Below are positions 1-64,000 of a stretch of 64,000 nucleotides of DNA, piece by piece (the first letter of the stretch is position 1; the number at the start of each line of letters is the position of its first letter). Under the pieces are notes generated by a model. It did not search any database and had not been told where the DNA came from. It saw nothing but the letters and a program-made list of their open reading frames with translations. The stretch spans positions 930,001 to 994,000 of the forward strand of contig NZ_CP009552.1 in the NCBI RefSeq assembly GCF_000789255.1, written 5' to 3'. The position numbers and the translations under genes were made by a program. The stretch is from Geoglobus acetivorans (GTDB taxonomy: Archaea; Halobacteriota; Archaeoglobi; Archaeoglobales; Archaeoglobaceae).

Positions 1-286
1 AGACATCATCCGACTGTGTAAATGCTACAAATTCCCCCTTAGCAGCATCCAGTCCATCATTAACAGTCCTAGCTATACCCATATTTTTTTCATGAAATAG
101 GGGGATCACTCTTGAATCAAGTTCTGCAAATCTTTGGATAATATCTCTAGAATTATCGGTTGAGCCATCATCTATTATTATTAATTCTAAATCATCAAAG
201 GTTTGGTTCAAAACACTTTTGATAGCTTCATGGATGAACCTTCCGTGATTATAAGAAGGCATTATAATACTAACTGTCGGACGCAT
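1..286 (-). CDS. Family 2 glycosyltransferase, N-terminal part (runs off window)
   Basis: The reading frame starts with ATG at 286-284 and stays open to the window edge (95 codons seen). The protein begins [20 protein letters not shown], followed by a DDGSTD motif and, near the edge, a QSDD sequence. These are the nucleotide-sugar-binding loop and the DXD-like metal site of GT-A fold family 2 glycosyltransferases. It is probably a cytoplasmic enzyme adding a sugar to a lipid-linked or surface glycan. Its start overlaps the end of the upstream aminotransferase gene by 17 bp, so it is the distal gene of that operon. The acceptor and sugar cannot be read from this piece. Confidence 0.85.
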
Positions 287-1367
287 CTCTCATCACCTTT
301 GCTATGTTTTTGATCTCATAGTAGGTGAGATGCGTAAACATTGGGAGTGATAACACCTCCCGGCTAATCCTCTCCGTAACGGGTAACTTCACTCTAATTC
401 CAAGATCAAGGTAAGCTTTTTGGAGATGAACTGGAACAGGGTAATGTATCTGGGTTTTTATTCCATTTTCCAAGAGGTATTGCTGAAGTTTATCCCTATC
501 TTTGTGTCGGATTACATAAAGATGGTAAACATGCTTTGCCCATTCTTTTTCAACAGGTGTGATAACATCCGAATTTTCTAAGAGTTCATTATACATCTCA
601 GCTATCTTCCTCCTTCTTTCGTTCCATTCATCGAGGTGTCTCAGTTTTACCCTGAGAATTGCGGCTTGAATTTCATCAAGTCTGCTGTTGACTCCAATGA
701 ATTCATGGTAATATTTTTTGGATGAACCATAATTTCTCATCATTCTCAATTTCTCAGCAAGCTCGTCATCATTTGTAACTATTGCACCGGCATCGCCATA
801 AGCTCCAAGGTTTTTTGTTGGATAGAAACTAAAACAAGCTACATGCCCTATACTACCGACTTTTCTTCCTTTATACTCGGCCCCATGTGCCTGACTGGCA
901 TCCTCTATTACATATAGCCCATACTCCTCTGCTATTTCAATTATGGGATCAATATTCGCAGGATGACCGTAAATATGAACCGGGAGAATAGCCTTTGTTC
1001 TATCCGTGATAGCCTTTTCAATCTGAGGTACGTCTATTGTATAGGTCTCGGGGCCTATATCAACGAATACTGGCCTAGCACTGTTTCTAACTATCGCATC
1101 TACGGTAGAGATGAATGTATGGGATACAGTGATTACTTCGTCGCCAGGACCGATTCCAAGGGCTTTAATAGCCAAATAAAGGGCATCAGAACCAGAGTTT
1201 ACACCAATGGCATGCTTAACTCCAATATAACTAGAAAACTCTTTTTCAAAAGTTTCAAGTTCCTTCCCTAAAATGAACCATCCTCTTTCTAGTACTCTTT
1301 GTATTGCTTGATCTGTCTCTTCTTTAATCTCTTGGTATTCCTTTCTAAGATCCACAAATTGAATCAT
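270..1367 (-). CDS. DegT/DnrJ/EryC1/StrS sugar aminotransferase
   Basis: A 365-aa PLP enzyme that would transfer an amino group to a keto-sugar nucleotide. Visible motifs are SGSDA (about 58-62, phosphate binding), EDASQAHG (about 155-162, cofactor Asp) and [14 protein letters not shown], in which Lys185 should form the Schiff base. The length is normal for the family. In the same operon lies a cupin resembling FdtA/QdtA 3,4-ketoisomerases and two acyltransferase-like genes. This suggests the FdtB/QdtB role, making a 3-amino-3,6-dideoxyhexose nucleotide. That assignment is inference from context; the family assignment is secure. The gene overlaps both neighbours. Confidence 0.9.
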
Positions 1368-2163
1368 TATCTTCCCCCCGATTCTCTTTTGGTTTTGCCT
1401 CTATGAAAATTTCAGCCCCAAAGTTAGGAAAATATTTACTCATTCTTGCTAAACCCTTAATTACAGACTTATCAACAATACCCCTGTAAACTAGCTCCTC
1501 CATTTGCCTATTAGAGAAAGGCTTAATAAAATATGTCCAGATAGAAAGCACCTCAAAACCATGAGTATCTAAAATCCTGACAAGCTTGTCTTTATCAAAT
1601 ACCCTTTGCCTATTAAATTTAACATCCGTAGCAGACAACTCAAACACGCTATTAATTATTCCCATTTCATATGCAAGAACTCTGTGGAATGAGTATGCAT
1701 TGGGCACATTTAGGTGTATAATAGTATCTTTATTACAAATTTCCAAGACTGAATATAAAAATTTATCAATATCTGGTATTTCATGAAGCACACTACTAAT
1801 TATAAGAAACTGAAAATTATACCGTTTCTTGAGTTTTTTAATGCTATCTTCAAAATATTCATTGTATAGTCTAATTTTGCCAAGCACCTTCTTAGATTCG
1901 GCGATATCTCTTATTATTTGTACAAAACCATCGTTTGGTTCAACAATACCATAAACATCATATTCATCTGGATCTAAATACTGAAAAACAGGATCCGGGC
2001 CAGGGCCGATCTCTAGAATAGTCCTTGGTCGGTATTTTCTAAGAGACTTCACTACTTGGGTCTTTCTCATGAAATCCAAAACTTTTTCAAATGAAATATC
2101 CAGCTCTCTATCTCTCAAATAATGCTCCAGATATTCCCCCAAAAAATTAGATCCCCTCCTCAT
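1345..2163 (-). CDS. SAM-dependent methyltransferase
   Basis: A 272-aa protein with a class I methyltransferase signature, [10 protein letters not shown], at about residues 49-58 (motif I, SAM binding). An acidic strand end follows (YGIVEPND), and a hydrophobic strand, [13 protein letters not shown], resembles motif IV/post-II. The substrate is not evident; in this operon a sugar or glycolipid is likely. The C-terminal part (about 180-272) has no motif I recognise. It overlaps the aminotransferase gene by 23 bp downstream and the acyltransferase-like gene by 4 bp upstream, so it is co-transcribed and probably translationally coupled. Confidence 0.75.
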
Positions 2164-3113
2164 TTAATAATCACCTCATAAAAGTCATGAACAATTCCCC
2201 TAGCTCCAAATCCTTCCTTGTACCTGATTAATCCTACATTAAGATAGTTACCTTCATTCTCAGTAGATATGCCAAAGTCAAAATATATCTTTTCAGTTTT
2301 TGGATAATATTCATCTATTAAGTAATCAAAAACAACATCAAGGGCTCCCAATTTCATACCTTCCTTAGAGTTTGCAATATACTGGGCATGAGCAACGTTC
2401 TTATTGCTTTCATATATTATCGTACCTGCTAGCATTTTAGAACCTTTATATGCAGCAAACAACTTTATATTATCGGGAAATCTCGACGCCAACAACTCCA
2501 TCTCCTCAGCAGTATGTACTGGTTTTGTATTGTGTCTTCCTCTCAGTACTTCCTCTACTATAGACATAAACGCTCTAAAATCATAACTTCGTTTTACCAC
2601 AATTCCATTTTTTAGCCCTTTCTTAACACTACGAATTCGGTTTTTATCAAATGATACCTTACTTGGGAGATATATAGAAGAGGTTATATCTCTTCTTATT
2701 AGCTGAGCTCCATACCTGAAGAGTGCATATAAATCCTCTTCCGCGGGATATAAATGATAAATTTTCGGAATTGCTTTATATATCAGTTTACTTACTCCCT
2801 CTCTCCTTAAAAAATCGATTAGAGCACTAAATATCTCCATCATCACATGTGTTTTCATATCATATCCCGAAACTATACCACCAAATGTTAAGCCTGCATG
2901 ACTATATACGATATCACCTGTAATATTAGCTGGCATTACTGCCAAAAGCTTGTCAGTTTTGTCATCAAAAAATAACAATGAATAATCACTAAATCTGTCT
3001 GAATGATATTCCATATAATCCCTATAAAATAGGAACACCCCATTTTTAGATTCCGAGATAAATGTGTCCCACATACGCTTGGATTTGGATGAATATTTTT
3101 CAACATAGATCAT
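2160..3113 (-). CDS. GNAT/FemAB-like acyltransferase
   Basis: A 317-aa protein whose second half resembles the GNAT-like fold of FemAB/LemA-type acyltransferases: a strand with KMLAGTIIY, then AHAQYIANSKEG (about 235-246), then a helix beginning GALDVVFDYLIDEY and a strand ending KIYFDFGIS. In this family an N-acyl or amino-acyl group is moved to an amino sugar or peptide. Next to an aminotransferase, it could acylate the new amino group of a deoxy-amino-hexose. No catalytic residue can be named. It is AT-rich like its neighbours and overlaps the methyltransferase start by 4 bp (ATGA). Confidence 0.55.
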   Translation of the reverse strand: MIYVEKYSSKSKRMWDTFISESKNGVFLFYRDYMEYHSDRFSDYSLLFFDDKTDKLLAVMPANITGDIVYSHAGLTFGGIVSGYDMKTHVMMEIFSALIDFLRREGVSKLIYKAIPKIYHLYPAEEDLYALFRYGAQLIRRDITSSIYLPSKVSFDKNRIRSVKKGLKNGIVVKRSYDFRAFMSIVEEVLRGRHNTKPVHTAEEMELLASRFPDNIKLFAAYKGSKMLAGTIIYESNKNVAHAQYIANSKEGMKLGALDVVFDYLIDEYYPKTEKIYFDFGISTENEGNYLNVGLIRYKEGFGARGIVHDFYEVIIK

Positions 3114-3124
3114 ATGATATCTCC

Positions 3125-4057
3125 TTACTCTTTAATTAACACTGCATATCCAATGCCTGTTTCACCGTAGTTATTCCCATTATAAAACATATAAGTTTTA
3201 TTTCTGACTTTAACTATACTCGCAAAGCATATCATTTCAGAGTCCCATCCTGCCTTTGAAACATCTATCCCCACTTCTTCGTCCTTCCGGATCCAGTTGA
3301 TTCCATCCACAGATTCAGCGTATCCTATTCGGTATCCCTTAGATTTAGTGCGTATCGAATAAAACATCTTATATCCATCCCCATCCCTCAAAATGAAGGG
3401 TCTACCGAAACCATGCTCATCAGACGTTTTAAAATTAAAACCGCTAAGTATATTACCCTCATTGGGCCATGTAATGCCATCAGTAGATTTTAGGTACTTG
3501 ATCGTATAGACTGGCACTTCTTTTCCTGATGAGAGGGTAGTCCAAGTATTACCCTCTACATACCACATGTGCCAAGTATCGGTGGATGATTCAAGATAAA
3601 CATAAGGTGCAGTTCTAAAATATAGTCCTGCATCTGATCTATCTAATATAGGAACTCTTGAATACCTACTAAAACTTTTTCCGGAGTCAACACTTATCGC
3701 AAGCCCAGAAAAGAGGAAGTACCTAACCTTAACTCCCAATTGGAACCCGATATAATAAAGGAATAATTTATCATCAAATTTAACAATTGAAGATGGTAAA
3801 ACCCCATTATCATCAAAAGCGCCCCTGACACCAATATCAAGAACTGGCTCTTTGGATATATCTAAGACTATAGAGGGATCTCTGGAATCAACATCAATGT
3901 ATCCAATCCTAGATACATTATTTCTATCTCTACTCGCAAAGTAAATTCTAATTGTACTCTTGTCGAGAAGAACAGGCGTTGGAATGGCAGCATGTGTTTT
4001 TGCCCACCACAGAGTTCCATCCGGTTTATATATTAACCCCTTTTTTTCCCATTTCAT
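3125..4057 (-). CDS. Glycosidase-like beta-propeller protein
   Basis: A 310-aa protein with repeated propeller-blade motifs of the form YFASRDRNN, SVDSGKSFSR, WHMWYVEGN, KSTDGITW, MFYSIRTKSKGYRIGYAESVDG and MFYNGNN. Runs of W-x-MWY and DG-x-W are typical of five-bladed propellers of the GH43/GH32/GH130 type. No signal peptide is visible, so it probably acts in the cytoplasm. Such proteins occur in surface-polysaccharide loci, where the substrate is usually unknown and catalytic activity is uncertain. It lies 11 bp from the acyltransferase gene and overlaps the upstream gene by 4 bp. Confidence 0.6.
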   Translation of the reverse strand: MKWEKKGLIYKPDGTLWWAKTHAAIPTPVLLDKSTIRIYFASRDRNNVSRIGYIDVDSRDPSIVLDISKEPVLDIGVRGAFDDNGVLPSSIVKFDDKLFLYYIGFQLGVKVRYFLFSGLAISVDSGKSFSRYSRVPILDRSDAGLYFRTAPYVYLESSTDTWHMWYVEGNTWTTLSSGKEVPVYTIKYLKSTDGITWPNEGNILSGFNFKTSDEHGFGRPFILRDGDGYKMFYSIRTKSKGYRIGYAESVDGINWIRKDEEVGIDVSKAGWDSEMICFASIVKVRNKTYMFYNGNNYGETGIGYAVLIKE

Positions 4058-4776
4058 ATTTCATCCGCCCTAACGTTAAATACCTCATAACTACTCTTTT
4101 CCAGAGGTCTCGCGGGATTTCCTACATACACTTTACCTGCCTCTGTGTCTCTAATAATAACTGCTCCTGCACCAAGTACGTTGTCTTTTGCAATTTTAAT
4201 ATTATTGACAATGGTGGAGTTTACTCCTAAAAAACTGTACTCACCAATTTCAACAAAACCAGAGACAACGACGTGAGACGATATAAACACATGATCCCTG
4301 ATTTTTGAATGATGTCCAATATGATTGCCACTCCAGATTACAACGTTGTTACCAATCTTAACAAAGGGTTGTATGGTATTGTCCTCAAAGATAAAACAGT
4401 TCTCACCAAGTTCAACATTTCTCCACACAAATGCATGAGAACTCACATAGCTAGCAAAGCGGTATCCTTTCCTTTTAGCTTCTTTGTAAAATCTAGCCCT
4501 AAGTCTATTTAATCTTGTGTAAGCTATTGCCACAAAAACATAATATTCTGCAGGGTCATAATGCTCCTCTAATTCCTCAAAAGGAACTACCGGCAACCCA
4601 AATAATTTTTCTTGTCGTATAAATTCACTATCAACACTAAACGCCACAACATTAAAAGGGGAATCATACGTAAAATACTCATACGCAATCTGGGCAAATG
4701 CACTATCTCCAATGATAATTAATTTCTTAGTATCTTCCTTTAAGTAGTTTCCCTTTAATTTTTCAATCCGACTCAT
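4054..4776 (-). CDS. NeuD/PglD-type hexapeptide-repeat sugar acyltransferase
   Basis: A 240-aa protein with the two parts of the NeuD/PglD family. An N-terminal Rossmann-like region begins near KLIIIGDSAFAQIAYEY (about 18-34). A left-handed beta-helix follows, built of hexapeptide repeats such as VELGENCFIFEDN, VKIGNNVVIWSG, VEIGEYSFLGVN and IKIAKDNVLGAGAVI (about 115-215), ending in VYVGNPARPL. GNHIGHHSKI contains candidate catalytic His residues. The reaction would be acetyl-CoA-dependent N- or O-acetylation of an amino sugar nucleotide. Together with the aminotransferase and ketoisomerase-like genes it completes a dTDP-3-acetamido-dideoxyhexose-type route (inference). Confidence 0.75.
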   Translation of the reverse strand: MSRIEKLKGNYLKEDTKKLIIIGDSAFAQIAYEYFTYDSPFNVVAFSVDSEFIRQEKLFGLPVVPFEELEEHYDPAEYYVFVAIAYTRLNRLRARFYKEAKRKGYRFASYVSSHAFVWRNVELGENCFIFEDNTIQPFVKIGNNVVIWSGNHIGHHSKIRDHVFISSHVVVSGFVEIGEYSFLGVNSTIVNNIKIAKDNVLGAGAVIIRDTEAGKVYVGNPARPLEKSSYEVFNVRADEI

Positions 4777-5218
4777 CCCAAAAGCCCTCCCTTACCATTT
4801 TCCTGAATTTCTCGTAATCTCTTATATAATCTTCCTCATCATACAACTCCGATGCCAGTACTAACGCCACCGAATTTGATGAGAAATTCTCAATTTCCCT
4901 CCACATCCCCGGAGGTATGTACAGACCATAGTGAGGCCTATTCAGGAAAAAGCTTTTCCTTTGATACCCATCGTCAATTATGACATCAAAACTACCGCTT
5001 AGAGCAATTATTAACTGATGCAGCTCAATGTGAGCATGACCACCTCTCACCGCACCACTGGGGACATCATACAGATAATAGATCCGTTTTATCTCAAAAG
5101 GCACATGTTTGTTTTCTTCAATGAATGTCAGATTACCCCTGTGATCATGAACCACGGGAAATTCTATAATTTTGCACAAGTCAATACGTTTTCGCCCCAT
5201 TTCGATTTTTAGAGACAT
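4763..5218 (-). CDS. FdtA/QdtA-like sugar 3,4-ketoisomerase (cupin)
   Basis: A 151-aa small cupin from the ATG at 5218. A longer frame to 5272 exists but would run over the divergent gene and its promoter, so the shorter start is preferred. Family features are EFPVVHDHRGNLTFIEE, RGGHAHIELHQ (putative active-site His residues) and GLYIPPGMWREIENFS. This is the WxcM-like/FdtA family, which isomerises dTDP-4-keto-6-deoxyglucose to the 3-keto sugar before transamination. The gene opens the minus-strand operon that also contains the aminotransferase and acyltransferases. The product sugar (Fuc3N or Qui3N type) cannot be decided here. Confidence 0.75.
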   Translation of the reverse strand: MSLKIEMGRKRIDLCKIIEFPVVHDHRGNLTFIEENKHVPFEIKRIYYLYDVPSGAVRGGHAHIELHQLIIALSGSFDVIIDDGYQRKSFFLNRPHYGLYIPPGMWREIENFSSNSVALVLASELYDEEDYIRDYEKFRKMVREGFWDESD

Positions 5219-5259
5219 AGTGGGAATATTTAAATATTGCCCAACGTTATGACAGGCTG
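5219..5259. promoter_or_regulatory. Divergent promoter region
   Basis: This 41-bp gap separates the minus-strand sugar operon from the plus-strand glycosyltransferase. It contains an AT-rich TATA-like stretch (AATATTTAAATATT, about 5225-5238) that could serve the minus-strand gene. It is too short for two full promoters, so the plus-strand promoter may lie inside the opposite gene. No operator repeat is obvious. Confidence 0.35.
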
Positions 5260-6318
5260 ATGAACCATCCAAGAGTCTCCATCATCATCCTCAACTGGAA
5301 CGGCTGGAAAGATACGGTTGAATGCTTAGAGTCACTTTACAGGATTGATTATCCCAATTACGACGTCATAGTAGTGGATAACGGTTCTGAGGATGACTCT
5401 GTGCAGAAAATCAGGGAGTATGCAGAAGGCAAAATTGAGGTGAGTTCAAAGTTCTTCGAGTACAGTCCCGGCAACAAGCCCATCAGGGTTTTTGAGATCA
5501 GCGAGGAGGAGGCAAGAGAGGGAAAGTTCAACCGTCCGGTTTATGAAAAGTACGACGTTGACAGGAGGATGATTCTGATTAGAAATAATAACAACTACGG
5601 CTTTGCTGGAGGGAATAACGTTGGAATAAAGTTCGCTCTGAGCGTTTTTGACTCTGATTATGTTTTGTTGCTGAATAACGATACCGTTGTTGATCCAGGC
5701 TTTTTGAGGGAACTTGTTAAGGTTGCGGATAGTGATGGGAAGATTGGGATTGCGGGGCCGAAGGTGTATTATTATGAAAACCCAAGTATGATTGAGTCCA
5801 TGGGCGGAAAGATTAATCTATACACAATCTCAACATCGCTCATAGGCAATAAAGAGATAGATGCAGGCCAACATAATAAAATAATTGATGTAGACTGGGT
5901 TTCTGGCTGTTGCCTACTTTTTAAAAAATCTGTGATATATACTATTGGACTACTTAATCCAGCATACTTTCTGTACTTCGAGGAAACAGACTTCTGTTTT
6001 AGAGCAAAAAAGAAAACCAGGTTAGTAGCCGTGCCCGAATCAAGAATTTGGCACAAATCTGCATCAACTACGACCCGATTTACTGGACTCGGTAGATACT
6101 ACACCACAAGAAACAGAATAAAATTTGCCAGAAAAAATTTAAATTCCATCAAATTGAGCATATTCATGACTTACTTCATTTTAATATTCTTTCCGGCTGT
6201 GCTAGCATGGTTAACAATAATTCGTAAGGATCGGGTATTAATTATGGTTTTTTTAAAATCAATAAAAGATGGAATTTTTGACATTGATGATTTTGCATAT
6301 TTATTAAATACCAAATGA
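5260..6318 (+). CDS. Rhamnosyltransferase-like family 2 glycosyltransferase
   Basis: A 352-aa GT-A enzyme. The N-terminus, VSIIILNWNGWKDTVECLES, is the classic GT2 nucleotide-binding strand, followed by VDNGSEDDS. YVLLLNNDTVVDP (about 138-150) supplies the DXD-like site and YFEETDFCFRAKK the later ED motif. A hydrophobic segment near 300-325 suggests a C-terminal membrane anchor. The first part, to about 5815, is moderately GC-rich; the rest is markedly AT-rich, so the gene looks mosaic. Acceptor and sugar are unknown. It precedes an insertion sequence. Confidence 0.85.
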   Translation: MNHPRVSIIILNWNGWKDTVECLESLYRIDYPNYDVIVVDNGSEDDSVQKIREYAEGKIEVSSKFFEYSPGNKPIRVFEISEEEAREGKFNRPVYEKYDVDRRMILIRNNNNYGFAGGNNVGIKFALSVFDSDYVLLLNNDTVVDPGFLRELVKVADSDGKIGIAGPKVYYYENPSMIESMGGKINLYTISTSLIGNKEIDAGQHNKIIDVDWVSGCCLLFKKSVIYTIGLLNPAYFLYFEETDFCFRAKKKTRLVAVPESRIWHKSASTTTRFTGLGRYYTTRNRIKFARKNLNSIKLSIFMTYFILIFFPAVLAWLTIIRKDRVLIMVFLKSIKDGIFDIDDFAYLLNTK

Positions 6319-6343
6319 GAGTTTGTTTGTATTTAAATAACTT

Positions 6344-6499
6344 TCAGGATTCTAGCAGACATCGCCTTTCACGCTCATGCTTTCCAAATGGAGATCATAA
6401 ATTACTGCGAAAATAAACCGAAAGGATACTACGGGCAGAAGACAATTACAATACAAATGGGATTTAAAGACATTAGGACAAAACATAAGCTTGAAAGGG
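6344..6499 (+). pseudogene. Possible transposase remnant beside the insertion sequence
   Basis: An open frame without a convincing start reads FHAHAFQMEIINYCENKPKG at about 6370-6430. This resembles FHAYAFLKDVLKFCENKP of the adjacent IS transposase. It stops making sense at the left terminal repeat of that IS. It may be a fragment of a related transposase. The similarity is short and could be chance. Confidence 0.25.
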
Positions 6500-7346
6500 A
6501 CTGTCAAAATAACCACCTCTCCACATTATACAACCCAACAAAACTTTTCAGCCAGCTCTGCACAGAATCGAAGGAACTGTAGAACGGAAACCTGTTAAAG
6601 AATCTCTTTGTTCTCCCCTTCAGAATGGAAAAGAACCCCTCAACCGCATTTATTGTTCCAAAGGTCTCATGCCTGTAACTCAAACCCAGCCTCTTCAAAG
6701 CCCATTTATACCAGAATCCCCTACCACAACCACTTCAGGCTTATTCTCGCAGAACTTCAAAACATCTTTAAGGAAAGCATAGGCGTGAAAGGAGCTTCTG
6801 CCATCAGTAGCCCATACAAGCAGACATTCTCTCGTATCCACGTCAACTGCACTCCAGACGAAGATCTGTTTGTTTTCAAGTTTTATTTTCGTTTCATCTA
6901 TTGCAATCAGTCTTCTCTTCTTCTTTCTTGGGGATTTTAGAATTCTTTTCAGTCTGTGGTAGTAGAGCCTGATTGATTCGTGACTTATTTTCTCAAACAA
7001 AGAGATGAATTTGCTTGCTTTCCTTAAAGAGAGTCCGTAGAAGTAGAGTAAGGCTGAGAGGATTTTTAGTTCCACTTTCTTCTTGTTCCTTCGAAAGACT
7101 TTTTTAGCCTTGACTTCTTCTATTAGCTGGGTTATTGTGGGGTGCATGTGTTTTATTTTGTGTTTTTATTTTTTAAGTTTATTCTTGACGGTGCCACAAA
7201 AGTCATAAAATAATTCTTTTCTCTATAAAAATCAGTACCATGTTGTTCTACACCAGGTCTTCACATCATTAATTCTTTTACCAATTTTCTGAGCGGGTTA
7301 GGAGTTATAGTGCAACATATGGTTGAGTGTCAGTTATTTTGACAGT
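6500..7346 (-). mobile_element. IS6-like insertion sequence, about 847 bp, inactive by frameshift
   Basis: The element is bounded by a 14-bp inverted terminal repeat, ACTGTCAAAATAAC at 6500-6513 and its exact complement at 7333-7346. Inside is one minus-strand transposase gene broken by a frameshift. The size and the DDE transposase with small HTH match IS6/IS240-type elements of archaea. No target-site duplication can be seen in the 8 bp on each side. About 186 bp lie between the right repeat and the transposase start, AT-rich, with possible promoter elements. Confidence 0.7.
6504..7147 (-). pseudogene. IS6-like DDE transposase, frameshifted
   Basis: Translation begins at 7147 (MHPTITQLIEEVK). 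It has an HTH-like region (GLSLRKASKFISLFEKIS, about 55-72), the first catalytic Asp in RLIAIDETKI and VDVDTRECLLVWATDG, and then VVVVGDSG. Near 6705-6720 the frame changes: the next frame continues GFWYKWALKRLGLSYRHE and FGTINAVEGFFSILKGRT, carrying the final acidic residue, and ends at 6504. A single-base indel explains this. A programmed frameshift cannot be excluded, but no classic slippery heptamer is obvious. Homology is to the IS6 group by motif pattern, with moderate certainty. Confidence 0.65.
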
Positions 7347-7847
7347 TTCTGTTCATTTTATTTAAATACCACTCCAGCTACTGTCCCAACCAAAAAGATT
7401 TGAGTACAATAAACTCGTAAACAGAGCAATTCCAACCGGGTTGGTTACAATTTTTATTTGCGAAGTAAATTCTTGCAATGTTATCCTCTATCCTCACATT
7501 TCGAAAATGCTAAGTAACATGCTAAGTAACCTAAGAGTAACTCAATTTGTAGTCAGCTCAATATAAGGCTGGAGCGATAGTCACATTAACTAACGTTCTT
7601 CTGCTTATTTAATCTGTACCATAATGTGTAAGAGTTTAGTACATCTCTTTTGACTATATTACCTACTGAGTGCCGGTTGACAGTATGAAAATGACATGCA
7701 TGGCGAAATCTGGTTACTGACTCTTGGAGGGGCTAAAATTTGTCGCTTTTACACCCCCATATAAAACACCTCAAAGAGAGCTGCGATAGTTTGAACCAAA
7801 GTCATATCGACAAAAATAATTACCGAATGCAGTAGAAGTAAAGATAT
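7347..7847. other. Non-coding gap after the IS
   Basis: I find no convincing gene in these 500 AT-rich bases. Two minor structures are visible: a near-perfect palindrome, CCAACCGGGTTGG, around 7429-7442, and a tandem ATGCTAAGTAAC-like repeat at about 7507-7530. The end of the gap presumably holds the promoter of the next glycosyltransferase (ATAATTA near 7818). Confidence 0.4.
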
Positions 7848-8933
7848 ATGATAGTCACAATGCTGACCCCCCGATACCACCCAGACATAGGAGGGGTGGA
7901 AAAGCATGTAAAAAAAATATCCGAAAGACTATCTAAAAAAGGCCACAAAGTAATAATACTAACGTCCAAATCAGATCTCACCACATGCAGTAAGGAAATA
8001 GTTGGATCCGTAGAGATATATAGAATACGTAAAAACATATTCCTTAAATACATAGACCTGATAAGGTATATGAATATTATAAGAAAATCTGATATAATAC
8101 ACTGTCATGACTTTAGCACTTTTATCTTTTGGTATATTCCATATCTGCTAATTTTTCCAAAAAAACCAGTATACATTACATTTCACGGATACGAGGGTAA
8201 GATACCCATTCCCAGAGTAACCAAATTGCTGAGAAAAATTACTGAAAAGCTCACTTATGGCAACATTTGTGTTGGAAAATACATTCAAAAATGGTATGAC
8301 ACAACACCAAACTTTATAACTTATGGCGGAGTTGATTATAAAAAAATAAATACTTCACCAAATCATAAAAAGAAACATCAAGCAGTATTTGTCGGAAGAT
8401 TGGAAACAGATACAGGCATACTCACATATATAGAGGCGCTTCGGATTTTAAAAGAAAAATATGGCTCTGAAATTGAGCTACATATTTGCGGAGATGGTAC
8501 CTTAAAAGATCATATTAGTAAAACAATAGCCAAATATGGGATAAACGCCATACTGCATGGTCTTATCAGGAATCCTGAAACACATTATAACAAAGCAAGA
8601 TATGCGTTTGTATCAGGATATCTTGCCATTTTAGAGGCAATGAGCAGTGGATGCATAGTATGTAGTGTTTACGAGAATAATTTAAAAAAAGACTACCTAT
8701 ATTCTCTAAGCATACCAAAGAGCGCCATGATTATTGCTCGATCTCCAGATGAATTAGCAGATAAATTAATAGAGTGCATAAACAACCCGAAGGATGTAAA
8801 AAAAAGATCATCGCTCGGACAACAGTATGCTAAAAAACAAACATGGGAAAAGGTGGTCGACAAATATATATTGCTATGGAGGTCACATCATGGAAAACAA
8901 AAAGATATCGCTTATAACAACTTTGAAAAATGA
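7848..8933 (+). CDS. Family 4 glycosyltransferase
   Basis: A 361-aa GT-B enzyme. The start is MIVTMLTPRYHPDIGGVEKH, with the GGVEKH glycine loop of GT4 enzymes. DIIHCHDFS is a conserved strand end, and the C-terminal half has AVFVGRLETDTG and LHICGDG (sugar-nucleotide domain). The usual E-x7-E region appears as GYLAILEAMSSGCIV. It transfers a sugar from an activated donor to a glycan or lipid, facing the cytoplasm. It is strongly AT-rich, with AUA and AGA codons, unlike the genes after 10900, which hints at acquisition. It overlaps the next gene by 44 bp. Confidence 0.85.
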   Translation: MIVTMLTPRYHPDIGGVEKHVKKISERLSKKGHKVIILTSKSDLTTCSKEIVGSVEIYRIRKNIFLKYIDLIRYMNIIRKSDIIHCHDFSTFIFWYIPYLLIFPKKPVYITFHGYEGKIPIPRVTKLLRKITEKLTYGNICVGKYIQKWYDTTPNFITYGGVDYKKINTSPNHKKKHQAVFVGRLETDTGILTYIEALRILKEKYGSEIELHICGDGTLKDHISKTIAKYGINAILHGLIRNPETHYNKARYAFVSGYLAILEAMSSGCIVCSVYENNLKKDYLYSLSIPKSAMIIARSPDELADKLIECINNPKDVKKRSSLGQQYAKKQTWEKVVDKYILLWRSHHGKQKDIAYNNFEK

Positions 8934-9870
8934 AGCAGAAAGTATCAGAACGTTCTTAGATTCCATCCTCAATCAAACAAAAATACCAGATGAAATTATA
9001 ATAGTAGACGGTGGGTCGACAGATGGTACTGTCAAAGTACTAAAAGAATACGCACTTTATTTTGAAGAAAAAAATATTAGATACAAAATTATAATTAAAA
9101 AAGGTGCCAATATTGCTCAAGGCCGCAATCTAGCAATAAAAAACTCATCAGGGGACATTATTGCATGTACTGATGCCGGCTGTATCTTAGACAAAAGATG
9201 GCTAGAAGAAATTACAAAGCCCTTAGAAAGGAACCCAATTGTGGATGTAGTAAGTGGGTGGTATGAGCCATTAATAACTTCAAAATTCGAAAGTATTGTG
9301 GCAGAATTGACATATCCCAAATTGAAAAAAGTTTCAAAAAATATAGATAAATTTTTACCTTCAAGCAGATCAATAGCCTTTAAGAGAAAGTGCTGGGAAA
9401 AAGTCGGCGGGTATCCCGAATGGCTATATACTGCTGAAGATACACTTTTTGATCTCAGACTCAAAGAGGCAGGGTGCAAATTTATATTCAATCCAAATGC
9501 CATAGTATATTGGAAGGTAAGAGAAAACGTAAAAAAATTGTTCAAACAATACTACCAGTATGCTAAAGGGGATGGTTTCGCTGGGATTTTTCATTTAAAA
9601 TATCTTATATCATCATACATCCCAACAATCGCCGGAATTTTACTTTTATTGAAATCAATGATCTTTCATACCCTATGGCCTATTTTAGTATTAGTCTCAA
9701 GTACAATATGCTATACTCTTTTAAGAGGATACTATCTTGGTGCAAATCTTCGAACGATATTGAAAAACCTGCATTTATCTGTCCTTATCATGACAGTAGT
9801 TGTCATCTCGAATGCTATGGGGTATACCATCGGAATTATGAAAAGGTTAACTCGGAAATTATTGAAATGA
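8890..9870 (+). CDS. Family 2 glycosyltransferase with C-terminal membrane helices
   Basis: A 326-aa protein from the ATG at 8890, chosen because GGAGGT lies just upstream and the GT2 N-terminal strand (KKISLITTLKNEAESIRTF) begins there. Other motifs are IIVDGGSTDGT, IIACTDAGCILD (DXD-like) and AEDTLFDLRLKEAG. About residues 235-315 contain two or three hydrophobic segments, so it is membrane-attached. The donor and acceptor are unknown. It overlaps the preceding GT4 gene and converges with the DUF354 gene, overlapping its end by 35 bp. Confidence 0.85.
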   Translation: MENKKISLITTLKNEAESIRTFLDSILNQTKIPDEIIIVDGGSTDGTVKVLKEYALYFEEKNIRYKIIIKKGANIAQGRNLAIKNSSGDIIACTDAGCILDKRWLEEITKPLERNPIVDVVSGWYEPLITSKFESIVAELTYPKLKKVSKNIDKFLPSSRSIAFKRKCWEKVGGYPEWLYTAEDTLFDLRLKEAGCKFIFNPNAIVYWKVRENVKKLFKQYYQYAKGDGFAGIFHLKYLISSYIPTIAGILLLLKSMIFHTLWPILVLVSSTICYTLLRGYYLGANLRTILKNLHLSVLIMTVVVISNAMGYTIGIMKRLTRKLLK

Positions 9871-10882
9871 CCTCATTCTTTACTTTTTCCGCTCGTTTAA
9901 ATTCCGGCTCTTTTTTCTTCCCCCACATGGAGATCACATAATCAACGATTTCATGAACATCTCTCGAATGTATCATCCTACCACGTCTAATCAAATCCAT
10001 ATCGACAGAGAGCAATTGGTTGCTTGGGAAAAAGGAAACCGCTGGAGTTCCTAATACGGCCGCCTCTCTCGCCATAGTCCCTGATCCTGTGAGAACTGCT
10101 TTTGCAAAATATGCCAAATCCAAACCATTTAGAGGCCTTTTTGGTATGTGTATTAACTCTTTGCTGTAAGCATATTTCATTATTTCATATGTATTATCTT
10201 CATCTCTCGGGATAAATAAAACAGGAATGTTCTCTTTCGTCAACGCTCTAACCAGATTGGGCACAAGACTCTCCTTGTGAGGCCTTACATACATTGCAGA
10301 AAAAGCTTCGGAACGGATAACAACATAATTGTCCCCGAACGGAATCTTTTCAGGAAAATCTGCATCGGGTGTGTATCCAGATATTGCCAAATGTTCTTTA
10401 TAGCCATTATAGCAAACAAGTTTCCCGGCATCATACTCTTGCACAAACGTGGAATAAGTAACCTTTGGAATAACGATTCTTGTTGCTAATTTTTTAACTT
10501 TTATTTCTAACTCCTGTGAAATTGTTTTCTTACTTAAGAGCTTGAAATCATTGTCCAAGAACAAGATAGAATTTTTTTTCCTGAGATATGATACTGCCAC
10601 GGCCACAGGTAATTCAAGGCACAAGGCTACTCTGAAGCTTGGAATTCTGGTATACAATTGTACGGTCCTAAAAAGCACGGCAAGAGATTTTCTTACAGGG
10701 TCAGAATAATCTCTTAAAACTGGGAAAGCATTAATTCCGAAAGAATCGATTAACTTAATTGTTTCGTCTCTACGTCTTGAAGTGATATACAGGGAGTGTG
10801 AGTCTTCTAATTGTCTGATAAGTGGGTAGAAAAATATCACATCAGCTGGATGCTGCAAGTCTATCCAGATGTCCACACCCAT
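9836..10882 (-). CDS. DUF354 family protein (GT-B fold, epimerase-like)
   Basis: A 348-aa protein starting MGVDIWIDLQHPADVIFFYP, the hallmark N-terminus of archaeal DUF354 proteins, which share the GT-B fold with UDP-GlcNAc 2-epimerase and glycosyltransferases. Further motifs are LYITSRRRDETIKLIDSFG and, near the C-terminus, AKAVLTGSGTMAREAAVLG, the donor-binding region. The function of the family is not established; a role in surface-sugar assembly fits the neighbours. It lies directly downstream of wecB on the same strand, with a gap of about 47 bp. Confidence 0.75.
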   Translation of the reverse strand: MGVDIWIDLQHPADVIFFYPLIRQLEDSHSLYITSRRRDETIKLIDSFGINAFPVLRDYSDPVRKSLAVLFRTVQLYTRIPSFRVALCLELPVAVAVSYLRKKNSILFLDNDFKLLSKKTISQELEIKVKKLATRIVIPKVTYSTFVQEYDAGKLVCYNGYKEHLAISGYTPDADFPEKIPFGDNYVVIRSEAFSAMYVRPHKESLVPNLVRALTKENIPVLFIPRDEDNTYEIMKYAYSKELIHIPKRPLNGLDLAYFAKAVLTGSGTMAREAAVLGTPAVSFFPSNQLLSVDMDLIRRGRMIHSRDVHEIVDYVISMWGKKKEPEFKRAEKVKNEVISIISELTFS

Positions 10883-10929
10883 ATTACTTCACACCTCCAA
10901 TCATTTAGATGCAAATGTAAACTCCCGAT

Positions 10930-11997
10930 TTATACTATTGTCCCAACAACCCTTTCCCCAGCCCTTCCATCACCAAACGGATTTTTCCAGCTATTTTCTT
11001 TGTTAAGCATTGTTCTTACACCTTCCAGAATCCTTTCAGGCTTTGTCCCCACCAGAACATTCGATCCAACCTCCAAGGTTTCAGGCCTCTCCGTATTATC
11101 CCTTAAAGTCACACACGGGACACCCAGTATGCATGTCTCCTCCTGAACACCTCCCGAATCTGTCAGGACCAGCCTTGCATTGGCCTCAAGCTGCAGAAAC
11201 TCGAGAAAGCCCAGGGGATCGATAACCTCGATGCCACTCATGTCGAGTCCGAACTCCTCTACCCTTTTTCGAGTTCTTGGATGGACTGGAAACACAACTG
11301 GCACGGAGAACTCCTCGCGAATTAACTTCAAACCTCTGAGAATTCCTTTCAGCCTCTCCCTGACATCGACGTTCTCCTGTCTGTGGGCAGTCACGAGAAA
11401 GTACTCTTTAGGTTTTAATCCCAGCTCCCTCAGCACGTTCACCTTTCTTTCAGCAATCTCCAGGTTCTGGTAAACTGCATCAACGATGGTGTTTCCGGTG
11501 ACGAATATCTTATCTTCATCTATCCCTTCCCTAAGCAAATTCTGCCTGGCCTTCTCAGTCGGAGCAAACAGATAGTCGGAGACGTGGTCAGCCAGGACTC
11601 TATTAACTTCTTCCGGCATTCTTCTATCGTAAGATCTCAATCCAGCTTCGACATGCCCAACCCTGATGTGGAGTTTTGCAGCGGCTAGGGCTCCGGCTAA
11701 AACCGTGTTTGTATCACCCTGCACTAAAACGACATCAGGTTTCTCTTTCATCAGGACTTTTTCAACTCCGATCATAATTCTGCCGGTTTGTTCCGCATGC
11801 GTCCCGGAACCGACGTCCAGATTATACTTGGGCTGGGGTAATTCCAATTCTTCGAAGAACACCCTGTCCATCTCGTAGGAGTAGTGCTGTCCTGTATGTA
11901 AGATGAAGTAATCCAATCCTCTTTTTTCACATTCCCTTATCACGGGGCTCATTTTGATTATCTCAGGACGGGTGCCGAGGATTATGACCATATACAT
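10930..11997 (-). CDS. wecB: UDP-N-acetylglucosamine 2-epimerase (non-hydrolysing)
   Basis: A 355-aa enzyme interconverting UDP-GlcNAc and UDP-ManNAc, used for ManNAc-derived surface sugars. Family motifs are MVIILGTRPEIIKMSPVI at the start, LVQGDTNTVLAGALAA, GHVEAGLRSYDRRMPEE (catalytic acidic residues), VTAHRQENVD, and LTDSGGVQEE with a following SNVLVG. The length is standard. Upstream on the minus strand a GGATATATACC element near 12030 could be the TATA box. Downstream follows the DUF354 gene, probably in the same transcript. Confidence 0.92.
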   Translation of the reverse strand: MYMVIILGTRPEIIKMSPVIRECEKRGLDYFILHTGQHYSYEMDRVFFEELELPQPKYNLDVGSGTHAEQTGRIMIGVEKVLMKEKPDVVLVQGDTNTVLAGALAAAKLHIRVGHVEAGLRSYDRRMPEEVNRVLADHVSDYLFAPTEKARQNLLREGIDEDKIFVTGNTIVDAVYQNLEIAERKVNVLRELGLKPKEYFLVTAHRQENVDVRERLKGILRGLKLIREEFSVPVVFPVHPRTRKRVEEFGLDMSGIEVIDPLGFLEFLQLEANARLVLTDSGGVQEETCILGVPCVTLRDNTERPETLEVGSNVLVGTKPERILEGVRTMLNKENSWKNPFGDGRAGERVVGTIV

Positions 11998-12457
11998 AAG
12001 TACTTCACGAGACCAGATTTGGGATTAGGTATATATCCTTTTAGGCATATTTCAGTTGCTTTCAGTAAAAACCCAAAACAACAAACCACCAACCAAATTA
12101 TGAGGAATTCAGACAAGAAGAATCCATTCTATTTTCACGGACTACCTTTTAAAAAACAGAAAAAGCGCCATTCTACAATTTATTGAGCTAATTATAAATA
12201 AATCTGTAAACACCACCTCAAACTCGAAATAATTCTAAAAACTAACCAAATTGGTCTCCAAATTTGAAACAACCATAAATTGAAGAGCAAGCATTATGTC
12301 TTTTAAAGAAGTAACACAGTAAGAGAACTCTTTTTTGAGAAAGTCAGGACTGAGAAATTAAGAAGAACAGACGGAGAATTGCTAACACTCAATTTAACAT
12401 AAACTTCTTTCAATTTATTACAAACCCAAAGAATGAGCAATAAGCCCATCATCAAAA
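11998..12457. other. AT-rich intergenic gap
   Basis: These 460 bases hold the presumed wecB promoter at the left end. Otherwise they are AT-rich sequence with no frame showing a family motif and no tRNA or repeat array. It marks the border between the AT-rich glycan island and the more GC-rich sulfur operon. Confidence 0.5.
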
Positions 12458-13210
12458 TCAGCCCAGCAACAGCACGACACCCATCACCAGTATCAGTGCC
12501 GAGAGAGCCACCCTGAGCATCCTATCGTCAATTTTCGAACTGGTAAAAACACCGGCAACAACGCCTGGAATCGAAGAGACTGTTAACATAAGGGCAAGAC
12601 CATAATCAACATTCCCCATCCCGGCATGGATGATGGATGCAAAAAAAGTCAGCACAAAGCCAAAAAGGAGCTCAGTACCCACAATAACCCTTGAAACCAT
12701 GCCGGTGAACAGCAGAAGAAACAGAGTTACCAGAACTCCGCTCCCAACTGATGTTAGCTGAACGAGCGCACCGACGACGAAGCCTGTTAAGATTAGAGAT
12801 AGATTATCAGGGGTCTTATCGGCCGATTTTAAGAAATACATCTTGTAAATCGTCGCAAGAGAGGATATTATAAGCACGAAAGCCAGGATTTGGGTCAAAA
12901 ATCTGTTTAAAACCTCCACGCCCCAGGAATTCCTTAGAAAAGTCATAAAGTATGCCGAAATTAAAAGTCCGGGTATGGAGCCTGCCAGGAGAGTTGAAGA
13001 GACCTTAACGTTCACATTTCCCTTCCTGTAGTGCATCAGTGACGCAAGGAACCTCGTTACAGCGCTGTACAGCAAATCCGTCCCGACTGCAATCCTCGGC
13101 TGAACGCCAAGAAAAATTAATGCGGGAGTCAGAACAGCCCCACCACCCATCCCTGTAAGTCCAACAAGAAACCCGACAGCGAAGCCGAGAAAATAAAAGA
13201 TTTCCAACAC
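12458..13210 (-). CDS. TauE/SafE-type anion exporter
   Basis: A 250-aa membrane protein with about seven or eight hydrophobic segments in two homologous halves. Each half begins with the family signature: GFAVGFLVGLTGMGGGAVLTP (about residues 9-29) and FVVGALVQLTSVGSGVLVT. This is the TauE/SafE (DUF81) family, known to move sulfite, sulfoacetate or related organic anions. It is the last gene of the Sat-ApsK operon, so export or import of sulfite or sulfate is a reasonable guess; the direction and substrate cannot be read from the sequence. It abuts the APS kinase stop. Confidence 0.85.
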   Translation of the reverse strand: MLEIFYFLGFAVGFLVGLTGMGGGAVLTPALIFLGVQPRIAVGTDLLYSAVTRFLASLMHYRKGNVNVKVSSTLLAGSIPGLLISAYFMTFLRNSWGVEVLNRFLTQILAFVLIISSLATIYKMYFLKSADKTPDNLSLILTGFVVGALVQLTSVGSGVLVTLFLLLFTGMVSRVIVGTELLFGFVLTFFASIIHAGMGNVDYGLALMLTVSSIPGVVAGVFTSSKIDDRMLRVALSALILVMGVVLLLG

Positions 13211-13734
13211 TACACCTCCAGATACCCCAGCTCCTCTGCCTTTTTCAGAACTTCTCTGACCTCTTCCTCAACGCTCATTCTGTGAGATTCAAGAACGACT
13301 TCGGGGTTCTCAGGCTCCTCGTAAACCCCATCATATCCCGTCAGCCCCTTAATTTCACCTCTGAGCGCCTTTGCATAAAGTCCCTTGGGGTCTCTCTTTA
13401 TCCTCACTTCAAGAGGGCATTTCAGATAAACCTCCACAAACCTGCCGATCTCCTCTCTCGCCTTCCTCCTGACAGACCTGTAAGGCGAAATCAGAGAAAC
13501 AACAGCAGCAACCCCGTTTCTCGATAAAAGCTTGGCCATGTGTATCACAACACGATTGTGCATTTCCCTCGCTTCCCTGCTGAAACCTATATCAGGGTAG
13601 AGAGTTCTCCTGATCTCGTCGCCGTCAAGCACCTCGACCTTCATTCCCCTTTCCCTAAGCTCCTTTTCGAGTGCTTTTGCGAGCGTAGTTTTGCCCGCAC
13701 CACTCGGACCTGTAAGCCATATTACAAAGCTCAT
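13210..13734 (-). CDS. cysC: Adenylylsulfate kinase
   Basis: A 174-aa kinase converting APS and ATP to PAPS. GPSGAGKTT (residues 9-17) is the P-loop; VLDGDEIRRTLYPDIGFS and the following REMHNRV match the APS-binding region; SLISPYRSVRRKARE and FVEVYLKCPLEV are also family features. FTGYD-type sequence appears as LTGYDGVYEEPENPEVVL. It starts with an ATGA overlap to the phosphodiesterase gene and abuts the exporter. In an organism with Sat next door, this could feed sulfation or assimilation rather than dissimilatory reduction, which uses APS directly. Confidence 0.92.
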   Translation of the reverse strand: MSFVIWLTGPSGAGKTTLAKALEKELRERGMKVEVLDGDEIRRTLYPDIGFSREAREMHNRVVIHMAKLLSRNGVAAVVSLISPYRSVRRKAREEIGRFVEVYLKCPLEVRIKRDPKGLYAKALRGEIKGLTGYDGVYEEPENPEVVLESHRMSVEEEVREVLKKAEELGYLEV

Positions 13735-15107
13735 ATTACACGCTCACCTCTCATTTCCACGTCAATGCCATAAATTTTCAGGATCGTGGGTGCGAAATCG
13801 TAAATGGAGCAGTTCACACGTCTGCTGTCCAGTTCTGGATGGCTGAGCATGAATACGCCGTACTCCGAATGAACAGCATCATCAGGTCCGGTATCATTCT
13901 CGGCAAGATAATTCGTTCCATGTCCGAGAGTTCCCGCAGCCCTCCAGTAGAGGTCGTCAAAGTAAACCATCATGTCTGGCCTATCACCGAGAGCAACCGG
14001 ATAGATATCTTCAGGATAGAAGACCTTTGTATCCCACTTCTCACCGTTTGGTCCCCTAATTGACCTGAGCTGATCCGCCAGCTCATCCCTGACTCTTTCG
14101 TATTCGAATTTGCCCACCGTTCCATTCTTTTCCCTTCCTTCCACGTTCAGAAAGATTCTGGAGTAGTAACCTCCCCATGCCCACGCAGTCGTTCTGCCCC
14201 AGTCCACATCAAGCTCCTCGAACTTCACAGCTCTGCCCTTCTCAAGAACCTCCGGATTCCTTATTTTCAGAAAGCCTTCTTCAATCAGCCACTGGTTGAT
14301 GGCGAATGCACCCTTCATCCTCTTGACGCCGTGGTCTGAGACGACTGCAACTGCGACATCGTCATCCAGAAGCTCGAGGGTTTTTCCAATCTCTCTGTCA
14401 AGAAGCCTGTAATAGTCCCTTATCACGTTCCGGTATTTGCTGCCCTCCTCATACAGGTGGTGCTCCCTGTCAAAGTACTTCCAGAACGCATGGTGTATTC
14501 TGTCAAGACCGATTTCAACAATCTGGAAATAATCCCAGTCCTTTTCCTGAATGAGATATCTTGCCACCTCAAACCTCTTTTCAGTCATTTCCCAGATTTT
14601 TTCCTTAACCTCATCCCTGTCGTCCTTTCTGAAGACCACATCGAAGATGTATTCACCCACGAGCCCCTCCACTTCATTCTTCAGTTCAGCCGGATATGTG
14701 TAGTCCACGCTTGCATCAGGAGTTATGAAACAGCTTATCAACCAGCCGTTCACCTTTCTCGGGGGGTAGGTTGGCGGCACCCCAACGAGAACGCTTTTCT
14801 TGCCTTCCATTGCAAGGTAATCCCATATAGCAGGTTCGGCGATTTTTCTGCTGTTCGCTATCCACATGTCAGTGTAGCTGCCGGCCTTCCTGTGTCTGAA
14901 ACCGTAAAGACCGAGCTCTCCGGGCGTCTTCCCGGTTGCCATCACCATCCAGGCAGGGATCGTTATTGCCGGGATGCAGCTCTTCATAGGCCCATAAACC
15001 GCATTCTCAATCAGCTTCCTTATCGCGGGAAGCTCATCGATGAACTCGCTGAAAAGCAGCTCCGGAGGAGCAGAATCAAGTCCGAAAACAAGCACTCTTT
15101 CCATCAT
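13731..15107 (-). CDS. Type I phosphodiesterase / nucleotide pyrophosphatase family protein
   Basis: A 458-aa alkaline-phosphatase-fold enzyme. The ATG at 15107 overlaps the stop of the DHH gene as ATGA and is preferred over an upstream GTG at 15116. Visible are VLVFGLDSAPPELLF (first metal Asp), AITIPAWMVMATGKTPGELG (nucleophile Thr region), GLDRIHHAFWKYFD, and VAVVSDHGVKRMKG (metal DH pair); LGHGTNY and HSEYGVFM follow near the end. Family members hydrolyse nucleotide or sugar phosphodiesters. Within a sulfate-activation operon, a nucleotide substrate such as APS, PAPS or their products is possible but unproven. Confidence 0.8.
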   Translation of the reverse strand: MMERVLVFGLDSAPPELLFSEFIDELPAIRKLIENAVYGPMKSCIPAITIPAWMVMATGKTPGELGLYGFRHRKAGSYTDMWIANSRKIAEPAIWDYLAMEGKKSVLVGVPPTYPPRKVNGWLISCFITPDASVDYTYPAELKNEVEGLVGEYIFDVVFRKDDRDEVKEKIWEMTEKRFEVARYLIQEKDWDYFQIVEIGLDRIHHAFWKYFDREHHLYEEGSKYRNVIRDYYRLLDREIGKTLELLDDDVAVAVVSDHGVKRMKGAFAINQWLIEEGFLKIRNPEVLEKGRAVKFEELDVDWGRTTAWAWGGYYSRIFLNVEGREKNGTVGKFEYERVRDELADQLRSIRGPNGEKWDTKVFYPEDIYPVALGDRPDMMVYFDDLYWRAAGTLGHGTNYLAENDTGPDDAVHSEYGVFMLSHPELDSRRVNCSIYDFAPTILKIYGIDVEMRGERVI

Positions 15108-16048
15108 AACAACCACCCGAAATGACCGCCAACAATACTGAGGGCTTCATCAAGCCTCGCTTTTGCACAAATAATCCCCAGAACATCGGATTTTCCACCG
15201 GCGTTGAATCCGAAGCTTTTGAGTTTCCGGATAAGATCGGCAATCCCGAATCTGTTCGCAAGAGCCTTATCGACCCTGACATAAACCTGAGCGTGGCCAT
15301 GAAAGTCCTCGTTAACCACAATCGCGATCGGGAATTTGAGATTCCACACGAGCCTTCTCGCAACAATCGATGTTACGTTATACCCGCTCGAGTATCTCAC
15401 ATACACGAAATCCCCTTTATCTTCCGCCCTCTCAACAATCTCAGCAATTTCACTTTCAAGGAGTGTGAGATTGTTCGCCCACTCGTCATCATTCAGCAGC
15501 TCTACCGGCTCGGAATGGATTATCTTTTCAACAGCCCTCTCCACACCATCCAGATCGCAGACCATGGACGGAGAGTTGATGAGTTTAGCGAGATGAAGTG
15601 CCTGATTCTCCGAAAGTCCATATCTGTCAAGCATTTTTCCGACCCAGTCAAACCCAAGGGCACCTCTCCCCAGATCCCCGACCGCTCCAATTGCTGACTT
15701 CCAGCTCCAGTGGTTGAAGTAATCCGAAACCACATACGAAGCAGAGGGGGCCGGTTTTCCTTCCAGCAGGGGGTTGACATGCATGGCATTTTCGTTCTCA
15801 ATTCTCCGCTGAATGTGATGATCGAAGAAATAGAGCGGCTTCTCTATCAGCTCAGCTTCATCAACCATGTTCACATCCACGATGTAGATCCGTTCAGCCT
15901 CGGCTATGCGACCCTTTATCCGTCCATCAAACTCAAAAATTCCCGGAAAGAGGGAGAGGTTCTCAAATTCCTCATCTTTCAGAGATTCCATCAGCAGCGC
16001 AGCAGAGCATATTCCATCTGTATCCCAGTGATGAATCAGCAGGTTCAT
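15104..16048 (-). CDS. DHH-family phosphoesterase
   Basis: A 314-aa protein from the ATG at 16048, which sits immediately after the Sat stop; an in-frame upstream start at 16072 would overlap sat. The motifs are HHWDTDG (6-12), IYIVDVNM, and LYFFDHHIQRR (the DHH motif), with a DHHA1-like C-terminal region ending GFNAGGKSDVLGI. Such enzymes include RecJ-like nucleases and NrnA-like nanoRNase/pAp phosphatases. Its place between Sat and APS kinase suggests removal of pAp formed from PAPS, which is inference. It shares an ATGA overlap with the phosphodiesterase. Confidence 0.8.
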   Translation of the reverse strand: MNLLIHHWDTDGICSAALLMESLKDEEFENLSLFPGIFEFDGRIKGRIAEAERIYIVDVNMVDEAELIEKPLYFFDHHIQRRIENENAMHVNPLLEGKPAPSASYVVSDYFNHWSWKSAIGAVGDLGRGALGFDWVGKMLDRYGLSENQALHLAKLINSPSMVCDLDGVERAVEKIIHSEPVELLNDDEWANNLTLLESEIAEIVERAEDKGDFVYVRYSSGYNVTSIVARRLVWNLKFPIAIVVNEDFHGHAQVYVRVDKALANRFGIADLIRKLKSFGFNAGGKSDVLGIICAKARLDEALSIVGGHFGWLL

Positions 16049-16049
16049 G

Positions 16050-17189
16050 CTACTCAACAAACGGTTTTTCAAAGCTCCTTATCACTTCAAAAACCTCCGG
16101 CCTCATGAGATACTCTGGAGGCTGAGTGCCCTCAGTTATCATCCTTCTCAACCTTGTCCCGCTGATTTTCTCGTGATGTTCCACACCGTGAGGGCAGATT
16201 TTCGCGTTAACCATTCCGGCACACTTACTGCAGTAGAACGCCTCCCGGATAAACATCGGAGTTATGCCCAGGTCGGGAAACTCGTCAAAAATCTTCCAGG
16301 CATCATAGGGGCCATAGTACTCTCCAACCCCTGCATGGTCCCTTCCCACAATAAAGTGGGTGCATCCGAAGTTCTTGCGCATTATTGCATGGTGTATTGC
16401 CTCCCTCGGCCCGGCATACCTCATCTCGTATCTGACGGTTGCAAGGGTTGCGGCATCCTTTGGATAGTAATGCTCAAAAAGCACTTCGTAGGCCTTAATT
16501 ATTACCTCATCCCTGTAATCTCCCGGCTTTTTCTTTCCAAGAACAGGATTGATGAAGAGACCATCAACGAATGTCAGCGCGGCTTTCTGGACGTACTCAT
16601 GGCCAGTGTGAGGGACATTCCGTGTCTGAAACGCAACAACCGTCTCCCATCCCCTCTCCCTGAACAGAACTCTCGTTTCCACTGGCCTGAGAGTGTATCT
16701 GCCAAACTCGTTCGGAATTTCGTTGAGAAGCTCGATCTCCCCACCCACAAGGTAATCCTTCATCGAATGAACCCTCAAGACACCCGGGTGTTCGGGATCA
16801 TCGGTGCCAAAGACCTTCAGAGAGAGGTTTTTCCTATCGTATCGATAAATGTCCTCAACATGCATCCTCGCAACCGGGGTGCCGGCATGGAAAAGAAGTA
16901 CGGCATCTCCCTCAACAAATCCGGGTTCATCAACATCCAGCAGAATCGGGATTGTCCAGGGTGTGTCATCGCTCAACCTCATGTGATCGAGGACGGATTC
17001 GTAGTCATCCCCTGTAAGAAAGCCATTCAATGGTGAGTAAACGCCATGCGCTATGTTTTCGAGGTCTATTGCCGTTCCCCGATCAATTGCCACTGCAAGA
17101 TACTCGTGCTGCTCGCCGACGATTCTCTCCCTTGTTTTATCTGAAACTATGCGCCTGACAAGTCTGCCTCCGTGAGGTCTGGATACCAT
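16050..17189 (-). CDS. sat: Sulfate adenylyltransferase (ATP sulfurylase)
   Basis: A 379-aa enzyme making APS from sulfate and ATP in the cytoplasm. QTRN (188-191) and HTGH (194-197) bind nucleotide and sulfate; GRDHAGVG is at 282-289. CSKCAGM (from 320) and CPHGVEHH (from 332) give a Cys4/His-type zinc site found in dissimilatory and archaeal Sat. The terminal ISGTRLRRMI is conserved. This is the first step of dissimilatory sulfate reduction and of assimilation. It heads the operon with the DHH gene, phosphodiesterase, APS kinase and exporter. No aprAB genes are within the window. Confidence 0.95.
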   Translation of the reverse strand: MVSRPHGGRLVRRIVSDKTRERIVGEQHEYLAVAIDRGTAIDLENIAHGVYSPLNGFLTGDDYESVLDHMRLSDDTPWTIPILLDVDEPGFVEGDAVLLFHAGTPVARMHVEDIYRYDRKNLSLKVFGTDDPEHPGVLRVHSMKDYLVGGEIELLNEIPNEFGRYTLRPVETRVLFRERGWETVVAFQTRNVPHTGHEYVQKAALTFVDGLFINPVLGKKKPGDYRDEVIIKAYEVLFEHYYPKDAATLATVRYEMRYAGPREAIHHAIMRKNFGCTHFIVGRDHAGVGEYYGPYDAWKIFDEFPDLGITPMFIREAFYCSKCAGMVNAKICPHGVEHHEKISGTRLRRMITEGTQPPEYLMRPEVFEVIRSFEKPFVE

Positions 17190-17204
17190 AATGGGTCCCT
17201 GTAT

Positions 17205-17441
17205 TCAGTCCAGATACCCCAGAGCCCGCAGCCTTTCCTTTACCTTCTCCTCTTCCTCCTTGCTGAAGACTTCCTCCTTCTCCTCCTCTTCAAGGCTGGC
17301 GAGGACTTCCCTCAGAACATATGTAACATAATCCGAGACAGATGTGAACCCCGTTCCCTCTATCCTCTGCTTGATTTTCTCGTAAAGCTGCACCGGTATA
17401 CTAACGGTTGTGTATTTCCTCTTCTCATCGCTCATCTTCAT
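17205..17441 (-). CDS. Ribbon-helix-helix (CopG-like) protein
   Basis: A small protein of about 78 aa. The N-terminal strand KYTTVSIPVQLYEKIKQRI and helices TGFTSVSDYVTYVLREVL form a CopG/Arc-type ribbon-helix-helix DNA-binding unit. An acidic coiled region (EEEEKEEVFSKEEEEKVKERL) follows, ending LRALGYLD. The start could also be GTG at 17444 or the ATG at 17435; the AGGTG before the cluster does not decide. It lies 15 bp upstream of sat on the same strand, so it may regulate the operon. An AT-rich TTTAATTAAAT promoter-like stretch precedes it at about 17453-17465. Confidence 0.75.
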   Translation of the reverse strand: MKMSDEKRKYTTVSIPVQLYEKIKQRIEGTGFTSVSDYVTYVLREVLASLEEEEKEEVFSKEEEEKVKERLRALGYLD

Positions 17442-17542
17442 CACCTAATGACATTTAATTAAATGGCATTAAAAAGTTTTTCGGAATTAAAATTAAAAGA
17501 AACAGATAGTCCTTGAGAGATGTCTTGCCCTTTTTAAGGGAC

Positions 17543-19618
17543 TCAAATGCTCCCTATCTTCGCAGCAAGCTTTGCGAGAACCTCCTTCCTCTTGGCCTGT
17601 ATGAACTTCAGACTGCCCACAACCAGGTGTCCCCCTCCATCCACTCCAGCATTTATTTCCTCCTGCAGCTCTTTCACAATCCTGGGTATGTCCAGACTGA
17701 CGCCCTCACTCCTTATCACAGCAAAGTCAGGACCATAACCGACGGTTACAAGTCTGTCATACTGTCTCTTCAGCCTGTCGTGCACCTCACCGGTGAGCTT
17801 GCCGGGTGGAGGGAATGTGAACTTCTTTGCGTAGTTCTCCACATCCAGAGCTGCAAGAGCTATCCCGTTGGGCAGCGTCTGCACCCTGACGCCATCCATC
17901 GCCGTTCTGACGTTGCCCTCGATGGCTTCCTTTGCATGGGATGAGAGGGATCTGACAAGCTTCTGCATCCTGTCCTTCCTGCCGAAGCCCAGTATTTCGT
18001 GGACTATCTGGCTCGCAGGCCTGAATCTCAGGTAAAATCCCTCAAACTCCAAAGCCAAACCTATGTCGTGCAGATACTCCCTGTCGTAGCCCGAAAGCTC
18101 AATGTACCTCTCAACCTCACCCTCAGCCCTGTCCGCAACCACCGAAACCGCCGGCAGGATTTTCAGGTCCCTGTCGGTTATCATCCTCGCTATCTCAGTG
18201 CATAAAACGCCGGAGGTGTAGCTGCTATCTCCTCCCACCTTGTGGGGATTCACATGTATGAGCAGATACCTGTCCACCTCATCATCCGGAAAGTGGTGAT
18301 CAACCGTTATGACGTCGGCCCCAAAAATCAGCATCTGCTCTATCGCAGGGATGTCCTCCCGCCCAGAGCCGTTATCCACCAGAACCACCAGCGGAATCTT
18401 GTCACCAAACCTGGCCATGTCCTCCAGACTCTCATCAAGATCCTTCACAACATCCTCAAGCTCGTAAAATGGCGCTCTTGAAACTTTCCTCCTAACGAGA
18501 TAGTTCTTCGCATCAGGGTCCGGATGCACCCTCTCAATGTAATCCAGCAGGGCGATTTCCAGTGCCACACCGCCGCAGACACCATCAGCATCCCAGTGGT
18601 GCCTAATGATGATCGGTCTCGATTCGAGAACGGCTTTTTTTAGCTCTCTTGCAACATCCATCATCTGTTCCTTCAAATTCTCAAGAACCTCGCTCTCAAT
18701 CAGAAATCCCCTGAATTCCGGCTCAGCCTTCCTTTCGATCTCCCTCTCGATGAGCCTTTCGATTTCACTTGCCTCCTTTCCGAGCAGCCTTTCCATCTCG
18801 AGAACTTCGATCTGAAGCTTTGAATCTCTCCTCTTCACAATCCCGATGACCCTCACAACGTCGTCGGCGTTTATTTCAGGGTACGCACGCTCACCGGCCT
18901 CAAAAGCGGCACAGTTGACCAGTCCGGTTTCGTCTGCAATCGTGAATATTGTTGGGCCACCTGTGAGCTTGATATGCTCTACCCTGCCCCTCACCTCGAC
19001 CATCCTGCCTGTAGCGGATTCAAGCTGAGATATTTTCAGTGCTGGAGCTTCTTTTGACACCTCAACGATCAGATAGTCCTTTCCCTCAGCAACAGCAAGA
19101 TCAATCTCGCCTGTGGGCCTGATGTTCTCAACCCTGACAAAAACATCGTCGTTTTCCTTCAGAGGGCTGTTTTTAAGGTTTCTTCTGTGAATCAACCCCC
19201 TGAGCCTTTTGTTGAGATTGACAAAAGCCCCGATGTCCGTAACGCTTGAGACCCTGCCCACATAAATCCTGCCCAGCCGGACATCCTCAAGCCCGCAGCT
19301 GTTTTTGAGCAGATAAGCATGGGGTTTTCTCCTGCAGTCAGCGCAGAGATCGTGATCCCCCACAACCTTCTTCCCGCACACCCTGCATTTCCCAGCCTTT
19401 CCAGTACCTTTACAGTCCTTGCAGACCTCCATTCTCTTTTCTATACCTGTACCTCCGCATACACCGCATATACCCTGCATGAAAAGCTTTAGCTGCTCCT
19501 CTGAAAGTTCGGCAGTGATTTTAGGATCAAAGCTCTTCGACTTTCCTGTGCCGGAACAGATCCTGCACTCCTGCTCGACCTCAATGTAGCCCTTCCCATC
19601 ACAGGTATCGCACTTCAT
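17543..19618 (-). CDS. Multidomain DHH phosphoesterase with DnaJ-like zinc, S1 and OB domains
   Basis: A 691-aa protein. Residues 1-96 carry CxxCxGxG zinc repeats (CDTCDGKG, CRICSGTGK, CGVCGGTG, CKDCKGTGK) and a CRVCG...CADC ribbon. An S1 RNA-binding domain spans about 112-175, and an OB-fold nucleic-acid domain about 200-275. A DHH catalytic part starts with HWDADG (341-346) and has VDHHFP (439-444), with GGGHLVVGS near the C-terminus. Related archaeal RecJ-like proteins process single-stranded nucleic acids. The zinc and S1 parts suggest an RNA or RNA-DNA substrate. It stands alone, about 57 bp from the ABC permease gene. Confidence 0.8.
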   Translation of the reverse strand: MKCDTCDGKGYIEVEQECRICSGTGKSKSFDPKITAELSEEQLKLFMQGICGVCGGTGIEKRMEVCKDCKGTGKAGKCRVCGKKVVGDHDLCADCRRKPHAYLLKNSCGLEDVRLGRIYVGRVSSVTDIGAFVNLNKRLRGLIHRRNLKNSPLKENDDVFVRVENIRPTGEIDLAVAEGKDYLIVEVSKEAPALKISQLESATGRMVEVRGRVEHIKLTGGPTIFTIADETGLVNCAAFEAGERAYPEINADDVVRVIGIVKRRDSKLQIEVLEMERLLGKEASEIERLIEREIERKAEPEFRGFLIESEVLENLKEQMMDVARELKKAVLESRPIIIRHHWDADGVCGGVALEIALLDYIERVHPDPDAKNYLVRRKVSRAPFYELEDVVKDLDESLEDMARFGDKIPLVVLVDNGSGREDIPAIEQMLIFGADVITVDHHFPDDEVDRYLLIHVNPHKVGGDSSYTSGVLCTEIARMITDRDLKILPAVSVVADRAEGEVERYIELSGYDREYLHDIGLALEFEGFYLRFRPASQIVHEILGFGRKDRMQKLVRSLSSHAKEAIEGNVRTAMDGVRVQTLPNGIALAALDVENYAKKFTFPPPGKLTGEVHDRLKRQYDRLVTVGYGPDFAVIRSEGVSLDIPRIVKELQEEINAGVDGGGHLVVGSLKFIQAKRKEVLAKLAAKIGSI

Positions 19619-19675
19619 CTGGTTTCAAACATGGAGATGTGTTCTTAAAAAATTTTATGACGGATCTTGACCTCA

Positions 19676-20440
19676 TTAACCCGAAAGTTTCAGCACAAGC
19701 CCGGTTTTCCTTGCCCTCTTCAAACTCATTTCTGCAGTGTAAAACAGAAGCGCAAGATAGACAAGAGATTCTGCAAACCCAACGAACAGCGGATTTTCAA
19801 ATGCAGGCTGGTAGCCGTAAAAGGACCTGAAGTATTCCAGAAAGTGCGTGATGGGTATCAGGTAACCTGCAGTTTTGAAGGGCTCCGGGAGAATCTCCAC
19901 GGGGTAGTAAATCCCGCAGAAGATCATGACTATCGCTGCAAGGGTCCAGGCAAAAATCTCCGCCCTCCTGCCAAAGACGAGAATGAAAATACAGTTCACA
20001 AGTCCTATGATCAGAGCCCCGAGAAAAATCCCGATAACGAAAAGGGCTGAACCGAGAACGGGCAAGGTGTAATCAAGACCAAAAAGCTCAGTACTCGAAA
20101 TCACAAGCAAAACGAACGCCACAAATCCTCTCAACACTCCAAAAAGCCACGCTCCAAGAACCATTTTGGAGAATGGTGCTGACGAGACAACAGAATACTC
20201 AAGACTCATGCTCCACATGTCGTAAAGCATGACGTAGGTTACATCTATCTGCACTATCTGGATCACACTCAGGGCTATGACACCTATGAGAATGAAGGAA
20301 ATTTCCTCGCTTTTCAGGGTTAAAAATTCCCCGAGAAGACCTATGGTAAAAAGACTGACAACTGGCCAGAAGAGCATTTCGAACAGGGCATAGAACTCGT
20401 TTTTTGTGACGGCGTAGTTTCTGTATGCAAAGGCCATTAG
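19676..20440 (-). CDS. ABC-2 type transporter permease
   Basis: A 254-aa protein from the ATG at 20440 (MAFAYRNYAVTKNEFYALFE). The frame extends further upstream but would overlap the ATPase gene with a basic, low-complexity stretch, so the later start fits better. About six hydrophobic segments are visible, and the conserved ABC-2 region GIYYPVEILPEPFKTAGYLIPITHF lies near the C-terminal third. It pairs with the ATPase just upstream, forming an exporter of unknown substrate (drug, lipid or polysaccharide types are known). Confidence 0.85.
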   Translation of the reverse strand, partial: LMAFAYRNYAVTKNEFYALFEMLFWPVVSLFTIGLLGEFLTLKSEEISFILIGVIALSVIQIVQIDVTYVMLYDMWSMSLEYSVVSSAPFSKMVLGAWLFGVLRGFVAFVLLVISSTELFGLDYTLPVLGSALFVIGIFLGALIIGLVNCIFILVFGRRAEIFAWTLAAIVMIFCGIYYPVEILPEPFKTAGYLIPITHFLEYFRSFYGYQPAFENPLFVGFAESLVYLALLFYTAEMSLKRARKTGLVLKLSG

Positions 20441-20450
20441 CTCCGCCAGA

Positions 20451-21365
20451 CTACTTCGCAAGCTCGATGAAGACGTCCTCAAGCGTAACCTCCTCCGTTT
20501 TAACACTTTTTATCTCAAACCCCGCACGTTTAAGCCCAAAGACGATTTCTGCCAGCTCTTTTTCCGCACTTTCCGAGTAGAAAACAATCCTGTTGCCATC
20601 AATTTCGTAGGGCCGGTTCAGTGAAATTTCTCCAATCTCCGGGTCTTCAACCTCAACAATTATCCTGTCTCTCGACCTCACGAACCTCTTCAGCTCATCT
20701 GACGTTCCTTCAGCAACAATTTCACCATTCTTGATAAAGGCTATTCTGTCTGCAAGCATTTCAGCTTCACCCATGTTGTGGGTCGTGAGGATGAGCGTAA
20801 CGTTTCTCTCCTCCTTTATCCCGAGTACCATCTCTCTCACCTTCCTCGCTATGTCCGGATCGAGATTTGCGGTTGGTTCGTCAAGAAAAACCACTTCAGG
20901 ATCGTTTATGAACGCCCTCGCCAGATTCAGCTTCTGTCTGTTACCAGCCGAGAGCTCGTCGAACCTCAAATCCCTGTATTTCTCAAGCTCAAATTCTGCC
21001 AGCGCCCTGTCAACAACGTTCTTGTCAGAGATGCCGTAGGCGAGAGCGTAAAATCTGAGGATCTCATAAACCCTCATCCCCCAGGGCAGCCTTGTTCCGC
21101 TCGATATGTTGATCCTCCTCCTCACGTCCTTCGTCTGCCGGAGGGCATCCATACCAAGAATCCGGACCTCCCCTCTTGTGGGGATCAGAATGGTCGAGAG
21201 GATGGAGATGAGAGTCGTCTTTCCAGCCCCGTTGGGTCCGAGGATGCAGTAAACCTCCCCCTCGGCAATTTCAAGCGATATTCCCTTCAGAGCAGTAAAC
21301 GGCTCCTCCATGAAGTTCCTGTAGACCATCCAGATATCTCTGCATTCTACAGCGTTCACCACCAC
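20451..21365 (-). CDS. ABC transporter ATP-binding protein
   Basis: A 304-aa ABC ATPase: Walker A GPNGAGKTT (43-51), signature FDELSAGNRQKLNLARAF, Walker B VVFLDEPTANLDPD, and a switch His in LTTHNMGEAEML. A C-terminal extension of about 80 residues (from roughly 220) matches the regulatory tail of DrrA/NatA-like exporters. The start is uncertain because three GTG codons stand in tandem at 21365-21357. It is 10 bp upstream of the permease gene and is the obvious partner. The substrate is unknown. Confidence 0.9.
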   Translation of the reverse strand: MVVNAVECRDIWMVYRNFMEEPFTALKGISLEIAEGEVYCILGPNGAGKTTLISILSTILIPTRGEVRILGMDALRQTKDVRRRINISSGTRLPWGMRVYEILRFYALAYGISDKNVVDRALAEFELEKYRDLRFDELSAGNRQKLNLARAFINDPEVVFLDEPTANLDPDIARKVREMVLGIKEERNVTLILTTHNMGEAEMLADRIAFIKNGEIVAEGTSDELKRFVRSRDRIIVEVEDPEIGEISLNRPYEIDGNRIVFYSESAEKELAEIVFGLKRAGFEIKSVKTEEVTLEDVFIELAK

Positions 21366-21516
21366 TACTGATTATCATGGATTTTAAACATTATTTGTCC
21401 CGAAAAGGATAACGCCATCATAAACATACATCGAAAAACCTATCACATACCTTACTCATAGAGAATCAGCACATTCTGAATGAAATATCTCTAAAGAGTG
21501 TTGGCCTGTCTGCATC

Positions 21517-21942
21517 TCACCCTTGTTCCGCCAAAATATTCTTCAGAGATGCAGTATCAATTGCCCTGAATTTACCACTATTCTGTCCATATTCAATCAT
21601 TTTTCTGTCACCAGACCATACAGGAATGCCAAGCTTTAAAGCGAGAGCTATGAATGGTGTATCCCTCTCATCAAACTCCCTTGCAATGGTGTAAGCCTCG
21701 CTGATTTTGTCCCTGTACACTTCAAAGGGAATCACATGAACCAAAGAAAACGCAATAAAGGATCTGAGTTCGAATTCCTCAGAATGTTCCTCAAGCTTGT
21801 TTTTGTGCTTTCTAAATTCCAAGAGACCTTCTTCAGGAAAATAAAGAATAAGGCTGTGATTTCTAATTCCCTCATAGGCCTTTGACCTTTCTCCAGACAC
21901 TACAATCGAAAAGAGAATGTTGCTGTCCACAACAAGCTTCAT
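21517..21942 (-). CDS. PIN-domain ribonuclease (VapC-like toxin)
   Basis: A 141-aa PIN protein starting MKLVVDSNILFSIVVSG (first Asp at residue 6). A middle acidic residue lies in the EEFELRSF region and later acidic residues in AREFDERDTPFIALALKLG and PVWSGDRKM. The arrangement D...E...D..D is that of VapC RNases. Its start overlaps the stop of a small upstream gene by 4 bp, as usual for an antitoxin-toxin pair. The pair lies just outside the integrated element that begins at 22310. Confidence 0.8.
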   Translation of the reverse strand: MKLVVDSNILFSIVVSGERSKAYEGIRNHSLILYFPEEGLLEFRKHKNKLEEHSEEFELRSFIAFSLVHVIPFEVYRDKISEAYTIAREFDERDTPFIALALKLGIPVWSGDRKMIEYGQNSGKFRAIDTASLKNILAEQG

Positions 21943-22166
21943 TCAATCAGACCTTCTTCACCATATCTCATTTTGAGTTCAGACCACACTTCGCTTCTTG
22001 TGGTATCAAATTCTCTGAGAGCTTTCTCCAGATCGAGGGACATCCCTGATTTCAGAGCATCCATGGCCAGTTTTCTGAAAAGCTCCCTGCCCATTCCTTC
22101 TGCTATCCAGAACGTGAGTTTTTTTTCATCCACACTTTCCGGAATTTCAATCATAACCTTTGGCAT
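21939..22166 (-). CDS. VapB-like antitoxin partner
   Basis: A 75-aa protein: PKVMIEIPESVDEKKLTFWIAEGMGRELFRKLAMDALKSG, then SLDLEKALREFDTTRSEVWSEL. The N-terminal strand resembles small archaeal antitoxins that partner PIN toxins, and the acidic, helical C-terminus would wrap the toxin. No strict AbrB or RHH signature is visible. The identification rests mainly on the 4-bp overlap with the PIN gene. The upstream region contains TTTAAA-type promoter sequence near 22170-22195. Confidence 0.65.
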   Translation of the reverse strand: MPKVMIEIPESVDEKKLTFWIAEGMGRELFRKLAMDALKSGMSLDLEKALREFDTTRSEVWSELKMRYGEEGLIE

Positions 22167-22302
22167 ATATGTTTAAAATTTGGGACACGCAGTATTTAAA
22201 CAATATCCCACAACCTTAATGAGTTCTTCAAACTAACAGAGACATCTCGCTGTAAACTGCACCAGCAGATATTAATCACAAGTTTAGAGAGTCGAACAAG
22301 AG

Positions 22303-23160
22303 GTGAAAGCGCCCGGGCCGGGATTTGAACCCGAGGCGCGGGCTCGACAGGGCATCATCAACTATTCTGAAGTCAGAGAGGAGTTTGTGGAATACATAAC
22401 CCAGAGAGTAACTCCTGATACAGCGAGGAGGTATCTCCACTACCTTGATACCTATGTGGGTGAAAAGAAGATCAACACACCCGAGGATATAACCGCTATT
22501 TTCAAGGGTGTGGAGAAGGGGAGAAACTGGCTGGCAAAGTCAATCAGAAACCTCCTCAATTTCTACGTTGAAGCAAAATCAATGGATGAATCTGTGGCGA
22601 ACAAGTTCAAAAAAGCATGCAAGATTGAAAGATCAGGAGTGAGAGCTATTTTCATCAGCGACGATGAGGTCAGGGAAGCATACACCCACACGGTTGCCTC
22701 CCGGAGAAAAGAGGTTCAAATCTTCTTTGAACTACTGGTTTACTCAGGGATCAGGGCAAGCCACGCCGCTGAAATGCTCAAAAACTACGATGAAAACCAG
22801 CTCATCAAAATACCTGAAAAGGGAATTGCCAGGTACCCCATCGTGGAATTCAGCAGGGGCAATAAAAGAGGGTTCTTTGCGTATTTACCACTCGCTTTTG
22901 CGGAGGAGCTGGAGAGAATTAAGAAGCTCGATTACAAGTATCTTGTTGAAGCCATAAGATACAACAGGGTGTCAGCCAACTCAATCAGGAAATGGCATTA
23001 CAACAAGCTGATCGAATCGGGGATAGACACATCCATCGCCGACTTCATCCAGGGAAGGGCACCACAGAGTGTGGGAGCAATGCACTATTTAGCTTCAGCT
23101 CGCCAGGCAGATCAAGCATACTCCAAAGCGGTGGAAGCGATCAAGAGGGTTATCGAATAG
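22303..23160 (+). pseudogene. int(C): C-terminal part of a split SSV-type integrase
   Basis: The frame is open from a GTG at 22303, but only from the repeat onward does it belong to the integrase. Numbered from that GTG it has a core-binding region (about 20-105) and the catalytic domain: Arg151 (YSGIRASH), Lys188 (GNKRGFFAY), Asn226-x-x-Arg229 in place of H-x-x-R, Arg252 (QGRAP) and nucleophile Tyr262 (AMHYLA). Joined through the 42-bp repeat to the N-terminal piece at 30346 it would give 342 aa (336 from the second ATG), close to SSV1 integrase. Split, it is presumably inactive until excision restores the gene. Confidence 0.9.
22310..22351 (+). repeat. Attachment site, left copy (42-bp direct repeat)
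   Basis: Identical over 42 bp to 30524-30565. It corresponds to the tRNA-Asp 3' part, from the 3' side of the anticodon loop to the discriminator base, and is here the remnant copy without the 5' half of a tRNA. It is also coding: in the integrase frame it reads PGPGFEPEARARQ. Flanking bases differ immediately on both sides. Confidence 0.95.
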
Positions 23161-23374
23161 AACCCCTATTCACACATTTTTTGGAATTTCAAGCCATATT
23201 AAGGTATATCTCCCCTTCGAAAATCCGCTCAGAGAAAAAAATAAGAAATGCGAATAATATTCACCACATTATACAATTAATTCTATAACCTCTTTCAGGA
23301 GATAACCTCGATAGATCAATTAATAAAAGAGAAAAATTTTAACTCTCTTCCGCCGCCGTCCAGTGTGGAATAGG

Positions 23375-23659
23375 TCAACCCCTGATCCAGCTGATTATCA
23401 GGAAGCCACCCCATGCCATCAGCCCAACGCTGAGCAACCTGAGAACGGTGATCACAATATCTGTGGTCTGGTTCATGCCGTCCATAATCTTCTGGTTGCT
23501 TCCGGTGTAAACGCTGGTGAATGTGGTTTCGAATTCGCCCACGAGGATGAAGCTGATATAGAGCGATACAATGCCGGCGAGGAGTATAACCACTGCCATG
23601 GTGAGCCCCACTGCCGCCACTTCCTCGTGGAGGAATTCCTTAACCAGGTCGCTTATCAT
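23375..23659 (-). CDS. Small two-helix membrane protein of the integrated element
   Basis: A 94-aa protein with hydrophobic helices at about 16-40 and 67-92, joined by a polar loop (ETTFTSVYTGSNQKIMDGMN). An almost perfect ribosome-binding site, AAGGAGGTGAG, lies 6 nt before the ATG, and a TTTTTTAAGA TATA-like element lies about 40 bp upstream. It therefore has its own promoter and is probably strongly expressed. The family is not recognised. Size and topology resemble small membrane or virion proteins of archaeal viruses and plasmids, but this is only an analogy. Confidence 0.75.
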   Translation of the reverse strand: MISDLVKEFLHEEVAAVGLTMAVVILLAGIVSLYISFILVGEFETTFTSVYTGSNQKIMDGMNQTTDIVITVLRLLSVGLMAWGGFLIISWIRG

Positions 23660-24091
23660 GGCTTCTCACCTCCTTAATTGTTACTTATTTCCGTAACATC
23701 TTAAAAAATTTTCTCCGATAAGATTGCTTAATATGAACAGAAAAGCTTTAATTAAAGAGATAAGCTTAAACCAAACCTGCACAACTATTTTTTTCTATGT
23801 TTGAGGACTATTTAAATCTTCCCCTGTGTGGTCAACTTAACACTTTATACATTCTGTTAAATTGGCAATAATTACCCCCTGAAAAAACAATTTCACAGGT
23901 TTTTCACTTAACAGTTTAACAACTGTTCAGAAATCAGGATAAGTTTAGTCTAAAAAAACAAAAATAAAATAATCTTCAACTTGCATGTTTGTGCAACTGC
24001 ACAACTGCACAAGTAAGCAACCACAAGCACCGGGTGATTGCAGTTTTTTAGGAGAACCTAATTTGAGCAGTTGAAAAAGTAAGATAAAAAA
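23660..24091. other. AT-rich intergenic region of the element with short repeats
   Basis: No gene is seen. The left end holds the promoter of the membrane-protein gene. Around 23985-24015 the motif TTGTGCA / TGCACAA occurs three times (GTGCAACTGCACAACTGCACAAG), an overlapping direct and inverted repeat that could be an operator or replication site. CTTAACA-type motifs recur near 23847 and 23909. Confidence 0.4.
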
Positions 24092-24301
24092 TTAATGAAC
24101 GTCCACGCCCTGTGTTTTACTGTCCCTCTTCCCGTTCAACCTTTCTATCAGAATTAACACGGTCTCGATCACCTTCTCTGCCGGTTCTCCGTCCAATCTG
24201 ACAGCAATTCTTAGACCTCCGCCGTCCTCTGAAACTCCTTGATCAATCTCAATCCATCTGATCGGATATTCCTCAGAAACCTCGATTTCATCATCACACA
24301 T
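24092..24301 (-). CDS. Small acidic protein, unknown function
   Basis: A 69-aa protein, MCDDEIEVSEEYPIRWIEID followed by GLRIAVRLDGEPAEKVIETVLILIERLNGKRD. One strand-rich part and one helix are likely. GAGGTGG lies 6-12 nt upstream of the ATG. It is the last gene of the long minus-strand operon of the element and overlaps the small CxxC frame just upstream. I do not recognise a family. Confidence 0.6.
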   Translation of the reverse strand: MCDDEIEVSEEYPIRWIEIDQGVSEDGGGLRIAVRLDGEPAEKVIETVLILIERLNGKRDSKTQGVDVH

Positions 24302-24389
24302 TCGCCACCACCTCTTTTCTTATGCACAATTCCTGGCACAGCTCAGCACCAACAACCAGCACCTGATCACAGCCAAAACACTCAATCAT
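24294..24389 (-). CDS. Putative 31-aa CxxC microprotein
   Basis: A short frame, MIECFGCDQVLVVGAELCQE then LCIRKEVVANV, with a C-x2-C pair and a C-x3-C pair that could bind one zinc ion. Its start overlaps the end of the preceding gene and its end overlaps the start of the following one by 8 bp, fitting the compact operon. It is very short, and only position and cysteine spacing support it. Confidence 0.35.
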   Translation of the reverse strand: MIECFGCDQVLVVGAELCQELCIRKEVVANV

Positions 24390-24642
24390 CGTCCATCACC
24401 TCAAACTCTTCAATGCGTGGACAGATTGCAGGAAAGCAAACCTTGTGAACCCTTCTGCACAGAATGAAGCCCTGTTCATCCTTCTCGGAGTGTTTGCACC
24501 AGAACCCATGTTCATGCCAGAAAAGAAAAGCCGTTGATGTCATGCTCTTCACCACTTCCCTGTCTTCAATCCTCCCACTCCAACACGGGCGAGGTTCCTT
24601 CCTCTCACGTATTTGCTCCAGGGTGCTGGTTGATACGGGCAT
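24382..24642 (-). CDS. Cysteine-rich small protein, unknown function
   Basis: The longest frame gives 86 aa. A start at the internal ATG 24543 (53 aa, MTSTAFLFWHEHGFWCKHSE) is better supported: GGTGAAG lies just upstream and the previous 49-aa frame ends at 24549. The protein contains CKHSEKDEQGFILC and CFPAIC, a possible zinc site, and ends acidic (EEFEVMDDD). The family is not recognised; small zinc proteins are common on archaeal plasmids and viruses. Confidence 0.55.
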   Translation of the reverse strand: MPVSTSTLEQIRERKEPRPCWSGRIEDREVVKSMTSTAFLFWHEHGFWCKHSEKDEQGFILCRRVHKVCFPAICPRIEEFEVMDDD

Positions 24643-24698
24643 GTAGGAGAGGGCAGTTCACCACATCCAGAATTCCCGCACAGGAAACACCGAATCAT
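24549..24698 (-). CDS. Putative 49-aa zinc-motif protein
   Basis: A frame starting MIRCFLCGNSGCGELPSPTC, with Cys spacing C-x2-C-x4-C-x7-C. A strong ribosome-binding site (GAGGAGGTGG) lies just before the ATG, placed exactly at the stop of the transposase-like gene, and its stop is 5 bp before an ATG of the next gene. It overlaps in another frame the N-terminal extension of the 86-aa reading, so only one of the two can be right. The ribosome-binding site favours this one. Confidence 0.45.
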   Translation of the reverse strand: MIRCFLCGNSGCGELPSPTCPYQPAPWSKYVRGRNLARVGVGGLKTGKW

Positions 24699-24712
24699 CT
24701 CACACCACCTCC

Positions 24713-25126
24713 TCAATACCATAAAACCCGGATTTCTCCTCTCATCTCCTTCAGCTTCGCAAAATACCGGAAAACGTCCAAAACTCTCAGCTTCGAAGCT
24801 ACAAGGTAAATGGTGGAATGGTCGGGTTCTTTTTTTATGTTGAAGCTTAGAGGGCTAAGGTAACCCCAGTTTTCTCTCGCAAATTCCTGAATCTGCCTGA
24901 AACTCCACTCCCTCTTAAGTCCATATAGAATTAAAGCGATGATCAGAAATCGATTGTACGATTTTCTACCACGTGTTCTGATAGGTTTCCTCAGTGGTGC
25001 TGGAAGGTCGAGCTGTCTGACAGCTTCGTATATCTCGACGACCTTCAAAACTTCCTTAGGAATGCCCTCAGAATTCGAGGTTATGTGTTTAAAAAATGGT
25101 GAATTATTGGATTCTGTACCTTTCAT
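24713..25126 (-). CDS. Protein related to transposase N-terminal DNA-binding domains
   Basis: A 137-aa protein. The core, RTRGRKSYNRFLIIALILYG, then REWSFRQIQEFAREN and PDHSTIYLVASKL, matches the pattern of the N-terminal HTH domain of IS5/IS4-like transposases (Arg-Gly-Arg-x-Tyr, a helical bundle, then a Pro-x-x-Ser-Thr motif). No catalytic DDE domain follows, and the gene ends cleanly inside a co-directional operon with overlapping neighbours. It looks like a domesticated or stand-alone DNA-binding protein rather than a broken IS, though a truncated transposase cannot be excluded. Confidence 0.55.
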   Translation of the reverse strand: MKGTESNNSPFFKHITSNSEGIPKEVLKVVEIYEAVRQLDLPAPLRKPIRTRGRKSYNRFLIIALILYGLKREWSFRQIQEFARENWGYLSPLSFNIKKEPDHSTIYLVASKLRVLDVFRYFAKLKEMRGEIRVLWY

Positions 25127-25341
25127 TGTTCATCACCGACCACATGAGCTATTGCGCTTCTCAGTGGGTCAACGACGTTGATCTTGTACACTTTCCCCAT
25201 CATGCCCTGGCAGTGAGACATCCGGTACAGTGTCTTCTTTCGTCCCTCAGCTCCGTGATAGTGGAATCTGCGGCAGAACGGACAGAAAACAACAACCTTT
25301 TTACCGAGCTTCACTCCCTCCACTTCTACAAAATCTTCCAT
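25123..25341 (-). CDS. Small zinc-finger protein
   Basis: A 72-aa protein with CPFCRRFHYHG (about 20-30) and a later SHCQGMMG, giving a C-x2-C-x5-H-x-H / H-C type metal site. Similar CPxC-x-x-x-H-x-HG small proteins are frequent on archaeal plasmids and proviruses; their function is unknown. It overlaps the following gene by 4 bp and lies 5 bp after the preceding one, so it belongs to the replication-protein operon. Confidence 0.65.
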   Translation of the reverse strand: MEDFVEVEGVKLGKKVVVFCPFCRRFHYHGAEGRKKTLYRMSHCQGMMGKVYKINVVDPLRSAIAHVVGDEQ

Positions 25342-25345
25342 ATTC

Positions 25346-25786
25346 TCACCTCCACCAGCTTATACTCCTCCTCAATGGGCGAGTGAGAGGAGCATGCGAG
25401 ATATAATTCTGATACAACCACGAACCGAATTCAGAAACTCCACCTGAGAATGTGGGGGTTCTGTTCTCAAATGAGAGTGTTGAGGTTGGAGGTAACCGCC
25501 CCTGAGGGAGCTGGTAAACCGTAACTGAATCCTCAAAGTCATCATGAAACGCCACGATAACAGGAATGCCCAGCAAATCTCCAAGTTTCTTAAGAGAAAT
25601 TGCCTGAAATGTCTTCATGCGGTGTATGGATGAATGCTTCTCCTCATAGAGGAGAACAAAATTCTCGCCAATCTCGATGATTCCGTCAATGTTCATGATG
25701 TTTACAGCGTGGAGATTATCCCGGTATCGTCTTACTGCCCTCCAGAGCAGGTTTTCTGTAAATTCGCCGCAATGCGGGCAGATCAC
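25346..25786 (-). CDS. Zinc-motif protein with a possible PD-(D/E)XK nuclease core
   Basis: A 146-aa protein. It opens MICPHCGEFTENLLWRAVRR with a CPHC knuckle. A strand-rich region follows, with Asp34 (NIDGIIEIGEN) and Glu48-x-Lys50 (LLYEEKHS), then a helix and strand (AISLKKLGDLLGIPVIVAFHD). The D...ExK spacing and hydrophobic strands resemble the PD-(D/E)XK nuclease or resolvase fold. The C-terminal 50 residues are of low complexity and not typical. The nuclease call is inference. It overlaps the replication-protein stop by 4 bp, which links it to replication of the element. Confidence 0.5.
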   Translation of the reverse strand: MICPHCGEFTENLLWRAVRRYRDNLHAVNIMNIDGIIEIGENFVLLYEEKHSSIHRMKTFQAISLKKLGDLLGIPVIVAFHDDFEDSVTVYQLPQGRLPPTSTLSFENRTPTFSGGVSEFGSWLYQNYISHAPLTRPLRRSISWWR

Positions 25787-28500
25787 TTGGAATCACCCCC
25801 TCCTGAAAACTCCTCAGCAATGCCCGCCCTTATCAGGGGTTCAGCGTTCACCCGTGGCAATGTCACCATTGCATTGGCTTTCAAAAGGTAGGTTTTCCCA
25901 TCAATCCCTAAAAGCTCAGTAACTGGAGGTTCTCTCCTGATTACCACGGTGGTGTAATCTCCAGAATTGCCATTGGTACCGTTGTTACCATTCACTTGCT
26001 TCTTTGTGGCTTTGTGCTTCAGCTTAACGACGATTTTTCCGTCTTTTTTGACCAACTCTATTTCACCGGAATGGACGAGAGCTTCGAGGGCTTCACTGAC
26101 TTCTCTTAAGGGCTTATGCAGGTACCTGAGAAGATCCCTCCGGGTTAACTCACCACCGTGGCGTTTCAATGTTCCCAAAATCTTTTCCTGCAAATTGCGT
26201 TCCTCGTCCCACTCCAGCTCCTTAATCAGGTTCACCGCATATGGCAATAGGTACTCATCCACCACTCTGCAAGCTTCCTGGATGTATTCGAGCGTGATGA
26301 TGGGTTCGAACTCTTTGTCCCCCAGGGTGAAAAGCATCGCCAACTTCACAGCGTAGAGGTAGTACCTCCCCAGCAGTGTGGCGAGAATCTGGTTCTTTGT
26401 CCGGATAACTTCCTCCTCCCATCTTCTCTGCCATTCCTGATAAAACTCGAAAGCTTCAGGGTCAAAGTCAATCCTTATGTCTTCTTTGGAATCAACCACT
26501 CTCATGTGGATTTCTTTGAGGAATTCGCAAACCTCCTCGAACGCTTCAAGGTCTTCCTTAGTCGCCAGTCCGAATGGGCGCCACTCCTTTTCATACTGAG
26601 GGTTCACGTAAATGAACCTCGCGAGAAAGCCCGACTCAAAGTCCAGAGTGGTGGAATGCTTTTTGAAGACCGCAGGGGTCATGGCAAGCCAGATAGTCAC
26701 GTAGGGATCAGTGATCTCGAACTCCTCTTTTCTCAGCGTCCTGTAATAGTTCTCTCCATCGTAAAGAATGCAGAGAAAATCCCTGAGGTCGATTGCATAC
26801 TGTTTTTTGAGCGTGGCGAGTAATTTTCCACCCTCGGGGTGCCAGATCGCTCCCGTACTTTTCTGGGAGAGAATCTGAATCAGAGACTCCGGAGAGAAGT
26901 CGTGCGGCAGGAAAAACCCCCTGATCCCCACAAATTCAACCACGGTTTTTGCGATTTTCATGGCGGTGGACTTCCTGGAGATTGTGGAATCGCCGAGGGT
27001 CATCGCCCATACGTTGGGGTAAACGCGCTCATGGAGGAAGTCAACGTAAACTCTCCTCCCCGCAATCCGTGAGAGAATCGAAATTGCCCCTATGAAGTGA
27101 TATTCTTTATAAGCGTCAGTTCTCCGTTCAGCCATTCTCATAAACTTCGTTATAAAGTTGTCTTCTGGTAAATTGAGCTCAATGGGTGGTATTTCATACT
27201 CCCAAGCTTCGTCAGCGGTCGTGGACGATTCTTGAAGTTTCTCGCTAAGTTTAACGAGGTGATCGAAGGGGTCACTTTCGCCACTTTCGGGATCGTCATC
27301 ATTCATGAGTGTGTTAAAGTCATCAACGGGTTTTGGAAGCTCTATCCTTGCTCCATATTTTTCCTTCGCGATTCTCAGAACCTTCTTAAACAGTTCACCA
27401 CGTAGAGTCCCTTTTCTGGCGTCTTTGCAGTCTATCAAGCCCTCGAGAACGGCGATCAATTGTAGAACGCCACCGCCTGATGGCTTTCCATCCACTGCGC
27501 AATCCGCTCTAAAACAGTTCCACCTGTTGTTGTCGGGATCAACCCAGAAATTCCGTCCTGTGGTGCTTCCATGGACAGGGTGAGCGCCTACAAGTTCATC
27601 GCCAGATGGTTTAAGGTTCTCTTCGGGATCATATCCCCATTTCTTTAGAACGTCTAAGATGTTAAGCCCGAAGTCAGTATGGGAAAGCTCTCTGGCTTCC
27701 TTAATACCTTCTACTATTGATTTGAGTTTTTTGAGAAGTTCATCCGCATTTATCGGTGGTTCCTCTGAGCTGTATAGAATTCTACAAGTATTTTTCAAAG
27801 CAAATTTATTGTTCAGAGTTCCAGCAAGTCTTATAATTCTCGGTGGATCGATTAAGCGATCGCCACCGAGGAGATCAGCGAGATATCCCTGGATTTCACC
27901 CCATACTTCCGGCGTGGTTTCATTTAGCTTGATATATATGTGGTATCCCCAGCCAGAATCTATGATTAAAGAAGGTTTCAAACCGAGTGGTTCAATGCGA
28001 TCATACAGCCACAGGATGAAATCTGAAAATTTGGGCTTCCGGATTTCATAAACCTTTTTTCCCTGCTTTACAATCGTAACTTTATTCGATTTCCAGAATC
28101 CCTTTTCTGCGAGAGCGATCTTAACTTCATCGCTCAGATTGTCCACGGTGATTTCCTTCTTGAAATCTTTGTCCACGACGGCGAAGTGGCAGGTTCTTAT
28201 ATGCTCCTCCTTGCCCCCTCCTCTTTCCGGCTTTACTGCTCTCGGATTCACGCCCACATACACGTCGGATTCCCTGAGCTTTTCGGTGTTCTCTTTCACC
28301 CACTGGAGGGTGGGATTAATGGAATCAAAGAATTTAACCACTGCTTTGTTGTCTTTGAACGCCCGGAGTTCAATGAACCCTTCAACCCCTTCGAAAAGGG
28401 TTCTGAGGTGTGTTTCAGTATCCGCAATATTTATATTTTTTAAAACCTCACTTTCTTTTGGGCTTTCGTAGCTTTCGGGGTGGTTGGTTGGTGATTCCAC
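25783..28500 (-). CDS. Primase-polymerase / DUF3987-like helicase replication protein
   Basis: A 905-aa protein in modules. Residues 100-250 resemble an archaeo-eukaryotic primase/PrimPol core: FAVVDKD (107-113, metal Asp), SGWGYHIYIKL (182-192) and DPPRIIRLAGTLNNK (218-232). A CHC2-like zinc region follows (His307, His310, Cys329, Cys334). From about 440 to 740 is a DUF3987-type ATPase with an atypical P-loop, GDSTISRKST (503-512), and SGFLARFIYV (623-632). The C-terminus (about 770-840) has a winged-helix-like LTRRDLLRYLHKPLREVSEA. It should initiate and drive replication of the element. It heads the long minus-strand operon after the RHH gene. Confidence 0.8.
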   Translation of the reverse strand: MESPTNHPESYESPKESEVLKNINIADTETHLRTLFEGVEGFIELRAFKDNKAVVKFFDSINPTLQWVKENTEKLRESDVYVGVNPRAVKPERGGGKEEHIRTCHFAVVDKDFKKEITVDNLSDEVKIALAEKGFWKSNKVTIVKQGKKVYEIRKPKFSDFILWLYDRIEPLGLKPSLIIDSGWGYHIYIKLNETTPEVWGEIQGYLADLLGGDRLIDPPRIIRLAGTLNNKFALKNTCRILYSSEEPPINADELLKKLKSIVEGIKEARELSHTDFGLNILDVLKKWGYDPEENLKPSGDELVGAHPVHGSTTGRNFWVDPDNNRWNCFRADCAVDGKPSGGGVLQLIAVLEGLIDCKDARKGTLRGELFKKVLRIAKEKYGARIELPKPVDDFNTLMNDDDPESGESDPFDHLVKLSEKLQESSTTADEAWEYEIPPIELNLPEDNFITKFMRMAERRTDAYKEYHFIGAISILSRIAGRRVYVDFLHERVYPNVWAMTLGDSTISRKSTAMKIAKTVVEFVGIRGFFLPHDFSPESLIQILSQKSTGAIWHPEGGKLLATLKKQYAIDLRDFLCILYDGENYYRTLRKEEFEITDPYVTIWLAMTPAVFKKHSTTLDFESGFLARFIYVNPQYEKEWRPFGLATKEDLEAFEEVCEFLKEIHMRVVDSKEDIRIDFDPEAFEFYQEWQRRWEEEVIRTKNQILATLLGRYYLYAVKLAMLFTLGDKEFEPIITLEYIQEACRVVDEYLLPYAVNLIKELEWDEERNLQEKILGTLKRHGGELTRRDLLRYLHKPLREVSEALEALVHSGEIELVKKDGKIVVKLKHKATKKQVNGNNGTNGNSGDYTTVVIRREPPVTELLGIDGKTYLLKANAMVTLPRVNAEPLIRAGIAEEFSGGGDSK

Positions 28501-28507
28501 CGATCAA

Positions 28508-28675
28508 TCACCTCGCATCGCTATTAATTTTTTCAAAAAACCCCAGGCTGGCAATGTAGCTGTCAATTGCCCTTCTCACAAGTTCACTCTCTGAGATTCC
28601 TAACTTCTCCGCACCCCATCTAATCTTCTCCCGATACTTGGGGGACATGCTGAAAGTCAAACACACCGTCACCAT
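28508..28675 (-). CDS. Ribbon-helix-helix regulator
   Basis: A protein of about 55 aa: VTVCLTFSMSPKYREKIRWG, then GISESELVRRAIDSYIA, the strand-helix-helix pattern of CopG/Arc repressors. The ATG at 28675 is preferred because GGTGATG stands just before it; a TTG at 28699 would add eight residues and put this site inside the gene. It lies 8 bp upstream of the replication-protein gene and probably controls copy number or its own promoter. Confidence 0.7.
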   Translation of the reverse strand: MVTVCLTFSMSPKYREKIRWGAEKLGISESELVRRAIDSYIASLGFFEKINSDAR

Positions 28676-28689
28676 TGTCATCACCTTTT

Positions 28690-28830
28690 TTTCACTCAAT
28701 AAGATTATTGATTGAATTACTATTAAATCTTTCGGGATTATTCTACAAAATACTTACTAAATTCACAAGTGAGTAAAACTTATAAATGTGAGTAATTCAC
28801 TCAATATTGGGGGTGATTGTATTGAGTAAA
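28690..28830. promoter_or_regulatory. Divergent promoter and operator region
   Basis: Between the RHH gene (left) and the winged-helix gene (right) the motif TGAGTRA/TYACTCA occurs at least four times: about 28692-28699, 28769-28776, 28788-28805 (as the near-palindrome GTGAGTAATTCACTCA) and 28821-28828. TATA-like elements are CTTATAAATG (28779-28788, rightward) and GATTTAATAG (near 28724, leftward). The palindrome sits directly downstream of the rightward TATA box, as expected for a repressor site. Confidence 0.6.
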
Positions 28831-29490
28831 TTCAGCATACAGCAGGAAATCCTAAGAAGCCCAGGTGTGAGATTCAACGAACTAATGGAAAGAACTGAAT
28901 TGTCGCATCAGAGTGTATCAAGAGCGTTAAAACAGCTTGAACAGAGAGGTTTGATTTACCACGTGGAGGATGAGGAAGATCGCAGAAAAAAGAGATATTT
29001 CGTGAGAGAAGATAATTTGATCGTTATCTCTATTGATGAAGTTGTCGAGAGAGTCAGAGAGGAATTAAGCAAAGCAGGGGAAGACCTCACACCTGAGGAG
29101 GAAGGGCGGTTAAGGGAGTTTCTACTCAAGGTTGTCCGACCTGCGATTGTCGAGAAGCTAAAACATGATGGTTTCGAAGACACCGACCCACGATTTTTTG
29201 TCGAAATTCTCCTCCACGGTGTGGTGGCTCTCGCTGAATTAACAAAACCAATGAAAGGTGTTTCGAAAAAGAGAATGAAAAAAGTTGTTACAGCGTTGAA
29301 GCCACAGTTTTATGAGTTGGTGGGGGCTGACGTGGGTGTTTTGATAGAGGGACTGTCTATATTGGGTGATGGGTTTATTAGGAAAATGGCGAAGATGGAA
29401 AGTTTCCAGAAATCGATAATAAACCAGTTTATGCGAGCGTTTAGGTTCCTGAGTGATGAGAGAGTTATCAGAGAAATGTTAGGGAATTAA
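28822..29490 (+). CDS. Winged-helix (MarR-like) transcription regulator of the element
   Basis: A 222-aa protein starting with TTG at 28822, chosen because GGGGGTGAT lies 5 nt upstream. The N-terminal 70 residues form a winged helix: LRSPGVRFNELMERTELSHQ, SVSRALKQLEQRGLIY, then a charged wing (EDEEDRRKKRYFV). The remaining 150 residues are helical with no motif I know and could be a dimerisation or ligand domain. It diverges from the replication operon across a repeat-rich operator, so it may be the main repressor of the element. Confidence 0.75.
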   Translation: MSKFSIQQEILRSPGVRFNELMERTELSHQSVSRALKQLEQRGLIYHVEDEEDRRKKRYFVREDNLIVISIDEVVERVREELSKAGEDLTPEEEGRLREFLLKVVRPAIVEKLKHDGFEDTDPRFFVEILLHGVVALAELTKPMKGVSKKRMKKVVTALKPQFYELVGADVGVLIEGLSILGDGFIRKMAKMESFQKSIINQFMRAFRFLSDERVIREMLGN

Positions 29491-29878
29491 TGGTTTATTT
29501 TCAGTTAGGGGTTCAGAACCCACCACTGTAACATCTTTTTTAACAGCAATTTTCGATGACTTTTCCTTTATCTTCAACACGCTTGAGGGGTTCTTGACCC
29601 ACCGAGCGACCAAGCTTGATATTAGTATTGATTGCTCCCATTCGCCTACCTTCCTTTTGCCTCTCCCTCGCTTTCTTAGCTTCGATTATCTTCTTCGCCT
29701 TCTTTACTGTTTTATCTGATATTCTCAACCCTTTTTCCCGTGCTTTTTTAACTGCAATTTCGATGGCTTTGCCCTTATCTTCAAAGAATGTGGGTACATG
29801 ACCCACCTTTTTTTCGGAAGGTATTCTTGGATTATTTATTATGGCTTGTGCTTTCTGTCTCTCTCTCGCCTTCTTAGC
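29479..29878 (-). pseudogene. Decayed Lys/Arg-rich repeat protein gene
   Basis: A continuous minus-strand frame from about 29878, but without a good start before GTG at 29806, repeats two modules: IEAKKARERQK (twice) and EDKGK[A/V]IE (twice), preceded by VG-x-x-P. At the second EDKGKVIE one extra A (GAAAATTGC against GAAATTGC in the other copy) shifts the frame to a stop at 29540. Removing it extends the protein as IAVKKDVTVVG to a stop at 29479. Both the lost 5' end and the frameshift suggest a decaying, partly duplicated gene. Function unknown. Confidence 0.55.
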
Positions 29879-29949
29879 TTCAATCTCTGCAAGTTATGAA
29901 ACTCTGGCACACAGTAGCAAGGGCGGGGATTGGATAGATTAGAGATTAA

Positions 29950-30105
29950 CCACGTGTCGGTGACGTCACATTGTCGAAAGTGTCACATTGGAGAATATAT
30001 AAATGAACTTTGTGGTAATTTTATAAAAATCCTCCAATTTTCATTTATATAGTTTCAGATGTGACAGTGCGACACTTGCGACACCCGCGACACTTGCGAC
30101 AATCC
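29950..30105. other. Candidate replication origin of the element (iterons and inverted repeat)
   Basis: A non-coding, repeat-dense stretch. It has a palindrome GTGACGTCAC (29960-29969), GTCACATTG twice (29965-29973 and 29982-29990), a 26-bp inverted repeat with 22 matches (29982-30007 against 30040-30065) whose arms contain TATATAAATGA, and a 15-bp tandem GCGACACTTGCGACA (30069-30083 and 30087-30101, 18-bp period). The AT-rich core flanked by short iterons is typical of plasmid origins; a regulatory function is the alternative. Confidence 0.5.
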
Positions 30106-30345
30106 CGTGGCTAAAACTCCACATTAACCCCGCACCACTTCCACCCATGAGAACCTTCTCAAAAATGAGAAACCAAATTGATTTCATACGGGTTAATTTA
30201 ATCCGATCTATAATCCAAATTACAAAATCACCATCGCCACCTTTTTTATAATACCCCTCCTGCTCCAATAGCCCATCTGTGGCAGGTTTCACCCACCCTA
30301 TAACCACACCATGCACACACCACACCCAAAAATTTAACTTTTTTC

Positions 30346-30565
30346 ATGCGCATAAAACTCAATATGGGACGCCCAAACCAGAACAAAACCCGTGTGAACC
30401 TGACAATAAACAGGGATATATTGGAAGCTTCCCGCAAATACATCCCCAACCTGTCCGATTTCGTCGAAAAGAAGCTTCTGGAGTTTCTGCAGTTCGTAAA
30501 CCACCCGATAAAAGGATTTGCCACGCCCGGGCCGGGATTTGAACCCGAGGCGCGGGCTCGACAGG
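30346..30565 (+). pseudogene. int(N): N-terminal part of the split integrase
   Basis: From ATG 30346 (or 30364) the frame encodes GRPNQNKTRVNLTINRDILE and SRKYIPNLSDFVEKKLLEFL, a ribbon-helix-helix-like N-terminal DNA-binding domain, then HPIKGFATPGPGFEP as it enters the 42-bp repeat. Reading beyond the repeat goes antisense through the tRNA-Asp gene and is not integrase. In the circular form the repeat joins it in frame to int(C) at 22352. The end of the integrase-derived part is taken as the end of the repeat. Confidence 0.85.
30524..30565 (+). repeat. Attachment site, tRNA copy (42-bp direct repeat)
   Basis: The second copy of the 42-bp repeat at 22310. It forms the 3' portion of the complete tRNA-Asp gene on the minus strand and at the same time the end of the int(N) frame on the plus strand. 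Recombination between the copies would release an 8214-bp circle and leave one intact tRNA gene. Confidence 0.95.
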
Positions 30566-30598
30566 CCCGCATGTTAGGCCTGGCTACACCACCCGGGC
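30524..30598 (-). tRNA. tRNA-Asp (GUC)
   Basis: A 75-nt cloverleaf on the minus strand. Acceptor stem GCCCGGG pairs with CCCGGGC, discriminator G, no encoded CCA. The D stem is GTGT/ACAT with GG in the loop, the anticodon stem CGGGC/GCCCG with loop CTGTCGA (anticodon GTC), and the T arm has TTCAAAT. No intron is visible. A TTAAAAA TATA-like element lies about 40 bp upstream. Its 3' part is the integration target of the element at 22310-30565. Confidence 0.93.
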
Positions 30599-30758
30599 AT
30601 CAGAAGCTGTTTCTCTCTCAGTCAAGCAGGGTTTTTAAGCATTTTGGTCAGCGAACAGGCAGCCATGCATATGGGAGTGGGAGTTTCAGAACAGAACGGA
30701 CATGCTGCCAAGACAGATTTTCGATTTGTTTAAATACAGCATTGCAGGAGTTTTACCC

Positions 30759-31364
30759 GTGATTGAGCTCCAGATCAGAACAAAACTTCCCGAAAACTGC
30801 GCCCTTGGTGTTATAAAGGCCATGCAAAATGTAATAACAAAGGTGGAGGGTCTGACCGACGTTGGTGAATCAATAAAAGGTCTCTTCCAGATCAAGGGTC
30901 GAGACATCAGCAGATCCCTGTCAGAGCTTCCGGAAACCTGCGACAGCATCGTCCTCTCGAAGGATGAGGCAAAAATTCTGATAAAGGAGCATACGTGCAT
31001 GGTTGCACTGCCAATACTCCAGTCAGGGTGCATCCTCAAAAACGTTGACGTTTCTGACAGCACACTGATCTGGGACCTCATCTGCGATGACGAGGCGTTC
31101 AAAACCCTGATGTCAAAACTTGAAGACTACGGTGTGGAGTTCGACATCCTCTACAAGGGGAAGCCATCCAAAACCGGAACCACTTACAGAGAGGAGGAAA
31201 TCCTGAGGTTCGCTCTGGAAAGGGGCTACTTCGACTTTCCGAAGAAGATCAGACTGGAGGAGATCGCAGACCATTTCGGAATCGCATCTTCAACCCTTTC
31301 AGAAATCCTGAGAAGGGGTATGAAAAAAGTCCTCGAAAGACACTTCAAAGAAGGTTCAGAATGA
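30759..31364 (+). CDS. HTH_10 (bacterioopsin-activator type) transcription regulator
   Basis: A 201-aa protein from the GTG at 30759. An in-frame ATG at 30702 exists, but a TATA-like TTTAAATA (about 30729) and a GGAG lie between the two, favouring the later start. The C-terminal 50 residues, [20 protein letters not shown], then [20 protein letters not shown], are the typical HTH_10 domain of archaeal regulators. The N-terminal 140 residues may be a sensory domain. It sits next to tRNA-Asp and converges with cofD, overlapping by 20 bp. The target is unknown. Confidence 0.8.
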
Positions 31365-32238
31365 ACTTCGCGAGGTTTACCGCATCTTCCGCTGTTTTCA
31401 TGATGGTGTTGGTCTCTACAACCTCTGTTGAGTCGCTCTCGAACCCGTCTCCCTGCTGCACAACAAACACGTCTATCAACCCCCGGTAAAAATCCAGAAC
31501 CCCCTCAGGGGAGACGTCATAGCCCAGAGCCTTCATGAATTTTCCCGCCGGACCGCTTACAGGGTTTTTTCCAATTACTGGGGATACTGCTATGACCTTT
31601 TTCCCCTCCAGGGCTCTCCTGATTCCGTCAATCATCAGAATTGGACCAATGCTCGTAACAGGGTTGCTGGGTCCTATGATGACGGCTCTGCTTTCCGCTA
31701 TCGTCTCCAGAACCTCCTCAGCAGGTCTTGCCCTGTCAATCCCCTCCACCTCTATGCCCGCAACCTCAGGTTCGCCCCTCCTTTTAACCCAGAACTCCTG
31801 AAAGTGCATCTTGCCTTCTGGAGTTACTACCTGAGTCGCCACCTCTTCCTCGCACATTGGCAGGATCTTCTGCTCCACGCCCATAGCCCTGGCAAGCATC
31901 TCGGTTGCCTCTTTGAGGCTGAAACCCTTTCTGAGCAGTTCACTCCTGAAGACGTGCGTGGCCCTGTCCGCATCTCCAATCATCATGCCCTCATCGATTC
32001 CAAGCTCCTTCAGCCGGTTGTGGGTGTGGAAGGTGTCATTCTTAACCCCCCACCACTTTGCATCGTCTATAATGCCCGCAAGAGCGTAGATGACAGAATC
32101 TATGTCCGGACAGATTTTATTTCCTGAAACCCACACATCTTCGGCCGTGTTCACCACGACGGCGAAGTCCCTTTCTACCTCCTTCATCCCGGCAAGGAGC
32201 TTCGGTGTACCCGTCCCGCCCGAGAGAAAAGTCAGCAT
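31345..32238 (-). CDS. cofD: LPPG:FO 2-phospho-L-lactate transferase
   Basis: A 297-aa enzyme that moves the phospholactyl group to FO, giving F420-0, the electron carrier of methanogenic and Archaeoglobus metabolism. [20 protein letters not shown] is the family N-terminus; [37 protein letters not shown] and [14 protein letters not shown] are the characteristic conserved blocks. The length is typical. It is divergent from the FAH-family gene, with about 80 bp between starts, and convergent with the HTH_10 regulator. Confidence 0.93.
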
Positions 32239-32318
32239 CAGAACGGGAATGCCGGAAGGAAATAAAAATGTTGAGTCATACAGAAACCAATATATTTTGT
32301 GAGCGGGAGGCTAAGTCA

Positions 32319-33047
32319 ATGATTGCATACGGGAGGTTTATTGCTGGAGGAGAGATTATCGAGGATTACTTTGAAATTGCTAACGGGAAAATTTTCCTCG
32401 ATTCGTCACATTTCAGCATCGATGATGTGAGATTTTTACCCCCTGTAATTCCTGAGAAAATAATCGCCGTCGGGCTTAATTACAGAGACCATGCTGAAGA
32501 GCTGAACATGAGCATTCCCGAAGAGCCGGTGCTTTTCATGAAATCACCTTCTTCAATAATTGGAGATGGGGATGCAGTAATCCTGCCTGAAAAAAGCACG
32601 AGAGTGGATTACGAGGGTGAGCTTGCTGTGGTTATTGGAGAGAGATGCAGGGACGTGACCGTGAAGGAGGCTGAAGAGGTTATTCTCGGATACACATGCT
32701 TCAATGACGTAACCGCAAGAGACCTCCAGCAGAAGGGGTGGCAGTGGGGCATTGCCAAATCCTTCGACACCTTCTCACCGATTGGTCCCTACATCGCCAC
32801 AGGCATAAAGCCTGACAATTTGAAAATAAAAACCATACTCAACGGGAAGGTCGTTCAGGAGTCGAACACATCACACCTCATTTTCAGCGTTTTTGAGCTT
32901 GTATCTTACGTGTCATCCATCATGACCCTGAAGGAGGGAGATGTGATATCAACAGGAACTCCCGCAGGTGTTGGAAAGCTCAGCAGTGGAGATGTGGTTA
33001 CGGTTGAGATTGAAAATATTGGAAAGCTGACAAACCATGTGAGGTGA
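32319..33047 (+). CDS. Fumarylacetoacetate hydrolase (FAH) family protein
   Basis: A 242-aa protein starting at ATG 32319, which has GGGAGG just upstream; a longer frame to 32205 would run over the cofD start. The FAH core is clear: KIIAVGLNYRDHAEELNMSI, VLFMKSPSSIIG, VDYEGELAVVIGERCRDV (metal Glu residues), GYTCFNDVTARDLQ and DVISTGTPAGVGKL. Family members hydrolyse or decarboxylate oxo-acids such as acylpyruvates. The actual substrate is unknown. It is followed after 4 bp by valS, probably in one transcript. Confidence 0.87.
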   Translation: MIAYGRFIAGGEIIEDYFEIANGKIFLDSSHFSIDDVRFLPPVIPEKIIAVGLNYRDHAEELNMSIPEEPVLFMKSPSSIIGDGDAVILPEKSTRVDYEGELAVVIGERCRDVTVKEAEEVILGYTCFNDVTARDLQQKGWQWGIAKSFDTFSPIGPYIATGIKPDNLKIKTILNGKVVQESNTSHLIFSVFELVSYVSSIMTLKEGDVISTGTPAGVGKLSSGDVVTVEIENIGKLTNHVR

Positions 33048-33051
33048 TCGA

Positions 33052-35652
33052 ATGAATATGGAGAAGGAATACAACGCTCATAAGGTCGAGGAGAAATGGG
33101 TTGAGCAGTGGAAGGATGAAATGTATTACTTTGACTGGAATTCCGAAAAGCCTCATTTCATCATAGACACACCTCCCCCATACCCCACGGGGACGTTCCA
33201 CATTGGTAACACCCTCAACTGGTGCTATATTGACTTTATAGCAAGATACAGAAGAATGAAGGGTTATGAGGTCATGTTTCCCCAGGGATGGGACTGTCAC
33301 GGACTGCCAACCGAGGTGAAGGTTGAGGAGAAATACGGAATCAAGAAAAACGATGTCCCGAGAGAGAGGTTCAGGGAACTGTGCGTGGAGTTTACAGAGG
33401 GCAACATTGAGAAAATGAGAAAAACGATGCGCAGGGTGGGGTTCAGCATTGACTGGAGCAAGGAATACATAACCATGTACCCAGAATACTACAGAAAAAC
33501 GCAGGTAAGCTTCGTAAGAATGTACAGAAAAGGGCTGATCTACAGAGGAGAACACCCCGTGATTCACTGCCCGAGGTGTGAAACCACCATAGCCCTTGCA
33601 GAAATCGAGTACAAGAGCGGTAAGACCAAGCTCAACTACATAAAGTTCGATGATGACGTGATCATCGCAACCACCAGACCGGAGCTTATACCGGCGTGTG
33701 TTGCAATAGCAGTCCATCCCGAAGACGAGCGCTACAGGGACGTGGTGGGCAAAACCGTGAGAGTGCCCGGAACAGGGCATGAGGTGAAGGTCATTGCCGA
33801 CGAGGACGTCGATCCGGAATACGGCACCGGAATGGTGATGATATGTACCTTTGGAGACAGACAGGACGTTAGATGGTGGAAGAAGCACAGGCTTGAGCTG
33901 AGAGACGTTCTGACAAGAGACGGCAGGCTGAACGAAAAAGCCGGGAAATATGCAGGACTGAACGTCAGGGAAGCGAGAGAGAAGATCCTCGAAGACCTGG
34001 AAAAGGAGGGCAGACTGATAAAGCAGGAGGAAGTTGACCATAACGTTGGAGTCTGCTGGAGGTGCAAGACCCCGGTAGAGATTGTGCCTGAAAAACAGTG
34101 GTTCGTCAAAATCGAGAAGGAGAAAATACTGGAGGCTGCAAGGAGGGTGAAGTGGGTCCCCGAACACATGCTCTCCAGACTCGAAAGCTGGGTTGAGAGC
34201 ATGGACTGGGACTGGGTCATTAGCAGGCAGAGAGTTTTCGCAACACCCATTCCCGTATGGTACTGCAGGAACTGCGGGGAGGTTGTTGTTGCAAAGGAGG
34301 AGTGGCTGCCCGTAGACCCAACACGAGACAAGCCCAGGGAACCGTGTCCGAAATGCGGTGGAAACGAGTTTGATGGAGAGGATGACGTCCTGGACACCTG
34401 GATGGACTCGAGCATAACCTCGCTTGCAATCACCGGGTGGCCGGATGACCAGAAGGAGTACCCCACCCATCTCAGGCCTCAGGGCCATGACATAATCAGA
34501 ACATGGGCATTCTACACCATACTGAGAAGCATTGCGCTTGTTGGAGAGATACCCTGGCATGAGATCGTGATTAACGGAATGGTACTCGGAGAGGATGGCA
34601 GAAAAATGAGCAAGAGTCTCGGAAACGTCATTTCTCCTGAAGAGGTTATAGAAAAGTACGGTGCCGATGCGCTGAGACAGTGGGCAGCGATAGGCGGAAT
34701 TATGGGAACCGACGTTATCTTCAGCTGGAAGGAGGTCGTCGCAGCTTCGAGATTCCAGCAGAAGTTCTGGAGCATTCTCAGATTCGGAATGATGCACCTC
34801 GATGACTACCAGCCTGACGAGTCTCACAGGGAACTGCTGAGAGATGCGGACAGATGGATTCTCTCCAAGCTGAACAGGCTGATCATCGAAGTTGACAGAA
34901 GCATGGAGGAGTACAACTTCAGCAATGCCCTGAAAGCAATAAGGAGCTTCACCTGGTACGAGCTTGCGGATAACTACATTGAAATTGTGAAAAACAGGCT
35001 GTATTCCGGCAGCGATGAGGAAAGAGTCCCCGCCAAATACACGCTCCACAGGGTCCTTTCCACCCTGATAAGACTGCTCGCTCCGATAACACCCTTTATG
35101 GCAGAGGAATGCTGGCAGGTGTTCTCAGGAGACGGCAGCGTGCACCTGCAGAGGTATCCTGAGGCAGATGAAACTCTGATTGACGAAAACGCAGAGAGAA
35201 AAGGAGAAATGATAAAAGAGATCGTCGAGGCAATAAGGAGGTACAAGCACGACAATGGGCTTGCCCTGAACGCTCCCATGGGCAGAATCGGAATATTTGT
35301 GAAGGAGAGCATCGACACAAGAGATATCGCCGGAGCGGTAAACGCTGAGGTCGAGATCGTTGAGGAGATGCCCGAAATCCAGATGGGAATTGCAGAGGTC
35401 AAGCCAAAATTCAGCATAATCGGTCCAAAGTTCAGAGACAGGGCTGGAGCAGTTATAAATGCAGTAAAACAGATGAGCGAGGCAGAAATCCTAAAGTTTA
35501 TAAATGAGGGACGAGTTACTTTAAGCATAAATGGCGAGGAATACGAGCTGGAAAGCGAGTGGTTCGAGTTCAAATTTGAGAAATCGATAAGCGGCAAAAA
35601 CGTCGATGTTGTCGAAACATCCTCCGCAGTAATAATAATCGAGAAAAGGTGA
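33052..35652 (+). CDS. valS: Valyl-tRNA synthetase
   Basis: An 866-aa class I synthetase charging tRNA-Val. HIGN stands at 50-53 (PYPTGTFHIGNTLNW) and KMSKS at 518-522. The editing (CP1) domain lies between them, with IIATTRPELIPACVAIAVHP. Zinc-type cysteines appear in CPRCETTIALAEIEY and CRNCGEVVV...CPKCGG. The archaeal ValS length and GWDCHGLPTEVKVE support valine over isoleucine. GAGGTGAT precedes the ATG. The stop nearly touches the downstream HTH gene. Confidence 0.95.
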   Translation: MNMEKEYNAHKVEEKWVEQWKDEMYYFDWNSEKPHFIIDTPPPYPTGTFHIGNTLNWCYIDFIARYRRMKGYEVMFPQGWDCHGLPTEVKVEEKYGIKKNDVPRERFRELCVEFTEGNIEKMRKTMRRVGFSIDWSKEYITMYPEYYRKTQVSFVRMYRKGLIYRGEHPVIHCPRCETTIALAEIEYKSGKTKLNYIKFDDDVIIATTRPELIPACVAIAVHPEDERYRDVVGKTVRVPGTGHEVKVIADEDVDPEYGTGMVMICTFGDRQDVRWWKKHRLELRDVLTRDGRLNEKAGKYAGLNVREAREKILEDLEKEGRLIKQEEVDHNVGVCWRCKTPVEIVPEKQWFVKIEKEKILEAARRVKWVPEHMLSRLESWVESMDWDWVISRQRVFATPIPVWYCRNCGEVVVAKEEWLPVDPTRDKPREPCPKCGGNEFDGEDDVLDTWMDSSITSLAITGWPDDQKEYPTHLRPQGHDIIRTWAFYTILRSIALVGEIPWHEIVINGMVLGEDGRKMSKSLGNVISPEEVIEKYGADALRQWAAIGGIMGTDVIFSWKEVVAASRFQQKFWSILRFGMMHLDDYQPDESHRELLRDADRWILSKLNRLIIEVDRSMEEYNFSNALKAIRSFTWYELADNYIEIVKNRLYSGSDEERVPAKYTLHRVLSTLIRLLAPITPFMAEECWQVFSGDGSVHLQRYPEADETLIDENAERKGEMIKEIVEAIRRYKHDNGLALNAPMGRIGIFVKESIDTRDIAGAVNAEVEIVEEMPEIQMGIAEVKPKFSIIGPKFRDRAGAVINAVKQMSEAEILKFINEGRVTLSINGEEYELESEWFEFKFEKSISGKNVDVVETSSAVIIIEKR

Positions 35653-35657
35653 TTGGT

Positions 35658-36035
35658 ATGGATGAGGAAAAGCTCAGAGAGTTGTTTTCCAGTGAAACAA
35701 CCTTTCAAAATATTTTAAAATGCATTCTAAACCTGACTCCTTCCGAGATAGAGGTGTATCTCGCCCTCCACGAGCATCCGAACACAGGTGTTGATGAGCT
35801 TGCAGAGATAATCGGAAAGGACAGGAGTGGAGTCTACAGAAGCCTTCACTCACTTATGGAAAAGGGCCTCGTCGAGAGAGAGTACAGAATACTGAAACAC
35901 GGAGGATACAAGTATCTCTACGTCCCAATCTCCATCGACGTTCTGAAGGACAGGCTGAGGGCAGAGCTTGAAAACTGGTTCAACAAGCTTAACGAGGTTG
36001 TGGAGAAGTTCTCGCTCCATCAGGCTCAGAGCTGA
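35658..36035 (+). CDS. TrmB-like HTH regulator
   Basis: A 125-aa protein from ATG 35658, with GGTGATTGG before it. The winged helix is typical of TrmB/MarR-like archaeal regulators: LTPSEIEVYLALHEHPNTGV, DELAEIIGKDRSGVYRSLHS, LMEKGLVEREY. A short C-terminal helix (LRAELENWFNKLNEVVEKF) may serve dimerisation. No sugar-binding domain is present, so the sensed signal is unknown. It follows valS by 5 bp and converges with the TIM-barrel gene, overlapping by 10 bp. Confidence 0.75.
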   Translation: MDEEKLRELFSSETTFQNILKCILNLTPSEIEVYLALHEHPNTGVDELAEIIGKDRSGVYRSLHSLMEKGLVEREYRILKHGGYKYLYVPISIDVLKDRLRAELENWFNKLNEVVEKFSLHQAQS

Positions 36036-36847
36036 GAATACAGTTCCTTAAGCATAGCTGCATCTTCTTCAAGATTCGGGCTTTCGCATATAACCAGCCC
36101 ACCTGCAGAAAAGTCCCTGAGAGCCTTTAAAAACTCCTCAAACCTGAAATCAGATTCTCTCAGGTTAAGGTGTCTGACCTCACCCTTCGCACCATAATCT
36201 ATCCCGCTTATGTGAATGTGCAGGTTTTTGAGAACCTCTCTGCCGAGCAGAGATTCCACAACCTCCAGCAGTTCTGAGAATTCTTCGTAGCTGTTGTAAG
36301 CCATGGTTCTGGCATGGATGTGGCTCACATCTATACACGGAAGCGTGTTCTCCACCTCGGAGCACAGGTTGAGTATCTCCTCAAGCTCCCCAAACTGCTC
36401 TCGCCTCCCAGAAGTCTCCGGCCTCAAAACCACACCCAGCTCTGCAACAACGTCAGAAACTTCATTCAGAGCGTCCCTGATTCTCCTGTAAGCCTCATCT
36501 CTCGGTCTTCTCATGTAGTATCCGGGATGAAAAACTATGCTTCTGGCACCCATCAGGTTCCCGATTCTCGCCGAGTCAATGAGCCTCTGAAGGCTCTGCC
36601 TCACCTTAACCTCGCTGTCCGCATTCAGGTTAATGTAATAGGGTGCATGAACACTCAGCCTTACGCCAACAGATTCCGCCACCAGACCGACGTTTCTGGC
36701 GGTGTCCTCCCTCATCCTCACTCCCCTGACGAACTGAACCTCCATGCAGTCCAGTCCAAGCTCTCTGATGGTCCTGATTCCATCCGCAGTGCTTCTCCCT
36801 GCAGAGGTGTTAGGCACACCTGCAGTTCCGAAGAGCATCACTCGCAT
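36026..36847 (-). CDS. AP endonuclease family 2 (Nfo-like TIM barrel) protein
   Basis: A 273-aa protein with endonuclease IV-like motifs: SVGVRLSVHAPYYINLNAD, ARSIVFHPGYYM, LRPETSGRREQFGELEEILN, CIDVSHIHAR and NLHIHISGIDYG. These give the His, Glu and Asp metal ligands of the family. Either DNA repair at abasic sites or sugar isomerase-type activity is possible; archaeal members like this are annotated as Nfo-like. It is slightly short of bacterial Nfo. Its start is 33 bp from the end of the DUF35 gene. Confidence 0.75.
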   Translation of the reverse strand: MRVMLFGTAGVPNTSAGRSTADGIRTIRELGLDCMEVQFVRGVRMREDTARNVGLVAESVGVRLSVHAPYYINLNADSEVKVRQSLQRLIDSARIGNLMGARSIVFHPGYYMRRPRDEAYRRIRDALNEVSDVVAELGVVLRPETSGRREQFGELEEILNLCSEVENTLPCIDVSHIHARTMAYNSYEEFSELLEVVESLLGREVLKNLHIHISGIDYGAKGEVRHLNLRESDFRFEEFLKALRDFSAGGLVICESPNLEEDAAMLKELYSQL

Positions 36848-36879
36848 AATGATCTGGAAAATTAAAAAATTTTACAGGT

Positions 36880-37278
36880 TCACTCATCAAGCACAAATTT
36901 CGTGCCGTAGTAGATTATTCCGTCCTCCCCTTCCTCACCGTACTTTCTGAAGACCGCCCTCACTCTCGACCCTATTCTGACCCTTTCCGGATCCTCCACA
37001 ATCTGAGCGGTAACTCTGGCACCACTGTCAAGCTCCACGATTCCGACCACATAGGGCTTCATCAGCTTGCTGCTTTCCGGAACATCGTGGATTACGGTGT
37101 AGGTTACCACCCTGCCCTTCTCACCAAGCTCAACCTCGACCATCCTGCTCTTTCTCCTGCACTCCGGACAGATGTTTCTGGGAGGGTAGTAAATGCTGCC
37201 ACAGTTCTCACATTTCGTCCCCACGAGGTTGTACCGGTACTTGATCTTCCTCCAGAATCTGGGAAGCATGATTTTCAC
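36880..37278 (-). CDS. DUF35-type zinc-ribbon/OB protein of the HMG-CoA synthase complex
   Basis: A 132-aa protein with an N-terminal rubredoxin-like zinc ribbon, KCENCGSIYYPPRNICPECR (about 23-42), then an OB-fold (GRVVTYTVIHDVPES, VGIVELDSGARVTAQIV). In archaea this protein bridges acetoacetyl-CoA thiolase and HMG-CoA synthase, allowing the endergonic thiolase product to be consumed directly. Here it directly follows the thiolase gene with a 4-bp overlap, matching that complex. Confidence 0.87.
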   Translation of the reverse strand: MKIMLPRFWRKIKYRYNLVGTKCENCGSIYYPPRNICPECRRKSRMVEVELGEKGRVVTYTVIHDVPESSKLMKPYVVGIVELDSGARVTAQIVEDPERVRIGSRVRAVFRKYGEEGEDGIIYYGTKFVLDE

Positions 37279-38438
37279 CTCCTGAATACAGAAGCCACGG
37301 CTGTTGCTCCTGTACCCCCAATATTCACGGCCATGCCAATCTCGGCATCAACCTGTCTCTTTCCCGCATCCCCTCTCAGCTGATAGACGATTTCCACGGC
37401 CTGCCTTATTCCGGTGGCACCCACAGCATGCCCGCAGGCTTTCAGTCCGCCAGATGGGTTCACCGGTTTGCCCCCTCCAATTTCAACCACGCCATCTCTG
37501 ATAGCCTCATGTCCCCTGCCTCTCTCAGCAATGCCCACATTCTCATAAAGGAGCATCTCCGTAACAGTAAACGAGTCATGAAGCTCGAAAACTCCCACAT
37601 CATCAAGGCTGCACCCGGCAAGCTTCAGTGCCTTTCTTGTAGCTGTTTTAACTGCCCTCATCTCGAGAATGTCTCTCCGGTTCTGCAGTGCAAGGTAGTC
37701 GCTGGACTGAACAACCGCATCGAGGAATACGGGCGTATCTGTGTATTTCCTGGCCACATCCTCACTCGCAAGTATCAGAACGGCAGCTCCATCGCTTATC
37801 GGTGCTGAATCGAGAACCTTCAGCGGTTCGGCAACGTAAGGTGAATTGAGAACGCTTTCAACAGTAATTTCTCTCCTGAACTGTGCTTTGGGATTGTTCA
37901 CTGCATTTCTGTGGTTCTTCACGCTTATTCTGGCGAGATCCTCCTCGCTGCTGCCATACTCGTGCATGTGAAGTCTCGCCATCATTGCAAACAGCCCTGC
38001 AAGGGTTGCGCCGTTGAATGCCTCCCACTCCTTGTCTATGGATGAGTCCATTATCTCACTCGACGAGCCCACGTCCGTAACCTTCTCCACTCCCGCAGCA
38101 ATGACGATGTCGTGAATGCCCGATGCAACGGCTATGTATGCCTCCTTCAGAGCAACTCCACCGCTCGCATCGCCTGCCTCAACCCTGATTGCAGGAATGT
38201 TGATGGACGCAAGTCCCGAATAATCTGCAATGAGAGCAGAAACGTGTTCCTGGGCTATGAATCTCCCGGCACTCATGTTCCCCACATACATCGCCTCGAT
38301 CTCCCTGCCCTCAAGATTCGCATCTTCGAGAGCCTCAAGACCTGCGGAGATTACAATGTCTCTGAAACTCATGTTCCAAAGCTCTCCAAATCTCGACATT
38401 CCGGCCCCTATGACTGCCACTCTCTTCAATTTCATCAC
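37275..38438 (-). CDS. Acetyl-CoA C-acetyltransferase (archaeal thiolase)
   Basis: A 387-aa SCP2-type thiolase: [20 protein letters not shown] at the start, [20 protein letters not shown] with the Cys position replaced by Asp-Ala as seen in this sequence (a residue worth checking), [19 protein letters not shown], and [20 protein letters not shown] (catalytic CGH). It condenses two acetyl-CoA molecules to acetoacetyl-CoA for the mevalonate pathway. It overlaps the HMG-CoA synthase stop and the DUF35 start by 4 bp each. Confidence 0.88.
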
Positions 38439-39478
38439 CCCATCCTTATCTTCCTTCTCAGCTTCGCATACGTGCCGTAGTCTATGTAAACTCCCTCTCT
38501 TATCTTCTCCCAGACCTCAGGCTTTCTCTCCATGCTTTCGATGTTGTCAGTAATCTCGAACACGAATGCGTCGCTGCCTGCTCCGCTGCCGAACGAAACA
38601 AGGAGGATTCTGTCTTCCGGCTTTGCGATATCGAGGACTGCAGAAAAACCGAGCAGAGATGAACCGGAATAGGTGTTGCCTATGTATCTGACCACGAGAC
38701 CCTGCTCTATCTGTTTGCCTGTAAAGCCCAGCATCCTCGCCACCCTGACAGGAAACTTTCCGTTGGGCATGTGGAAAACCGCATAGCTGAAATCCTCCGG
38801 CGATAATCCGTTCCTTTCCATGATGCGCTTTGCTGCGGTGGACACATGCCTGAAATACGCCGGTTCTCCCGTAAACCTGCCCCCGTGACTCGGGTATGGC
38901 TGCCCCTCCCTCCTCCAGAAGTCAGGAGTGTCAGTGGTGAAGCTGAGTGTGTCCTTAAGCTCTGCTATAACGCTATCGTTTCCGACGAGAAACGCAGCAC
39001 CTCCCGCCGCTGCGGAGTACTCGAGAGGATCTCCGGGAGCGCCCTGGCTCGTGTCCGAACCTATGGCCAGACCGTACCGGATCATTCCCGCATTCACCAT
39101 GGCAACACAGTTCTGAATTCCTGCGGTTCCTGCCTTGCAGGCAAATTCGAGGTCTGCGGCATGGAAAAAGCTGTTCAGGTTCAGGGCTTCACCAACTATT
39201 GTCGCAGTGGGCTTTACGGCGTAGGGATGGCTTTCGGAACCAACAAAAACAGCTCCAATGTGATTTCTGTCGATGTCTGCTCTTCTCACTGCTTCCCTTG
39301 CACATTCAACAGCTATTGTGGCCGCATCCTCATCGATGTTCGGGACGCTCTTCTCGTAAACTCCAAGACCGTTCTTGATTGTTTCCGGATTCTCGCCCCA
39401 GATCTTCGCTATTTCCTCTACCTTTATCCTGAATTTCGGAATATAGGTCCCGTAAGACACGAGCCCGACCATCATCAC
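38435..39478 (-). CDS. Hydroxymethylglutaryl-CoA synthase
   Basis: A 347-aa archaeal HMG-CoA synthase. Motifs are [56 protein letters not shown] (catalytic Cys), [20 protein letters not shown] (His region) and [12 protein letters not shown]. It converts acetoacetyl-CoA and acetyl-CoA to HMG-CoA for isoprenoid lipids. It precedes thiolase and the DUF35 protein in one overlapping operon, and follows the HTH regulator gene by an ATGA-type overlap. Confidence 0.93.
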
Positions 39479-40173
39479 ACCTCCAGCTCCTTCAACCTTT
39501 CAACAAGCTCACCCCTCTCAACATCGCTCGCAATCAGATCTATACCCTCAATTTCAGCAATTCTGACGGCCAGCCTGTCCACCTTTCCACCGTTAATTGG
39601 ATTCAGAACGACGACAGAGGGTTTGAGGTTGGCGACCCTCACGGCGACCATGGGAGACCTTCCCGTGGTAACACCGGTGAAAATCAAAGCCCTTTCGCTC
39701 GTAAGCCCGTAAAGCTTGTAAAAGTCATAGCTGCTCAGGGAGAGTATTGCCCTAAGGCTGTCAACAACCGTATGGCCCATGGCCATTCTGCCAAAGTCGG
39801 TTATCAGCTCACCATCAATGATATCGGCGAGCCTCTTTGACGGCACCGGCCCGGAGTACTCCGTAATGTCCTGAATAACATCAAACTCCACACCCAGCAA
39901 ATCCTTATACCTGGAAACGGTCTTCCAGCCCCTCTCCCTGTCTATGTCAAGGAGAGATTCAACAAGCTTTTTGATAAAACTCATACCGGGAGATTTTCTT
40001 CTTCCAGCCTCATAATCGCTTATAACGGATGGAGTTATGCCAAGCCTTTCTGCAAGTTCTTTCTGGGAGACTTCGAACAGTGCCCTCCACTTTTTTATCG
40101 CTTCACCATAATTTTCAGAAAAAACTATATTTCCAGCAATGATCTCTGCAAATCGTCTGGCTATCAGTTCCAT
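39475..40173 (-). CDS. XRE-type HTH regulator of the mevalonate operon
   Basis: A 232-aa protein. The N-terminal XRE helix-turn-helix is [35 protein letters not shown] (about 29-63). The C-terminal part (from about 115) resembles a conserved archaeal ligand domain with [34 protein letters not shown] and [20 protein letters not shown]. It is the first gene before HMG-CoA synthase and overlaps it by 4 bp, so it likely regulates the operon and itself. The ligand is not known. Confidence 0.82.
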
Positions 40174-40218
40174 GTGCCAAGTGTAGAAATGAACTTTATA
40201 AATTCTTCGATTGGCGAA

Positions 40219-40437
40219 CTATGTTTCGTCCAACAACGATTTGGTGCTGGAGTAGATCACCTCACCGAGCACTGATACGGTCTCCCTGGCATCATCATGA
40301 AACCCCATATCGATCTGAGCCGCTATCCTGCCCAGAACCCTGAGCAATTCGTGGAAAAACTCCTTTTTTATGCAGACTCTGCCATCAATCAATTCAAATT
40401 CTGCAAGAATCCCGCCAATTTCCTCAATCTCTTTCAC
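40219..40437 (-). CDS. Small protein, unknown function
   Basis: A 72-aa, mostly helical protein: MKEIEEIGGILAEFELIDGR, then KKEFFHELLRVLGRIAAQID and ARETVSVLGEVIYSSTKSLL. No metal motif, membrane segment or DNA-binding pattern is evident. It diverges from ino1; an AAACTTTTTAAACC TATA-like stretch lies between the two at 40438-40451. I do not recognise the family. Confidence 0.6.
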   Translation of the reverse strand: MKEIEEIGGILAEFELIDGRVCIKKEFFHELLRVLGRIAAQIDMGFHDDARETVSVLGEVIYSSTKSLLDET

Positions 40438-40499
40438 AAAACTTTTTAAACCTTTCCGAATTAAAACTTTTCAGATTCACACTTATGGGAGGTGATGAT

Positions 40500-41678
40500 A
40501 TGAAAATCTGGTTCATCGGTGCTTATGGTATTGTTTCTACTACTGCAATGGCCGGTGGAAAGCTCATAGAGCAGGGCAGGATTGATAACACGGGACTTGT
40601 CAGTTCACTTCCTCAGTTTGAAGGAATAGAAAAATACGCACCTCTCAGATTCGAGTTTGGAGGTCATGAGGTAAGAAAAGCGGAGAATGCCTATATAGCA
40701 GCACTCCAGCACTGGGAGCAGAACAGGCACTTTGAGAAAGAATACCTTGAAGAGGTGAGAGGTGAGCTTGAACAGATCAGAGCGAGCAAGGGTACTGCCA
40801 TTAACTGTGGAAGTGGGGTTCAGGCTCTTGGCGAGCTTGAGGTCCTGGAAAACGAGAAAAAAACCCTCGCGGAAATAGTTGAACAGCTGGAAAAAGACCT
40901 CAAATCCTTTGCAGACGATGATACCGTCGTCATCAACTCGGCCTCCACTGAGCCGCTGCTCAACTACAGCGAAAAATATCACGGCTCCCTCGACGGTTTT
41001 GAAGAGATGATTGAAAACGATGTCAGGGAGCATGCAAGCGCAAGCATACTCTATGCCTACGTTGCGCTGAAAAACCGCATCCCTTACGGAAACTTCACTC
41101 CAAGCGCAGGCTCATCAATCCCCGCACTCAAGGAGCTTGCAGTTGAGAAAAAGGTGCCGCATGCTGGCAACGACGGCAAGACCGGAGAGACGCTGGTAAA
41201 AACAACCCTCGCACCCATGTTCGCCTACAGGAACCTGAGGGTTCTGGGATGGATGAGCTACAACATTCTGGGGGACCTCGACGGCCTTGTGCTGAGTCAC
41301 AGGGAGAACAAGGAGAGCAAGGTCATAAGCAAGGACAAGGTTCTCGAAAAGATTTACGGTTATTCACCATTCAGCATCACCCAGATAGAGTACTTCCCGT
41401 CACTGGTCGACAACAAGACTGCCTTCGACTTCATACACTTCCAAGGATTCCTGGGAACGCAGATGAAGTTCTACTTCATCTGGGATGCGATCGATGCCAT
41501 TGTTGCCGCGCCGCTGACCATAGACATCGCCAGATTTCTGCTATTCGCCAAGAAGAAGGGTCTCTACGGAGTCATAAAAGAAATGGGATTCTTCTTCAAG
41601 AGCCCGATGGACACGAACAACGTGAACACACACTCTCAGTTCGTTGAGCTTGTGGAGTGGTTCAAAGAAAACATCTAA
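40500..41678 (+). CDS. ino1: myo-Inositol-1-phosphate synthase
   Basis: A 392-aa protein from ATG 40500, with GGGAGGTGAT directly before it. The N-terminal NAD-binding strand is MKIWFIGAYGIVSTTAMAGG. Conserved blocks include DTVVINSASTEP, NFTPSAGSSIPALKELA, AGNDGKTGETLVKT and NILGDLDGLVLSHRENKESK. It cyclises glucose-6-phosphate to inositol-1-phosphate, used for archaeal phosphatidylinositol lipids and, in hyperthermophiles, di-myo-inositol phosphate. The length equals that reported for the Archaeoglobus fulgidus enzyme. Confidence 0.93.
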   Translation: MKIWFIGAYGIVSTTAMAGGKLIEQGRIDNTGLVSSLPQFEGIEKYAPLRFEFGGHEVRKAENAYIAALQHWEQNRHFEKEYLEEVRGELEQIRASKGTAINCGSGVQALGELEVLENEKKTLAEIVEQLEKDLKSFADDDTVVINSASTEPLLNYSEKYHGSLDGFEEMIENDVREHASASILYAYVALKNRIPYGNFTPSAGSSIPALKELAVEKKVPHAGNDGKTGETLVKTTLAPMFAYRNLRVLGWMSYNILGDLDGLVLSHRENKESKVISKDKVLEKIYGYSPFSITQIEYFPSLVDNKTAFDFIHFQGFLGTQMKFYFIWDAIDAIVAAPLTIDIARFLLFAKKKGLYGVIKEMGFFFKSPMDTNNVNTHSQFVELVEWFKENI

Positions 41679-41734
41679 CTCTGCATCATTCAACCCGTTT
41701 TTCCATTTTTCCATGGATCGGTGCTTTTCAGGGC

Positions 41735-42130
41735 TCAGTAGCAATCAATCTCATCAAAAAACGGTTTTATGTCAATAACCGGGGTTCCCGTTACCGCGTC
41801 GAGATACCTGACCACCAGCACATTATTTTCGATTTCAAGAAGCTCAACAACCGAAAATCCAATGGGATTCGGTCTTTCGGGGGACCTTATTGAAAACACG
41901 CCCCTGACACCATCTGCCCAGGAAGGCTCCACCTTCAAAACGTCTCTCTTAGAAAGGTGGAACCAGTACAGAACGATTATCCTGTCAAACCTTTCGAGTC
42001 CCTCCAGACCGTCAGCAAACTCGTCGTAGATTTTTATTCTCGATATTCTGTCGCCAAAAACGCCCTGTCTCGGAGCGCTCTTTCTGTCTGGATAGCCTTC
42101 TGTTACTTCCCCTATTGGAATGAGTTCCAT
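41735..42130 (-). CDS. trmO: TrmO/TsaA-like tRNA t6A methyltransferase
   Basis: A 131-aa protein from the ATG at 42130 (MELIPIGEVTEGYPDRKSAP); the frame extends 13 codons further but homology to the family begins here. Conserved blocks are FDRIIVLYWFHLSKRD, VFSIRSPERPNPIGFSVVEL and YLDAVTGTPVIDIKPF, the UPF0066/TsaA barrel that binds SAM. Family members N6-methylate t6A37 in threonine tRNAs; archaeal paralogues may have other substrates. It converges with ino1. Confidence 0.8.
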   Translation of the reverse strand: MELIPIGEVTEGYPDRKSAPRQGVFGDRISRIKIYDEFADGLEGLERFDRIIVLYWFHLSKRDVLKVEPSWADGVRGVFSIRSPERPNPIGFSVVELLEIENNVLVVRYLDAVTGTPVIDIKPFFDEIDCY

Positions 42131-42203
42131 ACATCCTGACATTGAAAGCCTGTTGATAATGGATTCCATTGCTGTGGTATCCGTGTTGGGAATTCAGGCT
42201 CAT

Positions 42204-42365
42204 TCATTTTAGGAGGTTCTCGGCAAATTCTTCCGGTGTGTGAACTTCATCAATCCATTTTAAGTCAGACAGACTGTACGTCAGGGATATTCCCTTCCTG
42301 TTTTTTACTGCTGACCTATGAAATGATCCCCAGTCCTGCCTGTCCAGCTTAAAACAGCCACCACC
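42204..42365 (-). pseudogene. Possible gene remnant downstream of tRNA-Arg
   Basis: An open frame reads CFKLDRQDWGSFHRSAVKNR, then SLTYSLSDLKWIDEVHTPEE and FAENLLK to a TGA. The composition looks protein-like, but no ATG, GTG or TTG start is in frame after the upstream stop. It may be the 3' end of a lost gene, possibly left by an old event at the adjacent tRNA 3' end. No family is recognised. Confidence 0.3.
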
Positions 42366-42398
42366 TCAGAAACCACAAAATGCTGACAGGAAAATAAG

Positions 42399-42473
42399 CG
42401 GGCCCGGCGGGATTCGAACCCGCGATCTGCAGCTTAGGAGGCTGCCGCCTTATCCTAGCTAGGCTACGGGCCC
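42399..42473 (-). tRNA. tRNA-Arg (CCU)
   Basis: A 75-nt cloverleaf. Acceptor GGGCCCG pairs with CGGGCCC, discriminator G, no encoded CCA. D stem GCCT/AGGC, anticodon stem GCAGC/GCTGC with loop CTCCTAA (anticodon CCT, reading AGG), T arm GCGGG-TTCGAAT-CCCGC. No intron. A CTTTTATATT promoter element lies about 40 bp upstream on the minus strand (near 42510). Confidence 0.95.
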
Positions 42474-42586
42474 CGAAAATATTACTTTAACAAGGGAATA
42501 CCAAGGGAATATAAAAGTTATGGCAGAGAGCCAGATGATAATGACAATTAATGCAAAAAGTTAAAACCTGAGTGCTGTTTGAACCC

Positions 42587-42712
42587 TCAGGATATCCTCA
42601 TTCCCTTCGGAAGGACGCTCGTATTTCCACATGATCTGCAGACGTAATACGAAAACCTCTCATCCTCAGACATGTAGGAGAACCTTCCATCACCGCAGTT
42701 GAGACACACCAT
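42587..42712 (-). CDS. 41-aa zinc-ribbon protein
   Basis: A short gene starting with ATG at 42712, with GGGTGATT about 6 nt upstream. The protein is MVCLNCGDGRFSYMSEDERF, then SYYVCRSCGNTSVLPKGMRIS, with two CxxC knuckles 30 residues apart that form a classic rubredoxin-like zinc ribbon. It stands alone between tRNA-Arg and the AAA ATPase gene, with TTTAAA promoter-like sequence upstream. The role is unknown; tiny archaeal zinc ribbons often bind nucleic acid or protein partners. Confidence 0.75.
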   Translation of the reverse strand: MVCLNCGDGRFSYMSEDERFSYYVCRSCGNTSVLPKGMRIS

Positions 42713-42864
42713 TTCAATCACCCTTATTAAATGATAAATAGTTAAGATTTAAAAATCTTTCGTTATTAATCATTATGTATCCCCTGCTCCAATACACACA
42801 TGACATAAAAAGATGTGGCGGGCCAAATACCGGGCAAAAATTAAAGATGCCAAAAGGCCAGAAA

Positions 42865-43923
42865 TTAAACAAACATCTGCTTCGGCGGCTGCTTCGACGG
42901 TTTGGACACTCTGCTTATGGATATTATGAAGTCCTCGGTGTTCAGCACGTCCTTCCCCTCGACAATTGCACGATGGAGGGAGGCCTTGATCACCTTTTCA
43001 ACAAGGTCCCTTCCGGAGAAGCCTTCAGTGACCCTCGCTATCTCACTCAGATCAGCGTTGACCGAAACCGGAAAGTCTGAGAGGTTCTTCTCAAGTATCT
43101 TCTGCCTCTCCTCAAGACCCGGCAGCCTGAACTCGATTTCCTCCTCGAATCTGCTTCGAATGGATGCGTCAAGCATATCAATCCTGTTTGTGGCTGCAAT
43201 CGTGCAGATGCCGTCGTTCATCTCGATCCCATCAAGCTCGGTGAGAAGGGCGTTAACAACCTCGCTCACATCGCCCCTCAGATCCTGATAGCTTCTGTCA
43301 AGGGCGATGCTGTCAAATTCATCCAGGAAAACGATGCATGGAGAGAGCTGCCTTGCCCTTTCGTAAAGCTCGTGAATTCTTCTGGCTCCGTCACCAACAT
43401 GCTCTCCAATAAGCTTGGTGGATTTGACAGAGAGAAACGGAACGTGTGCCTCGTTTGCGAGGGCTTTGGCTGTCATGGTCTTTCCCGTGCCAGGAGGACC
43501 GTAAAACAGCACATTCTTTGGAGCCCATTTCCCGAACTTCTTTGGATTTTTGAGATATTCGAGAATTATCCTTGCCTTTTTCTTCGCTTCATCCTGACCA
43601 ACAACATCCTCGAGCTTAACATCCACAACAAGCTCGGTTGTTATATCGTTTGATTTGCTCTCCACGAGAAATATCGTGCCGTCACCAATCATACCCTCTT
43701 CCGGCTCGCAGTTAACAACCTCGAAGGCGAAATCCGGAAACATTCTAACGTCGAATAGCATCTTTCCCTTAAAGATATACTCTCCCTTCCACTGATCCTT
43801 AGCATAGCGGTCAAATACCTTCAGGTTGTCCACCTTCGGGTATTCATGATAGCTCGCCTTGAGCGGATAGCCAAGAGGTTTGAGTATGACGTATCTGACC
43901 TCTCCTCTACTCTTGCCAGTCAT
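42865..43923 (-). CDS. AAA ATPase, proteasome-regulator-like (AMA type candidate)
   Basis: A 352-aa protein with one AAA domain. A beta-rich N-terminal domain (about 1-105) precedes VVGQDEAKKKARIILEYL. Walker A is FYGPPGTGKTMTAKAL, Walker B CIVFLDEFDSIAL, with an IAATNRIDMLDASIRSRFE arginine-finger region. The C-terminus ends MFV, hydrophobic-aromatic-X, close to the HbYX tails that dock proteasomal ATPases. The arrangement resembles the AMA ATPases of methanogens and Archaeoglobus, thought to serve the archaeal proteasome network. That subfamily call is tentative; the AAA call is certain. Confidence 0.8.
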   Translation of the reverse strand: MTGKSRGEVRYVILKPLGYPLKASYHEYPKVDNLKVFDRYAKDQWKGEYIFKGKMLFDVRMFPDFAFEVVNCEPEEGMIGDGTIFLVESKSNDITTELVVDVKLEDVVGQDEAKKKARIILEYLKNPKKFGKWAPKNVLFYGPPGTGKTMTAKALANEAHVPFLSVKSTKLIGEHVGDGARRIHELYERARQLSPCIVFLDEFDSIALDRSYQDLRGDVSEVVNALLTELDGIEMNDGICTIAATNRIDMLDASIRSRFEEEIEFRLPGLEERQKILEKNLSDFPVSVNADLSEIARVTEGFSGRDLVEKVIKASLHRAIVEGKDVLNTEDFIISISRVSKPSKQPPKQMFV

Positions 43924-43967
43924 TCAAACCGAAAAACTATTTGAACTTATTAATAATCTTTGCCCTT

Positions 43968-44510
43968 ATGAGACTGTTTGTTGCCATCGATATCAGCGAG
44001 GACATCAGAAAAGAGCTTTTGCCACTTCTGTCCCTTCTGTCCAATTACAGAGGAATTAAACCTGTGGAACCGGAGAACCTCCACATCACACTGAAGTTTC
44101 TCGGGGAGGTCAATGATGCAAAGGCAGAACTGATAAGGGAAAGGCTGAGGCAGATTCAATTCGAGCCATTTGAGATAAGGTTCGGTGGCATTGGATTCTT
44201 TCCGAATTCAAACTACATTAGAGTTATATGGGTTGGTGTGGAAGGGGCCGAGATTTACGGCCTGGCAAAGAACGTCGAGGACAGCATGAAGAGGCTCGGC
44301 TTCAGGAAAGACAAGGATTTCAGGGCACACCTCACCGTAGGAAGAGTTAAAAGGATTGGACCCCAGGACAGGGCAAAGCTCCTGAAGGAGCTGGAAGCGT
44401 ACAGCAGAGAGTACGGGGAGATGGTGGTGGATAAATTCAGTCTGAAGAAATCAACTCTCACACCCAGAGGGCCCATTTATGAAGATGTCGAGGTCTTTGG
44501 AGGGTTGTAG
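43968..44510 (+). CDS. thpR: RNA 2',3'-cyclic phosphodiesterase (2H family)
   Basis: A 180-aa protein from ATG 43968 (MRLFVAIDISEDIRKELLPL); a frame nine codons longer lacks homology. The two HxT/S motifs of 2H phosphoesterases are present: LHITLKFLGEV and RAHLTVGRVKR. It opens 2',3'-cyclic phosphates on RNA and in reverse joins 2'-5' ends, acting on tRNA halves in vitro. It lies 3 bp upstream of cca, an operon repeated in many archaea, consistent with tRNA-end metabolism. Confidence 0.93.
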   Translation: MRLFVAIDISEDIRKELLPLLSLLSNYRGIKPVEPENLHITLKFLGEVNDAKAELIRERLRQIQFEPFEIRFGGIGFFPNSNYIRVIWVGVEGAEIYGLAKNVEDSMKRLGFRKDKDFRAHLTVGRVKRIGPQDRAKLLKELEAYSREYGEMVVDKFSLKKSTLTPRGPIYEDVEVFGGL

Positions 44511-44513
44511 ACA

Positions 44514-45842
44514 ATGACGGATATTAAAGATGTTATTCAGAAAGTCCTTCCCGAAGTTATTCCCGACGAGAACCTTGTCAGAAAGGCAGAATCGGTTGAG
44601 GGAGTCATAAGAGAAAGGCTTGAAACAATCCTCGGAGATTATCCTGAAATCGAGTACAGATTTCTCGGGAGCTACGCAAGAAACACCTGGCTCCCGGAAG
44701 GACTTGAAATCGATGTATTTCTTCTTTTCCCCGAAAATTACAGCTTTGAAGAGCTGGAAAAGCTTGGAATAGAGATCGGAAAGCAGGTGGTGGACAGCTA
44801 CGAATTGAGGTATGCAGCGCATCCCTATGTCCACGGGACTGTGGATGGAGTTGAGATAGACGTCGTGCCGTGTTACAGGCTGAAAAGCCCGGACAGAATC
44901 AAGAGTGCAGTGGACAGAACTCCGTTTCACCACGAATGGCTGAAAGACAGAATTAGAGGAAAAGAGGACGATGTTAGGCTCCTGAAGAGATTTCTCAAAG
45001 CCGGCGGGATTTACGGTGCGGAATACAAGATCAGGGGTTTTTCCGGTTATCTGTGTGAGCTTCTTATTGTTTTTTACGGTTCTTTTGAAAACCTTGTAAG
45101 GAAAGCATCCCGCTGGAGAAGGGATCTTGTTATAGACATCGAGAACGGAGAGACCAGAGTGGAAAAGGGCCTTCAGAACATCTTCGTCATAGACCCGGTT
45201 GACAGGAAGAGGAACGTTGCCGCAAACCTGAGCGTTGACAGCCTCGCAAAATTCATAGAGAGATGCAGGCTCTTCCTCAATAACCCTTCCGAGGAGTTTT
45301 TCATCGCAAAAGACAGTTCAGTCAGTGTGGAGAGGCTGAATTGCGAGCTTGAAAACAGATTTGTCTGTGCAGTTGTTTTTGAAAGACCGCCAATAGTTGA
45401 GGACAACCTGTACACGCAGCTTGAAAGGGCAGAGAAGAGAATAAAAAAGCTGCTCGAGGAGAATGAGTTTCAGGTGATGAGAACGGGACACCACGCAGGG
45501 CAGAAATGCTACCTGCTATTTGAGACCCTTTCTGGAGAGGTTTCCGGAGTTAAAAAGCATTACGGGCCAAAAATCGAGAGCTATGAAAACTCAATGAAGT
45601 TCATCCGGAAGAACAGGGAATACAGCAGGTTTTTCGAGAACGGCAGGTACGTCACTTACAGAACGAGAAGACTGAAAAAGGTGGAGCAGGTCATAGAACA
45701 CGCCATACGAACCCAGCACGAGTCGATGGGAAAGGATGTCTCGGACTTCATAAGAAACGGATGCGTGTATTCCGGAAAGGAGATTCTGAAGCTCGATGAG
45801 CTTCTCCACACCCTGGCGGACTTTCTGGGGGTGAAAGGGTGA
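44514..45842 (+). CDS. cca: Archaeal CCA-adding tRNA nucleotidyltransferase (class I)
   Basis: A 442-aa enzyme adding CCA to tRNA 3' ends; the two tRNA genes in this window lack encoded CCA, so it is essential. The nucleotidyltransferase core has FLGSYARNTWLPEGLEIDVF with the acidic pair and GVEIDVVPCYRL with the third carboxylate. KLKDRIRGKEDDVRLLKRFL-like and IRGFSGYLCELLIVFYGSF regions follow, then the archaeal tail domains. Overlaps with neighbours are 3-4 bp. Confidence 0.94.
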   Translation: MTDIKDVIQKVLPEVIPDENLVRKAESVEGVIRERLETILGDYPEIEYRFLGSYARNTWLPEGLEIDVFLLFPENYSFEELEKLGIEIGKQVVDSYELRYAAHPYVHGTVDGVEIDVVPCYRLKSPDRIKSAVDRTPFHHEWLKDRIRGKEDDVRLLKRFLKAGGIYGAEYKIRGFSGYLCELLIVFYGSFENLVRKASRWRRDLVIDIENGETRVEKGLQNIFVIDPVDRKRNVAANLSVDSLAKFIERCRLFLNNPSEEFFIAKDSSVSVERLNCELENRFVCAVVFERPPIVEDNLYTQLERAEKRIKKLLEENEFQVMRTGHHAGQKCYLLFETLSGEVSGVKKHYGPKIESYENSMKFIRKNREYSRFFENGRYVTYRTRRLKKVEQVIEHAIRTQHESMGKDVSDFIRNGCVYSGKEILKLDELLHTLADFLGVKG

Positions 45843-46549
45843 AAATCACGTTCCTCGGCACGGGTGTTGCAGTCAGCTTGGCAGAAAAGGCACAGCAGTC
45901 TATTCTGATCGAGGACGACAGGCTCGTGCTGGTGGACTGCGGATTCGGAACAATGCTCAGGCTCCAGCAGGCGGGGTATGATGTTACAGACCTCGATGCG
46001 GTGGTTCTGACCCACTTCCACCTCGACCACTGCGGAGAGCTGATGGGAATCCTGAAAGCAAGGTGGCTGAGCGGTGCAGGAAAACTGAAAATCTACGCCC
46101 CTAAAGGGGCTGAGAGCTTCCATAACAGCTTCCTGTCAGCTTCGCCATACCTCCTGGGAAAACTCGACTTCGGAGTTTTGGAGCTGGAAGATGGCGAGAG
46201 GTTCATGATAGGCAGTATGAGGTTCGAGGCGAGGAAGACGAGGCACTCCTTGGAGAGCTTGGGGTATGTAATAAACGGCGTGCTGATTTCGGGAGACACG
46301 TCCGCCTTCCCTGAGCTTTACGAAGACGTGGAGGTGACAGTACACGAGATGTCACTCGATTTTGGGGGACGGGCAGATTACCACACATCTCCGGAGAATC
46401 TTGCGGAAAACGCGGAGAGTGTGAGGGAAGCATACCTGATCCACCTGTATCCTCCAGCATACGGAAACCGGGAGAAAATTGCGGAATTTCTCAGGAAGAA
46501 GGGAGTTGCGGCAGAGTTTCCTGATGACCTTGAGGTGCTGTCCCTGTAG
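45839..46549 (+). CDS. Metallo-beta-lactamase fold hydrolase (RNase Z-like)
   Basis: A 236-aa protein: MKITFLGTGVAVSLAEKAQQ, VVLTHFHLDHCGELMGIL (the HxHxDH motif) and VLISGDTSAFPELYEDVEVT (metal Asp), with VHEMSLDFG and a final LIHLYPPAYG, where RNase Z normally has a His. It resembles short RNase Z/arylsulfatase-like members but lacks the flexible arm. Coupled to thpR and cca by a 4-bp overlap, it may take part in tRNA 3' processing (inference). Start is GTG at 45839. Confidence 0.8.
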   Translation: MKITFLGTGVAVSLAEKAQQSILIEDDRLVLVDCGFGTMLRLQQAGYDVTDLDAVVLTHFHLDHCGELMGILKARWLSGAGKLKIYAPKGAESFHNSFLSASPYLLGKLDFGVLELEDGERFMIGSMRFEARKTRHSLESLGYVINGVLISGDTSAFPELYEDVEVTVHEMSLDFGGRADYHTSPENLAENAESVREAYLIHLYPPAYGNREKIAEFLRKKGVAAEFPDDLEVLSL

Positions 46550-46700
46550 CGGTTCAGCTTTACCATGTGATGCTCGTATTTGCTTTCGATCTGATTTTGA
46601 TCTGTCCTCCCGCGTCGCCTGAGGGCAGATGGGTGCAAAATGCCAGCTGGACTTTCAGAAACCCCATGCTGGTCTGGTTCTAACTCTTTTTTAAGCTCTT

Positions 46701-46730
46701 CTTTCAATCCATTAAAGGTTTGATTTTAAC
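46701..46730 (-). repeat. Isolated degenerate CRISPR repeat
   Basis: A 30-bp sequence matching the array repeat at 47342-47572 at 27 of 30 positions. It stands about 610 bp from the array on its trailer side, with three small frames in between. A weaker, indel-containing likeness lies at 46652-46684 and a shorter one at 46583-46601. Decay is usual at the trailer end of arrays. Confidence 0.7.
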
Positions 46731-46760
46731 CTGAGAGCGTAATACTCAAGAATCCCTAAC

Positions 46761-46967
46761 TCAAACCTTCGCCTTTACCATCTTCGCCACAAACTCCCTC
46801 TGCTCCTCTGCAAGCTTTGGCAGGAGTATCTCTATCCCCATAACGTCTCCGTTCTCGTCAAGATCCACGATAACGTTGTCTGCTAACGGCTCCGACTCTA
46901 CCGCTTTACCCTTTTTGAACCTTATGAACATGGCATTGACATCTGGATCAAACTCCACCGAAACCAT
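46761..46967 (-). CDS. DUF2283 antitoxin-like protein
   Basis: A 68-aa protein typical of DUF2283: VEFDPDVNAMFIRFKKGKAV, then VIVDLDENGDVMGIEILLPK. Members are commonly paired with a DUF4258 partner, as here, where its start overlaps the DUF4258 stop by 20 bp. A toxin-antitoxin role is proposed for such pairs but not established. It lies within the degenerate part of the CRISPR locus. Confidence 0.8.
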   Translation of the reverse strand: MVSVEFDPDVNAMFIRFKKGKAVESEPLADNVIVDLDENGDVMGIEILLPKLAEEQREFVAKMVKAKV

Positions 46968-47199
46968 GCCCTATCAGCCTCTTTCTATCTACATTTAAAG
47001 TTGTTACCACAACTATTTCATTATTTCGTTCCTCGTAGATTACAACGATGTATTTCCCTCCAAACTGCCTGAAAGCCGCTTTTCTTCCAAACTTCACGTA
47101 AATTACTTCCGCTGGTTCTCTGATCACGAGCTCAACCTGCTCAGGTTCAACCCCTCTCTCTTTGGCTCTCTTCAGTGCATGACCTGAGAACCTGATCAT
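46948..47199 (-). CDS. DUF4258 toxin-like protein
   Basis: An 83-aa protein with the DUF4258 pattern: FSGHALKRAKERGVEPEQVE (the H-A-x-x-R-x-x-E-R-G motif), VIREPAEVIYVKFGRKAAFR and KYIVVIYEERNNEIVVVTTL. It resembles small RNase-like RelE/BrnT folds. Paired with DUF2283 downstream. GAT CGC-type spacing upstream shows no strong ribosome site. Function as a toxin is inferred. Confidence 0.8.
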   Translation of the reverse strand: MIRFSGHALKRAKERGVEPEQVELVIREPAEVIYVKFGRKAAFRQFGGKYIVVIYEERNNEIVVVTTLNVDRKRLIGHGFGGV

Positions 47200-47214
47200 C
47201 GCATCACTCCGGCC

Positions 47215-47322
47215 TCAAAATGCTGACATCTCTGCAAACTCCTCGATAGCCCTTTCAACCCTTTCCAAGGGCAGCATGTATATCAGCATCCTCCAGAACT
47301 CCATCACCAGATTTTCCCTCAT
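47215..47322 (-). CDS. Doubtful 35-aa frame next to the CRISPR array
   Basis: From ATG 47322 the frame reads MRENLVMEFWRMLIYMLPLE, then RVERAIEEFAEMSAF. The frame is open further upstream to 47424 only by reading through the first CRISPR repeat and spacer, which is not meaningful. The stretch is helical and may be the end of a gene truncated by the array. No family is recognised. Confidence 0.25.
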   Translation of the reverse strand: MRENLVMEFWRMLIYMLPLERVERAIEEFAEMSAF

Positions 47323-47341
47323 CTCCACCCTGATCTGTTCA

Positions 47342-47572
47342 CTTTCAATCCCTTCAAGGTCTGATTTTAACAGAATGTTTGTATATCCTCCGAGAATTAG
47401 GAAATAATCTTTCAATCCCTTCAAGGTCTGATTTTAACATATAGAAAAGGTAAAGGAGCAGGTTGAAGTAATAAACCTTTCAATCCCTTCAAGGTCTGAT
47501 TTTAACCCAAATGATGAATATCTTGAGTTTAAGGATGACAAACTTTCAATCCCTTCAAGGTCTGATTTTAAC
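47342..47572 (-). CRISPR. Short CRISPR array: four repeats, three spacers
   Basis: Four identical 30-bp repeats at 47342-47371, 47409-47438, 47477-47506 and 47543-47572, with spacers of 37, 38 and 36 bp. In the minus orientation the repeat ends ATTGAAAG, the standard 8-nt crRNA handle in archaea, so transcription should run leftward from a leader right of 47572. The repeat is close to those I recall from Archaeoglobus fulgidus. No cas genes lie in this window. None of the spacers is visibly matched elsewhere here. Confidence 0.95.
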
Positions 47573-48114
47573 CTCCTGTAATATTCCCCCAGATTCCTAT
47601 AAAAAGCTTTCTTCTCTTTTCTTTCATTTAAATACTGCAGCGAACCTCCGGTGATGCGGGTTATTTATAACGTTGTGCGACTTTTATCCTGGGGTTTGTT
47701 TTTCGATTGTGGATTTTTTACGGGTTTTTTACTGAATTTGAGTAAATCTGTCAGGGAAGGGTTGGAGAATAAAAATAAACTGGCTCAGTTTCAGGAAAGG
47801 AGGAAGTGAAAATTAAAAGTTTATGCTATAAAAATAGCTGATAATAAGATGTGCGACTGGATTTGCAGGCTCAGATTCTCTAATGAAATGCAATCCACAG
47901 CCAGAATCGATAAAAAAGCAAAGTTATCGTGTTCCGGTATGGGGCTGTCATGTCTGCATTGATATGCTGGAGAGGTCGGCAGGTATGAGACTGCACCCGA
48001 GCTGAGGGCTTTGATGTCTGCTCTCCCGTACACCTTCCCGATTTCGGGAAGAGTTGCATCGCTGAACAGCAGGGATGTCGAAAACTTTAAAGCCTTCCCG
48101 TATTTTTAGCCCCC
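47573..48114. promoter_or_regulatory. CRISPR leader and upstream gap
   Basis: This 540-bp stretch has no convincing gene. Reading leftward it has TATA-like elements (TTATAAAT near 47670, ATTTAAAT near 47630, TTTTTATAGG near 47600) before the first repeat, as expected for an AT-rich leader. The right end, TTTAAAGCC near 48090, is probably the thrS promoter; the thrS transcript may be nearly leaderless. Confidence 0.55.
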
Positions 48115-49971
48115 ATGAAAATACTCCTGCTTCACTCGGACTACATCGAGTATGAGGTCAAGAAGAAGACAAAACTTGCCGAACCGTTTGAGGGCAAGGG
48201 TGAGAGAGTAGATGAAGCCCTTGTGGTTTTCATTTCTGTCGAAAAAGGAGATACGGAAGACACAGCACTAAAAGCCGTTGAGGAAATAACCGACGTGGCC
48301 AGAAAGGTCAATGCCGAGAAGGTTGTTCTCTATCCTTACGCTCACCTCTCATCAAATCTCGCCGACCCGGAAACAGCTGTAAAGCTCCTCAAATTCATGG
48401 AGGAAAATCTCTCCTCAGATTTTGAGGTTCACCGCTCACCGTTCGGATGGTACAAGGCCTTCAAAATCTCATGCAAGGGGCACCCTCTCAGCGAGCTTTC
48501 CAGAGAGATCAGGGGAGAGGATACTGAGGTAACTCAGGCGCTGAGGGACGAGGAGAAGGCGAAGAGCTACTGGTACATCCTCACTCCTGAGAAGGAGCTT
48601 GTTGAGGTTGAGAAGTTCGACTTCAGCAACCACCCCAACCTGAAGAAGTTCGTGGACTACGAAATATCGAAGAGGAGAGCCGTGGATCGCGTACCACCCC
48701 ACGTCGAGCTGATGAAGAGGCTCGAAATTGCAGACTATGAAGATGCATCGGACAGCGGACACATGCGCTACTACCCAAACGGCAGGCTGATAAAGAGCCT
48801 GCTGGAAACCTTCGTTACCGAGAAGTGCATTGAGTACGGGGCGATGGAGGTGGAGACTCCAATAATGTATGACAGGGCACATCCCACGCTGAGAAAGTAC
48901 CTGGAGAGGTTTCCGGCCAGACAGTACATAATAAAGGGGGATAAGAGGGACTTCTTCCTGAGGTTTGCCGCCTGCTTCGGCCAGTTTTTAATGACGTCTC
49001 AGGCCACGATAACCTACAGGCACCTCCCGCTCAAAATGTACGAACTCACCCGGTACTCCTTCAGGAAGGAGCAGAGAGGAGAGCTTGTGGGACTGAGGAG
49101 GCTGAGGGCCTTCACCATGCCCGACATGCACACAGTAGTCAGGGACATTGAAGAGGCGAAGGAGGAGTTCTACAACCAGTACAAGCTGTCGGTGGAGGTG
49201 CTGAGAGAGATAGGGCTTGAGCCTGAAGATTATGAGGTTGCCATCAGGATAACCAAAGATTTCTATGAAGAAAACAGGGAGTTCATCCACTCGATAGCAG
49301 AAGTTCTGAACAAGCCCATACTCATCGAGATGTGGGACAGGAGGTTCTTCTACTTCGTGCTGAAGTTCGAGTTCAACTTCGTCGATGCGCTCGACAAAGC
49401 CTCTGCCCTATCAACGGTCCAGATTGACGTGGAGAATGCGGAGAGGTACGGAATTACCTACGTGGACTCAGATGGCAGGGAAAAACACCCGCTCATCCTG
49501 CACTGCTCTGCGAGCGGTGCGATTGAGAGGGTGATGTACTCCCTGCTTGAAAAGGAGTACATGAAAGCAGAGGAGGGAAGACTCCCAATGCTGCCCGTGT
49601 GGCTCTCCCCAACGCAGGTCAGGATAATTCCGATAGCCGAAAGGCATCTCGAAAAGGCAATGGAGATTGCGGAAATTCTCAGAGCTAACAGGATAAGGGC
49701 GGATGTCGATGACAGGGAGGAAACCACAGGTAAGAAAGTGAGGGATGCCGCAACCCAGTGGATACCGTACGTGGTGGTCATAGGGGATAAGGAGCTGGAG
49801 AGCGGAAGGCTCAGCGTTACCGTCAGAAAGGAATCGACCAAGGAAAGGCAGAAGAAGGTCGAGATGACTGTGGAGGAGCTGATCGAAGAGGTTAAGAAGG
49901 AGTGCGAGGGCAGACCATACAAGCCACTCCCCATGCCCGTGCTGCTATCAAAAAGACCATCTATGAGGTGA
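48115..49971 (+). CDS. thrS: Threonyl-tRNA synthetase (archaeal type)
   Basis: A 618-aa class II synthetase. Residues 1-140 ([34 protein letters not shown]) form the archaeal D-tyrosyl-deacylase-like editing domain. The catalytic core has [60 protein letters not shown] (motif 2) and a late [17 protein letters not shown] (motif 3). The anticodon-binding domain is near the end ([20 protein letters not shown]). No strong ribosome-binding site precedes the ATG. It is followed closely by a small membrane-protein gene. Confidence 0.95.
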
Positions 49972-49975
49972 TGAT

Positions 49976-50230
49976 ATGGAAAAAAATCTTCTGAAAACGT
50001 TTGTGCCGCTGATTGTTGGTATATTTGCCGGAGTGCTGTCATACTTCGTCACGGGCGATCTCCGAACAAGGGATCCCGTGGGAATCATAGTGCTCGTTTT
50101 CTTCATCTATCTCCACAAGCTCATACTTCCGAGGTATGGCGTTGAAATCGAATCAAAGGACTGGGTGGGAATAGGCTTTCTGACACTCGCAACCTGGTAC
50201 ATCTCCTGGACGATTCTGCTGAACCTGTGA
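49976..50230 (+). CDS. Small membrane protein (EMC6-like candidate)
   Basis: An 84-aa protein with three hydrophobic segments (about 8-26, 36-50 and 62-82): LLKTFVPLIVGIFAGVLSYF, then IIVLVFFIYLHKLILPRYGV and WVGIGFLTLATWYISWTILL. GAGGTGATGAT overlaps the thrS end and serves as ribosome site. It resembles the small conserved euryarchaeal proteins compared to eukaryotic EMC6. The assignment is tentative. It lies between thrS and the ABCE1 gene. Confidence 0.6.
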   Translation: MEKNLLKTFVPLIVGIFAGVLSYFVTGDLRTRDPVGIIVLVFFIYLHKLILPRYGVEIESKDWVGIGFLTLATWYISWTILLNL

Positions 50231-50324
50231 ACACCCCCAATTTATTTTTCGCCTGAGGTCATAACCCGGAGGTCAGCAGGCAATCCCGGAACTCTTATAT
50301 TCAGCTCAGGTTTCCAACAACCGG

Positions 50325-52094
50325 ATGAGCCTGAGGATCGCTGTTGTTGACAGGGAGCGATGTCAGCCCAAGAAGTGCGGACAGGAGTGCCTGAAGTACT
50401 GCCCCGTTGTAAGAACGGGAGGAGAGGCAATAGTTATCGAGGAAAAAGCAATCATAAGTGAGGAACTCTGCCAGGGATGCGGTATATGTGTCAAAAAATG
50501 TCCGTTCGAGGCGATAACAATAGTTGGCCTGCCATCACAGCTTGAGGGTCATGAGGTTCATCGCTACGGTAAAAACGGTTTTGTTCTGTACAATCTGCCC
50601 GTACCGAGAAAGGGACATGTTGTCGGCATTCTCGGCCCGAACGGGACAGGTAAGAGTACTGCTCTGAAAATCCTCTCGGGTCAGCTCATACCCAACCTCG
50701 GAAAGGAGGAGGCAGACTGGGACGAGGTCCTCGACAGATTCCAGGGAACAGAGCTTTTTGACTACCTCAGGTCTCTTGCAGACGGTGGTGTGAGGGTCAG
50801 CGTCAAACCCCAGTACATCGAGGGCATCCCCAAGGTTTACAAAGGAAAGGCAATGGATCTGCTCTCCAAGGTTGACGAAAGAGGCGAACTTGACGAGTAC
50901 ATAGATAAGCTGAACCTGAGAAACGCCGTGAACAGAGATATAAAGGATCTGAGCGGTGGAGAGCTGCAGAGAGTTGCGATAGCGGCATGTCTGCTGAGAG
51001 ATGCAGACTTCTACTTCCTGGACGAGATAACATCGTATCTCGACATATACCAGAGGATAGAGTCGGCAAAGGTTGTCAGAGAGGTGGCAGAAAAGAGGCC
51101 GGTTATGATAGTCGAGCATGATCTTGCCATACTTGACATGCTCGCAGACTACGTCCACATAAGCTACGGTGAGCCTGCTGTGTATGGCGTCATAACAAAC
51201 GCAAAGGGAGTCAGAGTGGGAATCAACCAGTATCTGAGAGGACATCTGGCCGAGGAGAACATAAGGATCAGGGAAAAGGAGATTGAATTCGAGATATTCC
51301 AGCCATCGGAGGGCGTTCAGGAGGAGGTCCTCATCGAATATCCGGCATTCAGAAAGAGCTTTGAGAACTTCACACTCGAAGCTGAGAAAGGAGATTTCAG
51401 GGTTGGAGAGGTTGTGGGCGTTCTGGGTCCAAACGCAACCGGTAAAAGTACCTTCGTGAAGGTTCTTGCTGGAGTGCTTGAGGATGACGAGAAGAAGGTA
51501 GATCTGGACGTGAAGGTATCCTACAAACCCCAGTACGTGAAGGGAGATATCTCAATGCCCGTCATAAGCTTCCTGAGAAGCATAAACCCGATGGTCGAGT
51601 CATCATACTACAGGACCGAATACCTAAAGCCACTCCAGCTTGAGAAAATTCTCGAAAAGAACATTGATGAACTGAGTGGTGGAGAGCTGCAGAGAGTTGC
51701 GATAGCGGCATGTCTGCTGAGAGATGCAGACCTCTACCTCCTGGACGAGCCTTCAGCCCACCTCGATGTCGAGCAGAGGACGGAAGTTGCGAGAATTCTG
51801 AAAAGGTTTGCCATGAACAACAGCAAAACCGTGCTCGTGGTTGACCACGACATCTACCTAGTGGACATGCTTTCGGATAGAGTCATGGTCTTCGAGGGCG
51901 AGCCCGGAAAGAGGGGTGTGGCAAGAAAGCCCGCAAGTCTGAGGGACGGAATGAACAGATTCCTCAGAAACCTCGACATAACGTTCAGGAGAGATGAGGA
52001 AACCAAAAGGCCGAGAATAAACAAACCGGAGTCAAGGCTTGACAGAGAGCAGAAAACCGCTGGCGAGTATTACTACTACGTGAGAGAGAACTGA
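50325..52094 (+). CDS. ABCE1/Rli1 ribosome-recycling ATPase
   Basis: A 589-aa soluble twin ABC protein. The N-terminus has two ferredoxin-like Fe-S sites: RCQPKKCGQECLKYCPVV and CQGCGICVKKCPFEAI. The first ATPase has GPNGTGKSTALKIL and LSGGELQRVAIAACLLRDAD, then LDEITSYLD; the second has GPNATGKSTFVKVL, again LSGGELQRVAIAACLLRDAD, then LDEPSAHLD. The two signature stretches are identical at DNA level over more than 40 bp, which may reflect gene conversion. It splits ribosomes after termination and initiates recycling. Confidence 0.96.
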   Translation: MSLRIAVVDRERCQPKKCGQECLKYCPVVRTGGEAIVIEEKAIISEELCQGCGICVKKCPFEAITIVGLPSQLEGHEVHRYGKNGFVLYNLPVPRKGHVVGILGPNGTGKSTALKILSGQLIPNLGKEEADWDEVLDRFQGTELFDYLRSLADGGVRVSVKPQYIEGIPKVYKGKAMDLLSKVDERGELDEYIDKLNLRNAVNRDIKDLSGGELQRVAIAACLLRDADFYFLDEITSYLDIYQRIESAKVVREVAEKRPVMIVEHDLAILDMLADYVHISYGEPAVYGVITNAKGVRVGINQYLRGHLAEENIRIREKEIEFEIFQPSEGVQEEVLIEYPAFRKSFENFTLEAEKGDFRVGEVVGVLGPNATGKSTFVKVLAGVLEDDEKKVDLDVKVSYKPQYVKGDISMPVISFLRSINPMVESSYYRTEYLKPLQLEKILEKNIDELSGGELQRVAIAACLLRDADLYLLDEPSAHLDVEQRTEVARILKRFAMNNSKTVLVVDHDIYLVDMLSDRVMVFEGEPGKRGVARKPASLRDGMNRFLRNLDITFRRDEETKRPRINKPESRLDREQKTAGEYYYYVREN

Positions 52095-52161
52095 AACAGA
52101 TGAAACATATCCCAATTCAGGCCCATTTTTTAATTTAAATTCGCAAAAATAAAAAGGTGGA

Positions 52162-52809
52162 TTACTGAGCCTCGGCCTCAACCTTCTCCCCAGACTCTGA
52201 AAGGCTTTCGGCTGTTACCTTTGGTTCCTTAAGCAGTTCGATCTTCCTGATCTCAACTCTTCTGAGCGGATAAACCTTCTTTGCCTCCCTGTAAATCTCT
52301 GACGGGATCTTTCCGAGGATCGCCTCCTGCAGGAACTGAACGAAGTTGAGCTTTGAGGCCTTTTCCTTGACTATTTCGTTCATGACCTTCCTGATAACCC
52401 TCTTCTGAGAGCTCTGGCACCTCTTTACCGTGAATGCAACGGTTTTAACCCTGATGATGTAACCATCGGCTGTCTGAACATCCACAATGTCCTCAATCTT
52501 GCTCGTTCTCCTTCTTGTAAGGCTGTTCAGATAGTCCCTGGTAAGCTCAAACCTGTGGAACTTGGTGTATGCGTTCTCTCCTGCAACCCTGTAAACCTTG
52601 AATACAAGCTTCTTGTACGGATTCTGGTTCGAGTAGTCGTTGGTGAGCTCGGCAAGTGTAACCTCCACCGTCCTGTTGAGGACCTTGTTCTCGTCATCCG
52701 CTGGCGTGTAACCTACCTCTGCCATTCCAAAGTATTCCGGAGCGATGAGCGTAAACCATTTCTTCATCGTCCACTTATCCTTAACTCTTGCCTGTCTCCT
52801 CCTCGCCAT
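52162..52809 (-). CDS. 30S ribosomal protein S3Ae (eS1)
   Basis: A 215-aa protein: MARRRQARVKDKWTMKKWFT, LIAPEYFGMAEVGYTPADDE, RTSKIEDIVDVQTADGYIIR, and IYREAKKVYPLRRVEIRKIE. These are the conserved blocks of the archaeal/eukaryotic small-subunit protein eS1. Its C-terminus is short and acidic. It converges with the ABCE1 gene, a translation-related neighbourhood. Confidence 0.93.
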   Translation of the reverse strand: MARRRQARVKDKWTMKKWFTLIAPEYFGMAEVGYTPADDENKVLNRTVEVTLAELTNDYSNQNPYKKLVFKVYRVAGENAYTKFHRFELTRDYLNSLTRRRTSKIEDIVDVQTADGYIIRVKTVAFTVKRCQSSQKRVIRKVMNEIVKEKASKLNFVQFLQEAILGKIPSEIYREAKKVYPLRRVEIRKIELLKEPKVTAESLSESGEKVEAEAQ

Positions 52810-53183
52810 CTTAACACCCCTTAACCTCTGGAAACCTGACGCTATTAATAAACTTTTTGTGCTTCCAGTGTACAGTTCCGGAAGTCCTTTCAGGCCGTAC
52901 CCTCAAACCTCCGATGACCGGGTGCAGGCTGATGAAACAGCATTCCCCTACAGCCCCAACCATCAGACCACATAACCAATGAGGTGAACAGCATCACACA
53001 AAAAACAGAACCCGCATCCTTTCTGTGCCTGTATCAGAAAACCCAACATCTCGAAAATCCATTTTGAACCATCTTCTGCCAGGATAAACCGTTCTGAAAC
53101 ATCTCCTCTTCATTTCACACCTCGTTTTAACCCCCAAGACCTATTGCCCCTGAGCACATACTGGTGATCAGAGGTGATGTGAG
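52810..53183. other. Intergenic gap without gene
   Basis: No convincing gene, RNA or repeat is visible in these 374 bases. The right end has GAGGTGATGTGAG just before the start of the secreted-protein gene, its ribosome-binding site. Its TATA box is not obvious. Confidence 0.5.
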
Positions 53184-53705
53184 ATGAAGAAGAGCGGTTT
53201 GATAGCCGGTGTGGTTATAGGCCTGATGGCCCTTGCGGTGTATACAGCCTCGGCCCACATGGGTGGTTTCGGTTACGGCTATGGCTACGGAATGCTTGGC
53301 ATGATGGGGCCCATGATGGGGTACGGCTTTGGCTACCCCATGATGGGAGGATACGATGCGGATGATGGCTATCCACTGCCCGCCTACGGAAACCAGGGAC
53401 AGGTTGATCTGGTCGATGTTGAGGGAAAGGTGTCTGCGGTGTACATGATGGGAGTCGTGCTGGACAGTGGAAAGTACGTGACGATGCCCTGGTGGTTCGC
53501 CGCAAACCTTGGGATAAAGCAGGGAGATGACGTCAGGGTTAAGGGCCTCGAGTACGGGAACTCGATAATCCCTGTGTACATTGAGGCCAATGGTCAGAGC
53601 CTTGGGGACGAGAACTCAAACATTCCGGTGTGGATGCAGGGAGTTCAGCAGTACGGCTACGGCTATGGATACGGCTACGCTCACTGCCCCATGATGGGGT
53701 GGTAG
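53184..53705 (+). CDS. Secreted Gly/Tyr/Met-rich protein
   Basis: A 173-aa protein. The first 25 residues (KKSGLIAGVVIGLMALAVYT then ASA) are a signal peptide. A low-complexity segment follows, GGFGYGYGYGMLGMMGPMMG, and the C-terminus has VQQYGYGYGYGYAHCPMMGW. Between them a compact domain (about 75-155) contains VEGKVSAVYMMGVVLDSGKY and GIKQGDDVRVKGLEYG, resembling a small beta-barrel. Met, His and the terminal Cys-Pro-Met-Met could bind copper or another soft metal. The family is not recognised. A 62-bp gap separates it from a palindromic operator. Confidence 0.75.
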   Translation: MKKSGLIAGVVIGLMALAVYTASAHMGGFGYGYGYGMLGMMGPMMGYGFGYPMMGGYDADDGYPLPAYGNQGQVDLVDVEGKVSAVYMMGVVLDSGKYVTMPWWFAANLGIKQGDDVRVKGLEYGNSIIPVYIEANGQSLGDENSNIPVWMQGVQQYGYGYGYGYAHCPMMGW

Positions 53706-53767
53706 TATTTCTCAATTTTTAATACCATTCTTCAAAACTTCTGAGCTATCGGTTGTTCAAAAAATTA

Positions 53768-53786
53768 TTATACACTCAGTGTAAAA
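53768..53786. promoter_or_regulatory. 19-bp palindromic operator, copy 1
   Basis: TTATAC-N7-GTAAAA with the perfect core TACACT-C-AGTGTA (53771-53783). It lies immediately downstream of an AAAAATTATTA TATA-like element and covers the likely transcription start of the rhodanese/thioredoxin operon. Two related copies occur at 55764 and 55860. Confidence 0.7.
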
Positions 53787-53794
53787 TAAGATTG

Positions 53795-53896
53795 ATGATT
53801 GCGAAAAGTTATGGAAAAACGCCGGATAAAGGTTCCGGGCGGTATTGGCCGTGTGTTGTATATGGTAGAAAGTTTCTACGGGAGGTGATGCTGTGA
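53795..53896 (+). CDS. Putative 33-aa leader ORF of the rhodanese operon
   Basis: A short frame, MIAKSYGKTPDKGSGRYWPC, then VVYGRKFLREVML, starting about 27 bp after a TATA-like element, the distance expected for a leaderless archaeal mRNA. Its TGA overlaps the GTG start of the rhodanese gene by 4 bp, and the ribosome site GGAGGTGATG lies inside its last codons. It may be a real small protein or a translated leader coupling to the next gene. No family is known to me. Confidence 0.45.
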   Translation: MIAKSYGKTPDKGSGRYWPCVVYGRKFLREVML

Positions 53897-54291
53897 ACTC
53901 GAAAATTATCACTGCTGCAGTCATACTCGCAGTTGTTGCGTATCTGCTCTACACCAGCTACGTTCTGTTTCCGAAAAAGAGGGCATACCAGTCCGTTTCG
54001 CCGGAGGAGTTTTACCGCATGATACAGAGCGGGGACGTTTTTGTCATAGACGTGCATGTTCCCAAACAGAAACACATTCCGGGCACGAACGCCTGGATTC
54101 CTTACGACAGGATTGACGAGTATTCAGACCTGCTGCCAAAAGACAAGTCCACAAAGATACTGGTTTACTGCAGAAGCGGACACATGAGCAAAATGGCCGC
54201 TTCAAAGCTTGCTCAGATGGGCTACGAGAACATCTACGAGCTTGATGGTGGTGTCATCGCATGGCAGGAAGCAGGATTACCATACTCATAG
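53893..54291 (+). CDS. Membrane-anchored rhodanese-domain protein
   Basis: A 132-aa protein from GTG 53893, with GGAGGTGATG upstream. Residues 3-20 (IITAAVILAVVAYLLYTSYV) anchor it in the membrane. The rhodanese fold follows: VSPEEFYRMIQSGDVFVIDV, HIPGTNAWIPYDRI, ILVYCRSGHMSKMAASKLAQ (active-site Cys in CRSGHM) and ELDGGVIAWQEAGLP. It may handle sulfane sulfur outside the cell. It overlaps the thioredoxin-like gene by 31 bp. Confidence 0.88.
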   Translation: MNSKIITAAVILAVVAYLLYTSYVLFPKKRAYQSVSPEEFYRMIQSGDVFVIDVHVPKQKHIPGTNAWIPYDRIDEYSDLLPKDKSTKILVYCRSGHMSKMAASKLAQMGYENIYELDGGVIAWQEAGLPYS

Positions 54292-54755
54292 CCCTATTTC
54301 TCATTTTATCGGGGCTGTTCATCATCCTGAAAAATCCGGCAGAGGACAGTTCTGATCTGCCAGTAAAATTCTATTCCTACAGTGAGGGTCTCAAACTCGC
54401 TGAGAGGGAAAACAGACCTGTTCTCGTTTATATACATTCAGACACCTGCCACGTGTGCAAGGCCTTCCTTGAAGACCTGAAGAAGTACGAGGACCTCCAG
54501 AATGCCATAAACAAATTCATACCGGTCAAGGTTGACTTCAACAGCGAAAGGCTTCTCGCCCTTAAATTTGGAGCAACGGGCACACCGGAATTCTACGTTC
54601 TCTACCCCAACGGAAGCATCATGGAGATAAACGGAAGAAAAATGGCATTCATAGGTTATTCCGGCTCACCGGACAACGAAGCAATGAGAAAGTCCCTGAT
54701 ATCGTTTCTTGAAGCAGCAATTCATCAGTGGAATGCCATCAGACCTGTTTCCTGA
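54261..54755 (+). CDS. Membrane-anchored thioredoxin-fold protein
   Basis: A 164-aa protein with an N-terminal membrane segment (ITILIALFLILSGLFIILKN). The thioredoxin domain has YSYSEGLKLAERENRPVLVY, then IHSDTCHVCKAF, a CHVC redox motif (about 64-67), and KFGATGTPEFYVLYPNG with the cis-Pro in TGTP. It resembles DsbD-C/thioredoxin_7 proteins that reduce or repair extracytoplasmic thiols. The start lies inside the rhodanese gene; the two are translationally coupled, pointing to a shared sulfur-redox role. Confidence 0.87.
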   Translation: MAGSRITILIALFLILSGLFIILKNPAEDSSDLPVKFYSYSEGLKLAERENRPVLVYIHSDTCHVCKAFLEDLKKYEDLQNAINKFIPVKVDFNSERLLALKFGATGTPEFYVLYPNGSIMEINGRKMAFIGYSGSPDNEAMRKSLISFLEAAIHQWNAIRPVS

Positions 54756-54785
54756 TCGGTCATCACCCATTTTTTAAAAAATGAA

Positions 54786-55319
54786 CTAAATGTACCTGTA
54801 AGGCTCGGAAACATACCACAGCAAAAGAACTGCTGCTGAAAGAACAAGCAGAGCGTTTCTCATTTTCATGTAATCCACTACCATCAGCTTCGAGAGCAAG
54901 GCACCTTCAGAGTAAAGGTTCCATCTCTGGACTATCGAGAGCATCCATGCAACCCCGACAACGCTCGATGCTGCACCTATCAGAAAGAAGAGTTCGGTAT
55001 ATCGGGAAAGGAACAGGCCCAGGCCCACTCCGGCGAACGGTATGAAGTCAGTTACATGGTGAAGACAGCATGCAACCATGCTTCCCGCTGTTACCGGAGT
55101 GCTTGCAACGGCACTGCAGCTCTTGCCAAATGACCTTATGTGGGTGTAAAGCGCAACCTGGATGCCGAAGCCGGCATCAATCACGGCAATGTACGGCAGG
55201 TAATTTCTGAAATTCCAGTAAACTGCCTCAATTCCACCAGCAAGGTAATTTATGGAGGCATAGAAAACAAGCAGTAAAATTGAAGAGACCAGCCCGTAAA
55301 CTATCCTCCTGTCGGTCAT
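54786..55319 (-). CDS. Multi-pass membrane protein with conserved Cys/His cluster
   Basis: A 177-aa protein from ATG 55319, which overlaps the previous stop as ATGA. Five to six hydrophobic segments are visible. SMVACCLHHVTDFIPFAGVG (about 93-112) places two Cys and two His in or near a membrane helix, a likely metal or thiol site; another Cys lies in SFGKSCSAV. It resembles poorly characterised membrane proteins linked to metal handling, but I cannot assign the family. It is co-transcribed with the secreted protein upstream. Confidence 0.7.
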   Translation of the reverse strand: MTDRRIVYGLVSSILLLVFYASINYLAGGIEAVYWNFRNYLPYIAVIDAGFGIQVALYTHIRSFGKSCSAVASTPVTAGSMVACCLHHVTDFIPFAGVGLGLFLSRYTELFFLIGAASSVVGVAWMLSIVQRWNLYSEGALLSKLMVVDYMKMRNALLVLSAAVLLLWYVSEPYRYI

Positions 55320-55762
55320 ATTCTCCACTCCAGAACCCTTGTGCTGTCCAGCTCGATCACGAGCCTGAATTTTTTCTCCTTTTTAATCAGCTCCAGCGCA
55401 CCCTCGGGGAAAGTGAAAACACCGTATCTGTGATGTCCCCACGAACTGTCGTCCTCCTTCCACTCAATGGGCCTGTATTTCTCTCCGTCAACCTCGAGAA
55501 ACGTTTTGTTGAGCATATCATAGGTGTAAAGGTCCCCGGAGTGGGTATCAAGTCTGACATATATCGCCGGCCTGCTCATGTCCGGATACATCGGATTGAG
55601 AAAGACAGCAGTAACCTGAATGTTTCCGGGACTTATCTTTGTCAGATCTTCCTCACTCAATCCCTCACCAAAGCCTGACGTTCCTGAAGTGTTTTTGAAG
55701 GATAGCAGAACTACTGCGACTCCCAGAACGACAATCAACAGAGCTACTTTCCTCAAGTCCAT
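55316..55762 (-). CDS. Secreted or anchored protein, unknown function
   Basis: A 148-aa protein: membrane anchor or signal MDLRKVALLIVVLGVAVVLL, then a polar spacer and a beta-rich domain (GNIQVTAVFLNPMYPDMSRP, AIYVRLDTHSGDLYTYDMLN, SSWGHHRYGVFTFPEGALEL). The WGHHRYG stretch and Met residues could bind metal. A palindromic operator lies immediately before its ATG, with a TATA element (ATATTTTTATACT) beyond it, so the mRNA is probably leaderless and repressible. Family unknown to me. Confidence 0.7.
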   Translation of the reverse strand: MDLRKVALLIVVLGVAVVLLSFKNTSGTSGFGEGLSEEDLTKISPGNIQVTAVFLNPMYPDMSRPAIYVRLDTHSGDLYTYDMLNKTFLEVDGEKYRPIEWKEDDSSWGHHRYGVFTFPEGALELIKKEKKFRLVIELDSTRVLEWRI

Positions 55763-55763
55763 A

Positions 55764-55782
55764 TTTTACATTAGACGTAAAA
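55764..55782. promoter_or_regulatory. 19-bp palindromic operator, copy 2
   Basis: TTTTAC-ATTAGAC-GTAAAA, directly upstream of the start codon of the minus-strand gene and just downstream of its TATA box at about 55785-55797. Binding here would block transcription start. The half-sites equal those at 55860. Confidence 0.75.
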
Positions 55783-55859
55783 CAGTATAAAAATATTTCT
55801 ACACCACCCGGCACATCAGCAGGACCGCAAGCATATTGCTGAGATGCATCAGCAAATAG

Positions 55860-55878
55860 TTTTACGTTGAGTGTAAAA
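55860..55878. promoter_or_regulatory. 19-bp palindromic operator, copy 3
   Basis: TTTTAC-GTTGAGT-GTAAAA, about 80 bp beyond copy 2 and 140 bp before proS. It may be an auxiliary site for the same minus-strand promoter. The proS TATA box (AGTTTTAATAAC, about 55987-55998) is far enough away that control of proS is doubtful. Confidence 0.65.
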
Positions 55879-56018
55879 TAATTTCGGTACTGTGCTGCTC
55901 AACCAGATCGCCACGCCTGAAGTGGAATCCAGAAAGAGTAAATTTCTCAGAAGTGGCTGATTCGCATTAAACATCCAAATCAAAAAAGTTTTAATAACTC
56001 CCTTAGCTGCTGGTAATC

Positions 56019-57446
56019 ATGCTTCCTCCGAAATCAAACTTCTCAGAATGGTATCATGAGATAATACAGCACGCCCAGATCATGGACATAAGGTATCCCG
56101 TGAAGGGGCTTTACGTGTGGTTTCCCTTCGGGTTCAAACTCAGAAAGCTCGTGTACGGAAAGCTCAGAGAGATAATGGATAGAGAACATGACGAGGTTTA
56201 CTTCCCGGCCCTGATTCCGGAAACAGAGCTTGGAAAGGAAGGACAGCATATAAAGGGTTTCGAGGATGAGGTTTACTGGATAACCCATGGTGGTATCGAT
56301 GAGCTTGATGTGAAGCTCGCATTGAGGCCTACGAGCGAGACTGCCATGTATCCGATGTTCAGGCTCTGGATACGGAGCCATGCTGACCTGCCGCTTAAGG
56401 TTTACCAGGTCGTGAACGTTTTCAGGTACGAGACAAAGCACACCAGACCTCTGATCCGGCTTAGAGAGATTACCTCTTTCAAGGAAGCCCACACAGCCCA
56501 CAGAAATTATGAAGAGGCCGAAGAGAACGTCAAAAAAGCCATCAACTCCTACAAGGAATTTTACGACGCTCTCGCCATCCCGTATTTCGTGATTAAAAGG
56601 CCGGAATGGGACAAATTCCCTGGAGCAGATTACACCATTGCTTTCGACACGATCATGCCCGACGGCAGAACTCTGCAGATTGGTACGGTGCACCACCTTG
56701 CGGACAACTTTGCAAAAACGTTTGACATAAAGTATGAAACGCCGGAAGGAGACCACGCCTACATACACCAGACCTGCTATGGCATATCCGAGAGGTGCAT
56801 AGCCTCGCTCATAAGCATCCATGGTGATGATGTTGGCCTCATCCTGCCGTTCGAATACGCACCTCATCAGATCGTGGTCATTCCCATCCTCTACAAGGGC
56901 AAGGAAGAGCTTGTAATGAATGTCGCCAATCAGGTTTACGACAGGTTAAGGGGCATGGGATTCAGAGTGGTCATGGACGACAGCGATGACAGACCCGGAG
57001 CGAAATACTACAGGTGGGAGCTTTTCGGAGTGCCTCTGAGGATAGAGATAGGACCAAGAGAGGCTGAGAGCAAAGAAGCCGTGGTTTCTTTCAGAGACGA
57101 AAAGGTCAAGAAGAAGATACCCATCGAAGAGCTTACAGAGGACAACATAAAAACCTGGGCAGAGGAAATGCATGCGAGACTCAGGGAAAAGGCATACAGG
57201 GAGATGATGGAAAAGGTAAGGTACTTTGATGACCTGGACAGCATGGCAGAGTGGATGGGGAAGGGAGTTGCACTCTTCCACCTCTGTGAGAGCATAGAAT
57301 GCGGTGAGGAGGTCGAGGAAAGAGTCAAGGCAGGAGTACTGGGACAGCTCGTCGAGATTCCCGAAGGGATTGACGTGAGCGAGAAAGGGCAGTGCGTGGT
57401 CTGCGGGAGAGAAGGAAAGCTGAACGCAGTGGCGAAGAGCTACTGA
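56019..57446 (+). CDS. proS: Prolyl-tRNA synthetase (archaeal/eukaryotic type)
   Basis: A 475-aa class II synthetase. Motif 1 region is VKGLYVWFPFGFKLRKLVYG; LALRPTSETAMYPMFRLWIR is the TSE proline loop; motif 2 is VNVFRYETKHTRPLIRLREI, with SFKEAHTAH; motif 3 lies in RYYRWELFGVPLRIEIGPRE-like sequence. The C-terminal zinc-type domain has CESIECGEEVEERV and CVVCGREGKLNAVAKSY, with the typical C-terminal Tyr. It charges tRNA-Pro. It has its own promoter. Confidence 0.95.
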   Translation: MLPPKSNFSEWYHEIIQHAQIMDIRYPVKGLYVWFPFGFKLRKLVYGKLREIMDREHDEVYFPALIPETELGKEGQHIKGFEDEVYWITHGGIDELDVKLALRPTSETAMYPMFRLWIRSHADLPLKVYQVVNVFRYETKHTRPLIRLREITSFKEAHTAHRNYEEAEENVKKAINSYKEFYDALAIPYFVIKRPEWDKFPGADYTIAFDTIMPDGRTLQIGTVHHLADNFAKTFDIKYETPEGDHAYIHQTCYGISERCIASLISIHGDDVGLILPFEYAPHQIVVIPILYKGKEELVMNVANQVYDRLRGMGFRVVMDDSDDRPGAKYYRWELFGVPLRIEIGPREAESKEAVVSFRDEKVKKKIPIEELTEDNIKTWAEEMHARLREKAYREMMEKVRYFDDLDSMAEWMGKGVALFHLCESIECGEEVEERVKAGVLGQLVEIPEGIDVSEKGQCVVCGREGKLNAVAKSY

Positions 57447-57539
57447 TAACCTATTCCAGCCAGTTTTTACCTTTTTTGTCGTGGTCCGGCGTTTTTTGAC
57501 CATTCTCTTTAAAAATGCCGTTGAGCCCGTCCAATGTGT

Positions 57540-57800
57540 ACCCCTCCACAAAGACACATTCCGGATTCTTGACCCACCACACTGCGACAAACTGCAGAAT
57601 GTCCCCCGAAGCTAACACCATCCCTCACCGCAGGCTCATGCCATCTCAGGATGGCTGACCGTTCGGGGCTGTCCCATGTCGGGGTTGCCCTGAAGTCATC
57701 GAAGGAGCATTTGCTCCCGCTCATCCAGGGACCATGCGACATGGTGTAACCCCAACGCTTGCAGGGAGCTTCATCGCAAGCCTTGCTTTCTCCACCCCCT
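57540..57800 (-). ncRNA. Probable structured RNA (multi-hairpin, H/ACA-like)
   Basis: GC-rich sequence with nested hairpins: ACCATG/CATGGT (57731-57745), GGAGC/GCTCC (57704-57717), an outer 9-bp stem 57678-57686 with 57748-57756, GCCATC/GATGGC (57640-57655) inside the 7-bp stem 57604-57610 with 57662-57668. The 9-bp stem has a G-U pair on the minus strand but an A-C mismatch on the plus strand, favouring minus transcription. ACA follows both outer stems (57670-57672 and 57600-57602), as in H/ACA guide RNAs. A TATA-like CTATATTTTTA lies at 57815-57826. Ends are approximate. Confidence 0.5.
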
Positions 57801-57893
57801 CCCCGGTTGGGGCAATAAAAATATAGCACTTAAAGGATAATAAATGTTGCCTTGGCACAATTTTTTTCAATTTTCAATGAATAATCATACACC

Positions 57894-58697
57894 ATGGACG
57901 CAGAAGTTATCGAGCTTTCAGATTCCTTAAAGCTATACAGAATCGGACATTTCAACTACTATGTCTTCAGCGGGGAAAAGAACGTTCTCATAGAGGTCGG
58001 ATGGAGCTGTGTTGCTGAAAAATTCCTCGAAGTTCTCGAGGAGGATATCGATGCCATCATACTCACCCACGCCCACTCAGACCACATAACCGGCCTGCCC
58101 CGAATTCTCGAAGAGTACCCTGACGCTGAGGTTTTTGCGCATGAGAATGTTTCAAGGCTCTTTCAGAGGGAAAAAGTCGTCAACATCTGGCTCCAGGAGG
58201 ATGCGTTTGTCTGCGGTCATGAAATCAAAACTGAAAACGGTTTCAGGGTTGACAGAGCAGTAGGCGATGGTGATTATGTTTACGGGCTTGAGATATACGA
58301 GGCCACTGGCCACTCTCCGGATTCGATCATAGTATATCACAGAAAGAGCAACGCTCTCCTCATATCTGACTGCTTCGGATTCATCACCTCTTCAGGAGTC
58401 CACGCTCCTCTGTTTTTCTACAGCTTTGAAGAATATCTGAACTCCATAGAGAAGATTGCCTCATTCAGGCCTGAAATTCTGGGTCTGGGACACATACACG
58501 TTTTCAGAGGAAGAGAGTGCGACGCCGTAGCAAGAAAAGCCAGAGAAGAGACATTAAAAGCCAGGGAGCTGATAAGGTCCGGTGCAAGCGATGAAGAGCT
58601 TTACGAAAGGTTCATAGTCGGGGAACTGAGGCTGTACCCGGGAGAAACCATGCTGAACTCTGTAAAAATACTGAAGAAGAGGGTCCTTGAATCATGA
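57894..58697 (+). CDS. Metallo-beta-lactamase fold hydrolase
   Basis: A 267-aa protein: FNYYVFSGEKNVLIEVGWSC, AIILTHAHSDHITGLPRILE (HxHxDH), ATGHSPDSIIVYHRKSNALL (third His) and ISDCFGFIT (Asp), ending with LGLGHIHVFRGRE (fourth His). All usual metal ligands are present. A C-terminal helical part (about 210-267) is common in glyoxalase II-like members. Substrate unknown. An AT-rich TTTTTTTCAATTTTCA stretch upstream may hold the promoter. It converges with the flippase-like gene (6-bp overlap). Confidence 0.82.
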   Translation: MDAEVIELSDSLKLYRIGHFNYYVFSGEKNVLIEVGWSCVAEKFLEVLEEDIDAIILTHAHSDHITGLPRILEEYPDAEVFAHENVSRLFQREKVVNIWLQEDAFVCGHEIKTENGFRVDRAVGDGDYVYGLEIYEATGHSPDSIIVYHRKSNALLISDCFGFITSSGVHAPLFFYSFEEYLNSIEKIASFRPEILGLGHIHVFRGRECDAVARKAREETLKARELIRSGASDEELYERFIVGELRLYPGETMLNSVKILKKRVLES

Positions 58698-59540
58698 ACC
58701 CCTTTTTTCCATGATCACAGCCAGACCCGGCAGATCCGCAGCAACCGTTGAAACCCTGACCAGGATGGAATGGGCAACTCCGGCATTCAGATTGCTGGAG
58801 ATAGCAGAAACCAGCAGAGCTGAGCCTGATTCAAAAACTCCAAGCCCAGCAGGAGTTAGAGGAACGAACATCAGGAGAGTCGCCAGGGGCTGAATGAGCA
58901 TGGCCTGAACGAATCCTGCATCAATCCTGGCTGAAAGGAACAGATAGTACCACTGGAGTCCGGTCAGCAACCAACCCGCAAGCGATATCAGAACGATAAA
59001 TGGAGTGTGCCTGGCGGTTTTCCGTGCATGAATTCTTATTTCTCTCAGCCGGCCAATGTCTGGGGGAATGTCAGACCACAGGTAGAGTATGGCCGCCACC
59101 GTCAGAATGGCGGGAAGAGCGAGAAGATAAACCTCTTCAGGCTTCAGAAAGTAAACCACCGCAAGTGATGCCCCGAATATCTTGACGACCAGCTCCACCG
59201 CCTGGGATGACAGGATCACACCCATGAATGCATCCGCGTTCATCCCATATCTCTGAGCGAAAAGCGGTGCAGAGAAGTATCCAACCCTGCCGGGTGTGAA
59301 GTCTCCAAGGATCATGCCGGCAAAATGTGCTTTCATAACATCGATGAAGTCAGAGTGCTGTCCCGATTTAACCAGAAGGTAGTGAATTCTGAACGAGAGG
59401 ATGAGGTTCAGCAGAACGTAGAAAACAACTCCGTAAAAGAAGTAAACAGGATTTGCAGAGAGCAGATACTGGAGCGAATCCCTAAAAAGGAAAACCAGCA
59501 TGACGACCAATGCCAGCCCCACAGCAAGTCTGAGACGCAT
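58692..59540 (-). CDS. Lysylphosphatidylglycerol-synthase-TM / flippase-like protein
   Basis: A 282-aa membrane protein with six to eight hydrophobic segments. Family features are ILSFRIHYLLVKSGQHSDFI, FAGMILGDFTPGRVGYFSAP (the GxxxPGxxG motif) and LLMFVPLTPAGLGVFESGSA (P-x-x-G-G/E-region near the C-terminus). Such UPF0104/AglD-type proteins are thought to assist glycosyl-lipid flipping or lipid modification. It diverges from a dolichyl-phosphate-type glycosyltransferase, a frequent pairing that suggests a shared glycolipid route. Confidence 0.82.
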   Translation of the reverse strand: MRLRLAVGLALVVMLVFLFRDSLQYLLSANPVYFFYGVVFYVLLNLILSFRIHYLLVKSGQHSDFIDVMKAHFAGMILGDFTPGRVGYFSAPLFAQRYGMNADAFMGVILSSQAVELVVKIFGASLAVVYFLKPEEVYLLALPAILTVAAILYLWSDIPPDIGRLREIRIHARKTARHTPFIVLISLAGWLLTGLQWYYLFLSARIDAGFVQAMLIQPLATLLMFVPLTPAGLGVFESGSALLVSAISSNLNAGVAHSILVRVSTVAADLPGLAVIMEKRGS

Positions 59541-59594
59541 TGATGAAGTAAACAGGTTATAAACTTTAAATATTTCGAGTCAGTCTTTCGTCAA

Positions 59595-60278
59595 ATGATA
59601 TCGATAATATTTCCTGCATATAACGAAGCGGCAAGACTGAAAAAAGCGTTTGAAAGCGTAAGAGAATACATGACAGAAAATTTTGACGAATTTGAGATAA
59701 TCATAGCTGAAGACGGCTCCACTGACGGCACTGACAGAATAGCACAGAGCTTGGAGGAAAAATACTCTTTCGTCAGGCATCTGCACAGCGATGAAAGGCT
59801 TGGGAGGGGGAAAGCCCTGAACAACGCCATAAAAAACTCCAGATACCAGTTTGTCCTCTACATGGACGTTGACCTGTCCACAGATCTCAAACACATAAAA
59901 GACGTGTACGACGCCCTCGAAAGCGGTTACGACATCGCCATAGGGTCAAGACTCATGAGAGAGAGCTCCGCCAGCAGACCATTTTCAAGAGACTTTCCCT
60001 CGAAAACATACAACTTTCTCGTGAGAACTCTGCTGGGGTCAAAAATTCACGACCACCAGTGCGGATTCAAGGGCTTCAGGAAATCAAGTATCATCAGAAT
60101 AATAGACAGAATAGAGGACAACCACTGGTTCTGGGATACTGAACTGCTGGTCCTTGCCCAGCGAGAGGGGCTGAAAATAAAGGAAATTCCGGTGAGTTGG
60201 AAACACGGCGGCGATTCGAAGGTGAGTGTTGCCAGGGACAGCATCTACATGCTCAGAAACATACTGAGAATGATATGA
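59595..60278 (+). CDS. Dolichyl-phosphate glucosyl/mannosyltransferase-like GT2
   Basis: A 227-aa enzyme: MISIIFPAYNEAARLKKAFE, IIAEDGSTDGTDRIAQSLEE, YVLYMDVDLSTDLKHI-like DVD motif, then IAIGSRLMRESSASRPFSRD, HDHQCGFKGFRKSSIIRIID and WFWDTELLVLAQREGLKIKE. This is the ALG5/DPM-like group that makes polyprenyl-phosphate sugars. No membrane helix is obvious. It overlaps the next gene as ATGA and diverges from the flippase-like gene. Confidence 0.88.
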   Translation: MISIIFPAYNEAARLKKAFESVREYMTENFDEFEIIIAEDGSTDGTDRIAQSLEEKYSFVRHLHSDERLGRGKALNNAIKNSRYQFVLYMDVDLSTDLKHIKDVYDALESGYDIAIGSRLMRESSASRPFSRDFPSKTYNFLVRTLLGSKIHDHQCGFKGFRKSSIIRIIDRIEDNHWFWDTELLVLAQREGLKIKEIPVSWKHGGDSKVSVARDSIYMLRNILRMI

Positions 60279-60985
60279 AATGCAGGTTCTGCTTCTCAGA
60301 GCTTGAAGAAGAGTTTGATTTCTGTCTTGTCTGTGGCAACCGCAATCTGAAGCTCGCGGGACTTTTTGCAGAGTCCGGAAGGCTGAACCTGGCATTATTC
60401 GGGGACGTGCAGAGAACGCTAACCTTCAGGCTTTACGGTGAATGGGAAAGTCTGAGAAACACCTTTGAGGTTGTCTGGGAAAAGCTGCACAGAAAAAGAG
60501 CAGATAAGCTGTATCTGTCGGGAGAAAGCAGAGACATTATCTCCGAAACCGAAAGAATGCTCAAACTGAGTGCCCTCTACCCTCTGGAGATCTCGGTTCT
60601 TGAACCGATGGAGAGGAATGAATTCCTCAGAACTCTGAGTGAGTTTATGACAAGCTCCGGAGAGATGGAAAAAGTGCATTTAAGGCCTGAGAGCAAGATA
60701 GGTGGGGCGCATTCGACAATCATAGGGGGGCGGGAGGGAAGAGGGCTTGTGATGAGAATAGCTGAATCAGAATTCGTGAAAAAGATTGTGCCCGGAATTA
60801 TAGAAAACAAGGGAACCACCACAGGCAGTGTCAGATTGAAGCTCACGAGAAGCGATGACAGGGGGAACATAAGGGCGCTGCTCATCCACGGGGGAAGTGT
60901 CCAGCAGATTCACGTGATTACGACGGCAAGAAACAGAGAAGAGGGGGAAATGCTGATAAAAATGCTCCGCTCACTCCTTCATTAG
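60275..60985 (+). CDS. Zinc-ribbon protein, DUF2103-like
   Basis: A 236-aa protein from ATG 60275, overlapping the glycosyltransferase stop. N-terminal zinc ribbon: MKCRFCFSELEEEFDFCLVC (two CxxC pairs). The C-terminal domain begins near ESKIGGAHSTIIGGREGRGL (about 148-167), which resembles DUF2103, and continues GSVRLKLTRSDDRGNIRALL. The middle part is unassigned. Function unknown. It converges with moaE, overlapping by 15 bp. Confidence 0.6.
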   Translation: MKCRFCFSELEEEFDFCLVCGNRNLKLAGLFAESGRLNLALFGDVQRTLTFRLYGEWESLRNTFEVVWEKLHRKRADKLYLSGESRDIISETERMLKLSALYPLEISVLEPMERNEFLRTLSEFMTSSGEMEKVHLRPESKIGGAHSTIIGGREGRGLVMRIAESEFVKKIVPGIIENKGTTTGSVRLKLTRSDDRGNIRALLIHGGSVQQIHVITTARNREEGEMLIKMLRSLLH

Positions 60986-61678
60986 ATCCCGGTCGTGCGC
61001 CCAGATTTCCCCGTCAATGTAAATCTCCTTCTTCCAGACCGGGAGCTTTGCCTTGAAAAGCCCTACAGCTTTTTTCAGCGGTTCCCACAGATGTTTTCTG
61101 TGTTCCGCCATAACCGCAACATAAACTATGTCCTCTCCTGGAACGAGGGTGCCAACCCGGTGGTAGATCCGAACTCCCCTCACACCATCATATCCCAGAA
61201 TCTCCTGCTCAATCTCCTCCCTGACCCTGTCAAAGAGTTCATCGTACTTCTCGTACTCAAGTCTGACCACCTCCCTGCCATCAGAAATTCTCCTCACGAA
61301 CCCGACGAAGACTCCTATGGCCCCGGAAAACTCCGCTCCGGCACTCTCCTTAAGCTTCCGCATTATGCTCTTTATGGTCTCACAGTCATCAGCGGTTTCA
61401 GCCTCCTCAGCACTCTCAATCTCCGGAATTTCAATGCCCAGATTCTCGACCTCTTCTTTCATGAATCCCTTCAGCAAAGCGTAATCATAACCGAGGTCTG
61501 CAAGAACCTCAAGCACATCCCTGAGATTTCTGGGCTTTACGGTAAAACTCACGCAGTTTTCACCGAAGAGAACTTTTTCCCCTTCTGGATTGCCTTTCTC
61601 GATTACTATTGCCTTCCCTTTTTTTTCAAGCTCCTTGGCGATCTTTTCTGCACTGGCACTGACGATGCACACCTTCAT
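60971..61678 (-). CDS. moaE: MoaE-domain protein with N-terminal extension
   Basis: A 235-aa protein. From about 112 to 235 it is the molybdopterin-synthase large subunit: GVFVGFVRRISDGREVVRLE, VRIYHRVGTLVPGEDIVYVA, MAEHRKHLWEPLKKAVGLFK and LPVWKKEIYID with the catalytic Lys. The N-terminal 100 residues (CIVSASAEKIAKELEKKGKA, YDYALLKGFMKEEVENLG) resemble MobB without its P-loop. The fusion would link molybdopterin or tungstopterin assembly to nucleotide-type recognition; the extension may be degenerate. It lies 5 bp downstream of the phosphoesterase gene. Confidence 0.85.
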   Translation of the reverse strand: MKVCIVSASAEKIAKELEKKGKAIVIEKGNPEGEKVLFGENCVSFTVKPRNLRDVLEVLADLGYDYALLKGFMKEEVENLGIEIPEIESAEEAETADDCETIKSIMRKLKESAGAEFSGAIGVFVGFVRRISDGREVVRLEYEKYDELFDRVREEIEQEILGYDGVRGVRIYHRVGTLVPGEDIVYVAVMAEHRKHLWEPLKKAVGLFKAKLPVWKKEIYIDGEIWAHDRDLMKE

Positions 61679-61682
61679 GACA

Positions 61683-62165
61683 TCACCCGATCAGCTCTCT
61701 CCTTATTTCTACCTTTCCTTCATCAATATCGATGACCGCACAGCTCGGAAGCGAGAGTCTGGGTCTGGTTGGACTTCCCGGACAGATGACTCTGACACTG
61801 TCGAACTGCTCCGAATGAAACCGGTGAATGTGGCCGAAAATCACAAGCCCGGCACCAAGCTCCATGGCTCTGTAGGCAAGATCATGAAACTCGTAATCGA
61901 AATGCCCCGCATGTGTGAGAAACACCCTGACTCCATCAACCTCAAAGACCTCAAATTGATTCAGTTTTCTCTTAACCTCAGGGTCGTCGCTATTCCCGTG
62001 CACTCCGATGAAATCGTATTCTGAAGACATGACATCGACGACATCCATTGTGGTGTAGTCCCCTGCATGGACGACCATATCGGCAGCGTCAAATAAACCG
62101 ATCAGCGAATCCGGAAGGTCCCGGAAATTCTCAGCATGCGTATCCGAGACTGCAACAATTCGCAT
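61683..62165 (-). CDS. Calcineurin-like phosphoesterase (YfcE/MJ0936 family)
   Basis: A 160-aa protein: MRIVAVSDTHAENFRDLPDS (first D-x-H), MVVHAGDYTTMDVVDVM (GD), VHGNSDDPEVKRKLNQF (GN-D), VFLTHAGHFDYEFH (TH-GH) and IFGHIHRFHSEQFD (GHxH). All metal ligands of the family are there. Members hydrolyse phosphodiesters such as bis-p-nitrophenyl phosphate; the natural substrate is unknown. The ATG at 62165 overlaps the mscS stop. Confidence 0.88.
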   Translation of the reverse strand: MRIVAVSDTHAENFRDLPDSLIGLFDAADMVVHAGDYTTMDVVDVMSSEYDFIGVHGNSDDPEVKRKLNQFEVFEVDGVRVFLTHAGHFDYEFHDLAYRAMELGAGLVIFGHIHRFHSEQFDSVRVICPGSPTRPRLSLPSCAVIDIDEGKVEIRRELIG

Positions 62166-62992
62166 CACTCATCTCTCCCGTGTTTCAGTTCAGGCTCATT
62201 CGCAAACCAGATTACTCTCTGAGGGAACGGAATTTCAATACCATTCCTCTCCAGCTCCTCCTTAATTCTGCTCAGCAGGGCCATCTTCACATCATACCAC
62301 ACCTGCACGGGAGACCATATCCTCACGACGATGTTCACTGAGCTATCACCGAGATCGTTCACAAATACCGCCGGTGCCGGATTTTTAAGAGCGAATGGTT
62401 CCTTTTCTATGACTCCCTTTATTATTTCCACAGCCCGGTCAATATCATCCGAATACCTTATCCCTATGACGTACTCGAACCTTCTCGCCACATTTCCGGT
62501 GAGGTTCGTTATTTCACTTGTGAAGAGAGTATTGTTGGGTATCCGGACATAAAGCCCGTCATACGTTCTGACGATTGTTGACATTATCCCAATATCTTCC
62601 ACATAACCCGATATGCCTGCAACGCTGATCTGGTCCCCAATTTTCACGGGCTTCTCCCACAGGATGAAGATGCCTGAGATGAAGTTGGACACCACACTCT
62701 GGCTTGCGAAACCGAGAACTATACCGGTAATCCCACCTGCAACAAGAAGTCCTGATGGATTCAGACCCAGAAACGGCAGAGCCGTGAGAAACGCAACAAG
62801 AACTATGATGTAGTAAACCACCTTTAATATAAGCTCCCTCTGATTTTTCTCAATCCTGTCGCCAAGCGTCCTCCTCAGATTGGTGGTAAGCACTTTTGCC
62901 AGAAAAACACCGAACGAGATTATGAATATGGCAATCAGGAAATTCCCGATGGTTACATCGCCGTATATTTTGACACCGAGCAGGTCTATCAT
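62165..62992 (-). CDS. Small mechanosensitive channel (MscS family)
   Basis: A 275-aa membrane protein from ATG 62992, which overlaps the DUF432 stop as ATGA. Three hydrophobic segments (about 10-30, 55-78 and 85-110). The third is the pore helix with GLLVAGGITGIVLGFASQSV, VSNFISGIFILWEKPVKIGD, and then the beta domain ISGYVEDIGIMSTIVRTYDG and RIPNNTLFTSEITNLT. It releases solutes on osmotic down-shock. The DUF432 gene immediately upstream is a common neighbour of archaeal MscS. Confidence 0.92.
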   Translation of the reverse strand: MIDLLGVKIYGDVTIGNFLIAIFIISFGVFLAKVLTTNLRRTLGDRIEKNQRELILKVVYYIIVLVAFLTALPFLGLNPSGLLVAGGITGIVLGFASQSVVSNFISGIFILWEKPVKIGDQISVAGISGYVEDIGIMSTIVRTYDGLYVRIPNNTLFTSEITNLTGNVARRFEYVIGIRYSDDIDRAVEIIKGVIEKEPFALKNPAPAVFVNDLGDSSVNIVVRIWSPVQVWYDVKMALLSRIKEELERNGIEIPFPQRVIWFANEPELKHGRDE

Positions 62993-63708
62993 ACGCCCCA
63001 CTCCATGAAAAATCTCTTGGTAACCACAGGCACTTTTCTCGGCGTGAACACTTCCACGCTCTTCCTCATACCATCCCTCATCGTGTCCATCAGGAACTTC
63101 GTTTCGGCAGAGGCCTTCGAGAGAATCTCCATCTCGGCATTTGAGAACACCATCTCGTCGCTGTAGTAAATCTTCATGAGATAGACGTTGAATACCGCAC
63201 GGCTCACCTCAACCCATTCGCCGAAGTTGTTCCTTATCGATATCCTCATGACCCCCTCTTCAAGCGGATTCCGTTCCGGCAGGTTGGTGAACAGTTCACT
63301 CTCCCAGTACCTGCACACCACCCCGTTTCTCGGGTCTCCGTAAAGACTGTACTTCAGACTGACATTGGAGAAAACATCAATCAGCTCGATATCACCCTTT
63401 CCAGTTGTGAAAACCCCAATTTCCACAGGAAAAGTCGTGAAAAAAGTTTTCCTGTGGCCCGGTTCGATTAAAAGCGTATTTCTGAAATTTATTTCAAGAT
63501 AATTGGTAACGTTTTTAGGGAGATTCACGGGTTCCACCGGATTCACTGCAATTTTACCCTCCCTCGATGCGAGAACCTTTTCCACCCGGCCGTCATCAGA
63601 TTCCCTGATGTACCTGAAAACCTCTGACTCCTTTTCGATCCTGAGTGTGTGCCTTCCAAACTTCAGTTCCATTTCCTGCAGGGGATACACCCCGTAACCC
63701 ACCTTCAT
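62989..63708 (-). CDS. DUF432 protein paired with MscS
   Basis: A 239-aa protein from ATG 63708 (MKVGYGVYPLQEMELKFGRH); a frame 11 codons longer would overlap the upstream gene. It is beta-rich: LLIEPGHRKTFFTTFPVEIG, IELIDVFSNVSLKYSLYGDP and VMRISIRNNFGEWVEVSRAV, with a C-terminal FTPRKVPVVTKRFFMEWGV. DUF432 genes usually neighbour mscS in archaea. Function unknown; a channel partner or membrane-stress protein is plausible. Overlap with mscS is 4 bp. Confidence 0.78.
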   Translation of the reverse strand: MKVGYGVYPLQEMELKFGRHTLRIEKESEVFRYIRESDDGRVEKVLASREGKIAVNPVEPVNLPKNVTNYLEINFRNTLLIEPGHRKTFFTTFPVEIGVFTTGKGDIELIDVFSNVSLKYSLYGDPRNGVVCRYWESELFTNLPERNPLEEGVMRISIRNNFGEWVEVSRAVFNVYLMKIYYSDEMVFSNAEMEILSKASAETKFLMDTMRDGMRKSVEVFTPRKVPVVTKRFFMEWGV

Positions 63709-63712
63709 CTTC

Positions 63713-64000
63713 TCAGAACCCCACGCCGACAAAATACACAAAAACCAGCAGTGCAGAAACCACCATGAAAATTGAGTGCTTTATTCCAGACCTCAAGCTT
63801 CCTGACCCCATGACTCCGGCAACAAGTCCACTGAAAAGCCCGTTAAGGAGGCTTGCGTGGTAGAAGAGAGTTGTGGTTTCAGAGACGTTAAGGGAGGCAA
63901 AGTAAACTCCTGAAACAGACTGGGGAACCGAGATATTCGAGAAAACCTTGATGAAATTCTGGTTGAGTATCACAATCGTGAACAGGAAGACATAGAAGGT
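63713..64000 (-). CDS. TadC/FlaJ-like pilus or archaellum membrane protein, C-terminal part
   Basis: The frame is open to the window end. The visible 95 residues include FYVFLFTIVILNQNFIKVFS, VSETTTLFYHASLLNGLFSG, LVAGVMGSGSLRSGIKHSIF and two hydrophobic helices. The HAxLxxGxFSGxxAGxMGxGSxxxGxKHS pattern is the C-terminal signature of archaeal T2SSF/TadC/FlaJ platform proteins, which hold the ATPase of type IV pili and archaella. It ends 4 bp before the DUF432 start. Confidence 0.8.
   Translation of the reverse strand, partial: TFYVFLFTIVILNQNFIKVFSNISVPQSVSGVYFASLNVSETTTLFYHASLLNGLFSGLVAGVMGSGSLRSGIKHSIFMVVSALLVFVYFVGVGF

Follow-up and report, generated by a model that had tools for sequence, protein, structure and literature searches.

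A putative integrated plasmid of Geoglobus acetivorans with a split integrase and a Gins51-type module on its Rep

The integration site and the split integrase

The window is a stretch of 64,000 nucleotides from the hyperthermophile Geoglobus acetivorans (contig NZ_CP009552.1, positions 930,001 to 994,000 of the forward strand), and all coordinates below are positions within it. Two copies of a perfect 42-bp repeat lie in the window, at 22310-22351 and 30524-30565. The distance between these att copies, 8,214 bp, is the length of the element. The right copy is the 3' part of tRNA-Asp(GTC), from the discriminator base to the anticodon loop. The following features make up the ends of the element.

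22310..22351, no strand: left att copy, tRNA-Asp 3' part; identical to 30524-30565 and present once in the relative with the empty site
22352..23160, + strand: int(C), catalytic part of an SSV-type tyrosine recombinase (PF16795, phrog_5127, SSV1 integrase structures)
30346..30565, + strand: int(N), ribbon-helix-helix (CcdA-like) N-terminal domain with an att-encoded linker (PF07362, 3.9e-5, above the cut-off)
30524..30565, no strand: right att copy, 42 bp, within the intact tRNA gene
30524..30599, - strand: intact tRNA-Asp(GTC), the integration target (ARAGORN, which gives 30523-30599); uninterrupted in congeners L051-L055

The open frame of int(C) extends backwards through the repeat as far as 22303 and stops at 23160, while int(N) starts at an ATG at 30346 or 30364. 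The two parts are in phase with each other where they meet the repeat. Joining int(N), one repeat copy and int(C) gives 342 (or 336) amino acids with a terminal stop only; the other two frames of the joined sequence contain 14 and 16 stops. The catalytic part matches Pfam PF16795 (1.3e-46), phrog_5127 of PHROGs (7e-49) and the solved catalytic domain of SSV1 integrase (4e-7), with the residues R, K, R, H and Y aligned. The N-terminal part is 54-60% identical to int(N) of two other elements, L027 and L028.

The closest congener, G001, carries the 42-mer once, in a tRNA-Asp that is uninterrupted and whose two flanks run on without a gap; its flanking genes are 98-99% identical to those beside the element. 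The insertion is thus directly shown, and the arrangement of repeat and split integrase is not due to chance. SSV-type (suicidal, class I) integration at tRNA-Asp is established by three findings: the att repeat, a split SSV-family recombinase whose parts remain in frame, and the empty site in a sister species. Recombination activity and an excised circle are inferred.

An initial annotation, made from the sequence alone, had claimed a perfect 42-bp direct repeat bounding 8.2 kb, one copy being the 3' part of tRNA-Asp(GUC), and an integrase of 336-342 amino acids cut by the repeat with both parts in frame, all read as the footprint of SSV-type integration. Each of these claims held. It had named frames that fail to match across the repeat on re-sequencing as a possible refutation; in the present sequence the frames match. 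It had likewise named a 42-bp copy and int(C) unlinked to int(N) in relatives without the element; in G001 the 42-mer is single and inside the uninterrupted tRNA gene. The geometry is not new, since suicidal integrases of the pT26-2 type have already been reported from Archaeoglobales (Badel 2020, cited via the review PMC8371274).

One possible alternative is that the element is a dead relic, irreversibly integrated and no longer replicating, whose genes remain by chance or because the host makes use of them. The split integrase is consistent with this, as are decayed relatives in the same genome (a remnant at tRNA-Lys and partnerless int(N) copies at other tRNA genes). Against it, the two att copies match exactly, int(N), int(C) and a 905-aa Rep are open, the joined frame is intact and the insertion is missing from the nearest congener. 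All of these observations fit a recent integration. In addition, excision in trans by a related integrase has been documented for pTN3/TKV4 (PMC8371274).

Gene content and candidate origin

Between its ends, the element carries the following genes and features.

23375..23659, - strand: 94-aa protein with two hydrophobic stretches (hydropathy)
24092..24301, - strand: 69-aa ORF kept in relatives (43% identical in L071 and L073)
24382..24642, - strand: 86-aa ORF, no match in Pfam
24713..25126, - strand: 137-aa protein containing a DUF772 region of the transposase type (PF05598, 6e-4, below the cut-off)
25123..25341, - strand: 72-aa ORF, no firm match in Pfam
25346..25786, - strand: putative PD-(D/E)XK nuclease, 146 aa, directly after Rep (invariant residues, weak fold matches)
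25783..28500, - strand: Rep, 905 aa (PF13148, 5e-30; match to the pXZ1 prim-pol, 27%, 1.6e-10)
25807..25956, - strand: residues 849-898 of Rep, a C-terminal Gins51 B-domain module (sequence, profile, fold)
28508..28699, - strand: ribbon-helix-helix (CopG-type) regulator, 63 aa (PF01402, 4.7e-4, at the cut-off)
28807..29490, + strand: winged-helix (MarR-type) protein, 227 aa (PF12802, 2.7e-13)
29981..30101, no strand: candidate replication origin, an inverted repeat followed by iterons

Several of these genes recur in other elements. The 137-aa protein is 74% and 88% identical in L071 and L073, beside the same neighbour. An IS insertion at this place was considered and rejected, as the ORF is conserved in position in both; it is a conserved gene of the element. 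In the 146-aa putative nuclease, residues D34, E48xK50 and Q61 are invariant in five elements, and a low-confidence model gives weak fold matches of the Hjc type. The CopG-type regulator is 50% identical in L038 and L043 and has a match in the virus ApPV1, and genes of HTH type occupy the position of the MarR-type gene in L027, L028 and L069.

The candidate origin consists of a 43-nt imperfect inverted repeat (29981-30066) and then 9-bp iterons, TGCGACACT (30068-30101). L027 has 9-bp iterons, TGACAAAAA, in the same place.

Rep and its Gins51 B-domain

Rep consists of a primase-type N-terminal part, a zinc-ribbon region, a DUF3987 helicase core and, in its last ~55 residues, a Gins51 B-domain. 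This module, missed by the initial annotation, is here rated the most interesting part of the element. It is 47% identical to Archaeoglobi Gins51 by sequence profile, and the predicted fold agrees, although the alignment behind the structure model took in two host Gins51 rows. In a fold search the closest solved structures were Gins51 bound to GAN. A single-sequence search and a profile comparison with the module both found GINS, and a profile of five sequences, built from mobile-element copies only, retrieved Gins51-sized host proteins from the majority of 119 genomes. When three sequences of the module were used as a profile, the PDB gave no GINS match, and neither Rep nor the Gins51-B alignment picked up relatives in scans of viral contigs. 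By sequence and fold, the C-terminal module of Rep is a Gins51 B-domain, with strong homology.

The Gins51 B-domain is the host's module for binding PolD and GAN (archaeal Cdc45). In T. kodakarensis it binds RecJ/GAN and the small subunit of PolD (PMC12035558, PMC10989965, PMC5484177). From this homology, host PolD (its DP1 subunit) and/or GAN are inferred to be the most likely binding partners of the module on Rep; there are no binding data, and the residues contacting DP1 have not been compared. Nor is the module indispensable to every member, because the Rep of L027 (826 aa), with a helicase 53-56% identical to that of the window Rep, lacks it, as does the Rep of L032.

Gins51-B on other mobile replicators

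The same module is found on DnaG-type, SF3/D5, BrxL-type and AAA+ replicators of mobile elements, and on HUH Reps of Archaeoglobi viruses. In the HUH Rep of GaPV1 it lies at the N-terminus. The bodies of these replicators show no detectable similarity in most pairs. The module can also stand alone, as a small separate protein, in L069, L045 and L041; in L069, a sister element, its 64-aa gene directly follows Rep and overlaps the Rep stop. Compared with host Gins51 and PriS, the module sits on primases and helicases of mobile elements, without the A-domain of Gins51.

One reading of this distribution, favoured by a modest margin, is that mobile elements of Archaeoglobi share a portable Gins51-type tag as a handle on the host replisome (PolD and/or GAN). 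Each element would replace the MCM-GINS step and keep the host polymerase. Its carriers would be a prim-pol/DUF3987 protein, a DnaG-type primase, an SF3/D5 protein, a BrxL-type ATPase, an AAA+ protein, an HUH nickase or a small separate subunit. Binding is inferred throughout.

Alternatively, Gins51-B may not be a tether at all. It may be a structural or DNA-binding cap, possibly as in PriS, or a decoy that titrates PolD/GAN off the host fork. Such a difference in function is conceivable because the C-terminal domain of archaeal PriS, which has the same fold as the module, caps the protein in many archaea, where its role is unclear; it has been suggested to support the zinc-binding hairpin (PMC2861644). 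The small separate proteins are also consistent with a cap or decoy. On the other hand, the profile finds proteins of Gins51 length throughout the archaeal genomes that were searched, and Gins51 bound to GAN provides the closest solved structures. A cap for one enzyme would also leave the attachment to several unrelated types of replicator unexplained. The alternative remains possible.

Little is understood of how small archaeal plasmids and viruses that lack a polymerase gain access to the replicative polymerase of their host. The Gins51-B module, 50 residues that serve the host as a platform for PolD and GAN, occurs on several mobile replicators of unrelated type and offers a concrete and testable answer. 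It also provides a minimal handle for studying polymerase recruitment, separate from GINS and MCM.

Comparison with known elements

Among plasmids, pT26-2 and pGE2 give the closest matches to int(C), both 37% identical. The window integrase shares with them a ribbon-helix-helix-like N-terminus (recognized by eye in pGE2), an att-encoded linker and a PF16795 domain. From these matches and the N-terminus, without a tree, it is classified as a pT26-2-like suicidal (SSV-type) integrase. The element itself falls outside the pT26-2 plasmid family, which has seven core genes (PMC6972569): when 12 element proteins were compared by tblastn with all of pT26-2, int(C) was the sole match. pT26-2 is also larger, at 21.6 kb compared with 8.2 kb.

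The element most resembles small integrative plasmids such as pXZ1 from Sulfolobus. This plasmid is also ~7-8 kb, with an SSV-type integrase, a small DNA-binding protein and one large prim-pol Rep. Residues 61-246 of Rep are 27% identical between the two, and int(C) 33%, whereas the C-terminal half of the window Rep (DUF3987 and Gins51-B) is unlike pXZ1 and none of the other small genes is matched there. Assignment to the pRN/pXZ1 type of plasmid, with its prim-pol Rep, integrase and small DNA-binding protein, is thereby backed only by the N-terminal part of Rep and by int(C). Small integrated elements with a prim-pol (arCOG07809) and an HJR-type PD-(D/E)XK nuclease (arCOG09441) have been described by Makarova 2014 (PMC4158269). 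They too are small and combine a prim-pol/helicase/zinc protein with an associated nuclease of this type and an integrase, although arCOG membership was not assigned here. A Gins51 module is not described for them in the passages bearing on them.

The initial annotation had left open whether the element is a plasmid or a virus of the Archaeoglobales. Of these, the plasmid is favoured; the gene content points away from a virus. A small provirus or satellite virus can nevertheless be considered, in which the 94-aa two-helix protein would be a capsid protein of the spindle-shaped-virus type, or the element would be packaged with the aid of a helper, for instance the pleomorphic virus of G. acetivorans. 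Integrases of the SSV family occur widely in viruses of the spindle-shaped and pleomorphic kinds, and among virus records int(C) is best matched by pleomorphic proviruses of Archaeoglobus. It is 34-41% identical to the int(C) of AvPV1, ApPV1 and GaPV1 (Thalassapleoviridae), which also have a CopG-type protein in common with the element. The HUH Rep of GaPV1, like the window Rep, carries a Gins51-B module and is encoded at 100% identity in the same genome, which contains a pleomorphic provirus; this identity marks the host as strain SBH6. Small two-helix proteins occur in L028 and L038 as well.

However, Pfam and PHROGs reveal no capsid, packaging ATPase, VP2 or fusion protein, and no structural protein of the VP1/VP3 type as in SSV1 (Fuselloviridae). 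Compared with Thalassapleoviridae, the element has no spike, VP3 or packaging genes, and neither a VP4-like fusion protein nor a VP3-like membrane protein turns up by comparison with ApPV1. No element protein matches SSV1 apart from int(C), or ApPV1 apart from int(C) and the ribbon-helix-helix protein. The 94-aa protein has no viral match, leaving its capsid identity unsupported, and its counterparts are just 16-21% identical. A provirus or satellite virus is unlikely.

Proposed life cycle

Overall, the best explanation, and a likely one, is that a plasmid-like element has integrated into the Geoglobus acetivorans genome. Its excision, circle, replication and PolD/GAN binding are inferred. In its free form it would be an 8,214-bp circle carrying a complete gene for a tyrosine recombinase of 336-342 amino acids, with attP inside the gene. 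Recombination with tRNA-Asp would restore the tRNA and cut the integrase into int(N) and int(C). The element would then be locked in until a compatible integrase arrives in trans. While the anatomy and the insertion are shown, the integration reaction is inferred by analogy with SSV1, pTN3 and pT26-2.

The circle is predicted to start replication at the site with iterons near int(N), with its own Rep as primase and helicase. By binding PolD and/or GAN, Gins51-B on Rep would recruit the host polymerase to a fork unwound by Rep rather than by the host MCM-GINS helicase.

Other elements and exchange of integrase domains

The initial annotation had proposed searching other Archaeoglobales genomes for the same gene set at tRNA genes. 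Four more elements, in other genomes, combine a repeat with int(N) and int(C) in the same phase (at tRNA-Val, -Pro, -His and -Arg). A scan of genome contigs found nothing beyond L027, a contig already known. DNA matches of 28-40 bp in other genomes were considered as CRISPR spacers and set aside as too weak.

Across elements, int(N) is joined to two unrelated catalytic domains, which argues for domain exchange at the att site; the claim is limited to exchange between two integrase families. The window integrase was dropped as the chimera, as pGE2 also combines a ribbon-helix-helix-like N-terminus with PF16795. Because of this pairing in pGE2, the swapped catalytic domain is more likely that of L027, L028 and L069. 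The set of elements is relevant to how suicidal integrases diversify and switch target, which is still an open question.

G. acetivorans itself contains a second element with split-integrase anatomy, at tRNA-Val, whose exact tRNA repeat is just 19 bp. The remnant at tRNA-Lys in this genome is 1.4 kb long, and int(N) copies without a partner lie at tRNA-Gly, -Pro and -Ala.

Integration in the tRNA-Asp gene

The element at 22310-30565 combines integration of an already known type with a replicator that is a variation on known ones. Its 42-bp repeat occurs as two identical copies spaced 8,214 bp apart. The right copy lies in the minus-strand gene for tRNA-Asp(GTC) and makes up its 3' part, reaching from the discriminator base as far as the anticodon loop. 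Read on the plus strand, the N-terminal part of the integrase, int(N), runs into the right copy and the catalytic part, int(C), runs out of the left copy in identical phase. Joined through one copy, they form a frame without an internal stop, 342 aa long or 336 if the second ATG is the start; the other two frames contain 14 and 16 stops. Int(C) is a PF16795 recombinase. In a phmmer alignment to the catalytic domain of SSV1 integrase (3uxu, 3vcf, 4dks), its catalytic R, K, R, H and Y fall in register.

The initial annotation had claimed a perfect 42-bp repeat around 8.2 kb with one copy in the tRNA-Asp 3' part, an integrase of about 336-342 aa whose halves share one frame through the repeat, and SSV-type integration. 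The first two claims held, and the third held for every testable feature. Recombination activity and excision are without wet evidence.

Because the nearest congener (G001) has contiguous flanks and a single 42-mer within an intact tRNA-Asp, insertion is shown and not merely inferred. There, genes 98-99% identical to those flanking the site are present, and the left flank of the window runs straight into its right flank. Four further congeners also have an uninterrupted tRNA-Asp. Just beyond the left end, at 21517-22166, is a VapBC-like toxin-antitoxin gene pair, recognized by eye without a family search, which has no alignment in G001.

Replication protein

The replication protein (Rep) has 905 residues. 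Its primase-type domain resembles the pXZ1 prim-pol over residues 61-246 (27%, 1.6e-10) and the Rep of L069, a second related element in the same genome, over residues 42-232. A zinc-ribbon region (about 297-401) also occurs in the DnaG-type Reps of loci L028 and L032. The DUF3987 core is a predicted helicase (PMC5862659), and the last domain (849-898) carries the motif of the B-domain of Gins51, a GINS subunit.

Several observations identify this terminal module. Residues 849-898 alone have only three phmmer matches in the PDB, all PSF1, with weak E-values. In a profile comparison, Archaeoglobi Gins51 matches at 98.6%, E 8e-16 and 47% identity; with a profile built from mobile-element copies alone, a search across 119 genomes returns host proteins of Gins51 size. 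The predicted structure has a pLDDT of 91, and its first 19 Foldseek matches are all GINS subunits, the top ones being the Gins51-GAN complexes 5ghr and 5ghs; the E-values are weak because the domain is short. Host Gins51 made up 2 of the 13 rows in the structure-model alignment, so the fold result is only partly independent, whereas the sequence results are independent.

The Gins51 B-domain of Thermococcus kodakarensis connects polymerase and helicase: its binding partners are RecJ/GAN and the PolD small subunit (PMC10989965, PMC12035558, PMC5484177). A candidate origin is also present:

30068-30101: 9-bp iterons, beside a 43-nt imperfect inverted repeat

Iterons of 9 bp lie at the same place in the related element L027. 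In the proposed mechanism, Rep would melt the iteron-bearing origin and then prime and unwind, for which there is no wet evidence of replication. By inference from T. kodakarensis Gins51, and without binding data, its B-domain would hold PolD and/or GAN. The PD-(D/E)XK protein adjoining Rep has an invariant D, ExK and Q, with a poor structure model and weak Hjc matches; possibly it resolves replication or recombination intermediates.

Distribution of the module

The module occurs on more than one type of replicator; once it is removed, most of the remaining bodies have no similarity to each other.

Replicators carrying the module
L028: at the end of a DnaG-type Rep
L036: ends an AAA+ protein, with the primase encoded separately beside it
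L037: ends an SF3/D5 helicase; PCNA-like gene on the same contig
L038, L042, L043: near the C-terminus of BrxL-type ATPases
L040, L044, L046: N-terminal in HUH Reps from pleomorphic viruses of Archaeoglobi and their relatives

In L069 the module is a 64-aa gene overlapping the Rep stop and followed by the nuclease, the same place as the fusion in the window element. The Reps of L027 and L032 lack it. Similarity of the HUH Rep to the pGT5, pTN1 and pTP1 Reps is confined to its residues 218-574 and leaves out the module. L037:5396-8567 (G031:C17), where the PCNA-like gene lies near the helicase, is likely a viral contig.

In about 60 genomes outside Archaeoglobi, nearly all matches to the module profile have the length of Gins51. 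Mobile use of the module may therefore be a speciality of Archaeoglobi, a possibility only, as divergent cases would escape the search. According to Makarova 2012, GINS had until then not been detected in viral genomes, and the literature searched does not describe Gins51 modules on any mobile element.

Related elements and exchange of integrase domains

A search of whole genomes of relatives, a check of the kind suggested in the initial annotation, led to three elements of the same plan and a more divergent one.

Related elements
L027: tRNA-Val, 48-bp repeat
L028: tRNA-Pro, 45-bp repeat
L032: tRNA-His, 44-bp repeat
L038 (more divergent): tRNA-Arg, 45-bp repeat

The common plan is int(C), small ORFs, a nuclease-like gene of 142-146 aa beside a large Rep, regulators, a winged-helix gene, int(N) and the tRNA; the nuclease-like gene was not found in L038. 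Int(N) and int(C) share phase through the repeat in all four, as judged by joining the halves computationally (L027, L028, L032) or from the two translations (L038). L038:10118-10642, adjoining the BrxL-type replicator, encodes a protein of 174 aa that contains the HxH motif KPHIHALLL and has no Pfam match, possibly a rolling-circle Rep.

The integrase N-terminal domain is a CcdA-like ribbon-helix-helix (PF07362, above cut-off); by eye, the pT26-2-type integrase of pGE2 has a similar N-terminal stretch. The window int(N) shares 54-60% identity with those of L027 and L028. The window int(C), by contrast, resembles that of L038 (43% identity) and shows no similarity to those of L027 and L028 (1.3% probability in profile comparison). 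Thus, one kind of int(N) is combined with two unrelated catalytic domains. The joint between them is the att site; the direction and date of exchange are not resolved.

Badel and colleagues proposed that chimeric integrases arise via recombination between integrated elements (review PMC8371274). The exchange here runs between PF16795 and a PF00589/phrog_1-type domain. Since the same review links suicidal integrases to PF16795, L027, L028, L032 and L069 seem to carry suicidal integrases of another family. At L070:3239-7212 (G005:C172), int(N) at a tRNA-Gln is accompanied by adjacent remnants of int(C) from two different families, conceivably an intermediate or relic of domain exchange.

Classification

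The defining genes of Fuselloviridae, the pT26-2 family and Thalassapleoviridae were tested and are absent from the element. It would work most like small integrative plasmids, pXZ1 among them, and resembles the small prim-pol elements of Makarova 2014. Of the undescribed plasmid or virus initially suggested, the plasmid is favoured.

Other elements in the same genome

The G. acetivorans genome, a single contig of 1,860,815 bp, contains further elements and remnants.

Other integrations in G. acetivorans
L069:8575-17103 (G000:C1:1138574-1147102): second related element, tRNA-Val(TAC), 19-bp exact repeat
L029:7140-18522 (G000:C1:1735139-1746521): third integrated element, 11.3 kb, SSV-type int(C), tRNA-Glu(TTC), 44-bp perfect repeat
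L031: 1.4-kb remnant, tRNA-Lys

A degenerate int(N) outside the int(C) end of L069 suggests a previous integration at that site. Partnerless int(N) copies occur at tRNA-Gly, tRNA-Pro and tRNA-Ala. In two Geoglobus species, int(N) frames at tRNA-Gly(CCC) (L066:10776-11216 and L072:8775-9008) have no adjoining element and are 88-92% identical to the window int(N); each could be a scar left in place or a DNA-binding protein put to new use.

Geoglobus acetivorans pleomorphic virus 1 (host strain SBH6) has an HUH Rep that starts with a Gins51 B-domain (L040:3478-5340, G000:C1:1191477-1193339). The G. acetivorans genome encodes this Rep with 100% identity over 621 aa.
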